NCBI GenBank assembly: GCA_003665825.1
Contig: QPFY01000007.1
Location: 744,001-808,000 of the forward strand
DNA length: 64,000 bases
Source: Microbotryum silenes-acaulis
Taxonomy: Eukaryota; Basidiomycota; Microbotryomycetes; Microbotryales; Microbotryaceae
Direction of reading: 5' to 3'
The translations under genes were made by a program, and so were the position numbers. Shown in pieces: positions 1 to 64,000 of the stretch (the stretch's first letter is position 1; each line of letters begins with the position of its first letter). A model generated the notes under the pieces. The model worked only from the letters and a program-made list of their open reading frames with translations. It was not told the origin of the DNA and searched no databases.

Positions 1-1315
1 GTTCTCGCAGACCGTTGCTGGCCGTGGTCTACGGGCTCGTGCATATCGGATCTCGGGCGCATGCCTGGAAGTCGATCTACTACTTCCTTGGTGTATTGAC
101 GATTATCTTCGCATGCTTCCTCTACGTATTCCTACCCGACTCGCCCGTTTCCGCCAAGTGGCTGACTTCTCGTCAGCGATATGTCGCCGTTGAGCGTGGG
201 TCCGAGCTCGTGCGGCCTCGATGGCCTTGATGAGCTTGCTGACGCTCTTCTTGTGTCCATTCGTCATAGGCTTGCGAGACAATCAAGCCGGGCTGAACTC
301 AAAGCGGTTGAAAGGATCGCATCTACTCGAGGCCGTCTGCGACATCAAGGTCGTTGTTCTCATGCTTGCGACCTTTTGTACTTGCGCATCGGCCGGCGTC
401 ATCGGCGCATTCTCGCCTCTCGTCATCTCGAAGGGTTACGGCGCTGATGCTCTGCGCACGCTGCTATTGCTGATGCCGACGGGGTTGGTCGCTGGATTTT
501 CAAACATCATAGGAGGGTCAGTGCGATTGGTTCAGTCATTCGATCCTTCCAGCTCTGTTGACCTGAACTTCTCGCCTTCACATCCTCAGGTATATCGCGC
601 TCAAATACAAGAACACGCGCATTGCAGTAATCATTTCCCTCTCAATATTGAGCGCAACGGGGACCGCCTTGCAGTGGCGTCTGACTCTGGCGAAGAAGGA
701 GGGGTTGCTGGCCGGAGTGTACCTCATTGTTGCGTCGTCCGGCGCCCTGGGCGGGCTGACGGGCCTGGCTTGTACGTGTCCTCAACTTGCGTGGGTCTTT
801 TGACTCGATGTCACGTTGCTGAAGTGGCTCTACACTGTCTCACACTAGTATCAAATACCGCTGGTGCGACAAAGAAGATCGCTGTCTTCGGTTTAGTTTT
901 CATCTCGATCGCTGGCGCCAACATCGCGACTCGTGAGTGCATTCCAGGAACCCGATCATCATCGTCAGAGACGAGGCTCACGTCCGGTCCCTTCTTATAT
1001 AGCTTTCTTGTTTAAGAAGTCGGAGCAACCGCGGTACCCATTTGCGTTTAAAGCGACCATGATCCTGCAATGCGCTGGCATCGGGCTTTGTGTTGTCTAC
1101 GGGTCAGTCGGGCTTCGTTGGCTGCAGCGCGCGTTTGTTGCTTCTTGGCACCCGACGACGAACCTGAACAAAGTCTTCCAAATTGCAAATCACGCAGTGC
1201 CCTCTGCATCCGCGAAAACCGACGACGAGACCGGAGTGTCGAAAAGCAAGCCCAGGACTTGGCTTTCAGTGATTCGACGGACAAGCAGAACGCCGCCTTT
1301 CGTTACGTTTGGTGA
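1..1315 (+). CDS. MFS anion transporter, Dal5/ACS-like family (5' end outside window)
   Basis: C-terminal part of a major facilitator of the allantoate permease (anion:cation symporter) type, a plasma-membrane importer of small organic anions. Introns at 196-269, 517-589, 772-848, 933-1002 and 1103-1197 join six exons ending at TGA 1313-1315. The spliced protein shows the family signatures FLPDSP and RYVAVER at the middle loop, several hydrophobic helices, NTAGATKK before the penultimate helix, and the usual short tail (DSTDKQNAAFRYVW). The start and the first six helices lie left of the window. It sits tail-to-tail with the next gene and close to two organosulfur monooxygenase genes, so a sulfonate, sulfone or related anion is a reasonable guess for substrate, but the substrate cannot be read from sequence. 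Confidence 0.82.
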
Positions 1316-1464
1316 GAACGATATCATCTTATTCGCATTCAATGCATATTGGCGGACAATCCTCTACTTCCGAAAGACATACGCGACCGGATTCTATAGG
1401 TGTTCTCTTTTGTACTTCTCGTACTAGGCTTATATTGCATGCATTGCAGAACTGCATCCGACTT

Positions 1465-3111
1465 CTATGATGTTTGATCGAGGCCACCCTCCGCCCTGAT
1501 CTTGCTGAGCTCGGCCTCGATCTCTTGAGCCTTCTTTTCATCGTCCGGATTGAAGAGTGCAGAGTACATGAGGTACGCTTCCTCGAGCTACCCAAAGGTC
1601 AAAGTCGCAGTGTCAGTCGAAGCGAATGGATAGGGAGGTACTAGGGCCGGACTGACTTTGCGGTACTGTTCCGTCTTGACGGTAGCGATTTGCTTTTTCG
1701 CCGGAAGACCGGAGTACAACTCGATCGTGCCTCGGAGTTTGGCAATGGCTGCACCGGGGTTCGTCGGAGCAAAGTCAGTGCGTCGGACAGGACGGTCTGG
1801 ACGCATACTTCATACTTAAAAGCTGTACGCACCTTCTTCGCCTCGTCTTTGGGCTTCATTCACTTCTTCCGCGTCGACTGGCAAAGGCTCCACGTCCCCT
1901 TCATTGTCTTCCGTCGCGTCGGGACGATACTTGTCCTCCACGATCTCGATCTCGACACCGAACTGGGCCAGGGCGATGTCACCACGAATGATCGCAAGAT
2001 TGAACCTCCACTGCAGCGCCGTCTCGGCCGTGATCCATGACCCATTGCCGTTGTTGATAGGCTCGAGGGCGGTGTCAAGCGCCGAGCAGACCTTTTCCGA
2101 ATGCGCGAGCTGTGCCAGTGATGCCACTTCTTCCTGACTGGCAACGACAGAGGCAATGGAGCGCAGAATGACGGCTATGAGATCACCACGCTCCTCAAAG
2201 AACACTTCGATTTCTTGAGTATGCTCGCCGTCAAATTTGATGCGAGTTATCAAAGGTAGCAAGTCCCCCACGCCCGATTCCATCAACTCGCGCGCTGCCG
2301 CCTCCTCCTGCTTACTCATGAGGAACGCCGTTCGGTCGGCACTACAGCGGTTGCCATCGGCGAGGACGAGAAGGTGGGAGAGGCTGAAGTCATTGCCCGA
2401 GTCGGCATGCCACCTTATTGCCTCTTCGTACTTCTGACTGGCCAAGGCAAGCCATTCGCCGGGATCCCTCGACTCGCTCGGGTCGAGTTTTCGCCGCTTC
2501 CCCGTCTCTTCAGAGAGGAATTTTGCTTGAGCGAATGTTTTGGCGGCTGGTAGCACGAGCGCATAGTGATGTAGCGACCAGGCTTGGAGATAGTAGAGTT
2601 GCGGCTCGGCTTCGAGCGCGATCGTTTGCTGCTCCTTGTTGACTAGACCGAGTGCTCGCAGTTGATCGTTCGTCAATTCGACCTTCTCGCTGTCCTCCTC
2701 GCCAGCTTGGTCTTCGTTTGAGGCTTTTCCCTTCCCGTTGCCTTCAATCTGTCCTTCTTGAGCCTGCGACGAGTGATGCTTCGGCACCAGCGGTAGCAGG
2801 TCTTGTACGCCGTGGAGGATCCCTCGCAGCAGACCCCTCGCCTCTTCCATCTTGTCCTCGTCTCCTGACGACAGAAGTGCGACCGCCGACGATCTCAATT
2901 CGAAAAGATCGGATACAGAAAGTCGATCGCCGTCCAAGGGCATGGTTCGGACATCGCCGTCCTGCGTCGAGGTCGAGACGTCTCCGGAGCCTGAAGCCGA
3001 TCCTGCAACTGGCGCGGTCGACGAACTGCCAATACCAACTGAAGACGGGTCGAACGCCGCGGTGGCTGTCCTCTTGATCTTTCCAGCAGCTTTGAGTCCT
3101 TTGGGCGGCAT
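1465..3111 (-). CDS. ETT1: Enhancer of translation termination 1 / Nro1-like protein
   Basis: Three exons (3111-1833, 1748-1657, 1587-1465) give 497 residues. The start chosen is the ATG at 3109-3111, giving MPPKGLKAAGKIKR, which matches the short basic N-terminus typical of the Ett1/Nro1 family; an upstream in-frame ATG near 3208 would only add a leader unlike the family. A Ser-rich acidic stretch precedes alpha-helical TPR-like repeats (YLQAWSLHHYALVL, EEAIRWHADSG, LEEAYLMYSALFNPDDE near the end). Known members are nuclear proteins linked to translation termination (yeast) and oxygen sensing through Ofd1 (fission yeast). It stands between the MFS and DszC-like genes and looks unrelated to sulfur metabolism. 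Confidence 0.75.
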
Positions 3112-3385
3112 CGAAATGGTGGTGAATGAATCGTAGGTCGACGCAGAAGCCAGGAGAGCGAGCGCTGCGAAGCCGGCGGCGGCGCGTGAGGCCGTGAGGA
3201 GCCTCCACAAAGTGTACCGCGCCGGGCCCGGAGCAGCCCGGAGAACGCATGGATTTCACGTACCAGAAGCAAGGTAGTAACGTACACAAGTCATTCAAAA
3301 CACACGCCCCAAAGTAAAAATTACAATGACCAAACTCCCCGTCCCAGTCAATTCAGCAATTGTTCTGCCGCACCAACTCGGGAGC

Positions 3386-4973
3386 TCACGTGTACCAAGT
3401 GGGGGTCGCGTACTCTCCGGTCAACACATAGCGCCCCACCTCGGCCTTCTTATGGGCGACGGGGTCGTGCAAGGTATGGGTGCGTACATTGTTGAAGAAG
3501 TGCGCGAACCCAGCTCGGAGTGCGATGCTGCGAGAGCCAAGCGCTTCGTAGATCTTGCTCGTCACCTCGAGCGCAAACTCTGTCGAAGTAACCTTGGCCG
3601 CGGCGATGCGCACGGCGGCGTAGCCCCTTTCGTCCTCCGTGATTTGACGGCTCTCGCGAGCGAGCAATTGGCCGATGATCTCACCGGCTTGGTCAACTTG
3701 GGCCTCGAGGGCCCACAACTTCGCTTGCCACTCGCCATAAAGCGCTTGGATGTAGAACTCTTCGCTACCGGTCTGCTTGGGATCGGCGGCGAACGGCCAG
3801 CCGCGCGTGTTCTTTGCCGTGAACAAGGCGCCCTTCTTCAACGCACCTTGGGCCGTGCCGGTGTAAAAGTTGGTGAATTGAAGCTGGATCGCGGGCAAAA
3901 GAACTGCAAGGGTACTGCGGGCTCAGCAATATGATAGCTCTCGGCTGATCTTGCCTAGAACTCACGGGTGTTCCACGCCCCGAGGGGCACGAAGATCTTT
4001 TCGACGAAGCCGAGTGCCTCGGACCAAGGCAATCGAACATCCGAGATCGTAACTGAGCCGGATTGGGATCCCTGAATTGCGGGAGGGTTGGCTCGCTCAG
4101 TCATCCGCAATTGCTCCGAGGCTGGAAAGGAGGAACGAGTGCAGACGTACCCTCATTCCGAGGACGTCAACCCAGTCATCACCGAACTTGATACCGGGTT
4201 GTTTAGACTCGGCGATGGCAAAGACGTGCGTTTCAGTGCCCTTGAGTACGCCCTCAAGAACGGTGAGATCCGACACTTTCGATCCGGTCGAAAAGGCCTT
4301 CCTGCCGTTAAAAACAATGCTCTTGCCGTCCTCGCTCTCGGTGACAGTGAGATCGGAGTCTCTGCATAAGTTGAATACACAGCGATTCAAATATAAAGGA
4401 AGTCTTTCACATGAATCAGGAGTGAAACGGTGTACTTACCGAGGATTGACAGCGCCTCCCAAAATGAAGCGACCCTCGGTGACCCGCTTGGCCAGCGCAT
4501 CGGCTTGTTCTTGGGTACCAACGACCTGGGCGGTCCACGACCAAAGGTAGCTGTATGCTAGGATCATGCCAACCGAAGAATCACCCCTGGAGATGATGCG
4601 CTGTATCTTGTAGCTCGCCTCGAACGGCAGTCCACCTCCACCATAGCGAGTCGGGCCTAGCGCCGTGACGAGGCCAGCGTCCTTTAGGAGCTGAATTTGC
4701 GCGTAGGGCACCTCGTTTCGATTGTCACGCTGCAGAAGAGAGTAGAAATGTGGTGTTCATCAACTTATATGAACAAAAGGTCCAACGAGCTATATTACGC
4801 ACCTGGGCAACATCCAAACCGAGGAGGTCCGAAACCTCCTCGGCTCGCCTGAGGAAGTCCTCGAGTGAGACAGGTCGGGAAGCAGTGGTGTAATCAGGGT
4901 AGGAGATTTTCGACCCATTGCCGAGCTTGAGACTGTCGAACGATGTAGGAGGTGTATCGACGGCGTGAGGCAT
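3386..4973 (-). CDS. DszC/SfnB/MsuC-type flavin monooxygenase (acyl-CoA dehydrogenase fold)
   Basis: Five exons (4973-4803, 4729-4440, 4361-4151, 4071-3966, 3903-3386) give 431 residues. The fold is that of acyl-CoA dehydrogenase: helical N-terminus, middle region with DSSVGMILAYSYLW, a beta domain (GSVTISDVRLPWSEA) and a C-terminal helical domain. The tail NNVRTHTLHDPVAHKK is the RTHTLHDP signature of the DszC/SfnB/MsuC branch, which uses reduced flavin and oxygen on sulfur compounds rather than dehydrogenating acyl-CoA. Known bacterial relatives oxidise dibenzothiophene (DszC) or methanesulfinate (MsuC), or are needed for growth on dimethyl sulfone (SfnB). It is divergent from the MDR gene at 5740 and near the SfnG-type gene, which argues for a methanesulfinate or sulfone step. 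No clear organelle targeting signal is seen. Confidence 0.8.
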
Positions 4974-5739
4974 GTTGATGGTGATCGTTCTATGAAAGGA
5001 AGAGAGGTTGAGGAAGTGGTGCTCCAACAGAGGCGGGCATGTGAAGGCAAGCGCGCGGAGAAGATGACGAAGCGATTGCGCTATACCGCGCCATGACTCT
5101 TGGAGCAAGTGCCCATTAACCGGGATGGCGCATTTTATCGAGGAAGGGACATCCTGGGAAGTGGGAGGCCTCTTCCAGTCGCTGCTAGTGAGCAGGCTGG
5201 GCGCCGAGGTCACGTGCACTCTTGATCGAAAGTCCAATGTACCTACTACTTACCTTAGCGCGGACAAGTTCAAGCGCTCTTGACAAAATGAAAGCGGGAC
5301 CAGCCTTCACTACTGTAGTCAATTCGGCGGGGGAGCTCTTGCTCGATCACCCTACCGAACCGAATGCCGTGCTCGATCTGACCCGCGGCGCCGCTGTGAC
5401 GTGCGAGCACGTTTGGCGAGATTGCGCAATCAGCCCCTGATTTTCTTAGGCCCACGGCGGATTAGCCGAGCGCCCCGCTGTGAGCGCACAACGCCGCGTC
5501 AAGGCCCCACCTCTCACAGTGAAGTGAAGAGAAAGAGCCAACTGCGCATAGTCAAACTCGGACGGATGCTCACCCGCTCGCCGAGTAGCGATTGCACGAC
5601 TCGACCCTTCAGGCACCACACCTTCCGCGCTTGCTCCGCATCCAAACTCTCTCACCAGTACGCTCGTCAGTCGCTCAGGCGAGCCTTCGCTTCTCGTCTT
5701 CCACCATTCTTGGATACTATCATCTATACCCTTCATAAT
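4974..5739. promoter_or_regulatory. Divergent intergenic region between DszC-like and MDR genes
   Basis: This 766-nt stretch separates two head-to-head genes of the proposed sulfur cluster and must hold both promoters. Open frames here are short and unconvincing. No repeat or well-known operator could be identified by eye. A sulfur-starvation activator of the Cys3/MetR type would be expected to bind here if the cluster is regulated together; that is inference only. Confidence 0.4.
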
Positions 5740-7325
5740 ATGAGCGTCTTTGTCGGCCCGACCGTTCAACAAGCGCTGCTGCTGCACGCGCCTCGGCAGA
5801 GGTACCAGCTCTCGGAGATTGAGGTGCCCACCTTCCATGCCGACGAGGTGTTAATCCGCATCGAAGCCATCGGTCTCAACCCCATCGATCACAAATCGGC
5901 TGACTACGGGTTTGCCCTTCCGGTAAATACCTTACTTACCTGGACACATCCAAGCACTCTTCGCCTGGTACGCGCTCCTGAAGACCCTTAACGATGTTCT
6001 TTGATCTCAGGTGCTTCCCGCCCTGAATGGCCGCGATTTGGCCGGCGTCGTGGTCGGGGTCGGGTCGAACGTTCAAAGGTGGAGATTTGGTGACCTCGTT
6101 TTTGGACCCTCGACGGCCTATCGCGATTACAGGACATCAGCTTTCCAGGAATTTGCGGTTGCCTCGGAACATTGCTTGGGCTCGGTCCCAGTCAAATCGA
6201 GCGTTGAGCAATGCGCTGCCCTTGGTAAGAGATGCTCTCTGCTCCACACTAACCCTTCCAACTCGGAGCCTAACATGCTGTAACATGTTGTAAATTCATC
6301 TCTGGCAGGTGTTGGAGCAGTCGCTGCCGCACTCGCTATTGGCTCCGCACTCGGGATCGCGATCCGCGGGTTCGTGCCTCGCTCCCTCGCCATCGGGGCC
6401 GAAGGCGAGTCTCCTGAGTGGGTCAAGACGACCGGTTCGCCAACTCCAATCAAAGAACCTTCGGCACAGTTTGGTGACTGGATTCTGATCTGGGGAGGTA
6501 AGAGCATCGCGTAAAGGTGGGGACTCGGAACGGGGTGCATGAGCTCACACCTCTTTGACTAATCAGGCTCTACGACATCAGGCTACTTGGCGGCACAGTT
6601 AGCCCAGACAGCAGGATTGAGAGTGATAGCAGTAGCCAACAGAGAGCGGCATGAGGAGCGACTTCGTGCGGTCGGCATCGGTGAGTGTGGTCAGCGCCTT
6701 GCGACTTCGGTCTGGTTAGGAGGCTTGGCTGATCGCCCGTCCCTTTCCTCTTCGCAGAGCACGTCGTAGATCGAGACGACCCTATCGCTGCGGTTGCCAA
6801 GATTCGAGAGATCACAGGTGGTGCACTGCGGTACGCTATCGATTGCGTCGGCAAGACCAGTGCCTCGCACGCTCTGGAAGCTCTGTCCCTGTCAGCAGAC
6901 ACTTATTTGGTCGGCCTCTCGGGTTTACCCAAGACCGCTCGCTCGGGAGTTAGACTTTGTGAAGTCGTCAGTCGGATCAAGTATCAGCTATCTTCAAACA
7001 TGACCATATACTAATGAGAAAACCGATCTCGACCTATACCAGCCAATAAAAACGTTTCACACTAACGCCGCCGTCGGCTCGGGATTGATGCGCCTGCTCG
7101 AGGAGCTGATCGACAACAATGAGTTGGTTTTACCCGCGGTGGAAGTGATTTATGGAGGGCTCGAAGCAGTGAACGTAAGGAGATTGCAATATACACGAGT
7201 GAAAAAGACCGAGCTCGAGTGCTGACAGGTTGCACATACTTTTCACTGCACAGAACGGGCTCGATCGATTGAGAAGAGGCGAGTGTGGATTTGGCCGGAT
7301 AGTAGTTCGCATTTCCCACGCATGA
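5740..7325 (+). CDS. Zinc-less MDR oxidoreductase (ToxD / enoyl-reductase-like)
   Basis: Seven exons (5740-5922, 6011-6224, 6309-6497, 6567-6680, 6758-6966, 7043-7174, 7254-7325) give 370 residues. The start ATG gives MSVFVGPTVQQALLL. Family marks are LNPIDHK in the N-terminal GroES-like domain, NGRDLAGVVVGVG, and the Rossmann turn WGGSTTSGYLAAQLAQ. The catalytic zinc ligands of classical alcohol dehydrogenases (GHE motif) are absent, so this is an NAD(P)H-dependent quinone or enoyl reductase type. It is co-directional with the SfnG-type gene and divergent from the DszC-like gene. Its role could be disposal of an aldehyde or ketone from sulfonate cleavage or redox support; neither can be shown from sequence. 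Confidence 0.8.
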
Positions 7326-7797
7326 ATTTGATATTGTACGATCCCGTTTTTGGCCGACGCTTCCGCGCTGACCCGTGTCACGAAAGCGAAGTAGACCCGC
7401 GGGGAAGCAGAAGCTACTAGTGAGCTGCCAAAAAGTCAATTGCGGGGCTGTGCCTAGATATAGTCCGCTAGATCGTCTCCTGAGACTTTTAATAAAACGT
7501 TTCATTTTCACGACTTTAAAGTGCGCCAAAGTTCAAGATGACGCGAGCGCTAGTGACCGATAGGTCGGTCGACTAGTAGGCCCTCACTGCGCGAGCACGC
7601 CACCGCGCGCCGCCTTGAACAAGTGACGAGAGGGGGCAGTGTCCTGCGCGGCGGTATTGGAGTTTGGGGACCGCGATGCAGACCACCGATCGCGAACCCC
7701 ACAATGCGAGCGATAGTTGCACTCTGTCCTTGTACTTCAAAGGACAGTCTACCCATTCCTCTCGGTGACAATCTCAACACCAACGCTCACGTCCACC
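7326..7797. promoter_or_regulatory. Intergenic region upstream of the SfnG-type gene
   Basis: 472 nt between the MDR stop and the SfnG-type ATG. It should carry the terminator of the first gene and the promoter of the second. No conserved coding sequence, tandem repeat or recognisable regulatory motif was seen. Confidence 0.35.
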
Positions 7798-9593
7798 ATG
7801 CCATCCACCGAAGCCTTTGCCAGCGCTAGAGGTGCCTCGGGCGAAGCGGCCCGGGCTCCACTTCAGTTCGGTTATTGTGAGCCCCACTGCAGTGCAGCGC
7901 GGTTGACTCCCTGATCTACCGAAACCCATTCCTTACCAGTCTCATTCTGCAGGGGTGCCGAACGTTTCGGGAGGTTTGGTCGTCAGCAAGATCGAACAAC
8001 GCACCGATTGGTCCCCCGAGTACAACGTGAGTGACAACATTGGACATACCTCCCACGTCACTTTCCGATCGTTTGGACCGACAGGCTTTAGCTGCCTTTC
8101 ATCATCATTCCTGAGCTCACCCATTTGGCACCAACCGTACCAGGTCAAATTGGCACAAATTGCCGAAAGTGTCGGCTTCTCCCACGCTTTAACGCAAATT
8201 CGCTTCATGGGTGGTTATGGTGCCGAGTTCCAGCATGAAAGCGCCTCGTTCTCGCAGCACTTACTGGCCCACACGACCAAGCTCAAACTCATCATCGCTA
8301 TCTTACCTGGACCCTGGTAAGTCCTGTATATCTGACCTCTGGAGTTTCGACTTGACAATCCGCGAGACCTCGCTGACAAGGCCTCTTCGTCCTCGCCCAC
8401 TTCTTTAGGAACCCCACACTGGCAGCGAAGCAACTCGCTTCGATCGACCATTATTCAAATGGTCGTGTGGCCGTCAACATCGTCTCCGGCTGGTTCAAGG
8501 GCGAGTTCCAAGCGATCAACGAACCGTGGCTCGATCATGGAGAGCGCTACAGACGGTCAGAAGAGTTCATCAAGGTCTTGCGCGGGATCTGGACGGCACC
8601 GGAGAGTTTCAGTAAGTCGAGGTCTAGCCACGTTGTTTAAGTCCCACATCGTTTTTTTACTGAACTTTCAACCGCCATGTCCTGAATTCCGGTAGCTTTT
8701 CATGGCAACTTTTATCAGTGTGAGTGCGCTTTGCGCTTGTCTGATGGCAACGTGTTAGATAAGAGAGCCTGCAACATTCGCTGACTCTCATCTTCCTTTG
8801 CTGCCCATCACCGGCCAAAAAGACAATAACTACCCTCTCCGACCGCAACCCATTCAAAAGAACGGTCCCGAGATTTTTCAAGGCGGCAACTCTGCTGATG
8901 CACGCGGTATGGCCGCCCGAGTTTCGGACCTCTTGCTCCTGAACGGTCAAAAGACGATCGCCGATATCCGCGAGTTGATCGACGATACCAAGGAACGTGC
9001 CGTCAAGGAAGGTCGAGCAGGTCAGGTCCGTCTAGGCGTCAATGCGTTCGTCATCGTGCGCGAGACGGAGGAGGAGGCTTTGGCGGTGTGGAGGGAGATT
9101 GTGGGCAAGGCCGATACCGAGGCGGTACAGGGGTTTCTTCAGCAGGCTAAGAATGCGGGCGCTTCGGCTTCGGATAAGAAGGGTATGTGGGCCAATAGCG
9201 ATGTTAATGATTTGGTTCAGTACAATGATGGTTTCAGTGAGTCGTTGGCAATATTTTTCCGATAGTACAGACGACAAAACTCACCAGCCCCTGAACTTCT
9301 CCTTCTGCAGAGACCAAATTGATCGGTACCGCTCGACAAGTCGCCGATCGAATCCTCCTATTCCGGTCGCTCGGGATCGACTTTGTCTTGACCGCATTCT
9401 TGCACTTCCAAGAGGGTGAGTCTTTAGCACTGAAGAGCCTCCAAAATCACCTCTCAACTCCATTGCCATCTTCCATACAGAAATTGAAGCGTTCGGACGC
9501 GGCGTGATGCCTCTCGTGCGACAGGGCGAATCAGAAGGGCGTGGGCTCGATGCCGAGAAGGAGATTGCGATCTCGGGCCACATCTACCAATGA
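7798..9593 (+). CDS. sfnG-like: SfnG-type FMNH2-dependent (dimethyl) sulfone monooxygenase
   Basis: Eight exons (7798-7876, 7953-8026, 8144-8316, 8409-8611, 8696-8719, 8823-9236, 9311-9415, 9481-9593) give 394 residues of a luciferase-like (SsuD/LLM) TIM barrel. The junction at 7876/7953 restores FGYWVPNVSGGLVVS, and later blocks GFSHALTQIRFMGGYGAE, ILPGPWNPTLAAKQLA, VNIVSGWFKGEF, EIFQGGNS and DLVQYNDGFKTKLIG follow the bacterial dimethyl sulfone monooxygenase SfnG closely and along its whole length. The family uses reduced FMN and oxygen to cleave dimethyl sulfone to methanesulfinate and formaldehyde. Relatives such as SsuD act on alkanesulfonates, so substrate is not certain. Only 49 nt separate its stop from the convergent LIP2 stop. 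Seven introns with normal local splice sites show long residence in a eukaryotic genome. Confidence 0.9.
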
Positions 9594-9642
9594 GCACAGA
9601 TTCATCCGGACTTATCCTGTACATTCTTCATAAAACTTCAAT

Positions 9643-10625
9643 CTAGGCTGCCAGCTTTTTCTCCCCCAAGTCTTTGAGAGGCGGTAGTTTGCCCTTGACG
9701 CCATCGTCAATCATCTTTCTCAGTTCGACAAACTCGTCACCTTCCTTGAGTTCCTCGATCCCTCGACCGTACTGCTTGCCAAATTCCTTGGCAGCTGTTG
9801 GGACTAGATCCTCGACTTTTACATCGTAGTTCTTTGACTTGAGTTTGGAAAGTTCAGCTTGTGCGGAAGTGGCCTTGACGTCGTCGAGTCCACACGCGAC
9901 GATCATGTCGAACCAGCGCCGAGTCTGTTCTTCGACGTTGATTGCGAAGCCGTGAAGAGAGATGCGGTGTCGCATGTGGATGCCGATGGAGCCTATTTTG
10001 AGAGTGGGGGAGGTGAAGACGCCGGTGTGTTCGAGTGGGTAGACGGGTACTCCGAGCGAGCGAGCGAGCGTTTCGAGGTATCTTTCGAGGTGGTCGACGT
10101 AACATCTTGTCGAGAGCTGGGGTCGGATGCCAGGGGGAGGGTCAGTCAACGTGTCATGAGCCGGATCGGAGGAGCGCACGTTTGCTGACTCACATCACTA
10201 GCGACGAGGTCCATCAATGAATAGCCGACCAACTGCCCTGGCCCATGGTAGGTCGTTTGCCCTCCCCTCATCGTACTAACATAGTCCGCCCCCTGTTTCG
10301 TCAGCCTCTCCCCCTCTATCCTCAACGCTTCAGGGTCCGTTTCCCTCCTTCCAGCGGTGAAAACGGGCTTGTGCTGCAACAACAACAACACATCGGTATG
10401 GGCGATCCTTTCGAGTGCGGCTCGGTCCGAAGAGGTGTAATTGGCTTCGGCGAGGCGAGATTTGGCGGCCCAGCGCGAGGCGACGATGGACTCCTGCAGG
10501 AGCAGCCCGAGCGAGTAGGGTAGTGGGTCGGGGAGGTAGGTCCATCGGATCGGGGTGAGCGCTTGACGGGCAGAGGAGGCGAGGGTCCGGGTTGATGAAG
10601 AACAGACTGTTGCTGCTGCTGCCAT
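9643..10625 (-). CDS. LIP2: Octanoyl-[acyl-carrier-protein]:protein octanoyltransferase (LipB/Lip2)
   Basis: Two exons (10625-10194 and 10116-9643) give 301 residues. The LipB signature RGGQTTYHGPGQLVGY is intact, as is the block KIGSIGIHMRHRISLHGFA carrying the catalytic lysine and ACG with the catalytic cysteine (VACGLDDVKATS). The enzyme moves octanoyl groups from mitochondrial ACP to lipoyl-dependent proteins such as glycine cleavage H protein. The N-terminus (MAAAATVCSSSTRTLASSAR) is Ser/Ala/Arg-rich and fits a mitochondrial presequence. A longer in-frame start at 10739 exists but its added residues are not typical. The gene diverges from the CCCH gene over 271 nt. Confidence 0.92.
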
Positions 10626-10896
10626 GGTGGTGCTATGAAGCTGTGTGGCTGTGTGGTGGTGGCCAGGAAGTGGAAGCTCAGTCTGAACGCGAGCTCGACG
10701 CGTACTCGACGCGCGCTCGTCATTTGACAGGACAGTCATTTGGCTCCATTTGGCTCAGAGGCTCAGCTCATGATTCGGTCAGTGGCAGGCGGCAGGAGTG
10801 CGGCAGGCGGCCCCCCTCTGCGCGTATATCCGCCCCTCTTGACTTCAGTCATCCTTCACTTGGCACTCTGACCCGTGCTCCCTGATCCCACCGACC

Positions 10897-13794
10897 ATGG
10901 CGGCGGAAGTAGCACCCGCCACCCCCTCGGACTCGGATCGGGGGAGTGCTGCAGGCTCCGTATCCGAATCGACCCCATTAGCCCCAGCCGAAGCCACGAC
11001 ATCGACCGTCACCTCGACCTCGTCCTCGTCCTCGTCGGCGGCGGCTTTGGCACCGATACCGAGCTTGATCAGTACGACCACCGCGTCGTTGGCCTCGGCA
11101 GCTCGTCTACCGCGTAGTGTTTCGGCAGGCAAAGAGGTACAGACACCACCTGGTAGTGACAGGAAGACTTCCAAAGGTCAGTCATCTGCGCGCTCGATAC
11201 GCTCGACGCTCGTGCCCTCCATCATCCGCCCCACCCGGACCCGGTCATTTCCGCTGTCCGCCCGCCCGAGTCGCGTCCGAGTGTGCGATAACTATCGACT
11301 GCCGCCTGGCAAGAGCACATTCCTCAATGAACATCCTTCAAGATTCACCCTCCCAGCCGAGTCCAGGCCCCAGGCCCCGATCTCGAGCGCGACCTCGGCC
11401 GCCGACGGGCTCAGCGGTACCGACTCGGCCGGTCCGGGTCCTATCGATCGGATCCGATGGCCCCGAACGCGTGTGCATGTACTCAGCCTGACACGTGCCA
11501 AGCCGATCACCCTGCCGTCCCAAAGCCCATGCTCTCATACATCCACTTTACTCTAAAAGCAAAGCTAACTACGGAATATTTTTCTATCTATACCACAGCC
11601 AAGGATCTGTCCCACGTTCGGTGCCGATTCTTCGCCGCAGGGAGCTGTACGGCGGGAGCAGCATGTTCCTTCTCGCACGAGGTCGTCGCGCCTGGCACAG
11701 TGAGTAGTAGCATCTTCAGACTTAGATTCAAACCAGGACTGAAACTCTGCTCTACTCGCACCAGGCCAAACCGGTCTGCAAGTTCTTCACCCAAGGCAAC
11801 TGCAAGTTCGCCCACAAGGCAAGTCGTGCCGGCTCTGAAGAGCTTGAAACCCGGCGATTATGTGATCGGCCCAGCCGCTGACCTGCGATTACCATTTTGG
11901 AAATCAGTGCGCACTCGCCCACATACTACCCGGACAGCCCATCTCGTTTGATCGCAAGAACAAGAGGGCAGCCCAATCCGCACTCCGAGATGCCCAGGCC
12001 CAGGCGCAGATGCAAGCCCATGCATCATCGGCAGATGTCGTCGGTCCCTCGACTTCGCCTTCCGCTACCTCATCCTCTACTGCAATCGGGTCGAGTCCAA
12101 CGCAGGTCCCCTCCTCCGGTTTGGCCAAGATCTTTCAGGCCAGCGGTAGTACGGCACAGCCCTCGGACATGGGAGCAAAAAGCTGGAGTCGAGTAGCGGG
12201 TACGACGACCTCGCCTCGACAGTCGTCCGCGGTATTGTCGACCAGCCCCGGATCGAGATGGCCGCCAGAAAGCGAGGAAGGAATGAGTCCGACGAGTAGT
12301 GCGATGCCCGCGACATCAGCGGACCCGACCGCAGCGGCTTCGTCGCAGCTGTCGTCACCGGGCTCGACCGCCATCTTCATCTCGGCACCGTCGGGGCTCT
12401 CGCAAATGTCGGCCCAGCTCGCGAACCCATCCAACAATGCCCGGTCCTCGGTGGCCGTCCAAGTGATGCTCGGGCAGCAGGCGCGCCGCATGTCGAGCAC
12501 AAGCGGGTCGCTGTCCCCACCTCGTCCCGCCGAATCATCGCACACCCGTGGGGATTTCGGCATGGGTATGTCCCCACCGCTCGCGATGCAGTCCTCGTCC
12601 TCGATTGGGGCCGGTACAGGCGCACCCACGCACAGCATTTTTGGCACCTCGCCCTTCTCCGGAGGCTCGCGTGCGCTCTTCATGCCCTCGTCCTACGACA
12701 GCAACGAGGACAGCTCTCCGCGCTCTCCGCCACCGAGAGGCGGCATGATGGCCGAGCAGATGCGTCGCAACTCGTCCCGAAACGGTGGCAACCTTTTTGG
12801 GATCGGTGCGTCCAACTCGTTCGGACTCGAGGACAACGCAGAGGACGGGGACGACGACGAGACCGATGACGTCTTCAACAGCGAAGGTTTCCTTCCCTCC
12901 TCGCTCAACGAACTTCTCACACCAGATGAAGTGCGAAGGCGAGCGAGTCGAGCCGGCATGGGCCTCGCCTCGCCCTCGTTCAACCCGTTTAACAGCCAAT
13001 CGGTACCACCAGATCTCATGCTCTCCCGTAGTCGACCTCCCATGCCGCCCACGACCCTCTCGACGTCGTCCAGTAGCTCAACACGCGGATGGGGTGCACT
13101 CAGTGCCAGCGCCGAAGGGACGAACCCGACCGCCTCGGCTTTCAGCCCGAGCAAGATGACGCCGTCTCGGTCCCTGCTCGCGACTTCCCGTGATGCATTA
13201 GGCGCAACTGGACCTCCTTCCAGCCCTTCCTATCTCACCTCCCCGAATCGCAATCTGTACTCGTCGACCTTTGACCCCCCAACATCAAACTTTGGCTTGC
13301 GACCTCCCGTTAAAGCTGGTGCAGAGCTTTCGCCTTCACTCAGCCCTCTCCCTGCACCTGGATCGTTGCCAGGTGGTCTTGCTGCTGGTCTCTCGCAACT
13401 CCACTTGATCCCACCGTTGCATACGGGTGATACGCCTCCGAGCTCGCTGGGGACGATGACCACCGCGATCGGCTCGCCTTGGAAAACGATGGGGGGCAAT
13501 CTCGGCTTATCCAAGTCCCCTCCACCGGCAGCAGCGACGGGCGCATGGGGTACGACCGATCGATCGGTCGCACAACCTACGACGACCAAGACCTGGGCCA
13601 GTGTGGCTAGCTCGTCGTCGTCTTCTTCTTTCCCGACGACGTCAGCGAGACCTTTGAAGGTGGCGAGGGGGATGTCGAATGGTGGGCATCCGGTTATGGG
13701 TATGGCCAGCCCGCTGTCGAGGCCGGAGGTGATGGAGGACGATTCGGATGAGAGGCTGGAAGAGGACGAGATCCCCTTCTCGATGGACACGTAG
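10897..13794 (+). CDS. CCCH-type zinc-finger protein with long low-complexity tail
   Basis: Four exons (10897-11176, 11599-11699, 11765-11818, 11908-13794) give 773 residues. Two adjacent fingers are assembled across introns: C-x7-C-x5-C-x3-H in CRFFAAGSCTAGAACSFSH, and C-x7-C-x5-C-x3-H in CKFFTQGNC-KFAHK-CALAH. The rest is Ser/Pro/Gly-rich and disordered, with an acidic patch (EDNAEDGDDDETDD) and an acidic C-terminus. Tandem CCCH fingers of this spacing bind RNA, so a post-transcriptional regulator is likely; the resemblance is to fungal Lee1-like proteins, without certainty. Intron 1 is long for this locus (422 nt). Intron 3 uses a GC donor and lies inside finger 2. Confidence 0.8.
11819..11907 (+). 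other. GC-AG intron inside the second CCCH finger
   Basis: The exon ends CACAAG and the intron opens with GCAAGT, the classical GC-AG donor consensus, and closes at ATCAG before TGC. Splicing here places the third cysteine exactly five residues after the second, completing the finger. No GT donor nearby keeps both frame and finger spacing. The intron is 89 nt, so retention would shift the frame. Confidence 0.8.
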
Positions 13795-14251
13795 CCATGT
13801 TGAGTGGGCTTGATCAGCCGACGCGCACGCGTACGCACACCAAAAAATAGAGGTTCATCGCTCGCATGCTATTCTTTTCTTTTGCTGGAGATTGTAAGGG
13901 CTGTAGATACGCTTTCTTCTTCAAAAAATAGTAGGATGTGGCAGTAGTGACAAAATGCGGCATTCGTTCGCCATTTCCTTGTCGGGGCCTCGAGGCGAGG
14001 AGTGAGTCGGCGGCTTGTTTCCGGGCCAAGCCAAACTTTATGTGGGGGGCGCTCCACATGATGACGATCAAGCCTCGAGGCCGGCGAGGTCCTGCCGGGT
14101 CGGCTTTCCTCCTTCTCCCCTTGCCGCTCTGCCCAACCAAGCACAACTTCTGCCGTCCGTCATCTTGGAAAGACATTGCCCGCGCTCCATATCAACCTCT
14201 ATATTTCACTCCGACCTTTGACCCCACTCGATCGTTCTCTAGTGATCAGCG
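13795..14251. other. Intergenic: 3' end of CCCH gene and promoter of Dabb gene
   Basis: 457 nt without a supported gene. Open frames on both strands are short and have no recognisable sequence. It lies between two co-directional genes. Confidence 0.35.
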
Positions 14252-14762
14252 ATGGGTCTGATCACCCACATCGTCTCCTTCACCTACGCCCCCACCGTTT
14301 CCTCCTCGGAGAAGCACTTGATCGCTTCGTCATTTCTGGCCCTGAAGGAAAGATGCGTACTGCCAAAGGATTTCTACGCCAATACTCAGGCAGAGAGCGA
14401 CGAAGCCAGAGTGGAAGGGGAGACTTTGGATGGAGGGAGGTATATCGTCGAATGTAGCGGGGGGTGTAATAATTCACCTGAAGGGTTTAGTAGAGGGTTC
14501 GAGGTGAGTGCGGTGTAGTCCGGTGATCGACAGTCGGAGTGAAGTACTAAATCCCACTCGCCGAGTCTTCGGCTTCCACTGCCCCCACCTCAAGCACACC
14601 TTTATCCTCACCTTCCGCAACAAGCAAGAAAGGGACTACTACCTCGACCGCGACCCGGCCCATCAGGCGTTCAAAGAGATGTTGGGGGGCAAATTGGTCG
14701 ATGATGGCAAGGGTTTGATTGGCGTTTGGGTGTTTGATTTCGAGGCGGGTGTTTTCGAATAG
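14252..14762 (+). CDS. Stress-responsive dimeric alpha/beta-barrel (Dabb) domain protein
   Basis: Two exons (14252-14503, 14595-14762) give 139 residues. The N-terminus MGLITHIVSFTYAP is the first beta strand of the Dabb fold and S-E-G-F-S-R-G-F-E at the exon end joins HTFILTFRNKQERDYY, with DPAHQAF afterwards, which matches the fungal Dabb pattern (RGxEHxFxxTF...DRDYYxxxDPAH). The acceptor CTCAAG at 14594 was preferred over earlier AGs because it alone keeps frame and family spacing. Members are small ferredoxin-like dimers linked to stress or to ring-cleavage chemistry; the function here is unknown. Confidence 0.8.
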
Positions 14763-15043
14763 TGGTCCATGTGGATGAGAGGACGAGGGGCGTGTAGATA
14801 TGTTTGAAACAGAGGATTTGCTGTGTGATCGTTTACGATCGAATAATAATTCGGTGGAATTACCCAGTGACCGAGCGACCGCGCGTCACTGCTGCCTCAC
14901 AGCTGCTACCAAAATGCGCCGGAGGACCGTGCTTGGCATCGCCGGGTTACGCTCTCGTCGTCACACAGCTTGCCCTGCAAGACTAATCGCAAAAGGCAGA
15001 ACTCGGCTGGACAGTTTGCTGCTCTTGGTCGTCGACCACCTCT

Positions 15044-18000
15044 ATGGACCACGATCACTTTAGTGCGTACCAAGAAGCCTCCCAAGCGCAGTCCGTCTCC
15101 GCCTACGAGCCCGTATCGTCACCGCTTCCGCCCGTGACCCTTCCCGCTTTCCCAAGCGCGTCGGTCTCTCCCGGAGCGTCCAAGTACCATACCCGTAGGC
15201 AGTCGCAGCACCTGGGCCATCAACAGGGCTTACCGTCACCCTCGGGTTCGCCTTCGCCTCGTCTTGGGTCGAATTTCAGTGCTGGAACGGGTTCGGTTAG
15301 GGCTCATCAGTCGGGCATCATGTCCAGTGACGCTGCGGCGCAACAAGGTGGCGATGCCTCGTTGGAGGAGGTCAGTTTTATCTTCCAGTCTGGCATGTGT
15401 GGGATGAGCGTAATGGTAAATATGACCGCTGACTCGTGTGTACCACTCGTGTGTACCACTCGTGCCCCACTTGCACGCCTCCGTCCGCCCGCGACATGCC
15501 TCAACCCCGCGCTCGCACTCGCAGGAGATTGAGCGGTCGCGCCAAGAACGACTCAAGCGACGCACGCACGTATCCGACCCATCTGACGGCGAAATTTCCG
15601 ATCCTCGTGATACCGCTTCAGCGCGCGAGAACATCATCGCCCTCGCCTCACGTGGGACCCAACCTTCAGCAGGCGCAAGTGGGGGAGCTTCCCTCGCTTC
15701 CTTCATGAGTGGTGCCGCCAAAGCCCCACCTCGTCATCGTATCGGAACAGGCATGACCGAGCAGGAAAAGGAAGAGACTGAACGACTCGAACGGGAGATG
15801 GAAGCGACGAGGTCCAAGTGGAAGAATGCGAATAACGGATCGAGCCCTACCGGCGCTGCTCCGGCGGGCGTCAGTCTGGCGACGTTGATGAAGGGGAACA
15901 AGGCTGACGAATCAAGCGTCAAGGTCGGCGTCGCTTCTCGATGGGGGCAAACGGTCGAAAAGGAAGGGATGGGGACTAGGCCACTTGATGCAACTGGTTT
16001 GCCTCAAAAGAAGGAAGCTGCGGCCATGTCTCTGGCCGCGATCATGGGGTCCAAAGCGTCTGGACCGAGACTTAATCAGCCTGCATCTCAGGCCGCCTGC
16101 GAAGAAGGCCCGGCTCATGCTCGTCGGGGGTTCGTAGGTGCTTACGCCTTGCCGGGAATGGTTGCGGCCAACAGCCCTGGCATGCGAGCTTCGGCCCCGT
16201 CGGAAAGCGCGAGCGACTTCGATTTCGCTCCTCGTCCCGATGCCGGCAAGAGATCGAGTGTGTTGGACCGATGGAATCGGGACACACCAAGCGGCGAAGC
16301 AGCTTCAACCGCTCCACCACCGGCCAAGCAGACGAGCACGCCTCTACCAAACACGAACACGAGTGCGGCACTGGGCCCTTCCGCACCGAGCCGAGGCTGG
16401 AGTGGTCCCCCTATTGGCGTCAAAGACACCCCTCACGCCTCTCCAAAATCTGCCCCCGTCCGACCGGAAGGACCTACCGAGCCGAAGTACACGCGAGGTA
16501 CCGCCTTTCCTGGTATGAACGCCCCCACACCAGCTGCTGCTCCTACCGTGGAGTCTGCAGCGTCCATCTCGAGACCTTCAAGTCCGACCTCGGTGCGCAA
16601 CGTCGTCGCGCAGTGGGGACACGCCTCCCAACCGAGCCAGACGGCGGCGGCATTGGCTGCATTGTCGATCAAGGAGTCGTACGGAATCAAGGTCGCCAGT
16701 CCTCGAACGTCGCCTGTGATGTCCAATCGCGCTTTACCATCTACTCAAACTGAACGTGTGTCTCAGCCTGCCCCCACGGATAACAACTTTGCTCCGAGAC
16801 CAGTTCCGATACTGGCTAGGAACGCAAGCCCGCCAGTTGCGCCGGCACCCATGGCGAAGGGAATGCCCCCGTCATCAGCCGCTCCCCGATCTTCACTGGA
16901 TAAGATCAGCTCAGTTGCCGCACCTTCAAAGTCGTCGACAGATTCAAAAGCCGTACAAGCCGCCGTTGCGCTCGCTCTTAACACCCCGTCACCGACCCGA
17001 TTACCCCCCGGGATTGCCGTCTCGACGGATGTGTACTCTCTTCTGACGCAGGACCGCGACGCCATCGATCACAATCACATGTTCTACCGCACCGAGATCC
17101 TCGCCATCGTGCATCGGCAAGTCTCACCCGACTCGACGACGGTCTTCATCTGGATTGGTGACGAGACGCCTTCGATCGGTCATCGAGTGGAGGATCAGAT
17201 CAATGAGATCCTCAAGAGGGAGGGTGTGCACGAGGCGCAGCGCTTGAGGTATAGGCAGGAAACGAAGGGTTTGGGAGAGGTGTTTGGTGATCAGATTACG
17301 ATCTGTAGGGTGAGTGAGGAACGGAAGAATAGCTCCGAGAACTATAGACCTGATGAATGTCTTGTTGACACAGGGGCTTCGGGACGAGTTTGACCATCTC
17401 GCTACTCGGCTCTACTCTGTGCAAACCGTCGACGAGGTCGCTTTCATCGAAGAGCAAGATCTCGTAAGCGGACAGGTTCATACGCGATGCTGGGGTGTCA
17501 TCACTGACCTTGCTCTTTCTGTCCTGCTTTGAAGACATCCCGAAGCATCTGTTCCGGCCATTGCACTGTCTTCTCGATCGTTGGCGAGGTGTATGCATGG
17601 ATGGGCGTCGCCAGCAACGCTCAGGAGCAAGACGCTTGCTTCGAGTTTGCCGAATCGATCGCCGATGGTCGTCAAGTCACGGTCCTACAACAAGGCAAAG
17701 AGACGGCCTACTTTTGGCATGGCCTCGACGGCCTCGAGATCGCGTCGAGTTACTACTGGCGTTTCCGACCTTTACTCCCTCCCCCCGTCTCGGTCATCGC
17801 ATTCGAATCGACCAGTTCGATCCGACGAATCGAGCCGATCGATCTTCCCAAGAACCACGTCTCGCTCGTCGATGGCGGTTTCGCAGAACATTGGATCGTC
17901 GTACCTGCGATGTGTAAAGGTAAGAAGGCCGAGATTGAAGTGGCGATGGCTGCGGCGGAGGATTTGGCGAGTAGGTGGAAGGAACGAGGTTTTGGGTTCA

Positions 18001-18292
18001 AGCAGGCTGTTCATGTGAGTTGATCGTAGCGTTAGAGAGGGATGTTGGACGAGGTGCTGATCCCTTGTGAGTTGCGGATGACAGGTGCTTTGCGCTCCTT
18101 CGAAGTTGCCGATCGACTTGCCTCACTTGGCCAGGCAGCTCGACTTCCACAAGCTCGTAGGTCTACTTATCCCACTCGACTTGTCATGTCATGAGCTGAC
18201 TGGACTCATCTGCGCCCTGTCAGAACGGTGACGAAAAGCCGACCAAGATGAACGTCTTGACGCTCGAAGAGGCCCGTGCGCAATTGCTGTAG
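15044..18292 (+). CDS. DUF4045/gelsolin-repeat type fungal protein
   Basis: Six exons (15044-15370, 15525-17309, 17374-17463, 17535-18014, 18085-18156, 18224-18292) give 940 residues. A disordered Ser/Pro/Ala-rich N-terminal two thirds carries a short conserved-looking helix EIERSRQERLKRR and repeated SLASFMSG/SLATLMKG/SLAAIMGS motifs each followed by a basic or Gly-rich patch. The C-terminal third is gelsolin-like: FIWIGDETPSIGHRVEDQI and YAWMGVASNAQEQDACFEF are the tryptophan-containing repeat cores. Fungal proteins of this layout combine DUF4045 with severin/villin-like repeats and may bind actin. Intron 1 holds two direct copies of a 13-nt CGTGTGTACCACT-like unit near 15434-15463. Confidence 0.75.
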
Positions 18293-18517
18293 AAATCTTG
18301 TTTTCAGTATGAACGACTTGGGTCGACGCAGGCCTTGCAATGATGAATGTCCTTTTGAATATTGACCTGGAAATGGTATTGGCAAGATAAATAAGTGACC
18401 GGAATTCGCCTGCGGTATAAGCGTGACGTGATGTGGAGCCGCGCATGCCATGTCACGTCAGTTCGTCTTTGTTCTTCACGTTCTGTGAACCCTCCCAGCT
18501 GTCCAACACATTCAATC

Positions 18518-20410
18518 ATGGTCAGTCAAACTGCACATTCCATTCTCCGCCCATAACCAAGCTCGTCTGAACGCTCTGCACATCCTACAGCATGGCGTGA
18601 AGCGGTCTCGCATCCCCCCCGTCGCGGACACGGCCGAAGTCGCTCGCAAGAAGCATGAGAAGGAGCAGCAGAAGATACAGGAATACACAGCGTTGACGAA
18701 TGAGTTGGTTGCTAAGGTACGACTATCCTTCTGGTTGAAGGTATTGCTTTTGTCGAGCTGCTCATTCAGTCGTCTTGGCTTCGAGGGCGGACGCAGAGCG
18801 CTGACAAGGTGTGGACTGATCTTGATCATTCGTTTCTATGACACAGAGTAAAGCCGAAGACTACTCGCAAGCGACTTTGGATCTGAGTACGAAGGTGCTG
18901 CAACTCAACCCGGAGTATCAAACGGGGTGGTCGATCCGGCGAAGAGTCTTACTTCGAGGACCGCTTGCTCAAGCGCAAGTCACACTTACAACTTTGGTCG
19001 TTCAAGCGAACCTTCCATGCCTGATGAGATCACCATCCTATTTGGCTTTCACAGTGACGAACCAACACAACAAGCGATCCTAGAAGCCGACCTCAACCTC
19101 ACCAACTCGGCCCTGCGACAAAACCCCAAGAACTACTCGACGTGGGAACACCGCAAGTGGGTCTTGGAGACGATGCCGGACGCCAACTGGGCCTTTGAGA
19201 TGAAGATGGTCGAGGCTTATTTGGAAAAGGATGGAAGGAATTGTACGTCCTCGGTTGTGGGCGTTGAGAAGAGACTGGCGCTTCGGCAAGAATTGACTCC
19301 CCTGCCCTCCCACATTGAACAGTCCATAGCTGGGACTACCGCCGATACATCGTCGCATCATTGTCGGAGTTGCACGCCAAGGAGGATGCCAAAGCGAGCG
19401 AGTCTGGGGCTTCATCAGACGCATCAACTTCAAAATCTACTCCTAATCCTAAACGACCCCGACCTACGACCACCAGCGAGCTCGCGTACTCGAAACGAAA
19501 GATCGCCGAGAACTTTAGCAACTTTTCGGCATGGCATTATCGATCCAAGCTGCTACCCAAGTTGTGGGAAGAACAAGGGTGGGAGGAAGGAAGCGAACCG
19601 AGAGCGAAGCAGGTTGATGAAGGTCCGTTCGAGACATCATGTGTCTTGGGGGAAGCCGTGGCGTTACTGATAGGCGTCGATCCTCTCAAACTAGAATTTC
19701 ACCTGGTCAAGCAGGCGATCTGGTCCGACCCCAACGATCAAAGTGCTTGGCTATACCACCGATGGCTGGTTGGGAAGGGTGGGTTTACGTTGCTCGGCGC
19801 TTGCGGATGGGATAAAGCTGATCCAAGTGAGGTTTGTCGTACAATCTTCAGGAACTCTCGCAATCGTTCGGCGCGAGATAGACGGGATCAAAGAGCTGCT
19901 CGAGGAAGAACCAGATTCCCGATGTGAGTCGGGGGTGGAAGGAGCGGCAAGCGTTCGAAGTGGTCATATGACTCGTCGCATCCGAGCCAGAAAGGAAGGT
20001 GGCTACCGTGGTAGTGCTGAAGCAATGCTCGGCGGTTGCCCCCCTCCTCCTCTCGGCCGCTCGAGGCACCTGACCACCTCGACCGCTTGCTTCTTGCGAC
20101 TATGGCAGTCGAAGCTGACGATCCTCACCCACTCAATTATTCAATTTATGCATCACAGGGTGTCTCGATTCACTCATTTACTACCAACGACTTCTTCACT
20201 CGCTCCTCGGAGACGGTGACGTTGTGGAGCGCGACGAATTGAACGCTTCGAACCTGGATATGCTCAATATACTCAAGAGGGTGGATCCGATGCGCCAGGG
20301 GAGGTATCAGGACTTGGGTTAGTTTTCTTTCGTACTCGGAATCGTGAACGCTTCCTGATGATCATGGCTTTGCTCCTATAGAGGTGCACATTCTTCCCCA
20401 CCGTCGATGA
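18518..20410 (+). CDS. BET4: Rab geranylgeranyltransferase alpha subunit
   Basis: The model uses exons 18518-18520, 18591-18716, 18847-18978, 19029-19242, 19323-19778, 19852-19923, 20159-20317 and 20382-20410 and gives 396 residues. Exon 1 is only the ATG: it is needed for the conserved start MHGVKRSR, since the downstream exon opens with CATGGC. Prenyltransferase alpha (PFTA) repeats are visible as W-S-I-R-R, STWEHRKWVL, HSWDYRRYI, SAWHYRSKLL and SAWLYHRWLV, followed by WCLDSLIYYQRLLHSLL. With Bet2 it prenylates Rab GTPases. The intron at 18979-19028 is the least certain junction: it lies in a weakly conserved part. A 51-nt in-frame stretch (19624-19674) with GT...AG ends may be a further intron. 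Confidence 0.85.
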
Positions 20411-21185
20411 GCCGTTGTCTTGAGAGCTTTCTCGGCGCAATTCGCTCGCACCGTCGCCGTTTCCTTGCTTTTCGGTCCACTGCAATGCATGCACCTGTCG
20501 TACGACTTATCGTGACCAAACCCACATGGCTTACGCCCAAGCACCTTCGTCCCCGTCGCGACTGGGCTCACCTCGCTCAGCTCGCTCGACGGCAGAAACC
20601 TCCAGCGCATTGGTGCTTGTCGCTCAAACCTTGTCTGATAGCCATGTGAATTTTGACCCAGTGAAATGACGGCCTCTGTATCATGGCAATGGGATTCGTG
20701 ACCGCTACACGAGCTATATTTATGGATGAAGAGAAAGAAGAGGTCTGGAAATTAGTCTATACAGGTCCCTACACTTCGAGAAAGTGCCAGAATTTCGACT
20801 TGGAGCGCAGTTTAGAAACGGCTGGGGCTTCCGGCGCTCGGACCGCCTGAGGCGAAAAAGCTGACTTTGGGGTGCTGTAGCCGAGTCGGTAATGATCGGA
20901 AAGCTTCATCATGGCACGCATATTGAAATTGGGAGTGTAACTATGGAATAAGATTGTCGCCCAAGGGGGTAAACATCTCTTTACCCAGGTATGGTGGCTC
21001 TCATTTTGTCGGACCAAATTCCACAGGGCTGCCCCAGCCAAATGAGGACAAGGTGTTTTTGGGGCCCCCGCCCCCGCCCCCACTTTTCGAACTCTCGCTC
21101 TCGAGCTCTGAGTCGGCTCACTCCACCTCTCCCATCAAACTCTCCTCTCGTACTTCTCACTGCCGCACGTTCTCCATCCTGATCG
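20411..21185. other. Intergenic region between BET4 and CPD1-like gene
   Basis: 775 nt without a supported gene. It carries the 3' end of BET4 and the promoter of the next gene, with a run of CCCCCG-like units around 21063-21082 about 100 nt before the start codon. Short open frames were examined and none looked conserved. Confidence 0.35.
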
Positions 21186-21891
21186 ATGGGTATGTGTCAC
21201 CTACACCATAGCGATATGTATTTCCTCTTCCGATACTCACCTTGCTGATGATCCAGCAGCCCCCTCTCCGTTGACCGAAACCTTCTCAGGCATCGCACTC
21301 TGGCTCTCCCCCCCACGGGCCTCATCACAACATGACTACTTCTCATCCCTAATCAACTCCCTCTCGTCCTCTCTCAACACACCACCCTTCGATCCCCACA
21401 TCACGCTCCTCTCCGGTCTCCCCACCTCGACTCCACTGGAACTCATCATCTCAAGTCTCGCGCGCTCTATCAAAGCTTCGGACCTCAAGAAGTACAAAGT
21501 CGAATTCAAAGGCATCGGAACGCATCATCGTTACTTTCAATACCTCTTCGCCATCGTCAACAAGGACAATGAAGGCTTGTTGCGACTCAGGACAATCGTC
21601 CAAGAAGGGTTGGAGAAGGACGGCTTACTGCACGACGATCCGCAGACAGGGAAAAAGGTGGAAAGAGTGGAGCAGTACTTTCCCCATGCTTCGCTTGTGT
21701 ATGGAACAGATATCGAAGGCGAGCGAAGTGTAAAAGAGGTGATCGAGCGGATGCGGAAAGAGGGCAATGCTTTCGAGGGTGGGCTTTCCGTGGGATCGGC
21801 GCAGGGTTTTCAGGTCGAAGAGGTGCTTGTGGTCATGTGTGAGGGCAAACCAGAAGAATGGAAGGTATTGGGCAGAGTAGCACTGCAATGA
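21186..21891 (+). CDS. CPD1: 2',3'-cyclic-nucleotide 3'-phosphodiesterase, 2H family (Cpd1-like)
   Basis: Two exons, a 4-nt first exon ATGG (21186-21189) and 21260-21891, give 210 residues starting MAPSPLTETFSG. Without the first exon the frame has only a TTG. The two H-x-T/S-x motifs of the 2H phosphoesterase superfamily are clear: HITLLSG and HASLVYG, about 110 residues apart, and the length suits fungal Cpd1. The enzyme opens ADP-ribose 1'',2''-cyclic phosphate from tRNA splicing to the 1''-phosphate. It is convergent with the following Ser-rich gene. Confidence 0.88.
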
Positions 21892-22136
21892 TGCAACAAG
21901 CCAGCAGACTCTACCATCAGCCTAGCATCGACGATGCAGTCGCACTACCCGCTCGAGGCTTCGCGAAGAGTAAGGTAATCTCCGGCAAGTGTAGGAAGAA
22001 TATAATATGATGACTCGTTATATGATATATCCATAAGTTATGAAAGCCAAGGGTCGTTAAATAAGATTCGACGAGGCACGCCGTTCAAGGGGCATAAACT
22101 CGGAAGCAAAGCTTTGCCACGGAGAGAAGGCTGAAA

Positions 22137-24523
22137 TCATCGCCACCCAATGACCTCGCCACCCCCGATAGGGATCGATTCGAGCCGTTTGGCATGGATG
22201 ATGGAAGCTTTAAAATCGTGATCGGTTTCCAGGTCGCTCTCGCCCAACTGCACCGACGATGCAGGGGTGTCGTCATCATCGTCGTGATCGTGCTCCCAGT
22301 TCGACGAAGACGTGAAGGTCGACGAGTCGGATTCACTCGTTAATTCGGCTCCACTCGTCAATACGGCTCCACTGGAAAGCTGGGGGGACGATTGAGGTCG
22401 GTTAGTCGTGAACGAGGAAGAGACCCTCATATGGTCGTCTTGTTCGTGTTCAGGCGACTTTCCAGGGCCAGGGAACGAATGGAAAGTGGCGTGCGGAGGG
22501 TCGTCGTCTTCAGTCGAGTCCACAGAGGGATCGCGTGTCAAAACGTGGTGTAGATGCGAGCTAGGAACCGGGCTATGTGTCCTCAAACCTGGCCTCAAGA
22601 TGGCGCTGGACAGCCGTGTGCGCGTGCTACTGCCCTCGGCAGAGTCGTCATCCGAGGAATCTGAATTTGGACGGTTCCTGCCGAGGCGCAGCGACGGCGA
22701 TCGCTTCGAGCCCGATCCGGTCAGACTGAACAGACTCCCGTTTTCCTCCTCTTCGATCTTGCTCAGGTTCGGCGATGACGTTGAAGCCGCTTCTGACAGG
22801 CCGATACCCTTGGGACGAGTCGAAAGGTCGTGTCGCTCGCCGAGGACAGCGTTTGCCGACCGACTACGACCCACAGTTGGTCGATGCAGAACCTCGAATG
22901 ACCGCTTGGTAGGTGGCCATTCATCCTGACCAATACCGCCTTCGCCGATTATTCGACGTTCTGACGGTATGCGTGAGCGATCCCTGTTCGGCACTCGCAG
23001 ATGACTACTCGAACCCGAGGCGCGACCGAATTTGAGCCCCCACAGGCTCGAGGAGGAGAGAGCGGACTCGCGCGATCCATCCCTACCGATTCGAGCAGCA
23101 GCAACTTCTTCTGCATCCCCCAAGTGCCCTTCGTCCGACGAAGAAGTGGACCCGCGTTTCTTCCTCGATGATCCTCGACGACTCAGTGGATGCGCAGCAG
23201 CAGGAGACGACGGTCCGGACGACGACGGTGAGTGGTCCGGCTTGTAGCCGGATGCATCGAGAGCATCAGAGTGGGCCCGTGTGGGAGAGGTCAGGATGAA
23301 CGGGAGCGATCGATGCCACTGCCTTTTGATCGACAAGGGCGAGTTGGGTGAGGTCGAGGACGTGGAGGGGTTCGGCGAGCGAGCGGGTGTTGCTGACGAT
23401 GATGCAGACACGTTCGGGCGCTCGCCGTCAGTACGAATGGTGAGGCCGGCCGGCATCGACTTGCGAAGCTTGTTGTGTTTGGAAGGTCCATCGGCCACGA
23501 CGGCTAGCCTCGATGTGGATGCGTTTGAGCGCTCGTCGCACGGTGTGCCATTCGACCAACTGCTGGTGGGCCAATGACGCGCTAAAGACTGCTCCCAGGG
23601 GTTCATTGGGGTCGTGGTGAATACCGGAGGCGATAGGAGAGGCGAACTGGTGTGGTCGAAGAGGACAGGCGTCGATTGCGTCCGAATAGGTTTGGCCGGT
23701 CGGATGGCTTTTCGAACAAAGGCAAATGGCGAAAGCCGGGGTGAAGTCAACGGGCTCGTGCAGATTAATTGCTCCGGCTCGTCAACCAGCTCCCAGCTAA
23801 GCGAAGATGATACGGTATGAGACTTTTCCAATGCGTCGATCGCGTCGTGGACAGGGGAAGATAATCTTGCCCCGCGACCGGAAAGGCTGCTCGAGTCATG
23901 TGCACGCGGTCCGGCCAGTGATTGGCCATGTTCGCGTCTCCACTCTGCCAGCAGTTGTGAGGTCGCTTCCAGGTCGAAGGCGCCTGCATCCTGTTCCATG
24001 TTGTGACCGAGTCATTTGTCAGCAGCAGTTCGCCGTTCCAAATTAGACCCAAGCCCCAGCTGATTGGTCGCGGGCCCGGTGGCGACTGCACGGGGCTACG
24101 TGGCCGGTGTCAATGACTGACCTCGAGTTCCTGCTGCGACGGGATGGGTTCATCGACTTGCAACAGCTCGGTGAAAAGCGATCGATGTCGTGACGAAGTT
24201 TCAGGTACTACGCGTTGTGGCATGTCTTGTGCCACAACCTGCTGCATCGGTTCCTCCCATCCCGAGCTGGTGGTATCGTGGGGAACCACTGACGTAGCAT
24301 GCGACGACGACGCGAAGGAGCACGCGGCGACTGCTGACAGGGTAACCGACTCGGGCCGGCCCTCATCTTCGAGGTACACCATGTTGGGGCTCGAGTTGGG
24401 AGTCGTCCACGTGTCTGAGTCCAGCTCTCCACTCGGCTGGTTCATTTTGATGTCGAGTGCATCCGATGTGACTCGCGAGGGGAGGGGAGGTACACGCGCG
24501 ACCCTCGCTCGTACGGATAACAT
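22137..24523 (-). CDS. Ser-rich low-complexity protein, not recognised
   Basis: Two exons (24523-24122 and 23990-22137) read through 751 residues. The junction ELE|DAGAFDLEATSQLLAEW uses a GTCAGT donor and an AACAG acceptor. I do not recognise the protein. It is rich in Ser, Pro, Arg and Asp, contains a short aromatic helix (SLSWELVDEPEQL), a segment RLSPFAFVRKAIRPAKP, an acidic DHDDDDDT run and a conserved-looking end IPIGGGEVIGWR. The start is uncertain: an in-frame ATG at 24443-24445 would drop 26 residues. The even codon usage over 1.8 kb and absence of stops argue that it is real. Confidence 0.6.
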
Positions 24524-25229
24524 GAGTCCGTGTCCAGTACGCGTTTCTTATGAAACCCTTCTGCAAAACTTATATTTTGGTACTCTGGAATCCATATGGA
24601 ATGTAAAAACATTACAGCATCAGCTCACTAGCGGTTGCTATGATGTTAAGCATCCCCAAACAGTTGATTGACCGTCTGCAATAGGTTTCATGCGCTCAGA
24701 AAATGACAATCTCAACTTCTCGTGTCCACCGTGGAATCCGTATGATCCAGCACCGCGAGGCTAGCGCCAGTCAGACCCTGCGGAAATTGGGAGCGGATCC
24801 GTGCGAAATCCCCATCCAAAAGGGCTGGCCGTGTAGAGTGCAAGAGAGGTGGATGCCTTCCACGTGTCGCGCGCCTATTGCCGCAGTCGGCATAGTCGGC
24901 GAAGGATGGCCAAGGTCGGCGATCTGCGAGAAGCTGCCAGCTCCGCTGCAAGTCTCCAGGCACAGCCTTTCGTTTACAAGCTTGCGAACAGTCGCATCTG
25001 TCATCGTACTTTCGCCTTATTACACTGTCTCTAAGGTAAGGTGCACCAACGAAACAGAATCTAGAAGAAAATCGTGATCATATCAAGTGTCGGGTCTCGG
25101 GCGTAAGAACAGAAAAAAGTGTCCATAGGATGGGTGACCGCCCTAGAAACATGACCAATGCAAGCCACAGCTCGGCTACATACACAAAGTCATAACCATG
25201 ATCAAGAGCTGAGCGCCAGGTGAAGACCT
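24524..25229. other. Intergenic: upstream of Ser-rich gene, downstream of GH5 gene
   Basis: 706 nt between two minus-strand genes. The left end should be the promoter of the Ser-rich gene. A 124-codon plus-strand frame crosses it but shows no domain or splice context. Local AT content is higher around 24550-24680. Confidence 0.35.
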
Positions 25230-27407
25230 CTAGTACAACGCCCTCTTGACCTTGCGAGAGCGGGACTGGGACGAACTAGTCGCACTCGGCGGGTCCGCAC
25301 CCAAGTTCGGGTCCGTGACGGAGGTGGCGGGGTAATTGCCCGGACCTGCTGCCGTGCGAGCAGCAACTTCGGCGGTCCATGGCACCGTTGCAGCAGGGTA
25401 AGGCGCAGCATTGCTGGGAGCCGAGCCGCAGTTGCTCGTCAGCGAGTCAAGATATTTTTGCGCATTCGAGCGTGTGGCTGTGTTGGCGACGCCAACATCC
25501 GAAGGGTAGGTAATCGCGCCTTGCTGGATAAGATAAATGAACGAGTACTGGCTGTAGTCGAGTCCTTGCGCCAACTGAGCCTTGCTAGGCACGTGGCGGA
25601 ACGACCAGAACATCCCTCCAGCCGAGAACGACCAAGCGGTCAGCTGGCCATCGTAGAACTGCTTTTCGAACGCCAAAGTTTTGACTCCAGTGTACAGACT
25701 CCACTCGGTGATGACGACGGGAATTGGGTAGTTCAGATAACGGCGCGCCGCCGAGCAGATCTGAGCCATGATGTCGGTGGGGCTGGTTTGTGCGGGGAAG
25801 TTGCCGGGATAGGGGTGGTCCTCGATCACCATTGACGGCAGGTCCGTCGCATGCGCTGCAGCGAATGCTCTCCAATATTCGAAGCCCTGGTGAAACATAG
25901 GAGCGAACAACATGGAGTAGAGTGGGTCGTGTATCTCAAGATTAATCAGCAAAGCGCCCGAAAGACCAAGAGAAGAGGACTGGAAACGGAGTGAATGAAG
26001 CCCCCCTTGACGAGGCTACAGAGACTTCACGTATCAAAGGGGTGATAATTACGCACTGAACTGATATAGCCATCATGAATGAAGGTCGTTACGGGCCATG
26101 CAGAGGCTTGAATAGCCGTGTAGGAGCGTTCGTAATACGCCATGAGCTCTTGGTTCTGCGCCTCGGTGTAGGGGCGGGGTTCGTTGATTACCTCGAGGCC
26201 GGCGATAATAGAGCGGTAGGGAGAGGTTGCAATGAAATCGATAACAGCCGCAACGGTAGCATCCGATCGTCCTTGATTGACCGTGTTACCGAACCATGCG
26301 GGCGTGGTCGTAAGATGGCCGGAGGACTGTTCGCCGTTCTGAGAGCCGGGAAGGCCGTGAAGATCAATCACGGCGTACATGTTGCGGGCGTAGGCCCATC
26401 CCAGGACTTTGTTGAGTTGGAATTGCAGCTCTGTCCTGTTGTTGTAGTAAGGTTCACCGGATACGGTCGGGATGAATGCCCAGAAACCGGTCGGGATACG
26501 CAGCATGTTAATTCCTGCTTGTTGCATTGTATCGAAGTCTGACTCGACGATCCATGTGTTGTAGTGCTTCTGCATGACTGTGGGGAGGTCGCTGCCGAGT
26601 ACTTGGGACAAGGTCCACTCATCGAGCGAGGAATTGCCCGCGACTTGGACGAACCAGTCCTCATTCATCCATCGCTCCAGAATGAGCCAGTTGCCCAGGC
26701 ACATGCCAATGCTCTTGTCCCGAGACCAATCCCAGGCAGCGCGGTTGGTGACGGTGTATTGACCGGTAATTTGGGTTGGGCTGTATGGGGAGTTCCGGCT
26801 CGGCGTCAGTCCAGCGTGTGGCCTCGACCGGCGCAGACGCGCGGACTCACGTGGGAGAAGGGGCCGACGACGAGGTGCGACTGGGAGACGATGATGTCCC
26901 CGATGTCGACTTTTGCGAACTGCCCGATGAAGACGACGACGACGACGAGCCAGCCTGAGCAGCAGCATTCGCGTTGGCCCTGTTTTTGCTGTCATTGGCC
27001 GCACGCGAGCCGAAGATGCCGCCGACAACGGCTCCGGCGATGACGAGCAACAGGAGTGGGATACCAAACTTGACCCATTTGGACACACCACGCTTGCGTT
27101 CGATGGGCGCGCCGTAGTTATATTCGTAAGGTTTTTCACCACGCGGGTCCAAGAATGCGTTCGAACCGGAAGGGGGGCTATGGTGCAAGGCATTGTGGGT
27201 GTCAGCGTTTGTTTGTTCTCGGTCACATCGCTCAACAGGAGAGTTGGAGCACATGAGACACGCTCGCGCGCGCGCACGCGCAGAGACGCGCCCTGCTTCG
27301 GACAGCGAACGGCCGGCGCCGGCACGCTCCGCGAGACTCTTAACAAGGGAAGGCCCGTGGTATGGATCGCGGGTGGAAGAACACGCACAATTGATCGGTC
27401 GATCCAT
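25230..27407 (-). CDS. Membrane-anchored exo-1,3-beta-glucanase, GH5
   Basis: Exons 27407-26851, 26780-26057 and 25934-25230 give up to 661 residues. Order: cytoplasmic N-terminus with GEKPYEYNYGAP, a basic flank, one transmembrane helix (WVKFGIPLLLLVIAGAVV, about residues 111-128), a Ser-rich linker, then a GH5 barrel. Catalytic residues are visible: acid/base in LEVINEP and nucleophile in PVVITEW; KSIGMCLGNWLILE is the usual first strand. This is the type II membrane glucan 1,3-beta-glucosidase D layout, acting at the cell wall. The start is uncertain; a shorter one lies at 27254 and an upstream exon is possible. The tail ends RSRKVKRALY. Confidence 0.85.
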
Positions 27408-28462
27408 GAGGAACCGATCCGTAGTCGTTGTCCCTGTACGGGTAGGAGGGCATGACGTCTGCGGGCACGGGTCAAAGAGCGGAAGTCGCTGCGATCACGA
27501 GATTGCGGTGTTGCGCGCTGCGGGTTCGATGATGGAGGCCTAGCAGCGCTCGGCAGGATGACAGAGGGAAGCGGTACGATCAACGTCCTACGCAGAGGGT
27601 TTTCTTGAACGAATGGCGACTGAGGATGAATTATGATGAGGTACAGGCGGAACAGGGAACACCGTCACGCTCCGCCACTGTGAGAAAGTCCGCCCTTGCA
27701 AGTCCGCGCGCCTTGGGCATGCTGGGCTTGGCAGGACGTCTTGCGAGCCTCGTCTATTGAAGCACGATTTGGCCCAGCCGGCGCCGCTCGACCGTTCCAG
27801 GAACCATTTATCGAATTTTACGGTGCCTGCGCATCTCGATGTGCACTCGAAAATACGGAACAGAAAGGGAAACACTAGGGAAACGGGATTGGCCAGGCTA
27901 ATCAAGGATAAGCCACCGACCACGTAGCACCGCCAACGTAGAGCTTCGAGATCGAACCAATCCGAAGGCAACCGGCCGAAAAGAAAAGAAAAGGAGACGT
28001 TTTGCACGGGTGCGACGAAACGACGTTGCACGGGTGCGTCGTAGATGTATGAGATCTCTGCCTCCGAAGCAGGTTTAGAAATGTCCGATACGATCAATCA
28101 TAGCGATAATCGATGCTTGGAGGCATGGTACGAGTTACCAGCATGCCCTGCAGATCGTCTTTGCCCCGAGGGCTCGGGAGTAGGGAAGAGAACACAGTCT
28201 TCGCTCACAGTACCAGTCGAACGTCCTTTAATTCGAACCCTCTATATTCATATCAACAAGTCAATGTACACCGACCAAAAGAGCACAACAGCCGCTCGAC
28301 CACGCCCTTTCACTCCTCGAGGCGCCGACCGTTCGGAAAGGCAGCTTCTTCATGGGGCCCCGGCTCCTCGACCCGAGCACGTTTTACCGACGGACCAGCC
28401 TCGTCGACATCACCCGAATCGGAACGAGGTGGGTCCTGTGATACGTGGACCAACTGATCGGA
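27408..28462. other. Large intergenic region upstream of GH5 gene
   Basis: About 1 kb between the GH5 5' end and the stop of the coiled-coil gene; both are on the minus strand. A 169-codon minus frame (27588-28097) is open but has no recognisable features. Two copies of TTGCACGGGTGCG lie 25 nt apart (about 28002-28014 and 28026-28038). It may hold the GH5 promoter and an unseen 5' exon. Confidence 0.35.
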
Positions 28463-29154
28463 TCAGCCATGGATGACCTTCGTCGCCCGCGCCACGGGAG
28501 CGAGCATGAGGCTCACCTTTCGTATGACCCCGTGGTGGCTCCCCGTCGGCGGTGCACTGCTCGTACTCGGCTCCAGACTCGGCGCTGTTCGTGGGTTGTT
28601 GTCCTTTGCTGTCCGATCTGGATCCTCATCCTCGTCCTCGGGAGTTGAGAACAAGTCGTCGTCGCTGGGTTCGAGTCGAGCATAGTCCGAGTCAAAGATT
28701 TGGTCAATCAAGAGGCTGGTCAGGAGCAAGGGCGTGTGAGCGAGGGGGGGTGCATTACACGGGCACAAGATGAACGTAATGCCTTACTCTACCTCGTCCT
28801 GCAACGACTGCTGCTTGTCCTGCTTCTCCTTGACCTCGATGGTCAGGTCCTTGCGGATCTGTCGCGGAAGTGTCGACGCGAACAAGGATCAGTACGAGGC
28901 ACGGAGTAGGGGGCTGAACGCGCTACGATTAGCAAGCGCACCTCTAGTGCCCTAAAATATTCTTGTTGCAGGTCGAGGTACTTGGCCTTGAGCTTGAAGC
29001 GTTCGGTCAGGTCGGGAGCAGGGCCGGGGCCGAGCGACGAAGAGGACGAGGACGAGGCTGTTCGGGTCGCGTTCGAGGCGGTCGGTCGCGAGACATGCTG
29101 AGCGTGGTGGTGGTGGTGGTGGGAGTGCGATGTCGAGGCTATGCTGGAGGCCAT
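28463..29154 (-). CDS. Coiled-coil nuclear-type protein, possible INO80 complex subunit
   Basis: Three exons (29154-28942, 28858-28788, 28715-28463) give 178 residues. A Ser/His-rich start with a six-His run precedes a coiled coil assembled over two introns: FKLKAKYLDLQQEYFRAL, IRKDLTIEVKEKQDKQQ, LQDEVDLLIDQIFDSDY. An acidic stretch (SDDDLFSTPEDEDEDPD) and a basic end follow. The pattern of a single helix ending in LLDxI and an acidic tail resembles INO80 subunit F/TFPT-type proteins, but the match is by eye and weak. The donor GTAAGG at 28787 was chosen over GTAGAG because only it restores DEVDLLIDQI. Confidence 0.65.
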
Positions 29155-29665
29155 GTCGACGCCAAGGGAGTACGGTTGAAGCAGGAGAAACGCCGCTGCT
29201 CCCCACGCAAGCTGGCTTGGGTCCGAGCTCAAATGTGCTCGAATAGCTCAAACAGCCGGGCCTCGCTAATAGTGCGTCGCTAATAGTGCGTCGCTAATGG
29301 TGCCTCGCTAATAGTGCCTCGCTAATATTAGTTCCTCGCTTTGGTGATTGATTGATCGCAATTCAGCGCTCAGATCAGCGCGGCACTCGTCCCTTCTCCC
29401 TCGACCGACGACGACCCCGCCCTTCATTTCCTCTCTTCTCGTGCTCCTGTAGACGACTGGGTTCAACTTTTCTCTCTTTCTCTCTCTCTCTGTCTCGCTT
29501 GTGTCTGTCTGTGTGTGTCGTGTCTCTCAGTGCATAGCAACTTGTCCCGCTCAACTCGACCAGAGCTTCTTCCCTCGGCTTCCCCTCTTCGTCTCTTTTG
29601 TTCTACGTCTCGACCCAAGACCTCGCATCGCATCGCAACCCATCAACCACCTACCAGCACACACC
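29155..29665. promoter_or_regulatory. Bidirectional promoter region of the coiled-coil and PUB1-like genes
   Basis: 511 nt separate two divergent start codons. It contains a 14-nt tandem repeat (29260-29329) and, on the PUB1 side, a pyrimidine-rich CT/TGT leader at 29466-29530 of the sort found at fungal transcription starts. No TATA box is evident. Confidence 0.5.
29260..29329. repeat. Five tandem copies of a 14-nt unit (GCCTCGCTAATAGT)
   Basis: Units begin at 29260, 29274, 29288, 29302 and 29316 and differ at one or two positions (GCGTCGCTAATAGT, GCGTCGCTAATGGT, GCCTCGCTAATATT). A sixth partial copy (TTCCTCGCT) follows at 29332. They sit in a divergent promoter about 105 nt from one start codon and 335 nt from the other. 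Confidence 0.9.
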
Positions 29666-31461
29666 ATGGACGAGTTCCCTCAGCAAGCTTCGGCCCGCGG
29701 CGCGGCGCCCAATTCGGCAGCGTACCCGAACGGCGAGCAGCCAAAGAGGTCGGTGCAGCCAGTACAGAAACAGTCCACTCACAGCCTGACATTCCCAACC
29801 ATTCGAACCAGGGCCCATTTGTACGTTGGAGGTATCTCGCCTCGCGTTACCGAGTACATGCTTCAGGTCAGTCCACCACAGTCCGGTCTGGCTGCGCGCT
29901 TGCTCGTTCGCTCTCGGCGGCTGACCCTCATTTTTCGGCATTCCTCAGGAAATCTTTGGTGTTGCCGGTCAGTGCACTTGGCGCCGGTATGATGTTGTAC
30001 GAGCGCAGATCGACAGAACTCACACTGCCTCCGTTGCCAGGCCCTGTCATCGGCGTTAAGATCATCCCCGACCGAAACTTTCAGCACGGTGGAGCAAACT
30101 ACGGGTAAGTCGAGCATGGGCGTACTCACCACCAGTCAAGATGAATAACTGAGGTTGGAAACCCCTTGCCGGCACAGCTTTGTCGAGTTCCAAGAATTGC
30201 GCTCGGCCGAGACCGCGCTGCAGACCCTGAATGGGCGCAAGATCTTTGACAACGAGATCAAAGTCATGTGGGCGTATCAGAACCAGGCCTCGGCACCGAA
30301 GGAGGATCTCGCCGGCCACTACCACGTCTTTTGCGGCGATCTGTCCCCCGAGGTCACGGACGAGGTCCTGCGCAAGGCCTTTGCCGCGTTCGGCTCGCTC
30401 TCGGACGCACGGTGCATGTGGGACATGAACACGGGCAAATCGAGGGGCTACGGCTTCTTGGCCTTCCGGGACAAGACCGATGCCGAGCAGGCGATCGCGA
30501 CCATGAACGGCGAGTGGCTCGGCACCAAGGCGATTCGGGTCAACTGGGCCAACTCGAAGAACGGCGTACGTTGAGCGTGTACCCAGGTTCGGGTCCGAAA
30601 ACTGCGCACTAACGGGCGACGGCACATTTTCATCCAGGGTCAACCCGGTGCCCCTAGTGCTTCACCGATGGGTGCCACGCATGCTGCAACATCGGCACCT
30701 GCCTCGGTAAGCCTGTCTCTCGCGACTGACGCTTCAATCGAATTCGGGAGCTGAGCAGGCCGTTTCTCCCTCGCACACAGTACGACCAAATCGTGAGCCA
30801 GGCCCCGTCCTTCAACTCAACCATCTACGTCGGCAACCTCGTCCCCTTCGTCTCGCAAGCCGACCTCATCCCTCTCTTCCAAGGCTTTGGCTACATCGTC
30901 GAGATCCGCATGCAGGCCGATCGGGGCTTCGCATTCGTCAAACTCGACACGCACGAGAACGCCGCCAACGCCATCATCAATCTTACCGGAACAAACGTTC
31001 ACGGTCGACCGTTGAAGTGCTCGTGGGGGAAGGACAAGGAAGCCGGTTCAGGGTTCGGTGGTTCGACGGGGAGCGCTTCCCCTGCCCATATCGTCGGGAG
31101 CCCGCAACCGTACCAGCAGCAGCAGCAGCAGCAGCAGGCACGACCACAGCCGGGCCTCGTTGCGCAGCAGCCACCGTACATGTACGCACAACAACCGTAC
31201 GCGCAAGCGCAACAACCCTACGGCACCTACTCGGCTCAACCCCAACCCCAACAGCAGCAACAACAGCCTCACCAACATCAGCAACAAGCCCCACAGGATC
31301 CAGCCGCGGCGGCCGCAGCGATGGCGGCGTGGCAAGCCCAGTACGGGGCTCAATACGCGGCCTACATGCAACAACAAGCGGCATTACAACATCAACACTA
31401 CCAGGCGCAACAGCAGCATGGGCACCAACCGCCTCATTACCAAGGCGGTCGACCCCAGTGA
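29666..31461 (+). CDS. PUB1: PUB1/TIA1-like RNA-binding protein with three RRMs
   Basis: Seven exons (29666-29748, 29812-29866, 29949-29967, 30041-30104, 30178-30565, 30638-30706, 30781-31461) give 452 residues. RRM1 (about 30-103) starts HLYVGGISPRVTEYML and contains NYGFVEF; RRM2 (about 121-200) has VFCGDLSPEV and SRGYGFLAF; RRM3 (about 241-312) has STIYVGNL and RGFAFVKL. A Gln-rich prion-like tail follows. This order, and near-identity of the RRM1/RRM2 blocks to fungal Pub1, identify a poly(U)/AU-rich mRNA-binding stress-granule protein. Exon 3 is 19 nt. Intron 1 is 63 nt and in frame, so retention would insert 21 residues before RRM1. Confidence 0.92.
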
Positions 31462-31997
31462 CGGAGTATCCGAGCTCCCTCCCACCTTTCCTCTCCCTCC
31501 ACCCTCCCGTTCCGATCAACTTGTAGTGTGCTATCTCTTCTGTCCCCGCGTTGATGTTTTCAAGAAGAAAAAAATGCCTCATTTACGGGTCGCTTCGCCT
31601 ATTGGCTTTGTCCCTTTCCCTTTCCTCCTAATCACAATCAGTTCTCGCTTTTCTTTCTTTTCTTTTTCCGCTCGATTCCGCATCTCTCACTTGAAGTACA
31701 ATTCTTGCAACGGGGTCATTTTTTGGGAAATTCAGATGCCAGACACAACATGGTATGGGAAGGGAAGAACGACTGGTAATACTCATGGCGTGGTGGGGAG
31801 AGGGGGGTGATACAAACATACAGAAAATCCAGGTTGCGCAACGCCAAAAAAACGCCAAGCGGAGAACCAAAAAAAAAAGCATACTAAGATAAGCCCAGAC
31901 CCATGTAGAGGCAAATTGTCCTCGTACATGATCATATTGTCCCAGGGAGCAAGGACCGGTAGTGCCCGAGCTACTCCTCATAAGATCTCCGTCCGTG
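31462..31997. other. Convergent 3' regions of PUB1-like and ELL genes
   Basis: 536 nt between two convergent stops, with pyrimidine-rich and A-rich runs (for example around 31566-31573 and 31868-31878). No gene is supported. Confidence 0.4.
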
Positions 31998-34533
31998 TCA
32001 CCGCGCGGTGCCACCGTTAAGGACGAGAGGTATCCCCGCCGTCATGGCGTACTTTTTCAAGCCCAACTTGATCCGCTCCAATTCGTCGCGATTCATCTCC
32101 AACCGCTTGACGAGCTTGCGGACCTCGTCGAGCGTGTACCTGCCTTGCGAAGTCCGCCCCCCTTCCTTACTTGCAAGAATTTGGCGTTCCTGCATCAACG
32201 TATCGTACAGCGCTCGGTAGGACGGATAGGCTTCTTCAAATAGCTGTCGGTGGCGCTCGAACGATGCCGAAGAGGTGATGGTGACGTAGCGATCGGAAGC
32301 GTCGTTCGTGCCGGTCAGACTCGGGGACCGGTCGGACGGATCGAGCGTCGTCGAGGTCGAGGTCGAGGTGGCGACGACTTGGGAGAGCGACGACGATCGC
32401 ACGGGTTGAGCTTTCTGGTTCGAAGACGAGCTTGCTCGAGACAGCGGCGCCGAATCCGAGTTTGGCCGCCCTCGCTCCGGATCCGAGTCGCCGGCTGTCG
32501 GCAGCGCGAGGAGGTCGTGGCTCGAGACGGTCCGTCGCCGCTTAACCAGACTGCCGTTCTTGGTCGCAGGAGGGACCGACAACCCTTTCGATCGATTCGA
32601 GGTAATCTCGCCCGCCCCCGCATTGGACATCGAGGCGGCCGAACTTGCCTCGCCCTCGGACTCGGACGACGACGAGTACCACCGTTCGGACTTGGCGAGG
32701 GCGCGTTTCCGCTTCTTCGCCGTTGACGCCGTCAAGCTCAACGGGGTCGGGGTCGCGACCCGTGACCGCGAGCTCTTGGTTGTCGAAGCGTCGGATCCGA
32801 CCTCGCCCCCCGCTATGGTCACCCTCCGCTTCTTCTTCAACAGCGATCTCGGCTCCTCCTGCGCGACGAACGTCATCTCTTCGTCGATCTCGCCCTCGGC
32901 ATCTTCGTCTTCGTCGTCGTCCTCTTCTCTACCTTGCATGAGCAAAAGGGAAAAGGGGAGCGGTTCATGCTGGTCGTGGCGAGGTTTGGACGCGATCTGT
33001 ACGGCCTCGGCGACTTCGTCCTTGCGCCGTTGTCGCTTCTGTTTTTCCTTCTTTATCGAGTCTTTGCCCTTCAACACGCCTCCGCCTCCCGCGGCGATGG
33101 GTTTTGTTGGAGAGGACGAGGCGATCGAGGCGACGGGTAGCTCCGAAGCGACAGCGGCGGGCGATTCGACCGAGGACAGAGAGGTTCGACCCTTTTGAAC
33201 GCCGCTCGCGCCTGTGCCCGTGCTGGTGGCGGTGCTCGCAGTCGAGTGTTGCAGCAGCGATGACGAGCTCGTGATCGACGACTCGGACGAAGTTGACGAG
33301 TGCTGGCGCGCCGGGGAATCGGCATGCGGAGGAGGAAGGTGGGTCGTCGCGAGCGCCGTCGAAGGTGGGGACACGGCGGCCAGAGAAACGTATTTCTGCT
33401 CGGGTGGTGACCGTTTGGCCGCCGCGGCGGCCGCAACTTGGGCCGGTGTCGCCTTTTGTGCGGCCGCAATCAACCTCGAAGAAGGTCGGATAGCGGGTGA
33501 GGTTGTCGTCGAAGAGAATGCCGAGGTCGAGGCGACGGGGTGCAGCGCCATCGGTACCGCGTTGGTGCTGGCATTGGCCGTCGTATGCCGATTCTTTGAA
33601 TTGGATCGCGACGTCGGAGCGCTCTCGATCAGGACGGCTCTGCAAAATCATGTGACGATCGTGGTCAGCTATGTTGTAGTCTGCCGTCTGCGTTTGATAA
33701 TGACTGGGCAAGGTCGGAAATGTCCGCGGTGATTGGTGGGGAAAGGAGAGGGTTCAAGTCGGCATCGGCGAGCTCGGACGAGCCGAGACTGGACTCGGGA
33801 ATCGAGGAGAAGGCCATGGGGTGCGAGGACGAAGAGGGGCGGGCAAATGCTAACCTTTTCCCTTGCTTCTCCTTCTCCGCGACGGACCGTTGTTCACGTA
33901 GTGCTTGGCTGACGCGGTCGAGGTTGGACGAGGGTTTGAGTGTCGCCTTGTGCGAAACGTCGGCAAAGCGTTCCAGTCGACGCGGGGTCAGGGTCGAGTC
34001 CGAGGTCGTCGCCGATCCGGACTTTGCGCGGGTGTAGCATAGCAGTTCGGTATGGGGTGCCTCTTCGAGCAAGGTGACGGGGTAGGATGCGCCATTGAAC
34101 ATGAACGTCTGTCGAAAGAAGGGGTGTCCGTATAGCGACATGGGAAAGTGTCAGCGCCGGTGAGATATACGCGAAATGGGGCCGGTGGGTGGCCATTGTG
34201 GGCGGGCAGGCAATTAGAGCGACCGCGATCGCGGCGCGAGTGAAGGCGACGTGAACGGAACGGATGGAGCAAGCACATCTCGCATCGTCAAGCCCTTTCC
34301 CCCCGGGAGAGTCCTGTCACAGCAGCTGTAATGAAACTGACCGGATTGGAGCCCAGGTCGATCTGCAGGGTCCCCTTATTGGGTTGGCTTCCTCGGCTCG
34401 CGAGGGCCATGAGTTGCGCGAGCGTCTCCTCGGACAGCCTGAGCGCAATCGCGCGCCGAGGCGGTTGTCCATTCGGTGTCGGGCCCACTTGGACCAGCGA
34501 CGACGAGCTCGTGCCGCCGTCGAGCAGAGCCAT
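31998..34533 (-). CDS. ELL: RNA polymerase II elongation factor ELL-like
   Basis: Three exons (34533-34342, 34108-33705, 33639-31998) give 745 residues. The N-terminus (MALLDGGTSSSSLVQVGP, then ALRLSEETLAQLM and FMFNGASYPVTLLEE, HTELLCYTR) has the look of the ELL N-terminal domain. A long Ser-rich middle with acidic runs and basic KKKRRVTI/KKRKRAL clusters leads to a C-terminal occludin/ELL domain: HRQLFEEAYPSYRALYDTL and YTLDEVRKLVKRLEMNRDE. Intron 2 (33640-33704) is supported by phase: a CA|A junction keeps both frames. The factor suppresses pausing of Pol II. Confidence 0.82.
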
Positions 34534-35433
34534 GCGAGTCGACCTCTTGGGAGCCCCGAAGCACCCTACCCGGTTGGGGTCTGGGTGTCGGTCGATGACC
34601 TTTGCGGTGAGAAGTCGAGGCGAGCTGGGAGTTGGCGGTCGAGCTGCAGTGGAGTGGGTTGGACTGAGCCGCTGTGAGTGAGATCAGAGCTCGAGTTGAA
34701 GGTTCCCCCTCCCGGCGAAGCACGGCGACGGTGACGGTCGCACTCTGTGGACGCTTGGTTGAGCTTAGTCGCACGCGCGCCCAGCCCGGGCTCGCTCGAC
34801 CTGCAGGCCACGACTTTTAGGAGAGTCAAGCGCACAAGAGAGCGGGGAAACGTCAGGAAACGTTTGTCGAAATGAACGGTCTCGAAGCCAAGGAACGTGC
34901 TGTCGACTGTCGACTCTCGAGGCTCGAGCACGGGATAGCGAAGGAGGTTGTCTCGGTTGCTGTTGGTGTTGACCGAGATCCTGGCCGCTGTGCGTGCTCT
35001 CCAGCTGCAAAGAAGGAAACGCTTGGACAGGGCAGCTGACAAGAATGAAATTCAAGTCAGAGCAGCGGCCGTTGCCGACCGAGAATGTGGCGGCCAGCGC
35101 GGCGTCTACGTCAACGTCGATGACCAAGACCTACGAAGGCTCGGCCCTTCCGAGACATCTCACTCAATGCCTGTGAAAGGTCTCTCTCAAAGCTCTGCTC
35201 TAGAACAGAAATCCGAAATTTCACAATTCATTGGGATCCAAGCGCATGCGGGATTTCTTTTTCGCCCGCACCGAATTTTCCGCTCGAGTACCGCCGAGGT
35301 TTTCTGTGAGGAGTGGGGTCGCAAGGTCCCCTCTCGGCAGAAGTGATGAACAACCCTCCCGAGATACGAGATCGTCGCGTGACCAAGAACATCGTATTTC
35401 TTCACTGCATTCACTCCTGGCTACCTTCCTCCT
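34534..35433. other. Intergenic region upstream of ELL
   Basis: 900 nt between the ELL start and the stop of the ABM gene, both on the minus strand. Two minus frames of 120-158 codons overlap here but have scrambled composition and no domain. Possibly ELL 5' UTR and promoter. Nothing else was seen. Confidence 0.35.
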
Positions 35434-36313
35434 CTACTGGGCCTTTTGCCCCGCCTCGAACGAATCTTGATTCGGTTCGGGCACGGGCAACTCCTCCCAC
35501 CGCGTCAGATCCATCGGGCCGTCCAATAAGGGAATCACGTAAGGGTCGAACGTGAGCCAGTAAGGGTTCTGTGCGGTGATATCATAACCCTCAGTTACTT
35601 GTCAGGGCGGCACCTCGGTCACAAACATGGGCCGAAGTGGTTAAAAAACGAGATCGAGATAAGACCGAGATCCGTTGTAAAAATTTGACCATGGTACGAA
35701 CCTCGAGGTGGTATTTTTGAGATGCCTCGTTGACAAATCGCTCAACGATAGCAAACTTCAGAGGGTCCTTGGGATCGCTGTGGAATATAAAGTATATTCG
35801 GGCAGTATATGAACGGGAGGATGGGCCGCCGAGCCGATCGACGTAGATGGGCATGGAGCAGCGGGGTTAGCTTTGGCGGAGCTCAAGAGGCTGAGTCTCC
35901 ACAGAGCTAGTAGAGCGTGCGTACGTACCGGTAAACCAACCATCCTCTGTGAACAAATGTGACGAGGTCCATAGAGCACGATCGCAAGGCATCAGTGAAA
36001 CCGCGTAGATGCAGCTGGACCAAGGTTGAGCAGGCCGATCTGCGAAGCTCCCACTCACAGCTGTTCCTTGTCTGGAGGCAGCAGAAGAAAGTCAATTTGA
36101 TCAGTCCCGCAGAAAGGACATTAGTCGAGGTCTCACACCCCCCTACGGACCTTTGCGATAGACGGTCGCGGCGTCAACGAGCTTCCAGGCGATCTTCTCC
36201 GCACTGTCCAGATCCTTAGCTTTGAGGTGCACGATGATGGTGCTATAGAGGTTCTGCAAATCTGATCAGCTTTGTGCTTTCATCACTGTGGAAGTCGTAG
36301 CTCACTAGACCAT
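35434..36313 (-). CDS. Antibiotic biosynthesis monooxygenase (ABM) domain protein built from microexons
   Basis: Six exons are proposed: 36313-36311 (ATG only), 36253-36151, 36071-36059 (13 nt), 35946-35929 (18 nt), 35777-35702 and 35568-35434, giving 115 residues. Spliced sequence reads MNLYSTIIVHLKAKD, then RKDKEQLGWLVYRDPKDP across both microexons, FAIVERFVNEASQKYHLE, and NPYWLTFDPYVIPLL. This is the ferredoxin-like ABM fold with the usual DP-x-DP and ERF blocks. All internal donors and acceptors are standard and the lengths sum to whole codons. The weak point is the first junction: ATG followed by GTCTAG is a poor donor, so another 5' exon is possible. Function is unknown. Confidence 0.7.
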
Positions 36314-36564
36314 GGCGATCGATGCGGAGACGGGTTAGGCGGGAGATTGTGGCGGAAAGCCAAGAGCTGCGAATGGATGATCGATGTGGGGGGAATCAGT
36401 GGGGGCGCGCTGCCGCAGCAGTTGCACGAACTTCCTGGCCCATCTGAGCAGCTGGCAGCGGACTGGGCAGCTTAGGCTGGGCAACTCTTGAGCTCGCTCA
36501 TCACTCCTTAGTCATTACACCAATCGTACTACTCTTATCTAAACCAAGATAGCGACGAGCTCGT

Positions 36565-39500
36565 TCACGCCGCAAACATGCTAATCGTAGGTCGAAAAGG
36601 GGTATTTCTGATTCGGTCAAGCGCAGGGTAAAACAAGGTGAGCTCCAAATCCACGAATCTCTTCCGGTCCCTTGAACCTCTCCATTCACTTACCCTGGAT
36701 AAACCTTGATCGGGATCGAGCATTCGACCATTTCGTACTTGGCCGGCACCAACACGACACTCGTCTGTTGCACCGCGACGACCTGCGTCCCCCTCGAATG
36801 CGACAAACTCGACGCGTTGCGTTGATGACTACGGAAATCCAGTGTCTTGCCACTCGCCGTGCGTTGCAAAGGACCAGGGGTCGGAGGAGCTTCGGGTGCG
36901 TTCGTGGAGTACAGTACAGGCGCGAAACCTAAGTCGGGGACGGCACGGTACGAGACATGCGAGGCTGAGGTGTCTTTGGGTCCGAGGACGGGCATAAGAT
37001 GCGCGGCTCCGGTCGGTAAGATTGCGGGTGCGGCGGGTAAGGTCAGAGGGACAGTCGGTTCGAAGCCATACGCGAAAGACTTGGATCGAGCATGCGAGCG
37101 ACCTGACCCTCCCGCAAGACCCGATGACGGTGGTGGCGGCGGCGCGGGCGGGGCTCCGCGACCTAAAAAGGTCGAACCCCTCCTCGCGTGCCCCTTGGGC
37201 TGCGTTGCCGGTTTTGCATCGGGGGACGGAGGAACGACGAGGAAAGACAAGCGAACGGACCACTGCAGCTTGACCCCGGACGTGCCAAAATCGGGCGTCG
37301 CGCCCGAAGGGATCGCGAGCGCGAAGCCGACGCGAGCGCAGTCGAGCGTCATTTGGTGGTGCTCCGAGTGCAGGCGGCGTGTCAGGGCTCGGACTTGCGG
37401 TGCCGGCTTGGTCGATATAGAGGTTTCGATCAGTTCGTGGGTCTCGAGTCGAGCCGAGATGCGCAAGACACGGCCTTCGCTCGAGTTGATAACGACCGAG
37501 CCGTTGACGGTCTCGCCAAGTCGGTACGCCGATTTGACGAGCGTCAGTTGCGCGACCATGAAGCCGTCCTTGTTGATATCGTAAGAGACTGTTCCACCAA
37601 CGAACGAGATATCAGCGTATACTCCAACTTCCCGAGACCCAGCCTCGATTCACCTTTCTGAGAGTTCCTTGTCACAATCTCAACCGCGGCCTTGCACCCC
37701 GCCGGTTCCTCCTCCTCCCCCACGCCGACACTCGCCAAAGCTCCGGTATGTGGCGGGACGATGCCCGACACTCCCAATCCATTTCTCCCATTCTCTTTTG
37801 TCGCCTTCGTCACCCCCCTCGAGCTTCCATGTCGATCCAACCGCTCGGGCCGTAGAGCCGGCGACCCTTCCATCGTGACCTCCCCCGCCGGTCGCGTAGG
37901 TCTCAACGTCGGCGACATGCTCGCGTTCGAAACCAATTCCGGCGAAGCGAGTCGTACGGAATCGAGCAAGGTCGTCGCGTAGGCCTCGAATTCGCGTCGA
38001 CCGTTAGAAAGCCGTCGACGGTTCTTGGCTTCGATGACGGTCTCGGTCGTCGTGGGCGTTCGAACGAGCGCTGGTTTGGTCGATGCTGCAAGTGTCGTTT
38101 GCTCGGAGGCTGGAACGACGGCTTGAACCGTCGCTTCGTCGCGGTGGTAGACGATTGGGTTCGTCAAGTCGTAAAAGGGTCGAGCTCCGGTCACTTTGTT
38201 CACCATCGAACGAAGCAACCTCAGTTTTCATAACCCCAATACCGCAGTGGAACCGCCCCAAACTCACCTCCAACATGGTTGTAAATCCTAACGGGGACTC
38301 TAATGACCCGACTGGTCGCCTCCCTCGCCTCGCCCAATTTGGCCGCCATCGAATTGATCCCCCCAATCCTAGTTCGGTTCGTGCCCACGACGAGGTGGTA
38401 AGAGAACTTGATGGATTTACCTCGGAAGGACGGAGGCAAATCGGCCGGGATTCTAATCGAGAAAGTATCTGTTCCACGGCACCCCAGAACCCTCGAGATC
38501 AGCTGCTGCGCTGGCCGTTCTCACGAGGTCTAGGTCCTCTCCACTCACAGCTCTTGGATTCTCCCGGTTCAAGCACGAGATCTACGCCCAGAATGCTCGG
38601 CGGACTCGAAAAAGTCGGGATCGTCTTCTCCTTCAGGCTCTTCTCTTTCCTCTCCTCGAGCGTCTGCGGACCTTGACCCAACGGGCCAGCCTGACCAATG
38701 AGCCCACCCCCACCGACCATTTTCGACTGGGTGTTGCCCAGACCCGACGAAGCAGCATCGTTACCACCCCCCCAGATCCAGGAAGTCCATCCACTTCCTC
38801 GACCCCCCTTACCCTGCGCCGAATCGTTCAACGTTCCCCCACCAACGACCGCTCCCGGCCCCGAGGTCAACTCTTGCTTCAACAAGGTGAATTCACCCGG
38901 TTTTACCAAGGCTTCATCGACTTCGAAAGTACCTTCGAGGTGCGCGAACGACCACAACAAGGAGACCGTCTCGGGTGGGTACGCGAAAGGAGTCGACGAG
39001 GAGATCGAGGCCAGTGGTGACCTGGTAGCGGATGCTGCTGTGTTCGACAGGGCTCGTTTCAGATGAGCGGTGCCCGTTCTCGGAGGGGGTGGCACGACGA
39101 CTCCATCGACGGTCCTTAAAGGGGTTGAGGCCGGACTGTTTGAAAGTGAGACGGAGCTGTTGCTCCCATTCGGAAGGCGATACGTGTGCGACGCCGAAAC
39201 CTCCCGCGTATAAGCTGCTTCCAAGTCCTGTTTGACAAGGTTGTCCATCGTCTCGTTCCTGCCCATACCGTAGAAGCCGTGGCCGGGCAAGGTCGAGCGC
39301 GAGTCGCTCGGGTCGTAGTTCGAGTCCTCGTCCGAGTCGCGATCGGTCGTCGTCACTGCTGCTGCAGCAGCGGCCGACGCTATCCGCTGCAGGTAAGGGT
39401 GTTCGGGCGAGATGGGTCTTGGCCCAGGAACCCCACCTGAGAGGTCTCTGGTCTGCGCTGCAATGTCGTACAGCGGCGACACCGGCGGTGGTAACGCGGG

Positions 39501-40526
39501 ATCATTTCTCCGCAGCGACAAGTTGGGATCGTGAGGTGGGGGTGGGGGATGCTGATGATCAAAGGGGCCGTTCATGGGTGTCGGATGGCGCGAAGGCTGG
39601 GGTGTCAGCTCGCCGCCGTTCGACATGGCGAATAAGTTCGGACTCGATACGGCCATCGACATGGTTCTGGCGTGGCTTGAGCCCGACGGACCGTGTGCCG
39701 GTCTCCGAGGTCCGTTCGAGTAGATTCCGCGCGTCGGAGGTGGCGGCGGCGGCGGCTGCTTTGGGGCCGGAGCTGTTCCAATCAGCCCCTTGCGAGTAGG
39801 TAGTATTACACCCGATAGATTTGAGACGGATCGTGAGAGAGTGTTGCTCATATTGAGACCCGAACTGGAGCGATGGTTGACGGCCCACGGCGGGGCGGGC
39901 GGTGCAGAGAAGCTGCCGAGATTCGGATTCGCACTCGAGCTGGCGGCTTGACTGATCGAGAGATTATGGGCACTGTTGTTGTTGGACGAGGAGAAACTCG
40001 GTCGCTTGTGGTGGGTCGGTCTGGCGACGTAAGAAGGTGGTGCGCCGCCTATGGTTCCCGAGCTGGGGTTGCGCACGGTCGAAGCGACCGAGATTGAACG
40101 ACTGTGTGCACCCGCGGTGGGGAGTGGTCGGCCCCACGAGTCGGAGGGATCCCTCGACGATCCGACAAAGGGTGAAGGGGGCATCTCGTCCGAGTCGAGG
40201 TGCTTGGAGTTGTACTCGGCGAGGCCCAGGTGACTCGCTGAGGGGGGTCGACGGCGGCCCGGGGGCAGCCTACTCGCGGCGGCCGAGGGCTGAAAATCGG
40301 ATTGGACCTCGGATGCGTAAGGGTGGGAGGAAGTCGACGTAGACCAATTCGTGTTGAATACTGCGATAGGTGGTGCCGGGTTCGCAAAGGTGATGGTGCA
40401 CTCGAACAGTTCGCCGGCGAAGAAGGCCGACGCCGACGGCGCGACGGTTACGACCAGCCCTTGCTTGGGAGCCCTGGGGTGTGGTACAAAGAAGACGTCA
40501 GCTCGGTGGCGATGTGGTGCGACCAC
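36565..40526 (-). CDS. RGP1: Rgp1, subunit of the Ric1-Rgp1 GEF for Ypt6/Rab6
   Basis: Five exons (40526-38549, 38468-38268, 38184-37654, 37588-36694, 36607-36565) give 1215 residues. Conserved arrestin-like parts are: SAFFAGELFECTITFANP near the start, then ETVSLLWSFAHLEGTFEVD, SYTFSIRIPADLPPSFRG and KFSYHLVVGTNR, IYNHVGARPFYDLTNPIV, AYRLGETVNGSVVINSSEG, and the end VYPGNTPFRPTISMFAA. Long Ser/Pro-rich inserts separate them, so the protein is much longer than yeast Rgp1. It acts at the Golgi. The exact start is uncertain; an intron could lie just after the first ATG, since PRAPKQGLVVTV begins after a CCCCAG. Confidence 0.85.
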
Positions 40527-41044
40527 ATTTGAATCAGATCAGACAGGCGATCTGGTGCCTGGTGAGATGCCGCTCTACCCGCTACCATCGACGGTAACGG
40601 TCGGGCGAGGGAGCGGATTAGATTGCCACGACACGAGCGAGAGAGCTCGTGGTGGAGAGCAGCCGCAGCTACGAGATGGAGCCAAGGAGAAGCAGAAAGT
40701 AGGGACAAGTACTTGCATCGGGGGTGGCGTGGCCGGCCTGAGTTGGCCTTGGAGGCGAACTGGGAGTAGTGCGAGCAAATAGGCAGTCGGGCGAGTGAGG
40801 GAGAGAGAGGCTCTGGGAGAGGGGCCATCGGCCACGGGGTGATTCCAACTTGAAGCAGGAGCAGGAGTGCATAGACTGATTTTTTCAAGACTCGGAGACT
40901 GCATTCATCCAAAGATTAGAAGTGGATCAAGATATTAATTATTGCACGACAGTCGCTACAGTACAACATGCTTTTCGACCACCACGAAAGCGTAAAAATC
41001 TGCTCCTGCGGTCTTGCTTCTCGTCGTCCGTGTTCGGGCCAGGC
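40527..41044. other. Intergenic region upstream of RGP1, downstream of TFB5
   Basis: 518 nt between two minus-strand genes. It should carry the RGP1 promoter and possibly an extra 5' exon. Overlapping minus frames here are not recognisable. Confidence 0.35.
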
Positions 41045-41438
41045 TTAGAGCTCCAAGCTGACATAGTTGTTCTTCTCGAGTTCGAGTTGGAGCTGCTGCA
41101 ACACGCTCTCGACACTGTCGGTCGCGATGAGGATGTGCGTCTCGTCGAGTTTCTGCACGACGAAGCGCTGACCGCCTTGCGACGCCTCGAGGTCGTCCAA
41201 TTGCAGCAGGATCTCTCGTGCGGCGGGGTCGCTGGTGGGGGGTCAGAAAGCCATAGAGGTGATAGAGGTGAGCGGGAGGCCAACATGATCGCACTCGGAA
41301 TAGGCCGTACCAGGTGACGAGGGTGCCTGGTCGAGTGAACGGGTGGGTGGGGGGAGGAGGATGATGTCAAGTGACCGTGCTCGATCGGATTTGGACAAAA
41401 AGCGAGCGAGACGACGGACCCTTGACAGCTTTGACCAT
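41045..41438 (-). CDS. TFB5: TFIIH subunit Tfb5 / TTDA
   Basis: Three exons (41438-41420, 41326-41311, 41231-41045) give 73 residues, the usual length. Spliced sequence MVKAVKGTLVTCDPAAREIL, then RFVVQKLDETHILI and LELEKNNYVSLEL matches Tfb5/GTF2H5 across its whole length. The middle exon is only 16 nt and encodes part of the first beta strand. Tfb5 stabilises TFIIH for transcription and nucleotide excision repair. The gene is divergent from the HbrB-like gene over about 250 nt. Confidence 0.92.
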
Positions 41439-41687
41439 GGCCACACCAACGTGGCTATCTCATGCAAGGAAGGTGCGCGAGGTGCGCGAGGTGCTTGGTA
41501 GAGTGGCGGCTGGGAGAAGCACAAGCGCTAATCAGGCAGAGTCAGGCGAATTGAAGGCAACTAATAACTGATCGCAGCTGAGCGCGTTCAAACTCGAGCG
41601 CACGGTCATCATCGACTGCTTGCTTGCAGCCTCCTGCTGCAACCTCGTACGTCTACCTCCCCCGGGGTGGGCACAGGTTGCATCTCG

Positions 41688-43744
41688 ATGGATGCCGACC
41701 ATCAGCCCTCGACAAGCTGGCAGGATGACTCGCCGACGATCCGTGCCCGTTCCCGCGCCAGTTCGATGACGACCCTCGGTGGATTGCGACGTGCTGCCGC
41801 CGCTGCCGCCGCTGCCGCCGCCTCCGCCGCCGCCGCTCCTACGGGTCCATCCACCACAGCGGGAGGGGGTGGCGGTCAGCTACAACCGCAGATCCAACTC
41901 TCGCGGGCCTCGTCGGTCAACCGTTCTTCGTCGGGCAAGGCGACACCGTTGCTGCATTCGGGTCAAGCCTCGCCCGCGCCCTCGACGAGGTCCAGCTGGA
42001 TCCGATCCTCGCACCATTCAAGTGGGGCAACCCAGGCTGGCACTCCCGGCCTCGGCATTCTGTCCAAGAGTCCCACGCTCACCTCGCCCTCGGGCACTCC
42101 AACGCCCAGTGCAAGTGCGAGTGTCACGCCCAGTCTGACCTCGCTGCCGACGCTCAAAGCGCTCGAGTCGTACAACGTCAGGAACGTCGCCGCCGCGCTC
42201 GACCATTCAACCCCTGACGCCCTGCGCCACATCGACGATGCGTGGCAGTCCCTCTGTGTGCGCGTTTTGCCCCTCTTGTCAGTTGAAGCAGATTGATAAG
42301 TTTTTTTTTTGTCTATTCTGCGACTAACTAAGCGTGCTCTGCCCCCTCGAGCAGTAACGGAGAAGGGATCCGAGGCCACGTCGAAGACCTCAACGACCTC
42401 GTCATCTCCCGCATTCAACGCACTTTTGCCCGCACCTCGTCCCGCCCCACCGCATCCCATACCCCTTCCTCGAACCTCTCCACCCTCGTCACCGGTCTTC
42501 TCGTCGAGGACCTGGCCGACCTACTCACCACCGGTTTCCTCACCCTCTCGTCCAAACTCTCACCCCCCCATGCCCCACTCCCCGACGACAAGTTCCTCCA
42601 CCGCCTCGACGAGACCTGGGCCTTCTTCTGGTCCGGTCTTTTACCCAACCTCGAAGCCATCTTCTGGCCTCTACGCTGCGACGAGAGGCTCAAAGCCGCC
42701 GTGGGTGGCGATGGGTTCGATCGTCTCCAGGGAGGGAGGACTCGACAGGGCGAAGGTAGGATCGACATTCGCAAGTTCGCCATCATCAGCTTTCGAGATC
42801 AGATCATCTTGCCCGAGGAACCGAGGCTCATGACCCTCTTTCAGAATGGGTCTCCTACGAATGACGACGATGAGGCAGAGCAACAACCTCCGTCAGCACG
42901 GCGGCGACAGCAAGAAGGGGAAGACGGTGCCGATTCCCCCAGCGAGTCGAGGCAGAGTCGATCCGGAGCAAAGCCAGCCTACGTCTCGAACGGAAGGAGC
43001 GTCACCTTTGCCACTTCCTCCCCCTCGTCCTCCCCATCGTCGAGCATCATCACCCCTCGACGACGACAGTTGTTCTCCGTGCTCGCGTCGGTCCTCACCG
43101 CCGACGATCGACAACTCATGGTCGAGACCCTGCTCAAATCCCTTCGCTCGAATCGTCCCGACCGACGAAGATCCCCTCTTTCGCAGCATCGAGTCGACGA
43201 CGATGACGAAGGTCACCGACCCCCCTTCTTCAACCACTCGTCCTCGGCATCGACGATGAACCGCATCAACACCTCGGGTCGAAAGAGTGGGTTCCTCGGC
43301 TCCGTCTACTCGGATGGGCATCGCTCGAATCGGAGGAATGGGGGAGGTGCAGGATCGCAACGACCTCTGTCGAGGGAGGAGGGGGACGGTGGCGATACAC
43401 CGTTCAGTGATCAAACTTCGGATTACTACTTTGACTCCCCCGGCGTACCCCCCTCCCCCGTCGTTCGCGGATCGGAGGAAACTCGATCTGGCTCGACGCC
43501 GATCTCAGCGAACGAACGCATTGACGATCGAACGATCACATCTCGATGGGGAGGAGGACCGACGGCAGGGGGAGGGGGAGGGGCACCCAATCCTCGAGGT
43601 AGCGTGCTCCCTTCCCCTTCGACGTCGAGCCTGAACGAATTTGGTCGATCGGTCACTCAGAGTTTAAGTCAGAGCGATCAGACGGGGACGACGGGTGGAA
43701 CGATCCGAGCTTTCCCCCGAGCGGCGATCCCACCTTTGCGTTGA
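41688..43744 (+). CDS. BIT61: HbrB/Bit61-like TORC2 subunit
   Basis: Two exons (41688-42277 and 42355-43744) give 659 residues from the ATG MDADHQPS. A Ser/Ala-rich N-terminus with an Ala run coded by GCC repeats (about 41795-41837) leads to the HbrB domain: DAWQSLCVRVLPLFNGEGI across the intron, then RGHVEDLNDLVISRIQRTF, WAFFWSGLLPNLEAIFWPL and FAIISFRDQIILP. These are the conserved blocks of HbrB/Bit61/PRR5 (Protor) proteins, which bind Tor2 complex. A long Ser/Arg-rich tail follows. The start may lie further upstream if another exon exists; the 5' sequence before 41688 ends in a CACAG. Confidence 0.85.
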
Positions 43745-44381
43745 GCAATTCATCTTGAGTATCCGGCAGAACGAATTTTCGTCTTGCGTACATGTGTTTT
43801 CCACTCTCTATCTTTGTGAGCCGGTTCGCTTTTGATGTTGTTGTAACAACAGACATCTTTCCAATCAAGCCTTCCTTCCGTACGCGTGCGAAGAAGGTAA
43901 TCGAAATTGTGATTAGCTCTGATAGCTCGCGCCACAACCTCCCTTGCCTTCTATTACTATGGTATCAAGAGACAGTGAGACATTACTGTCAATACTTTGG
44001 TCCCGCCGCCCGGGCGCATGCGTACATCAAGAACAAGTCGGCGTGAATTGCATCTAATCTGTCCTCGCGCTTTTCGGTGGTACAAGGAAGGAAGCAACAA
44101 AGAGAAGAGAACTACAGCTACAAGTACATAAAGAAAGGAACAGGATCTAACTTTTGTCACAAGCTAATTAAGATCTACGGATTTTCCTTTCCTGGGGGCT
44201 AACAAAAAGAACAGGAGGCGACAAAGTTTGCGATTGTTGTAGAATGTATTGTTGTAGAATGTATACGTGTGGGATTGGTTGGATCTAGGTTTGAATTCGA
44301 GTTTGCGAGATGAGATAAACGCAGCCTTGGTAAGATGCAATGGTAGTGATGCCCGTGTCACCATTTCTGGCGCTCGATGGT
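43745..44381. other. Convergent 3' regions of BIT61 and PSP1 genes
   Basis: 637 nt, clearly more AT-rich than the flanking genes. A short direct duplication of TTGTTGTAGAATGTA occurs at about 44233-44261. No gene is supported. Confidence 0.4.
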
Positions 44382-47300
44382 TCAAGCAAAATTCCACGCT
44401 TCGGATGAAGTTGCGTCGAGGCAGCACCTGTGGAAGACGAAAACAAGGTTCAACGGGTGCCCAATCGGCCGTGTCGCGCCCGCCGACTCACATCCAGACA
44501 CGGGTCTTGTAGACCCTGAACAGTTCTCTCACGAGTTCACGGAAATCGACGCGAGTGTTGGCGGTGTAGTAGAACGTCAACTTGCGACGATCCCATTGCC
44601 ACTCGGCATCAAAGACTTCCATCGGAAGGCCTGCATCAGCGAAGACAGGGTCAGTATTTCTTCTGGCGATGACCTCAGCAGCTTGTACATGGGACTGACT
44701 TCTTTGCGCCACCTTCTGCCTCACCAACGCCAAGGCCTTGACTTCGTCTTGCGCCTTGCTCAACAACTGGTGCGTGTCCGAAGCACTGGCTTTCCCAAAC
44801 AGCCGCTTGGGTGCGAACTCCTTCGTCATCCTTGCCAACGTGGCCGCGTTGGGTGGTCCACCCGTGTTCGCAGCCCCACCGGGTCCTCTCGGGTCCATCC
44901 CACCGCCGCCGCCACCGCCGCCATTGTGCGCAAGCTGTCCCAGCGCAATTTCGACGAGTCGTTGCTGAAACGCCTGGACTTCATCCAATGAACAAGGCTT
45001 GAAGAACTTGCCAATGTCCTTGCCGCGATCGGCCTCGACAATCACCAGATCGCCTTGGCGTAATTGCAGGTTCGGGTCGTCAACGAAGAACAGGTCCTTG
45101 CGTCCGGCTTTGAACTCGACGATGTACAAGGGCGCGTTGGCCGGAACGCTGTGCAGTGGGATGCCGCGACCGAGGTTCGACAAGTCGCCATTCGACCCTT
45201 TGTTCCCGGTCCCAGTGTTGCCCGTCGCATTTGGAGTGCCCTGGGGTGCGCCGCTCGGTGGGGGTCCGCTGTTGTTAGGAGGTCCGCCTCGAGGGCGCGG
45301 TGCAAGTCCCTGACCCTGTCCCTGTCCAGTATAGAACGACTGGGGTGGGGGGACGCCAAATCCATGCTGTACCGAATGCTGTGGCATCCCACCGCCCGGG
45401 CCCATCGCCATCTGCGAAGGAGGTGGGGGAGGAGGTAGTGCACCGTAGTTGCCGAAATTCGAGGCCCCTTGACCGTACATTCCAGGGTATCCCGAAGCGG
45501 GACCGCCGGGAGGGGGCGGCGGTGGTGGAATCTGGCCCATCAAGCCAGGCATGAACCCGGAGCGCTGTTGTGGAGGAGCCTGCGACATGGTCGGTTGACT
45601 TGTCGGGGGCGGCCGGAAGGCCCCGAGACCGAGATCGGGTGCACCAGAGGCGAATGGATGCATGGGACCGGTGGTGCTAGCCGTTTTCCCAGGCGACGTG
45701 CCACCAAATTCGAAGCGCGAGGTCACTCGTTGCGCGGTCGAAGGGGACAGCGAAGTTGTCGGCACCGAAGGCTGGGGCAGGAAGAAGGCCTTCGTCGCCC
45801 TGGAGGAGTCGTCGCCGGAGCTGGAGCTGACCGCGGCCGGTGTCGACGACGCCACGCCCGAGGATCGAACGGGAGGGGAGCGAGACGATTCGACGTCGCT
45901 GAAATGCCGGCTCGAGCGCATCGGAGGAAAATTGACCGGCATCGATCCGACATGACCTAGACCACCAGGACTCCGAGGTGACGTCGAAGATGCCGTCTGT
46001 CCGCCAACGACGGCCGCATGAGCCTCGAGGTTGAGATGCAGCGAGTTGAGATCCGCCGCGAGGTCGTCGTCGTTGATGGCCGAGCTTCCCAGGCCAAAGC
46101 GACGATCACCGTCGTTGCTACCGAGTGCCATCGAGCCAAAGCCTCCGTTGTGCTGACTCGGCGGCGATCGAGCCTCAGGGAGGTGGAAGCCGATCTGCGA
46201 GCGACTTGACGGGTTGAACGTGGCGAAGGAATGTCGTCGCGAGGTCGCACCGGACTTGGTCGGAGGGACGAACGAGTCGTCGTCTTCGTTCTCGGCTTCG
46301 TTCAGGGTGCGCTCGGAGCGACCCCAGACCAGATCACCTCTCATTCGTCCGCTTCCGACGGCGCCGAGCGAGTGGTCCCTTCGTGCTTTGTATGTCCCCG
46401 CTCCCGTGCCGAATCCCCTCGTTTCGCCCGGAGGCTCAAAGAGCAGCCGACTTCCATCGCGAGAAAAGGGCGACATGTTACTCAAGCCGATTCCACTCGT
46501 CGTATCCTCGCTTGCCCAGGGTCCGTCGCTCTCGGCGCGCAGTCTCGACCGCCCTTCCCGGTCGGCATCCTCCCAGCCAAAGGACGAGGCTCGAGTCGCC
46601 GAAGAGCTGCGCCAGCCCGTTTGGGCGCCACGACCGAGTCCGATGCCCCCGGAGAACGAGTTCGCACCGGCGAATGCTCCTAAAGCAGGTCGGGACGGGG
46701 CTGGCTCGTCGGCATCATGCCCGCCGCTGGACGACGTCAGGCTCGGCGAAGTTTGGCCGATTCGTATAGGATTGACGGGCAGCGAGGTCGAAAAGTGCGA
46801 CCCTGACGACTGGAATCCATAGGCATCATTCGTCGAGTGGTTCATCTCCGGAAAGGAGCCGTTCAGCGCAGCCAAAGTCTTGGGTACAGCTGCTATGTCG
46901 GAGAGGGCGGAAGCAGAGGAATAGGATCGCGAGCGAGGTTTGGCGGACGAAGATGAACACGACTGGCCTGGCGGATGGGCTGGAGACGGCAAGGGAGGCG
47001 GAGAAAAATAGCTCCTCGGAGGTGATGCAAGTGATGAGGAAAGCGGCGCTCGGGCGTCAAGAAACGGATAGATCGGTCGATAGTGTGGTCGAATGTGACC
47101 GCCAAAGATCTGGGCGAGCGCGGCTTGGGTGTGCTCGCTTTCGGGTTCCGATCCGATAGGAGGCGACAAGAGTGCTGTATTCGCCGAAGCACTTGAGTCA
47201 GTATCGCAAGCTCGCATCCACGCAAAGTGACTCCCTCGATACGTGTAAAACTGACCTGCGGTCGGGACGCCTGGATCGTCGTCGTGAGTACTGAGACTGG

Positions 47301-47505
47301 TGGGGCGTCGGTCACTGCCCTCGTCTCGTTCGTGGTCGTGATCACTCGCGGTGCCCGGTTTGCGATGGCCGAGAACGGCTGCCGAAGAAGGCGCCCACGA
47401 GATGGCAGATGTAGGCAGAGCGGTCAGGCCCAATGAGTTAGGCGGTGAGCCAGCAATGGTCAGGGAAGACGGTTTGGTCGCTGCCGAGGACCAGGTGGTC
47501 GTCAA
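44382..47505 (-). CDS. PSP1: PSP1 C-terminal domain protein (5' end unresolved)
   Basis: Main exon 47505-44492 and a short last exon 44427-44382 code at least 1019 residues. The C-terminal 200 residues form the PSP1 domain (LYIVEFKAGRKDLFF, GDLVIVEADRGKDIGKF, LTFYYTANTRVDFRELVREL) and end RVWMCCLDATSS after the last intron, which restores the conserved RxWMC. The N-terminal 800 residues are Ser/Pro/Gly-rich with poly-Gly and poly-Pro. The frame at 47505 begins with TTG and its first ATG lies about 95 codons further in, so an upstream exon is likely; the ATG at 47889 (MTVRAREQQQ) with an acceptor at the CCTCAG near 47555 is one candidate. Known Psp1 suppresses polymerase alpha mutations in yeast. 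Confidence 0.8.
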
Positions 47506-48829
47506 GCCGTCAAAGGTATGGATGTGGTGAGATTGAAAATAGGAAGGTAGAGTCGCCTGAGGTGGGTGGGAAGGCGAGACGTTGGAGGAGGTCGCGAACG
47601 ACGAGACGGAAGAGCGGGGTGAACGATCGCTCGCGTCGTGGGGTCGAACCGGGGACGAACTTGGCTCCCGTTTGGTCGTCGCTGGCGGCCGTGGAGACGC
47701 CCGCGTCGACTCGTTGGGGACCTACGAAGACGACGAAAGGTTCCGGTGTCGACACCAAAATCGAACGACAGGTTCGGGGGTTTGGTGTCGGAGTGAGGTT
47801 GGAGACGGAGAGCGCGCGAGGACGGCAAGAGTGGGGAACCCGTTCAAGGAGTCAGCTCGCTGCTGCTGCTCTCTGGCCCGGACGGTCATCTGCTGGCTGT
47901 GCTAAGGCCTCTGAGGGCTGAGGGCTGAGCGCCGGCGGGCCCGCTGCCGGAGACTCCACGCGGGCACACGGGCGGGACGCGCCCGGCCAGCGACGCCAAA
48001 AAGGAGAAGCCCAGCCCAGCCCGGGGCCGCAGCCCCCTGCAGTGATGCAATGCACGCACTTCGCACTTCGATCGAGCCAATAACCAAAACACTCCTTTCC
48101 AACTCACCCTGGACCAAATGTGGGTGTGATCAAACGACTCTAGTCCCGAGGCGTTCACCTGTCGGTGTCGGAGTGTCGAGTCACGAGTGAGCGTCAGTGC
48201 AAGCTTCGGAGAGCCCGAGCGCGGCACGTGAGCACCAGCTCTGCAGTACCCGGGTGGTGCAGTCAATGGCCGGGGGCGTTCTGCGATGCCGCTCACATAT
48301 CAAGGCGGCTCTGTTACTTCACTCACCGGGGATGTCATGCGAGATGGGATAGAAGCCAAGTCGTGGATGCTTAGGCTGTGCGGGTGGTCGGTTCACCGTG
48401 TTTCGTGAACTTGAAGTGGAACTTGCGGTGGCGCGAAGCTCAACCCGCTTGGCTGGTGGGCGCCCTGCCTACCCGGGTGACCGTCACACCCCAGCGGGCT
48501 GTTCAAGTCAAGTGGGGGTGGGGGTCGCAGTCTTGCGGGAAGGCGGAATCTCGGTGGGCAAGGATTACTGGGGTCGATGATCCAAGCACAGATCAAGTCG
48601 ATGTCTCGCGGGGCGTAGGCGAGTCTTGCTTTCATAGTTGCGGCGACTCGGAAGGGCGAGGGGTGATTGCTGCTCAATGATGTTCCCCGAGTGGCAAGGA
48701 GAGGGTCATCACGCTCATGTCAGACCGAGCATGCAACAGGGAGCTGCTGCCCGAGCAAGCGCTACAGGACAGCGAGCTAGACTCAATTCCACCTTAGTCA
48801 ACAACATAGCTTGTACATTTGAACATGCA
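47506..48829. other. 5' region of PSP1 and intergenic sequence
   Basis: The left 380 nt probably hold the first exon and intron of PSP1. The rest, up to the stop of the GPALPP1-like gene, shows only short frames on both strands. A CCCAG-rich patch lies near 48009-48020. No gene is supported. Confidence 0.35.
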
Positions 48830-50245
48830 TTACAAGTAGCTTCCCCCTCCGAAGCGTCCACCGAGATCCCGGGCGTTCTTGATCATGTCCGAACGCTTCG
48901 AGTCATCCAATAACCGTCCTCCGACGCTCATGTCCCGGTCATGGTCCCAGATCCCCGGCGGCGCTTTGTCGTCCTTTTCTTTGATTTTGGACGACTTGGC
49001 ATGCTGATCGAGCAGTGTCGCATTGCGTGAAGATTTCTATCAACAGAAGCGCAGGGGGAATCCCTTGATCAGTGGCTAATTCGGCAGGCTCACAGAGGAC
49101 TGCGCGCGTTCACACAGCAGCACATACGGAACCCAAGTCGTGATACAAATACCGGACTCACATTGTGTCGATCTACCTCGTCACGCAACTGCTGGTCCCT
49201 CATCCTCTTTCTCCTCTGCTCATCCGTCTCTTCAGGCTGACCGGCACCTCCACCGCCGTTTGAAATCTCGGCTTTTCGCTTCCTCCCCATCATCTCGTCC
49301 TCGAGTCGTTTCTGCCTCTCTTGCGGTGTTTCGGTCCATAGGTTCACGTCTTCGGGGTTGGGTTTGCCCGCACTGCCATGGGCCATGCCTTTGCCGGCCA
49401 TCTGCTGGAACCCTCGTGACTTGAGCTTGGTCGGGTCCATGGCTGGGTTGGGGCACGGAACCGTTAAGGAGGATCAGCACCTCTCTGACTCGGGACCCCA
49501 ATTCAGTTTTGAATCTTACACGACATGAGATCCAGGTCCTTGGGAGGGACCATCATCCACTCCTCTCGTTTCGGCTTCTCATTCTTCTTCCTCTCGGCCT
49601 CCCTCTCGCGTTCCCTTTGCCTCTCTTCGTGCTCTCGCACCAAACGCACACCTTCGTTCTCCTCCGAGTAGCCTGATGCGCCGGCAGGTAAAGGCATCGG
49701 TCCGAACGCATCGTCGTCATCATCCGAGTAAAGGTTCGAAAGGGGCGTTTCCTTCTTGTACGGTCGCAGTGGTGGAGAAGCAGCCGAGGAGGACACGGCC
49801 CCTGAGACCGAAGCTGACGGGCGGTAGTCAGAGGGCAGCGTGGGTCCGAGAACCTTCTTCGTAGGTGCATCTGGAGCTGTTGATGGGCCTGCCGCGATAC
49901 TTGAGGTGGTCGTCGTCCGGGCGGCGGCTAGATCGGGTGGAAGCGAAGGGCCATAGTCGTCGTCCGAGTCGTCGTTATCTTGCACCGGCGCGGCCAAAGA
50001 CGGTCCAGCGGCTGTGGGAGCTGATGGGGGAAGAACAGGTCCAGCTGTTTGTGTAGATGGTCGTGAAGGGCCCGCTGTGACATGAGGAGGTAGCTGAGGG
50101 TCGGCAGCTGACCTCGACGACGAGGACGATGAAGCAGCGCCCAGATGGGGAGGCAATTGAGGACCTGCGCGGAGAAACTGGTTGAGAATGAGTGAGTGGA
50201 ACAATAACATAACGTTGATCGACGTGGCCTACCGGCTTGTGGCAT
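48830..50245 (-). CDS. GPALPP-motif (DUF3752) protein
   Basis: Four exons (50245-50233, 50164-49520, 49442-49162, 49036-48830) give 381 residues. Exon 1 is 13 nt and codes MPQA plus the first base of the next Gly; splicing completes the first motif GPQLPP. Further GPxLPP-like motifs follow (DPQLPP, GPVLPP, GPSLPP, GPTLPS). The C-terminal DUF3752 region has EEWMMVPPKDLD, DPTKLKSRGF, PQERQKRLEDE and DRDMSVGGRLLDDSKR. Human GPALPP1 has this layout; its function is not established, with a nuclear, possibly spliceosome-related role. It diverges from the HAD hydrolase gene. Confidence 0.88.
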
Positions 50246-50535
50246 GTCGATGAGTGTTGAGCAAGGCGATGCTGTGCAGGACTGTGCAGGAGCGCAAGAG
50301 ACGGTGCGCGACGATCCGCGCGAGAGCTCTCACGACTTTCATCCTCCCTCCTCCTCCCTCACCTGCGCGATAGCTCGTCTGCTCATAGTGGTGCTTGGCA
50401 TTCCCGAGCATGTCTATGTTTATACCCCGCATCTCACCCGTCGGACTAGGGTGTATACGGCGACCGTCCCTGGCGTGTGCTACGTCATTAGCGCGCCGGC
50501 GACTCAACAGTTAGTTCGGTCCACCCTCGCCGCAG

Positions 50536-52129
50536 CCCTTTCCCCCGACTTTCGTGCAAAGTGAAAGCTTATCTCGATCGAGTTCTGTATCCCGTTCAGC
50601 CTCTTCTGGGTCTAGGAAACCGGTTGCGTTTGCATTTGATATCGTACGTCCTTTCAGACAGATATCACGCTCGCGAGTCGCTCGCTCGATCCTATTGGCC
50701 CCCCCCCACCTGACGTCAACGTCGGACCTCCTCGCTCATCCAACCCAACCTAGGACGGCGTCCTCAAACAAGGATCCCACGTCCTCCCCCGAGCCAAACG
50801 AACCCTCGCCGTCCTTTCAGGCCAGAACAAACTCTCTCAGAAATTCCCCTTCATCTGCCTCACCAATGGAGGTGGATCGATCGAGGCCACTCGCGCGCAA
50901 AGCTTGACTCGCGAATTGGGCGTCGAGATTGGCGAAGGGCAGGTGGTGCAGAGTCATACCATCTTCAGGGGTTTGGTGCCCCAATTCGAGGATAAGTCTG
51001 TCTTGGTAATTGGAGGAGTCAAGGATCATTGTCGCAAAGTCGCACAACAGTTGAGTTACCCCGGGGAAGCAGAGCTGCGCATCTTAGAACGTTGAACTGA
51101 AGCTGTTGGCCGCGAACAAAACAGTTATGGGTTCAAGCACGTCTACATTCCGGAGGACGTACTACACTGGCAAGCAAGCGTGTGGCCCTTTCAAAAATTG
51201 ACGAAAAAAGAAGTCGTTTACGCCAAGGTAGGAGATTACTGGAGCAGAGTTTTCTTTTGTCGCGAAAGTCGGCCTGACCCGGACCCTTCTCCCTTTTGTC
51301 TTCCAGGCCGACGTCGACTTTTCCAAAATATCCTTTGCCGCCATCCTAGTCTTCCATGACTCCTTCAATTGGGGTCGAGACGTCCAACTGATATGCGACG
51401 TCCTATCCTCGTCCCAAGGCGTGTTGGGGACGAGCAAATCGACTTCCGAATGGGAAAGCTCACCTCAATTGCCCGTACATTTCTCCAATCCGGATTTACT
51501 ATGGGGGAACGAGTTCTCCCAACCCCGGTTCGGGCAAGGCGCTTTCCAAGAAAGTGTTGCGGCGGTTTGGAAGCGGACGTACAACAAGGATTTGATCAGG
51601 TGCGCGCGTCGGCGCCCGGGTCAGGGGGGGGGGGGGTTGTCCAGAGCACATCGAGACTGATGATCTGGACCTGGGCCGTGCTGCACAGAACGACGGGTGG
51701 CAAACCTACCTCACACACATACAAATACGCTTCATCCCTCCTGTCCCACCACATCCGATCCCTCTCCAAGCCTCACACCCATTCATCCTCTGAATCACTC
51801 CACGAAGCCGTCGTCAATTCCGACGCAAGGCCAATCGAAGGCAACGTCTACATGCTGGGAGACAACCCGGCTTCAGATATTGCGGGAGCGAATGCGTTTG
51901 GGTGGGAGAGTATACTGGTTAGGACGGGGGTGTTTAGAGGGGATGTTAAAGACGCGGAGCATCGGCCGACGATTGTGAAGGATGACGTTTGGGTAAGTCT
52001 TAGCGTCCCGAGGGCGAGCGAGGGCGAGAATGAGGGGCAGGAGCTGACACCTATGGCTTTCGTCTGCATATTGAACAGGAAGGGGTCAAATGGGCCCTCC
52101 AAAGAGAAGGCTGGGGTGAACTACTATAG
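50536..52129 (+). CDS. HAD-superfamily IIA hydrolase, HDHD5/CECR5-like (5' end unresolved)
   Basis: Exons 50536(?)-50643, 50754-51049, 51125-51227, 51307-51599, 51689-51992 and 52079-52129. HAD motif I is assembled over the first intron as FAFDIDGVLKQG; motif II is ICLTNGGGS; the C-terminal motifs are YMLGDNPASDIAGA. The intervening YGFKHVYIPEDVL and NPDLLWGNEF blocks follow the mitochondrial YKR070W/CECR5 family. No ATG precedes the first supported exon in frame; a CGCAG acceptor at 50535 would join an upstream exon, perhaps from the ATG at 50410 (MSMFIPRISP). The intron at 51600-51688 has a run of 13 G. Substrate is unknown. Confidence 0.8.
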
Positions 52130-52310
52130 AAAGTCCACAGCGCGCTCAATATAGAAAGCCGATCGTCGTCAATGGGACTTGCAATTGCAATAGACAGAGA
52201 AGCGTACGGAATTGAGGCGTTTTTCAGCAAGACTGAGGTACAGGGAGTGAACAAACTTTTTGGTGGGACATGCGATGCGATGCGAAGAGCCAAGTGGACG
52301 AGTGGGTGAG

Positions 52311-54285
52311 CTAAAAGAGCAGACGGGTGGGCAAGAACTTTGCGCTGTCGGCTGCTTGTTCGGAGAAAGAGTCTTTGAAAGCCAAGAGGCCACACTGCGG
52401 GACGAGGAGCAGAAGACAATCTGGGCAAATTCTCCGGAAGATGGGCTTCTGCATGTTTTGAAATGACTCACTAAAATCCCTGCCGCCATGAAGACGACGG
52501 ACACGATCGCCCAGAGGACCCCCCAGCACGCTGACGAGCCACCGTAGCGCTTTGCGAAGACGGAGGCATCGGACTCGTTAACCTTGCGGAGGATGAGCTG
52601 TGAGATACATGGGAAGGCCACAACACGTCAGCACTCTGAGCTTTGAGCGCACCTATATCCTTACCCGGGTACGTACATCGTCGAACTGGGCATCAAAGAC
52701 GAGCACGGGTTAGCAAGAGTATGTAGAAAAGAAAAGTGGGGCTGGGGCGGACTCACAATATCCCATACTGAGTACAGGGCTGACATGACACCGATAAACA
52801 GAACCTCATATCGCAACTAGTCGCTCATACTTCATCGTCGTCAGCTGGAGTGCTCTTCTCTCAAGGTGTGGAGGGAGGTGGACCAAACTGACCGCAGCTC
52901 CATGAGCAATGAACCATCCGGCAACCAAGAGGCCGATCGAAACCAAGATCGTCACGATCGTCAACCAGTCCTTTCTTCCCCACCATAGAATGATAATGAA
53001 CGCTACCGCAAGCACAAACGAGGCGATTTTGGACGCGACAATGTCGAATCCGCAGAAGATGAGGAGCGCCCCTATCAACGAAGATCCGAGATAGCCTGCC
53101 GGGAGCGTGATGGCGGAGATGCCGCCGGACACTGGATGATCAAAGTATGCATGTGAGTAACAATTTTGAATGATCAAAGATCGCTCGAACAAAGTCACTC
53201 ATTGTGCAGCCGCCTTCTCGCGGATCGAGAGTGATGCTCTTGATTCTTGCGCCAGTGCAGCATCCCGTCGCAGCGCTAAATCATGAATTATATGCATGCT
53301 CAGCGTCTGATCGACAGTGTTGGTCCAAAATGACGACTTTATCATCATATCACAACTCACTGGCCAAACTGTGGAAGGAACGCATCGGTGCAGATCGTCA
53401 GCCATGGTGCCCATAGTTTCACGCCTTACTGCATGAATCGCCCACCTCATGGAAAGCGATCGTGAGCATCTTGAGAGGGTACAAGATCCATTTTACTGTC
53501 ACGGATAGTGTTCCGATCAGCGTCAGCAAACGAGTGTCAGAGTACCAGCACAGACTCTGGGAAAGATCTCTCCGTGAAGAGTGAAAAGTGAGACTTACGG
53601 ACTGGTACGTGCCACAGGATGGCGATAATGACGACATACTATGTGGGTATGGAATAGCGCCAGAGTTTGATGAGCTCAGAGAGAGTCGTAGGGGTCATTC
53701 AACGAGGGTGCGATCATGGCCTTTGGCCGGTGCGTGCACGAAAGCTCCTGAAGCGAACCGCTCACTCTCAAGTTGAGCTGCCGGGCCAGACCGAGTCCTC
53801 ACTCACAGCAGCGATGACCTGTGCGAGCAATATAAAGCTCGAACTTCAGCCAGCGTACAGTAATCCAAAACTGAGTGAATGAAACAACTCACTCCCAGCG
53901 TGACCTTCTGAGTATCACTCGGCTCCAAGCTCAAACTGCGCCGCATGAGTATAGGCTGCGGTGAGGACAAACCGGACGGCAAACCGCGGCTGCGCAAGAG
54001 AGTCGGAGATTCGTAGGGGGGTAACTTGACAGCGGTTGAATGGATTGTGGAAGCCCATCTTGCTTTTGAATCCTCGTCTGGGTTGGTCGAGCGTCGAAGG
54101 GTGCGCTTCCTCTCCCTGACCTGCACGAACCCATCGCGAGCTGCTGCGGTGTTCACGGGCCTCGTCGTCGTCGAGTCCGAATCGACCTGTGAGAAGGCGG
54201 AGTCGACGAGGGAGGAAGCTTGTCGAGGGACGAGGTCAAGCGGTGACTCGAAAAGATTGTCATGTGCAGCTGCTATAGGTGACAT
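52311..54285 (-). CDS. Peptidase M50B-like membrane protein with three microexons
   Basis: Eleven exons: 54285-53893, 53818-53807 (12 nt), 53638-53599, 53495-53446, 53368-53361 (8 nt), 53275-53199, 53131-52893, 52816-52757, 52685-52677 (9 nt), 52597-52472, 52394-52311. They sum to 366 codons, 365 residues. After a disordered N-terminus, TQKVTLGVIAAYVVIIAILWHVP begins the membrane part. The zinc motif HEFGH is built from three exons, followed by GGCTM and LPAGYLGSSLIG, several hydrophobic helices, and SVWDIFDDLI, whose FDD is the 9-nt exon. These are the family blocks of fungal M50B-like proteins, integral membrane metalloproteases of unknown substrate. Confidence 0.88.
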
Positions 54286-55421
54286 GGCTATGGCTATGGT
54301 GGGTGTGGGTGTGGGTGTAAGAGGACGTTCAAAAATAAGACGACTCGGCAGACAAAGCCGGTGTCGGCGTCAGTTGAGCCAGCGGTGGCTGCGCGAGGCT
54401 GCCCGCGACGCGACGCGTTATAGGGATCGTGGGCGGTGCAATCCTGTGCAATCCGGGGCGCAAGTTCGGGCTCGATTTCTTTCTCATCCTCACTCAAACG
54501 CCCATGGCGAAGCCAAACAGTCTGATAAAGAATACGACCAGCGAATCACATTACCCTAACTAGTAAAAAAAAAAAGTGTCGATCCGCGACCCATGTACCT
54601 AAAATCGCTGTTTTTGACTGTTGCGGCCCGAAGGGCCGCCTGTGGTGAATGTATCAGCATACTGTTGAGTCTGCCGCACCTGCCTGTGGTATCAGTGTCC
54701 CGACCAGAAGTCATGTATGACCCTTTCTGCATTTTCTGGACCATAAAAGTCGAGCTACAGCCCGAGTACGATTTTTCTCGAGTTTTGAAGTGGTGCGGAA
54801 CTGTTGAGCGGTATATGCAGTATTTAATGTATAGGAAGCGCGTGGGTTTGCATGACACTTCTTCTACAGAGGTCAGGCGTGGTCCCGCTGTCGTTGACGC
54901 GCGGGCGCGGGCGCGGGCGGGGCTTACGCTGCGCGATGGGCGCCGTCAATCACGTGACGTATCGCTGACATTGCGACACCGGTTTTAGGGGCTCAATGTC
55001 CAACAACAACATAAACCCGCGCCCCTCTAACCCTTTACTTTTTCTTGCCACTCTCATCAAATTTTGGTAACACTCATTCGAGGCGAAACCCTCGGCACTA
55101 CGCCCCGGTCTGCCCTGTTCCCAAGGTCGCCAGGGAGGGCCATCGCAACCTCGACGAGTCTTGGGCGCGAGGGAAGCGCCGTACCATGGCTGCTCGAGTG
55201 CCCCCGCTGCTGGGCGCCCCGCGGCTCGACCCTCCTCTTCGTCCCGACTCCCGCTCCGATCAACAGAATCAGCCCCCTGCGCGTCATGACAACAGCCCAA
55301 CCGATCTTGATATTGCGACGCATATACGAGCCCGCCGTGCAGCTGTGCAGAACGGACAGCGTGGTCAGCGACTCAGCGCGATGGCCGACCCGACGCTGAA
55401 CGCGACTGTTTCCTGAGTTGA
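54286..55421. other. Promoter of M50B-like gene and left flank of Helitron remnant
   Basis: Right after the M50B start, about 20 nt upstream, lies a short GTGGGT tandem run (54298-54317). A GC-rich (GCGGGC)n-like patch at 54899-54922 and a CACGTGACGT site at 54951-54960 follow. Frames over 55045-55416 are open but cannot be assigned; they may be the poorly conserved N-terminal part of the Helitron protein. The left end of the element was not found. Confidence 0.35.
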
Positions 55422-57174
55422 AGTGTGCGAATACCTGCTTTTCGGCGAAGTGCTCGCCTCGACTCGCCGGGCTCGAATCGCGCTCAAACCCCTCAAGCCC
55501 CACGTTTCGATCCGCGACGACCTCGGCCCCCAGACGGCCGTGTGCACCCACTGCAAGGCTCGACACTGGGGGTGCGAAAGGATGTAGTCGACCGGACACT
55601 TCAGCACGTGCTGCTCGCAGGGCAAGGTTCAGCTGCCTCCCCCTCCCCTGCCCCACCTCGAGTGTCGACAGCTACTTGAAGGCTCGGATAGCGGTCAGTT
55701 GCTCCGTCCAACAACATGCGTCTGCAGTAGGCCCACATGCTGAACTGTGCGACCCACCTACACAGAAGCTAACGCATTCCGCGAAAACGCCCGGTCGTAC
55801 CACAACGCGCTGTCTTTCACTTCGCTGGCTGCTCACTTCGACCAGACACGACTGGGCACTTTAAGACCCCCCGTGTTTCGCGTGTTCGGTCGCCTCTACC
55901 GTCGACTCGGCGCCCTGAATCCCAGCGTGAATCAATGCTCAGCCTTTGTTAAAACACGGCTCTTCGACCCCGCCGAGGCCATCGAGACTCGACTTGGACC
56001 CGACAGCCCATACAGTCACATACAAAGATCTACGTTGACCAAGCTCGAGTCCAAGTTGCGTACCAACAATCGCTTTGTGAGGCTGTTTGCATTGACCAAA
56101 GCTCACGCAGGTTGTGGTACGGCCAAAGAGTGGATCCTGCGCCTCTGCATACCACTAGGCCGAGGCCGACACACCCACAACCTTCCTACGTCAAGCACGG
56201 AAATGGCGATGCTTATCTGCGATTCCGACGCCATCACGGGAGATCGTCCACCACAAGACCTGATTCTCCAGGTGCACGGTGATCAATGTCCCGATGGTCG
56301 GCCCAAGTACCAAATCGTTAGCTCATTCCATCCGTCTGCGATGCCTCTCCGGTACACACTGCTCTTCCCCGGGGGGGAAGATGGCTTCTACCCCAGCATT
56401 CCTCTTTGCGGTTCAATCAAGTTGGGCCACTCTTCGCCAAAAGACCGCAACAAAGAGGTGAAGACGAGGAGGAAGGGGACGAAGAGAATGGTGATGGTTA
56501 ACGTAAGCGTCTTTGGCTCCTTCTCGGGTGTTCCATTCTGTTAAGGCGCGAGCACAGACTGATATTGAATGTTTGAACACCAAGGACGAAGGTCAAGTAA
56601 AGAGGGTCAAGGTGGCGAGTCTCGTGTTCACAAATATTTGCGTACTACTTGCACAAACGCGACGAGCCCGCATGGCACTCAACGTCCGTTCCCGGCGTTC
56701 GTGATCGAAGGATATTCCCAGGTCGAGACCGATCGACTCAACTACATCCAGTTGCATCAAGAAAACCTACGTCTCACCACGGCCCAAGGCATCAACGGCT
56801 TGACCCCGGACCAAATTGGACGCTCGATGACCTTGGGCTCGACGTACAAGAATAGACCGCGCAACATCATGCAGCGATACCAGGATGCGATGGCGTGCGT
56901 TGTCAAACATGGAAAGCCTCCGCTGCTCATCACGATAACGTGCGACCCCAAATCACCGGAAATCAAGGCTGCACTGGGGCCGAACGACAAAGCATGCAAC
57001 CGTCCGGATCTCATTGCACGAGTGTTTGAAGCCAAGTCCGGCAACGAGCGACATGCAGGCTGTTTTGGCGATGAATGTAGGATGAATGGATTTTGTTTCT
57101 TTGCTTACGTCGTATTGGGTTTTTTAACCTCTGCGCTGAGATCATGTAGACTGTTCAATTGTCCTGCTATTTGA
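55422..57174 (+). mobile_element. Decayed Helitron Rep-like (helitron-like N) coding region
   Basis: One frame carries, in order, the N-terminal zinc-binding part (CTHCKARHW), CCSQGKVQLPPPPLPHL, FRENARSYHNALSFTSLAAH, THNLPTSSTEMAML, SSFHPSAMPLRYTLLFPGGE, QLHQENLRL and the Helitron-like N domain RYQDAMACVVKHGKP, LLITITCDPKSPEI, NDKACNRPDLIARVF. These are typical of fungal Helitron transposases. The frame is broken by TAG at 55585-55587, a TGA near 55742 and a TAA at 56542-56544; the last may fall in a GT-AG intron from about 56501. The Rep catalytic HUH part is weak and the helicase domain is missing, so the copy is dead. Confidence 0.8.
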
Positions 57175-57184
57175 ATCTCATCTT

Positions 57185-57211
57185 CCCGTTAATTTAACGG
57201 GTTCCCACTGG
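57185..57211 (+). other. Candidate Helitron 3' terminus: hairpin followed by CTGG
   Basis: CCCGTTA (57185-57191) pairs with TAACGGG (57195-57201) around a 3-nt loop. Six nt later comes CTGG (57208-57211) followed by T, which fits the CTRR end and AT-target insertion rule of Helitrons. The stem is short and the motif is common, so this is only suggestive. Confidence 0.3.
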
Positions 57212-57739
57212 TCGTTGCAAAATAATGTTCACCCAAATACAAAAGAACTAATTATTAAACAGATGTCGAGAAGTACGCACTTCAAGTGCAAAAAGAAAAT
57301 CCCACCAAATCACGGTGAGAGTTTTGACCGACACGAAAGGAAGGGGCAGTGTGGGAAGTGCGCTCATGTGTGTATGTCGTACGTAATCCATACGGACAGG
57401 GCGATAGTAGTAGGAACTCGATCCGGGCGAGCGACCGTGTACAAACTCGAGTTGGATCCATTCAAGCATTTCGGTCCGGCGCGAAGCTGGCAGAAAGGAT
57501 GGGAAGCCACCTTCGAAACAGGTCCGAGGTGGTGACGACAAAAGTGGTGATTGGTCGGTACGATATGAAGAGCAGTGGTGTAACGAACTTGGGGTCAAAT
57601 TGTCACAGCCGAGTCGTGAAGATCGAACACTGGAGGAAGACGCTCGGGAACGGCACATGCCGCGGGGACGGTGCCCGAGCAGAACAAAAAAAAAGGCGAC
57701 CGAGAGAGATTAAGAATGGGTGAGGGGCGATGCTGACAA
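57212..57739. other. Intergenic region between Helitron remnant and MYB gene
   Basis: 528 nt, the 3' flank of the MYB gene. Frames up to 136 codons on the minus strand have no recognisable features. Confidence 0.35.
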
Positions 57740-60700
57740 TCACATGCCGATGCTTCCGGGCAAGCTGGCTCGACCCATCGAGTCCGTCGCCATCCAGTCG
57801 CTGGTCGGATGGAAGATCGAAGAGGTTTGGTTCGGGCTCAGGGGCACAGGCGAGCGAGTGGCCGTCGACTTCTTGTACCACTGCTGCTGATCTTGCAAGG
57901 CCTCGCCCGCCGTCGTCGGAGTGCGACCTTCCTCGACCTGTCGCGTTCGCAGCGCATCCATCGCCCGCAAACCACCGGGAGAAGAGTACCCCTTCTGCAT
58001 CGTCGCCGCCCGTGGTGTCGGAACATCAAGGTCGATCGCATCGGGCATGACCACAGAGAGTGCCCCGCGCGTGGAACCAGGTGCCATGGTTCCGGCAATC
58101 GACAGACTGCCACCGCCAGTCGCCACGATCTGCAGCGATTGCGGTCGAGCCCGGTTGCGTCGTGAGGGAATACCGAGCGCAGCCCCACCTCGATCCTGAG
58201 CCTGACCCAGAATGGGGCTCTGAGTGGAGAGGGCGGCCGGGATGCTAGGGAGGTCGCTGTCACTGGCCGTGGAGGCGGGAGAAGCATTCGGGCCCAGCGA
58301 GGACGAGTCGAGCATTCTCGAGGAAGGCGCAAACGAATAGCTCGACTGGCCCGAACCGGAGGAGGTGTCGGATGACGCCGGCGAAGGATGGCTGTCGAAT
58401 GCTGCCGGATCGCGATAATTTTGGTGCCTGAGCTGCGCCATCGTCGAGTCGAGGCCGAAAGCGGATTGCGAAGCTGGCGCTTGTGCTTGCGCTTGCGACA
58501 CGAACGGCGCAGCAGTGCTTTCGGCAGGAGCGGCATAGATGGTAGAGGCTCCGGCGAGGCCGGTCGCCCGTCCCTGCTGGCCAAGGGAAGAAGACTGGTG
58601 ACGCACATCGTCCGGGGCCAAACCTCCCCAGTCGGATCGTTTGGAAGCGGGATTGAATGTGTAGGACCCCGTCGTTGGATCGGGGGTGACCATGTGTCCA
58701 GGATGCACATAGAACGGAGGCTGATGTTGCTGCTGGGGCGCTTGCTGCTGTTGCTCGTGTGCCTGCACCGGTTGCTGCTCGTAGACGGGCTGCTGTACCG
58801 TGATGGACTCGTGCGACGTCGAGTGCTGCAGAGCTGGTCGAGCCGAGAATGCCTGTGACGCAGAGAACGGTGCGACATGGTCGTAGCCCGTGTCCGAGGG
58901 CGTGTGGTAATGCCCCGACACCGAGGGGTACATCGAGCGATCGGCGGACGCGAACATTTGCTGGTGGGCCTGAGCGGCGGCCTCGTCCGGATACAACCCG
59001 TACTGCGTCTGGTCCACCTCGATCGGGCCCGCAAATCCTACGCTCGGGTCGAAGCCGACATGCGAGTTGGGGTCGAAGCTGAGGTGGGGGCTGTTACGAA
59101 GTGATGCTATGGCGTGCGGATTCGGCGAATTCGACGACGACGACGATGACGAGGCGCTCGACGTCGATAAACGAGAGTAGCTGCCATGTCGCTGCTGCTG
59201 GTTCCAGATCGCAGAGCCATCCGTTTCGATCTGCAGGTTCGGATGGTACGCATTCGAATCGAGCGGCGACGGCTCGCGACCCGAGGGAAAGTGCGGATAC
59301 GCGAAACCGCTTGCGATCGAGGGCGACGAATTCGAGTAGGGCCGTGCGAACACCTCTGGCCGGATGGATCGATCCGATGGTCCTGCAGATCCGGGGAGCG
59401 ATGCCCTCATCATGTCGGGAGTCATCGCCGTCGATTCGTCGGAACTGCTGTGGCCGCTGGCCGGGGACGCGTAGGAGCTGCGCGATAGCGGTGCATGCGG
59501 CAGCGACATTGAATGGGTGTGGTGGATGTGGGACACATTCGACGTCGCGTACGCCATATGCCCTCCTCCACCCCGTGGCATTCCGTGCTGATCGTAGGAG
59601 AACTGCGGTGTGTAATCCATGGGTGCAGAATACGCGGGAAGACCAAAGGGGTCGTGTGCCGAGGAGATCGAGTCGCTGCGCCCCTTCGAGACCCCCGTCG
59701 ACGAGACGGACGAGGACGAGCGATGGTAGGGGGCATATCGGCCATAGCCCGATCCAGAGGTGGAGCCAGAGCTGGCGAGGGAGCTGTTGGACGCTGTGCG
59801 GGACATCGCAGTGCCTTGAGACGAGTCGGAGAGGTCGAGGGCTCCGGTCATAGAACTAATACTGGACCCACGCTTCCGCGGACGACCAATCGAGCTGTGA
59901 GGTCCGAGCCACAAAATGATTCATGAGTTCGATTTCGATCGTTTGTTGCTTAGTTCTCCTTCGAGGAAGACTTACGCATTGAAGTGATTCTTGATCGCAT
60001 TGTCGGGCCGGCCGGGTAGGTACTTTGCCATTTCGGCCCACCTCGAGCCGATCTTCATGTACATGGTTTTGATGAGCTCTTCCTCCTCGGGCGTCCAGTC
60101 GCCCTTGTTGACTGTTGGAAAAGAGTAGCGGTGCCTTGTCAGGGTCGAGGCCAGGCTGACCAGCTAGTTTTCGCGCGGCGTCAGGAGAGGGCCAAACTCA
60201 CTTGAAGGGTCGAGATGGTTATGCCACCGCTCACGGCACTGCTTGCCCGATCGAGTCCCCATCTCTTGCGCGATGGCAACCTGGTAGATATATACCGCCC
60301 ATACGCAGGGATGACCGCATCAGTGGGTGTCCGTCGGAAGGGGCCCTTAGCCGCCAGACGCGATAGGAGAGAGCGGACGGAGAGAAGTAGGACAGAGGCG
60401 AGTCGAGCGGAGAAAGCAGCGAAGCCATAGGTACTCACCCATTTCTCGGACCCGTGTTGCTGCACGAGGGATTCCAACTTGTCGTCCTCCTCTTTGGCCC
60501 ACGGTCCGCGTAGCTTAGGCTTCTCGACCGTCATGTTGCGCCAGCGCTGTGCGTAGGTCAGCCCACTAGTCAGCGTCCGCCAATTGTGGACTTGCGCGCT
60601 CGCGCTCGCGACGACGCGTCCGGGGGTGCCGCCGAAACCACCCCATCCGAGCCAACCCCGATCGTACCCGCCCAGTAAAGCCAAAACTAAACCATTGACC

Positions 60701-61249
60701 CGAAAGAACTTTAGAGCCCGAACCCGAGCCTGAGCCTGGGTCCGAGCCATTTCGGTGAACGGGAGCGATTGCCTGGCCGCCCTCCCGAGCGCACGCCGCG
60801 GCGTTGGCCGGGGAAGGCGCAGGGGAGCGGAGGGGGCGGCGCAGCGACCGATGGCGCCGGAGTCGCATCGACGACGACGACCACACAAAGCAACCAACCC
60901 GCATCGAGGCACTGATGCCCATACCACCAAACACACTCACCTCTTGACAATCCGCCTTGTCGTGTCGACCGTCCGGGAAAGCCAATAATGCCACCTGGGA
61001 CCACTTCACTTTGCCCCCCGCGAGATCGAGCTCATAACGAAGGCGTACATCATCCTCTGGAGTCCAAGTTGTCGTCGCCTTCGTCGTTGTCGTTCTCGTC
61101 GTCGCGGTCGCGGTCGTCGCCCTGGCAGTACTAGTGATGCTCCTGCTCGTCGGTGCCGCTGAGCTCTGGTACCCACTGGCACTGGTCGAGCCCGTCGAGG
61201 TCGACCCCGATGCCTCAGCTGCGGCTGGACCGCCGTAGTAGCTGAGCAT
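57740..61249 (-). CDS. Three-repeat (R1R2R3) MYB transcription factor
   Basis: Five exons (61249-60941, 60546-60439, 60280-60202, 60111-59976, 59894-57740) give 928 residues. Three consecutive MYB repeats fill about residues 60-215: [15 protein letters not shown]...[21 protein letters not shown]...WHNHLDP, and [16 protein letters not shown]...IKNHFNA. Introns lie at the repeat boundaries and inside R2 and R3. A basic GRPRKRGSS patch follows, then a long Ser/Gln/Pro-rich region that looks like an activation domain. R1R2R3 proteins bind TAACNG-type DNA and resemble c-Myb. Intron 1 is 394 nt and conspicuously GC-rich. The target genes are unknown. Confidence 0.9.
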
Positions 61250-62181
61250 TCGAATCGAGCTTCAATTTCCCGACGCGCAAATGGCGGCCTGGCCCGGTCG
61301 TCGACTCGAAATTGATGATTTAGAGGGCACCAGACCAAGAAAGGAGACACAGCGTCGGGGGACGGACGGGGGAGCGGATCGAATGCGCTCGAGTGGGGTT
61401 TGTCCAAGGTCGTCGATATGATGTAGAAGTAAGGGAGCGGAAAGAACGACTGCCGGCAGCTAATCGAGGCGTCAGTGCACAAGCATCAACGACCGTGGTG
61501 AAGTGGATTAGATTAGACTGGGCAGCAGGAGACGACGGACTAGCACAGGGCGACCGTCCGGATCTCGCGGACGGCTCGAGGCGCGCCGAAGGCTGTCCAA
61601 GGTGTTTGAGGGTTCCTGTTTCCACCCAAAACTGAAAGAGGGCGCGGCCCTGAGCGATCGATGCGAGGGAAGTTGTGATACCGAGAAACGTCTCTTGAGC
61701 AAGAAGGATAGAAGTGAGCAAAGTGAGCAAAGTGAGCAAAGCGAAGAAGGGGAGAGAGATTTGAAGAAAAGGAAAGGACACCAACCCCCCCTCTCTCCGC
61801 CCCAAAGCGTTCCAACATGAGAAGTAAAATTCTAAATTCCGGCTAGCCTCCAAAAAGGGTCCATTCTGTTGATAGCGCTCTCGACCTCAATTGTGCGAAC
61901 AAGTAGCCCGATCGCTATTTGGGCCTGCTTGTACCCTTTCGCCCCCGGTCCACCACCCGTTATATTGAGTGGCCCCTCCTAGAAACACCAAGATTCCCAA
62001 TTATGATCATTTACTAGAGATGTAGATATCCGCGGCCTCTCGCGCCTCGAGCCTTGCTCGCGCGCGATTCCATGACCTTTCTTCTTCCTCTCCAACTATC
62101 TTATCTGTCATCTTCGGCTCTCATACTTACGTATCTCGTGCCTAGGCCCACAGAGTTCTAATAGATCATAAGCCCAACGAC
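61250..62181. promoter_or_regulatory. Upstream region of the MYB gene
   Basis: Contains the probable MYB promoter and a 9-nt tandem repeat (61713-61739). A 177-codon minus frame (61320-61853) is hydrophobic only because it reads this repeat and pyrimidine-rich sequence. Right of 61860 the sequence becomes less GC-rich, as is common next to transposon relics. Confidence 0.4.
61713..61739. repeat. Three perfect tandem copies of AGTGAGCAA
   Basis: Copies at 61713-61721, 61722-61730 and 61731-61739. They lie about 470 nt upstream of the MYB start codon. Confidence 0.9.
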
Positions 62182-62372
62182 CTACCAGCGGCAGACGTCG
62201 ACAACGTGGCCGATGATGACCGGTACTGGCACCCCTTGCACCACCATCAACGCCGGGCCGTAACGACGACGCCTCACACATCGGCTCAATCGTACTCTCA
62301 CGCGCTGAGTATGAACTTCTGGTACAGAATCAACGTGTCCGCTACGAAGACGCTCCCACGCTTCGCCACCTC

Positions 62373-63133
62373 TTGCCACCGAACGCCCCTGCTGCCTTCG
62401 CCGAGGACTGCAAACTCACGGAGCACAACTACATTGACTGGGACCTCAACATATCCCTCACTGTCGCTCGCGAATTTCCCTTTGCGCAAATACGCACAGA
62501 CTTCACGAGCAACAGTGAGGGATATGTTGAGGTCCCAGTCAATGTAGTTGTGCTCCGTGAGTTTGCAGTCCTCGACGAAGGCAGCGACGTCTTTCAGGCG
62601 CTCAAGGACTGACTGCTGAAGGTGGAAAACGCCATGGGTCGACGAGTGAAAACCCTTCGCTCGGACAATGGTGGTAAATACGTCTCTTCGCCCTTCAATG
62701 GCTTTTGCGTGGCGCGCGGCATCAAACGCGAGATGACCATCCCTCACACAACCGAGCGGAATGGTCGGGCCGAGCGACTCAATTTGTCTATTGTGGGAGG
62801 CACTCTAGCGCTCCTTCACGCTTCCGGTCTTCCATGCCCTTGCTGGGATGAGGCTGCCATGTGCTGCATCCACACCAAGAACCTCTCCCCCCACGCGGTT
62901 CTACGCGGCGAAATCCGCAACCATCGCTGGTCAGGCTGAACCCGACCATGGCTCCCCTCAGAGTCTTCGAGTGTCGGGCCTGGCTCATGGTACCAGCTCA
63001 CAGACGTGACAAACATGATCCCAAAGGCGTTCCTCTGATCTTGGTCGACTACGATCGACTCGCGGAAGCTCATCGTCTCCTCGACCAGTCCTCGATGCAG
63101 ATTCGCCAGGGTCGAGATGTGCTCAAGTACTAG
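62373..63133 (+). mobile_element. Decayed Ty1/copia retrotransposon fragment (gag piece plus integrase)
   Basis: The gag-like piece [19 protein letters not shown] is followed, after an inverted duplicate, by integrase: [58 protein letters not shown] at 62610-62612 stands where a Trp would fit, and a stop at 62937-62939 plus a frame change separate the second integrase part PLRVFECRAWLMVPAHRRDK, with the end RQGRDVLKY. Reverse transcriptase, protease and LTRs were not found nearby, so this is a relic. Confidence 0.8.
62391..62585. repeat. Inverted repeat: 84-nt arms, 27-nt loop, inside the copia relic
   Basis: Left arm 62391-62474 and right arm 62502-62585 are reverse complements at 81 of 84 positions. 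All three differences are C/T transitions. Both arms, each read outward-in on its own strand, code the same gag-like peptide ([18 protein letters not shown]). The right arm runs straight into the integrase frame. Confidence 0.93.
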
Positions 63134-64000
63134 ACCGAGACGCCTAGGCTTGCGTTGAATCTCCATATGCTTGTGAGACCCAGCTCAGATTCCGCAATCG
63201 ACAGCCTAAGCAATTGTGTGCTTGGCTTGAGGGGTACGTTGAAATACTGATGGATCTGATCCACGATCAAGCTATCCAGCTTCCCCGCTTGTTCCATTGT
63301 CACTGGGCTCAGGCTCAATTTTCCGCGCACTGTGATGATGACCGCTTATTCAATGTATCATATCACTGCTGTCATTGGGAGCCGTTTTTTGGGGAGATTC
63401 CTACGCAGATGATCAGATTCCTGATGCTTTCATAGAGAGGACTTGACAGTCGTGATCAAGGGACTCGATGTGCGCAGAAACGTGAGTCCTTGAACTACCC
63501 GCACTTCTCGTGGCCCGTATGGCGTGTCAATTGTCCTCGAAGCATCTGCCCTCGGCTTCTTTAGCTTCCACAGAGCGTCTGTGTCCATCCCAACAGGCGC
63601 CCTCGTATCGATTTAAAATGTTGCACTCGCATCGACGAGGTGTTAAGGAGTCTCATTCAGCAGATAATTCTTCGTCTTTTCGCTCCCCTCCGTTTGTGCC
63701 CTACACGCTTCTTAAAAGGTCTTCAAGAAAGTTCCTCGCCTAAACTCCTTTCGATTTCGTGCACAAGGGAGTCGACCAAATTTCAAACCGACGCTTGCCC
63801 CCGAGTGTTGCGCGCTTGCCAGGGCGTTGGCCGAATCTTGATTCCCACCGAATCTATTAGTACTGCACCAACGAGTCCGCGATCTCGGCTTGGGCACGGT
63901 GTCGGGTTTCTGCGTCGGAACTTTCGTCAAAAAGGGTTTAAAAGGATCGAGGGCTCGTGTTTTTGCGTCTGTCATCGCGTACCGTATTCATGCAACGCCT
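63134..64000. other. Unassigned sequence at right end of window
   Basis: 867 nt beyond the copia relic. Only short frames (up to 87 codons) are present, none recognisable. It may be further decayed transposon or flank. Confidence 0.3.

What the first reader, a model, noticed from the sequence alone, without database searches (positions are those of the whole stretch)
1..9593. Small eukaryotic gene cluster for organosulfur scavenging
Within 9.6 kb lie an ACS-type MFS transporter, a DszC/SfnB/MsuC-type monooxygenase, a zinc-less MDR oxidoreductase and an SfnG-type monooxygenase. In bacteria SfnG makes methanesulfinate from dimethyl sulfone, and MsuC/MsuD carry it to sulfite. Two of these enzyme types side by side with a transporter in an intron-rich genome suggest a fungal pathway for dimethyl sulfone or related compounds. 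The ETT1 gene breaks the cluster. The families are read from sequence; the pathway is inference.
Basis: partly seen in the sequence, partly recalled or inferred. Interest (0 to 1): 0.85.

Follow-up and report, generated by a model that had tools for sequence, protein, structure and literature searches.

The report
Fungal gene cluster for sulfone scavenging
A plant-infecting fungus carries, side by side, a gene for an enzyme that bacteria use to pull sulfur out of dimethyl sulfone and two partner oxidation-reduction genes; the same small group recurs in related fungi, so fungi probably have their own dimethyl sulfone pathway, which has not been tested in the laboratory.

Summary
The window lies in a 29.9 Mb genome very close to the anther smut Microbotryum lychnidis-dioicae. 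It carries intact, intron-containing genes for an MFS transporter (starting 1.2 kb left of the window), a DszC/SfnB-superfamily monooxygenase, a zinc-less MDR reductase and SfnG. The core (SfnG, MDR, DszC-like) is a conserved fungal cluster: where two of the genes are listed for one strain or species, they share a contig (SfnG-MDR 12 of 12, MDR-DszC 8 of 8, SfnG-DszC 6 of 6), often with consecutive locus tags. A published Exophiala table suggests the pair in Ascomycota. SfnG clears the NCBIfam equivalog cut-off. The DszC-like protein meets neither the DszC nor the SfnB cut-off and may act before SfnG (DMS/DMSO oxidation) or after it (sulfinate oxidation). No MsuD-like gene was found; unlinked TauD-type dioxygenases could do the last step. 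The MDR, not found in any of 80 bacterial sfnG loci, is the unexplained partner. In this Microbotryum the DszC-like protein looks altered (His117 to Ser; 12 of 131 near-invariant positions changed) and no named Microbotryum is among its 120 listed hits. The pathway is inference, the transporter's membership untested, the 'ETT1' label unconfirmed.

The parts
1..1315 (+). MFS transporter (Dal5/allantoate-permease-like by recalled motifs); the gene starts at window -1243 (L005:8657); exons inside the window 11-195, 270-516, 590-771, 849-932, 1003-1102, 1198-1315
   Evidence: spliced model, 12 exons, 521 aa; PF07690 81.3 bits; TIGR00893 161.3 bits, under its cut-off of 395. Membership in the cluster not tested in relatives.
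1822..3111 (-).
   Evidence: open frame; label not confirmed
3386..4973 (-). DszC/SfnB/MsuC-superfamily (acyl-CoA dehydrogenase fold) monooxygenase; exons 4803-4973, 4440-4729, 4151-4361, 3966-4071, 3386-3903
   Evidence: corrected model 431 aa; NF043015 201.1 bits, TIGR04022 183.6 bits, both under cut-off; PDB relatives 8cda, TdsC, DszC, MsuC
4974..5739 (.). shared divergent promoter region between the DszC-like gene and the MDR; one CACGTG at 5211
   Evidence: 11 CACGTG in the 64 kb window, 1 in these 766 bp; suggestive only
5740..7325 (+). zinc-less MDR oxidoreductase; exons 5740-5922, 6011-6224, 6309-6497, 6567-6680, 6758-6966, 7043-7174, 7254-7325
   Evidence: 370 aa, 98% to M. lychnidis-dioicae MVLG_00405; best PDB chain by sequence 3b6z LovC; tree of relatives
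7798..9593 (+). SfnG, FMNH2-dependent dimethyl sulfone monooxygenase; exons 7798-7876, 7953-8026, 8144-8316, 8409-8611, 8696-8719, 8823-9236, 9311-9415, 9481-9593
   Evidence: TIGR04021 531.7 bits, cut-off 382.95; PDB 8t0u E 1.1e-141; 98% to M. lychnidis-dioicae

Best explanation
It is a small, conserved fungal cluster for using small organosulfur compounds (dimethyl sulfone, and probably DMSO/DMS) as a sulfur source. Supported by family membership: SfnG uses FMNH2 and O2 to cleave one C-S bond of dimethyl sulfone, giving methanesulfinate and formaldehyde. Inferred: the DszC-like flavin monooxygenase does a neighbouring S-oxygenation, either DMS/DMSO to dimethyl sulfone (as Acinetobacter group D enzymes do) or methanesulfinate to methanesulfonate (as MsuC does). 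Inferred: methanesulfinate or methanesulfonate goes to sulfite through unlinked TauD/Jlp1-type dioxygenases and then to sulfite reductase. Inferred and open: the NAD(P)H-type MDR supplies reducing power or processes a product. The MFS gene may import a substrate. In Microbotryum itself the DszC-like step may be altered or on its way out.
For: SfnG equivalog hit; 58-63% identity to Pseudomonas SfnG in the hits seen; strong match to the solved bacterial SfnG 8t0u; an HxxRY block at H152/R155/Y156 has the spacing of the MsuD flavin-site residues H123/R126/Y127 (passage in PMC8234197). Linkage: SfnG-MDR on one contig in 12 of 12 taxa with both listed, MDR-DszC 8 of 8, SfnG-DszC 6 of 6. Four gene models join parts of the MDR to SfnG: P0008, P0036, P0097, P0101. 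Exophiala spinifera: SfnG KIW15895/g9837 and DszC-like KIW15893/9836 (PMC11778650 Table 1). Bacterial relatives of the DszC-like protein sit beside SfnB and LLM monooxygenases in the two Rhizobium plasmids looked at; 54 of 80 bacterial sfnG loci carry a DszC-superfamily match within the fetched flanks of up to 8 kb. TauD-family and NIR_SIR matches elsewhere in this genome. Candida parapsilosis grows on DMSO as sole sulfur source, and four FMNH2-dependent monooxygenase genes there depend on Met4 under sulfur starvation (PMC11502921, passages).
Against: I have no expression, growth or enzyme data. The DszC-like protein passes no subfamily cut-off. In the window's species His117 is Ser where 118 of 120 homologues have His, and 12 of 131 near-invariant positions are changed against 1-8 in eleven relatives. 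No DszC-like protein of the four named Microbotryum species is among the 120 listed, and only 5 of 13 Microbotryomycetes with SfnG listed show one. Most ascomycetes among the SfnG hits have no MDR in the 58-hit list. No FMN_red-type reductase was found in the genome. The CACGTG evidence is weak. Candida albicans mutants in sox and fmo monooxygenase genes still used taurine; only jlp12 did not (PMC13170222, passage).
Confidence: 0.72

Rival explanations
1. The cluster is real but serves larger sulfones or cyclic sulfides (dibenzothiophene-like), as a fungal analogue of the 4S pathway: the DszC-like enzyme oxidises the sulfide to the sulfone and SfnG opens it.
For: DszC/TdsC are among the nearest solved structures of the DszC-like protein. 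PMC5857272 (section 4) cites Rhodosporidium toruloides, a basidiomycete yeast, using DBT as sulfur source; Exophiala spinifera uses DBT and has neighbouring SfnG and DszC-like gene numbers.
Against: SfnG is at equivalog level for the dimethyl sulfone enzyme and far from DszA (5tlc E 2.2e-7 against 8t0u E 1.1e-141); the DszC model is at 201.1 of 850 bits.
Confidence: 0.12
2. Only the SfnG-MDR pair is the functional unit; the DszC-like gene and the transporter are loosely attached neighbours, and in Microbotryum the DszC-like gene is decaying.
For: MDR is on the SfnG contig in 11 of 13 Microbotryomycetes with SfnG listed, the DszC-like gene in 5 of 13. MDR-SfnG linkage reaches Ascomycota (Pseudovirgaria same contig; a Phyllosticta joined model). 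The window's DszC-like protein has changed conserved positions.
Against: The order SfnG-MDR-DszC is kept in the two taxa where all three carry tags (JL201, S. carnicolor), and neighbouring numbers recur in Exophiala. The window's gene is still a full open frame with four GT-AG introns.
Confidence: 0.2
3. Ordinary neighbouring genes without shared function: an abundant MFS family, an abundant MDR family and two monooxygenases that met by chance.
For: MFS and MDR genes are common in fungi (recalled); an unassigned gene separates the transporter from the rest.
Against: Repeated linkage in Microbotryomycetes, and single cases in Sistotremastrum and ascomycetes; the MDRs of these fungi form one supported group (98/95).
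Confidence: 0.05

Closest known systems
Pseudomonas/Acinetobacter dimethyl sulfone pathway (SfnG, MsuC, MsuD with FMN reductase MsuE or SfnF)
   Same: SfnG at equivalog level; a DszC-superfamily match near sfnG in 54 of 80 bacterial loci
   Different: The fungal DszC-like protein is only about 21-33% identical to those linked bacterial ones and nearer to actinobacterial proteins (about 50-53%). No MsuD and no FMN reductase in the cluster; an MDR instead, matched in 0 of 80 bacterial loci at E 1e-8; introns; no operon.
Fungal sulfonate scavenging: Jlp1 dioxygenase with a co-localised transporter in Basidiomycota and Eurotiomycetes (PMC5303821, passages)
   Same: Small clustered sulfur-scavenging genes in fungi, with a transporter that may be of the same broad MFS family
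   Different: Flavin-dependent chemistry, sulfone/sulfoxide rather than sulfonate substrates, another enzyme set; TauD-family genes lie elsewhere in this genome.
FMNH2-dependent monooxygenases (PF00296) of sulfur-starved Candida parapsilosis (PMC11502921, passages)
   Same: PF00296 family, induced by sulfur limitation
   Different: Not shown to be SfnG orthologues or clustered with an MDR in the passages I saw; no substrate assigned there.
Exophiala spinifera FM 'DszA/DszC' candidates (PMC11778650, Table 1)
   Same: An SfnG-annotated and a DszC-like gene with neighbouring gene and accession numbers (g9837/9836; KIW15895/KIW15893)
   Different: Listed there as dibenzothiophene genes; the section and passages I read do not comment on their adjacency or on what lies between the two accessions (the word 'adjacent' does not occur).

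Membership tests
SfnG (dimethyl sulfone monooxygenase, TIGR04021) | Score over the curated equivalog cut-off across the full profile | tested here: met
   531.7 bits against 382.95; profile 1-349 of 350
SfnG (dimethyl sulfone monooxygenase, TIGR04021) | Turnover of dimethyl sulfone to methanesulfinate with FMNH2 | not testable with these tools
   needs purified enzyme
DszC (NF043015) | Equivalog cut-off | tested here: not met
   201.1 of 850 bits
SfnB (TIGR04022) | Equivalog cut-off | tested here: not met
   183.6 of 430.9 bits
MsuC (methanesulfinate monooxygenase) | Closest to MsuC among relatives with solved structures | tested here: not met
   MsuC 6u76 156.4 bits; 8cda 175.3, TdsC 166.9, DszC about 165 (first model): no preference for MsuC
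DszC/MsuC/SfnB superfamily (group D flavin monooxygenase) | Near full-length similarity to solved members and the conserved RTH(S/T)LHDP block | tested here: met
   E 9e-45 to 2e-50 for the six best chains; RTHTLHDP at 400-407
DszC/MsuC/SfnB superfamily (group D flavin monooxygenase) | His in the YHYLW block (aligned to a His in the DszC, TdsC and 8cda chains) | tested here: not met
   Ser117; His in 118 of 120 homologues; alignments. That this His is catalytic in DszC is recalled; the paper search for it found nothing
Zinc-dependent MDR | Catalytic zinc ligands | tested here: not met
   GLNPID/GRD in the alignment; zinc motif recalled
Soa1/AstA sulfonate transporter group | Phylogenetic placement with Soa1 | not tested
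   no Soa1 sequence in hand and no protein search left; only PF07690 and below-cut-off TIGR00893
Conserved gene cluster | Linkage kept in other species | tested here: met

The most novel reading that the evidence does not exclude
The zinc-less MDR is a dedicated redox partner of fungal SfnG: a new type of flavin-reducing or product-processing component that replaced the bacterial SfnF/MsuE reductase when fungi assembled their own sulfone cluster from a proteobacterial-like SfnG, an actinobacterial-like S-oxygenase and a fungal MDR. The set then also passed between basidiomycete classes.
Probability: 0.15. Interest if true: 0.75.

Novelty: new variant of a known kind. Interest (0 to 1): 0.52.

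Why it matters
In 2018 PMC5857272 stated (section 4) that fungal FMNH2-dependent monooxygenases had yet to be characterised by genetic or biochemical means and that the sulfinate step had not been demonstrated in fungi; in 2024 PMC11502921 called the fungal pathways for organic sulfur unknown (passage). A conserved three-gene cluster with an equivalog-level SfnG gives a concrete, testable gene set in yeasts such as Sporobolomyces for how fungi may take sulfur from dimethyl sulfone and DMSO, compounds of the global sulfur cycle. It also singles out an unexplained partner, the MDR.

Tried and rejected
Bacterial operon transferred whole: not supported. In a tree of 75 chosen rows SfnG of fungi stands opposite the Pseudomonadota rows, the DszC-like protein's best bacterial hits are Actinobacteria, and the MDR has no match in 80 of 80 bacterial sfnG loci at E 1e-8 (these are the best 80 of 370 loci, and a generic MDR could be missed at that threshold). 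The trees are unrooted, so direction of transfer is not shown.

Transfer of the cluster into Sistotremastrum (Agaricomycetes): SfnG nests inside Microbotryomycetes (99/94), but the DszC tree does not force it (one Microbotryomycetes group not rejected, p-AU 0.577) and the S. suecicum MDR falls outside them. Left open; contamination was not excluded.

MFS as a broken gene: rejected; it reads through with 12 exons.

The first DszC-like model (439 aa, used) had a wrong acceptor that left an 8-residue insert; corrected to 431 aa and used.

Branch lengths as proof of decay: weaker than they look. SfnG and MDR have close Microbotryum relatives in their trees and the DszC-like protein has none. Adding the Microbotryum stems by hand gives about 0.21 for SfnG, 0.27 for MDR and 0.46 for the DszC-like protein.

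Sulfur-regulator motifs: one CACGTG in the divergent promoter and one upstream of the MFS; no TGTGGC and no ATGRYRYCAT site in the four regions scanned. Too weak to use. A paper search for the DszC histidine found nothing.

FMN reductase: no PF03358 match in the genome, two PF01613 matches elsewhere. These searches go exon by exon and may miss genes cut by introns.

Fungal DNA context: relatives' contigs could not be fetched, so linkage rests on contig lengths and locus tags. Not counted because partner genes came from different strains or species: S. salmonicolor DszC (JCM21900) against SfnG (JCM1841), S. johnsonii DszC (JCM5296) against MDR (JCM1840), S. pararoseus JCM5350 MDR, S. suecicum MDR against S. 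niveocremeum. Lists stop at 120 of 5743 and 1556 hits; one search gave 58.

One search was a script that failed on a file format and was rewritten.
Full report
WHAT IS THERE. The window is bases 744001-808000 of contig C7 of a 29.85 Mb, 88-contig genome. Its SfnG and MDR proteins are 98% identical to those of Microbotryum lychnidis-dioicae, so it is a Microbotryum or something very near it. Splicing gave four intact genes: an MFS transporter that begins 1.2 kb left of the window (L005), a DszC-superfamily monooxygenase on the minus strand, and, divergent from it, an MDR oxidoreductase followed by SfnG. M. lychnidis-dioicae entries of the same length support the SfnG and MDR models.

FAMILY TESTS. 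SfnG scores 531.7 bits on the equivalog model TIGR04021 (cut-off 382.95) and matches the solved bacterial enzyme 8t0u at E 1.1e-141. The DszC-like protein fails the DszC and SfnB cut-offs, as do the other members of its group that I scanned (P0124, P0130, P0125); among solved structures it is about equally far from 8cda, TdsC, DszC and MsuC. The MDR matches Pfam ADH_N and ADH_zinc_N, is closest by sequence to LovC among solved chains, and lacks zinc ligands in the alignment. The transporter is only MFS_1 by Pfam; its Dal5-type label is from recalled motifs.

CONSERVED LINKAGE. SfnG and MDR: same contig in 12 of 12 taxa where both are listed, tag distance 0-2 in the seven with two tags (0 is one joined model). 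MDR and DszC-like: 8 of 8, distance 1 in the five with two tags. SfnG and DszC-like: 6 of 6, distance 2 in the four with two tags. All three are consecutive in Microbotryomycetes sp. JL201 (002300/1/2) and Sporobolomyces carnicolor (005426/7/8). Of 13 Microbotryomycetes with SfnG listed, 11 have the MDR and 5 the DszC-like gene on the contig; M. silenes-dioicae and Leucosporidium lack a listed MDR, and all four named Microbotryum lack a listed DszC-like protein. Four proteins carry parts of the MDR and SfnG in one model (P0008, P0036, P0097, P0101); P0008 looks like a gene-prediction merge because pieces of both genes are missing. In Ascomycota the evidence is thinner: Pseudovirgaria has SfnG and MDR on one contig, P0097 is Phyllosticta, and Table 1 of PMC11778650 lists the Exophiala spinifera SfnG (g9837, KIW15895) and DszC-like gene (9836, KIW15893) with neighbouring numbers. 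Most ascomycetes among the SfnG hits have no MDR in the list.

ORIGIN. In a tree of 75 chosen rows fungal SfnG lies on one side of a fully supported branch and Pseudomonadota on the other (unrooted). Sistotremastrum SfnG nests in Microbotryomycetes and Mycena maculata SfnG nests in Ascomycota, which suggests transfers between fungi, but the DszC and MDR trees do not repeat the Sistotremastrum nesting. The DszC-like proteins of Microbotryomycetes, Sistotremastrum and Athelia form one supported group (100/99) apart from Actinobacteria and Ustilaginomycotina. Of the best 80 of 370 bacterial sfnG loci, 54 carry a DszC-superfamily match within flanks of up to 8 kb (about 21-33% identical to the fungal protein), 0 match the MDR at E 1e-8, and 1 has a weak MFS match. 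The fungal cluster therefore looks assembled in fungi rather than taken over whole.

HOW IT LIKELY WORKS. By family, SfnG turns dimethyl sulfone into methanesulfinate with FMNH2 and O2 (bacterial chemistry: PMC13352529, abstract, introduction, section 22 and passages; PMC8234197, passages). In Acinetobacter, group D enzymes oxidise DMS to DMSO and on to dimethyl sulfone, and MsuC, a relative of the DszC-like protein, oxidises the sulfinate, so the DszC-like enzyme may act on either side. No MsuD/SsuD was found; the only other PF00296 place is on contig C25 beside an AMP-binding enzyme. Six TauD-family places (five over the cut-off; one of them matched solved taurine dioxygenases) and two NIR_SIR places exist in the genome, so sulfite could be made and used. 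FMN reductases: no PF03358 match, two PF01613 matches, none near the cluster. The MDR's role is open. Growth on DMSO as sole sulfur source, and Met4-dependent induction of PF00296 genes, are in print for Candida parapsilosis (PMC11502921, passages). In Candida albicans mutants in sox and fmo monooxygenase genes still used taurine and only jlp12 did not (PMC13170222, passage), which fits dioxygenases doing the sulfonate step and says nothing for a monooxygenase there.

AGAINST. In the window's own DszC-like protein 12 of 131 positions conserved in at least 114 of 120 homologues are changed, against 1-8 in eleven relatives checked; His117, present in 118 of 120 and aligned to a His in solved DszC, TdsC and 8cda, is Ser. 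P0121, an unnamed metagenome protein and the most similar listed hit, also has Ser there. Its branch is 0.46 (median 0.19, not flagged as long). A fairer comparison, adding the Microbotryum stems by hand, is about 0.21 for SfnG, 0.27 for MDR and 0.46 for the DszC-like protein. Together with its absence from the listed hits of named Microbotryum, this suggests changed or relaxed function in this lineage, without proving it: the frame is open, and a mis-annotated or fragmentary relative outside the search's length limits would not be listed.

PRIOR ART. In the listings of my paper searches (several capped at 8-20 rows of many) and in the papers opened I saw none that describes this cluster. What I saw: PMC5857272 abstract and section 4; PMC13352529 abstract, introduction, section 22 and passages; PMC5303821, PMC11502921, PMC13170222, PMC8234197 and PMC10218983 passages; PMC11778650 section 5 and passages. 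Linder 2012, cited in these for fungal FMNH2-dependent monooxygenases, is not held and may contain more than I know. Fungal sulfur clusters as such are not new (Jlp1 with a transporter, PMC5303821). Hence: new variant of a known kind, moderately interesting, directly testable.

Noticed in passing
G000:C25:36442-37356 (L007:4874-5884): The only other luciferase-like (PF00296) place found in the genome, one long exon, beside an AMP-binding enzyme; it looks NtaA/SnaA-like (impression, not tested against a subfamily).
   Followed up: partly
L005:2964-4598 (C7, roughly 4-6 kb left of the transporter gene): ORF pieces with a GIDLG motif and a CxxC-like...RDxxAxxN block; weak Cas12f1-like_TNB match (E 0.0081, under cut-off), possibly a Fanzor/TnpB-like element (recalled resemblance).
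   Followed up: partly
P0006, P0125 (Sistotremastrum niveocremeum, contig 971009): An agaricomycete with SfnG and the DszC-like gene on one contig; its SfnG sits inside Microbotryomycetes (99/94), the other genes do not clearly do so.
   Followed up: partly
P0104 (Mycena maculata): Its SfnG nests among Ascomycota, another apparent transfer between fungal phyla.
   Followed up: no
P0008 (Sporobolomyces salmonicolor): The SfnG part groups with Meredithblackwellia (97/79) while its MDR part groups with Sporobolomyces and Rhodotorula (99/98).
   Followed up: no
G000:C4:1152518-1153165 and C4:1163030-1163440: A flavin-reductase-family place and a TauD-family place lie about 10 kb apart; possibly a second sulfur locus.
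   Followed up: no
window 9643-10194, minus strand: Lipoyl ligase/transferase-like ORF next to SfnG (PF21948 24.6 bits, just under the cut-off of 27).
   Followed up: no
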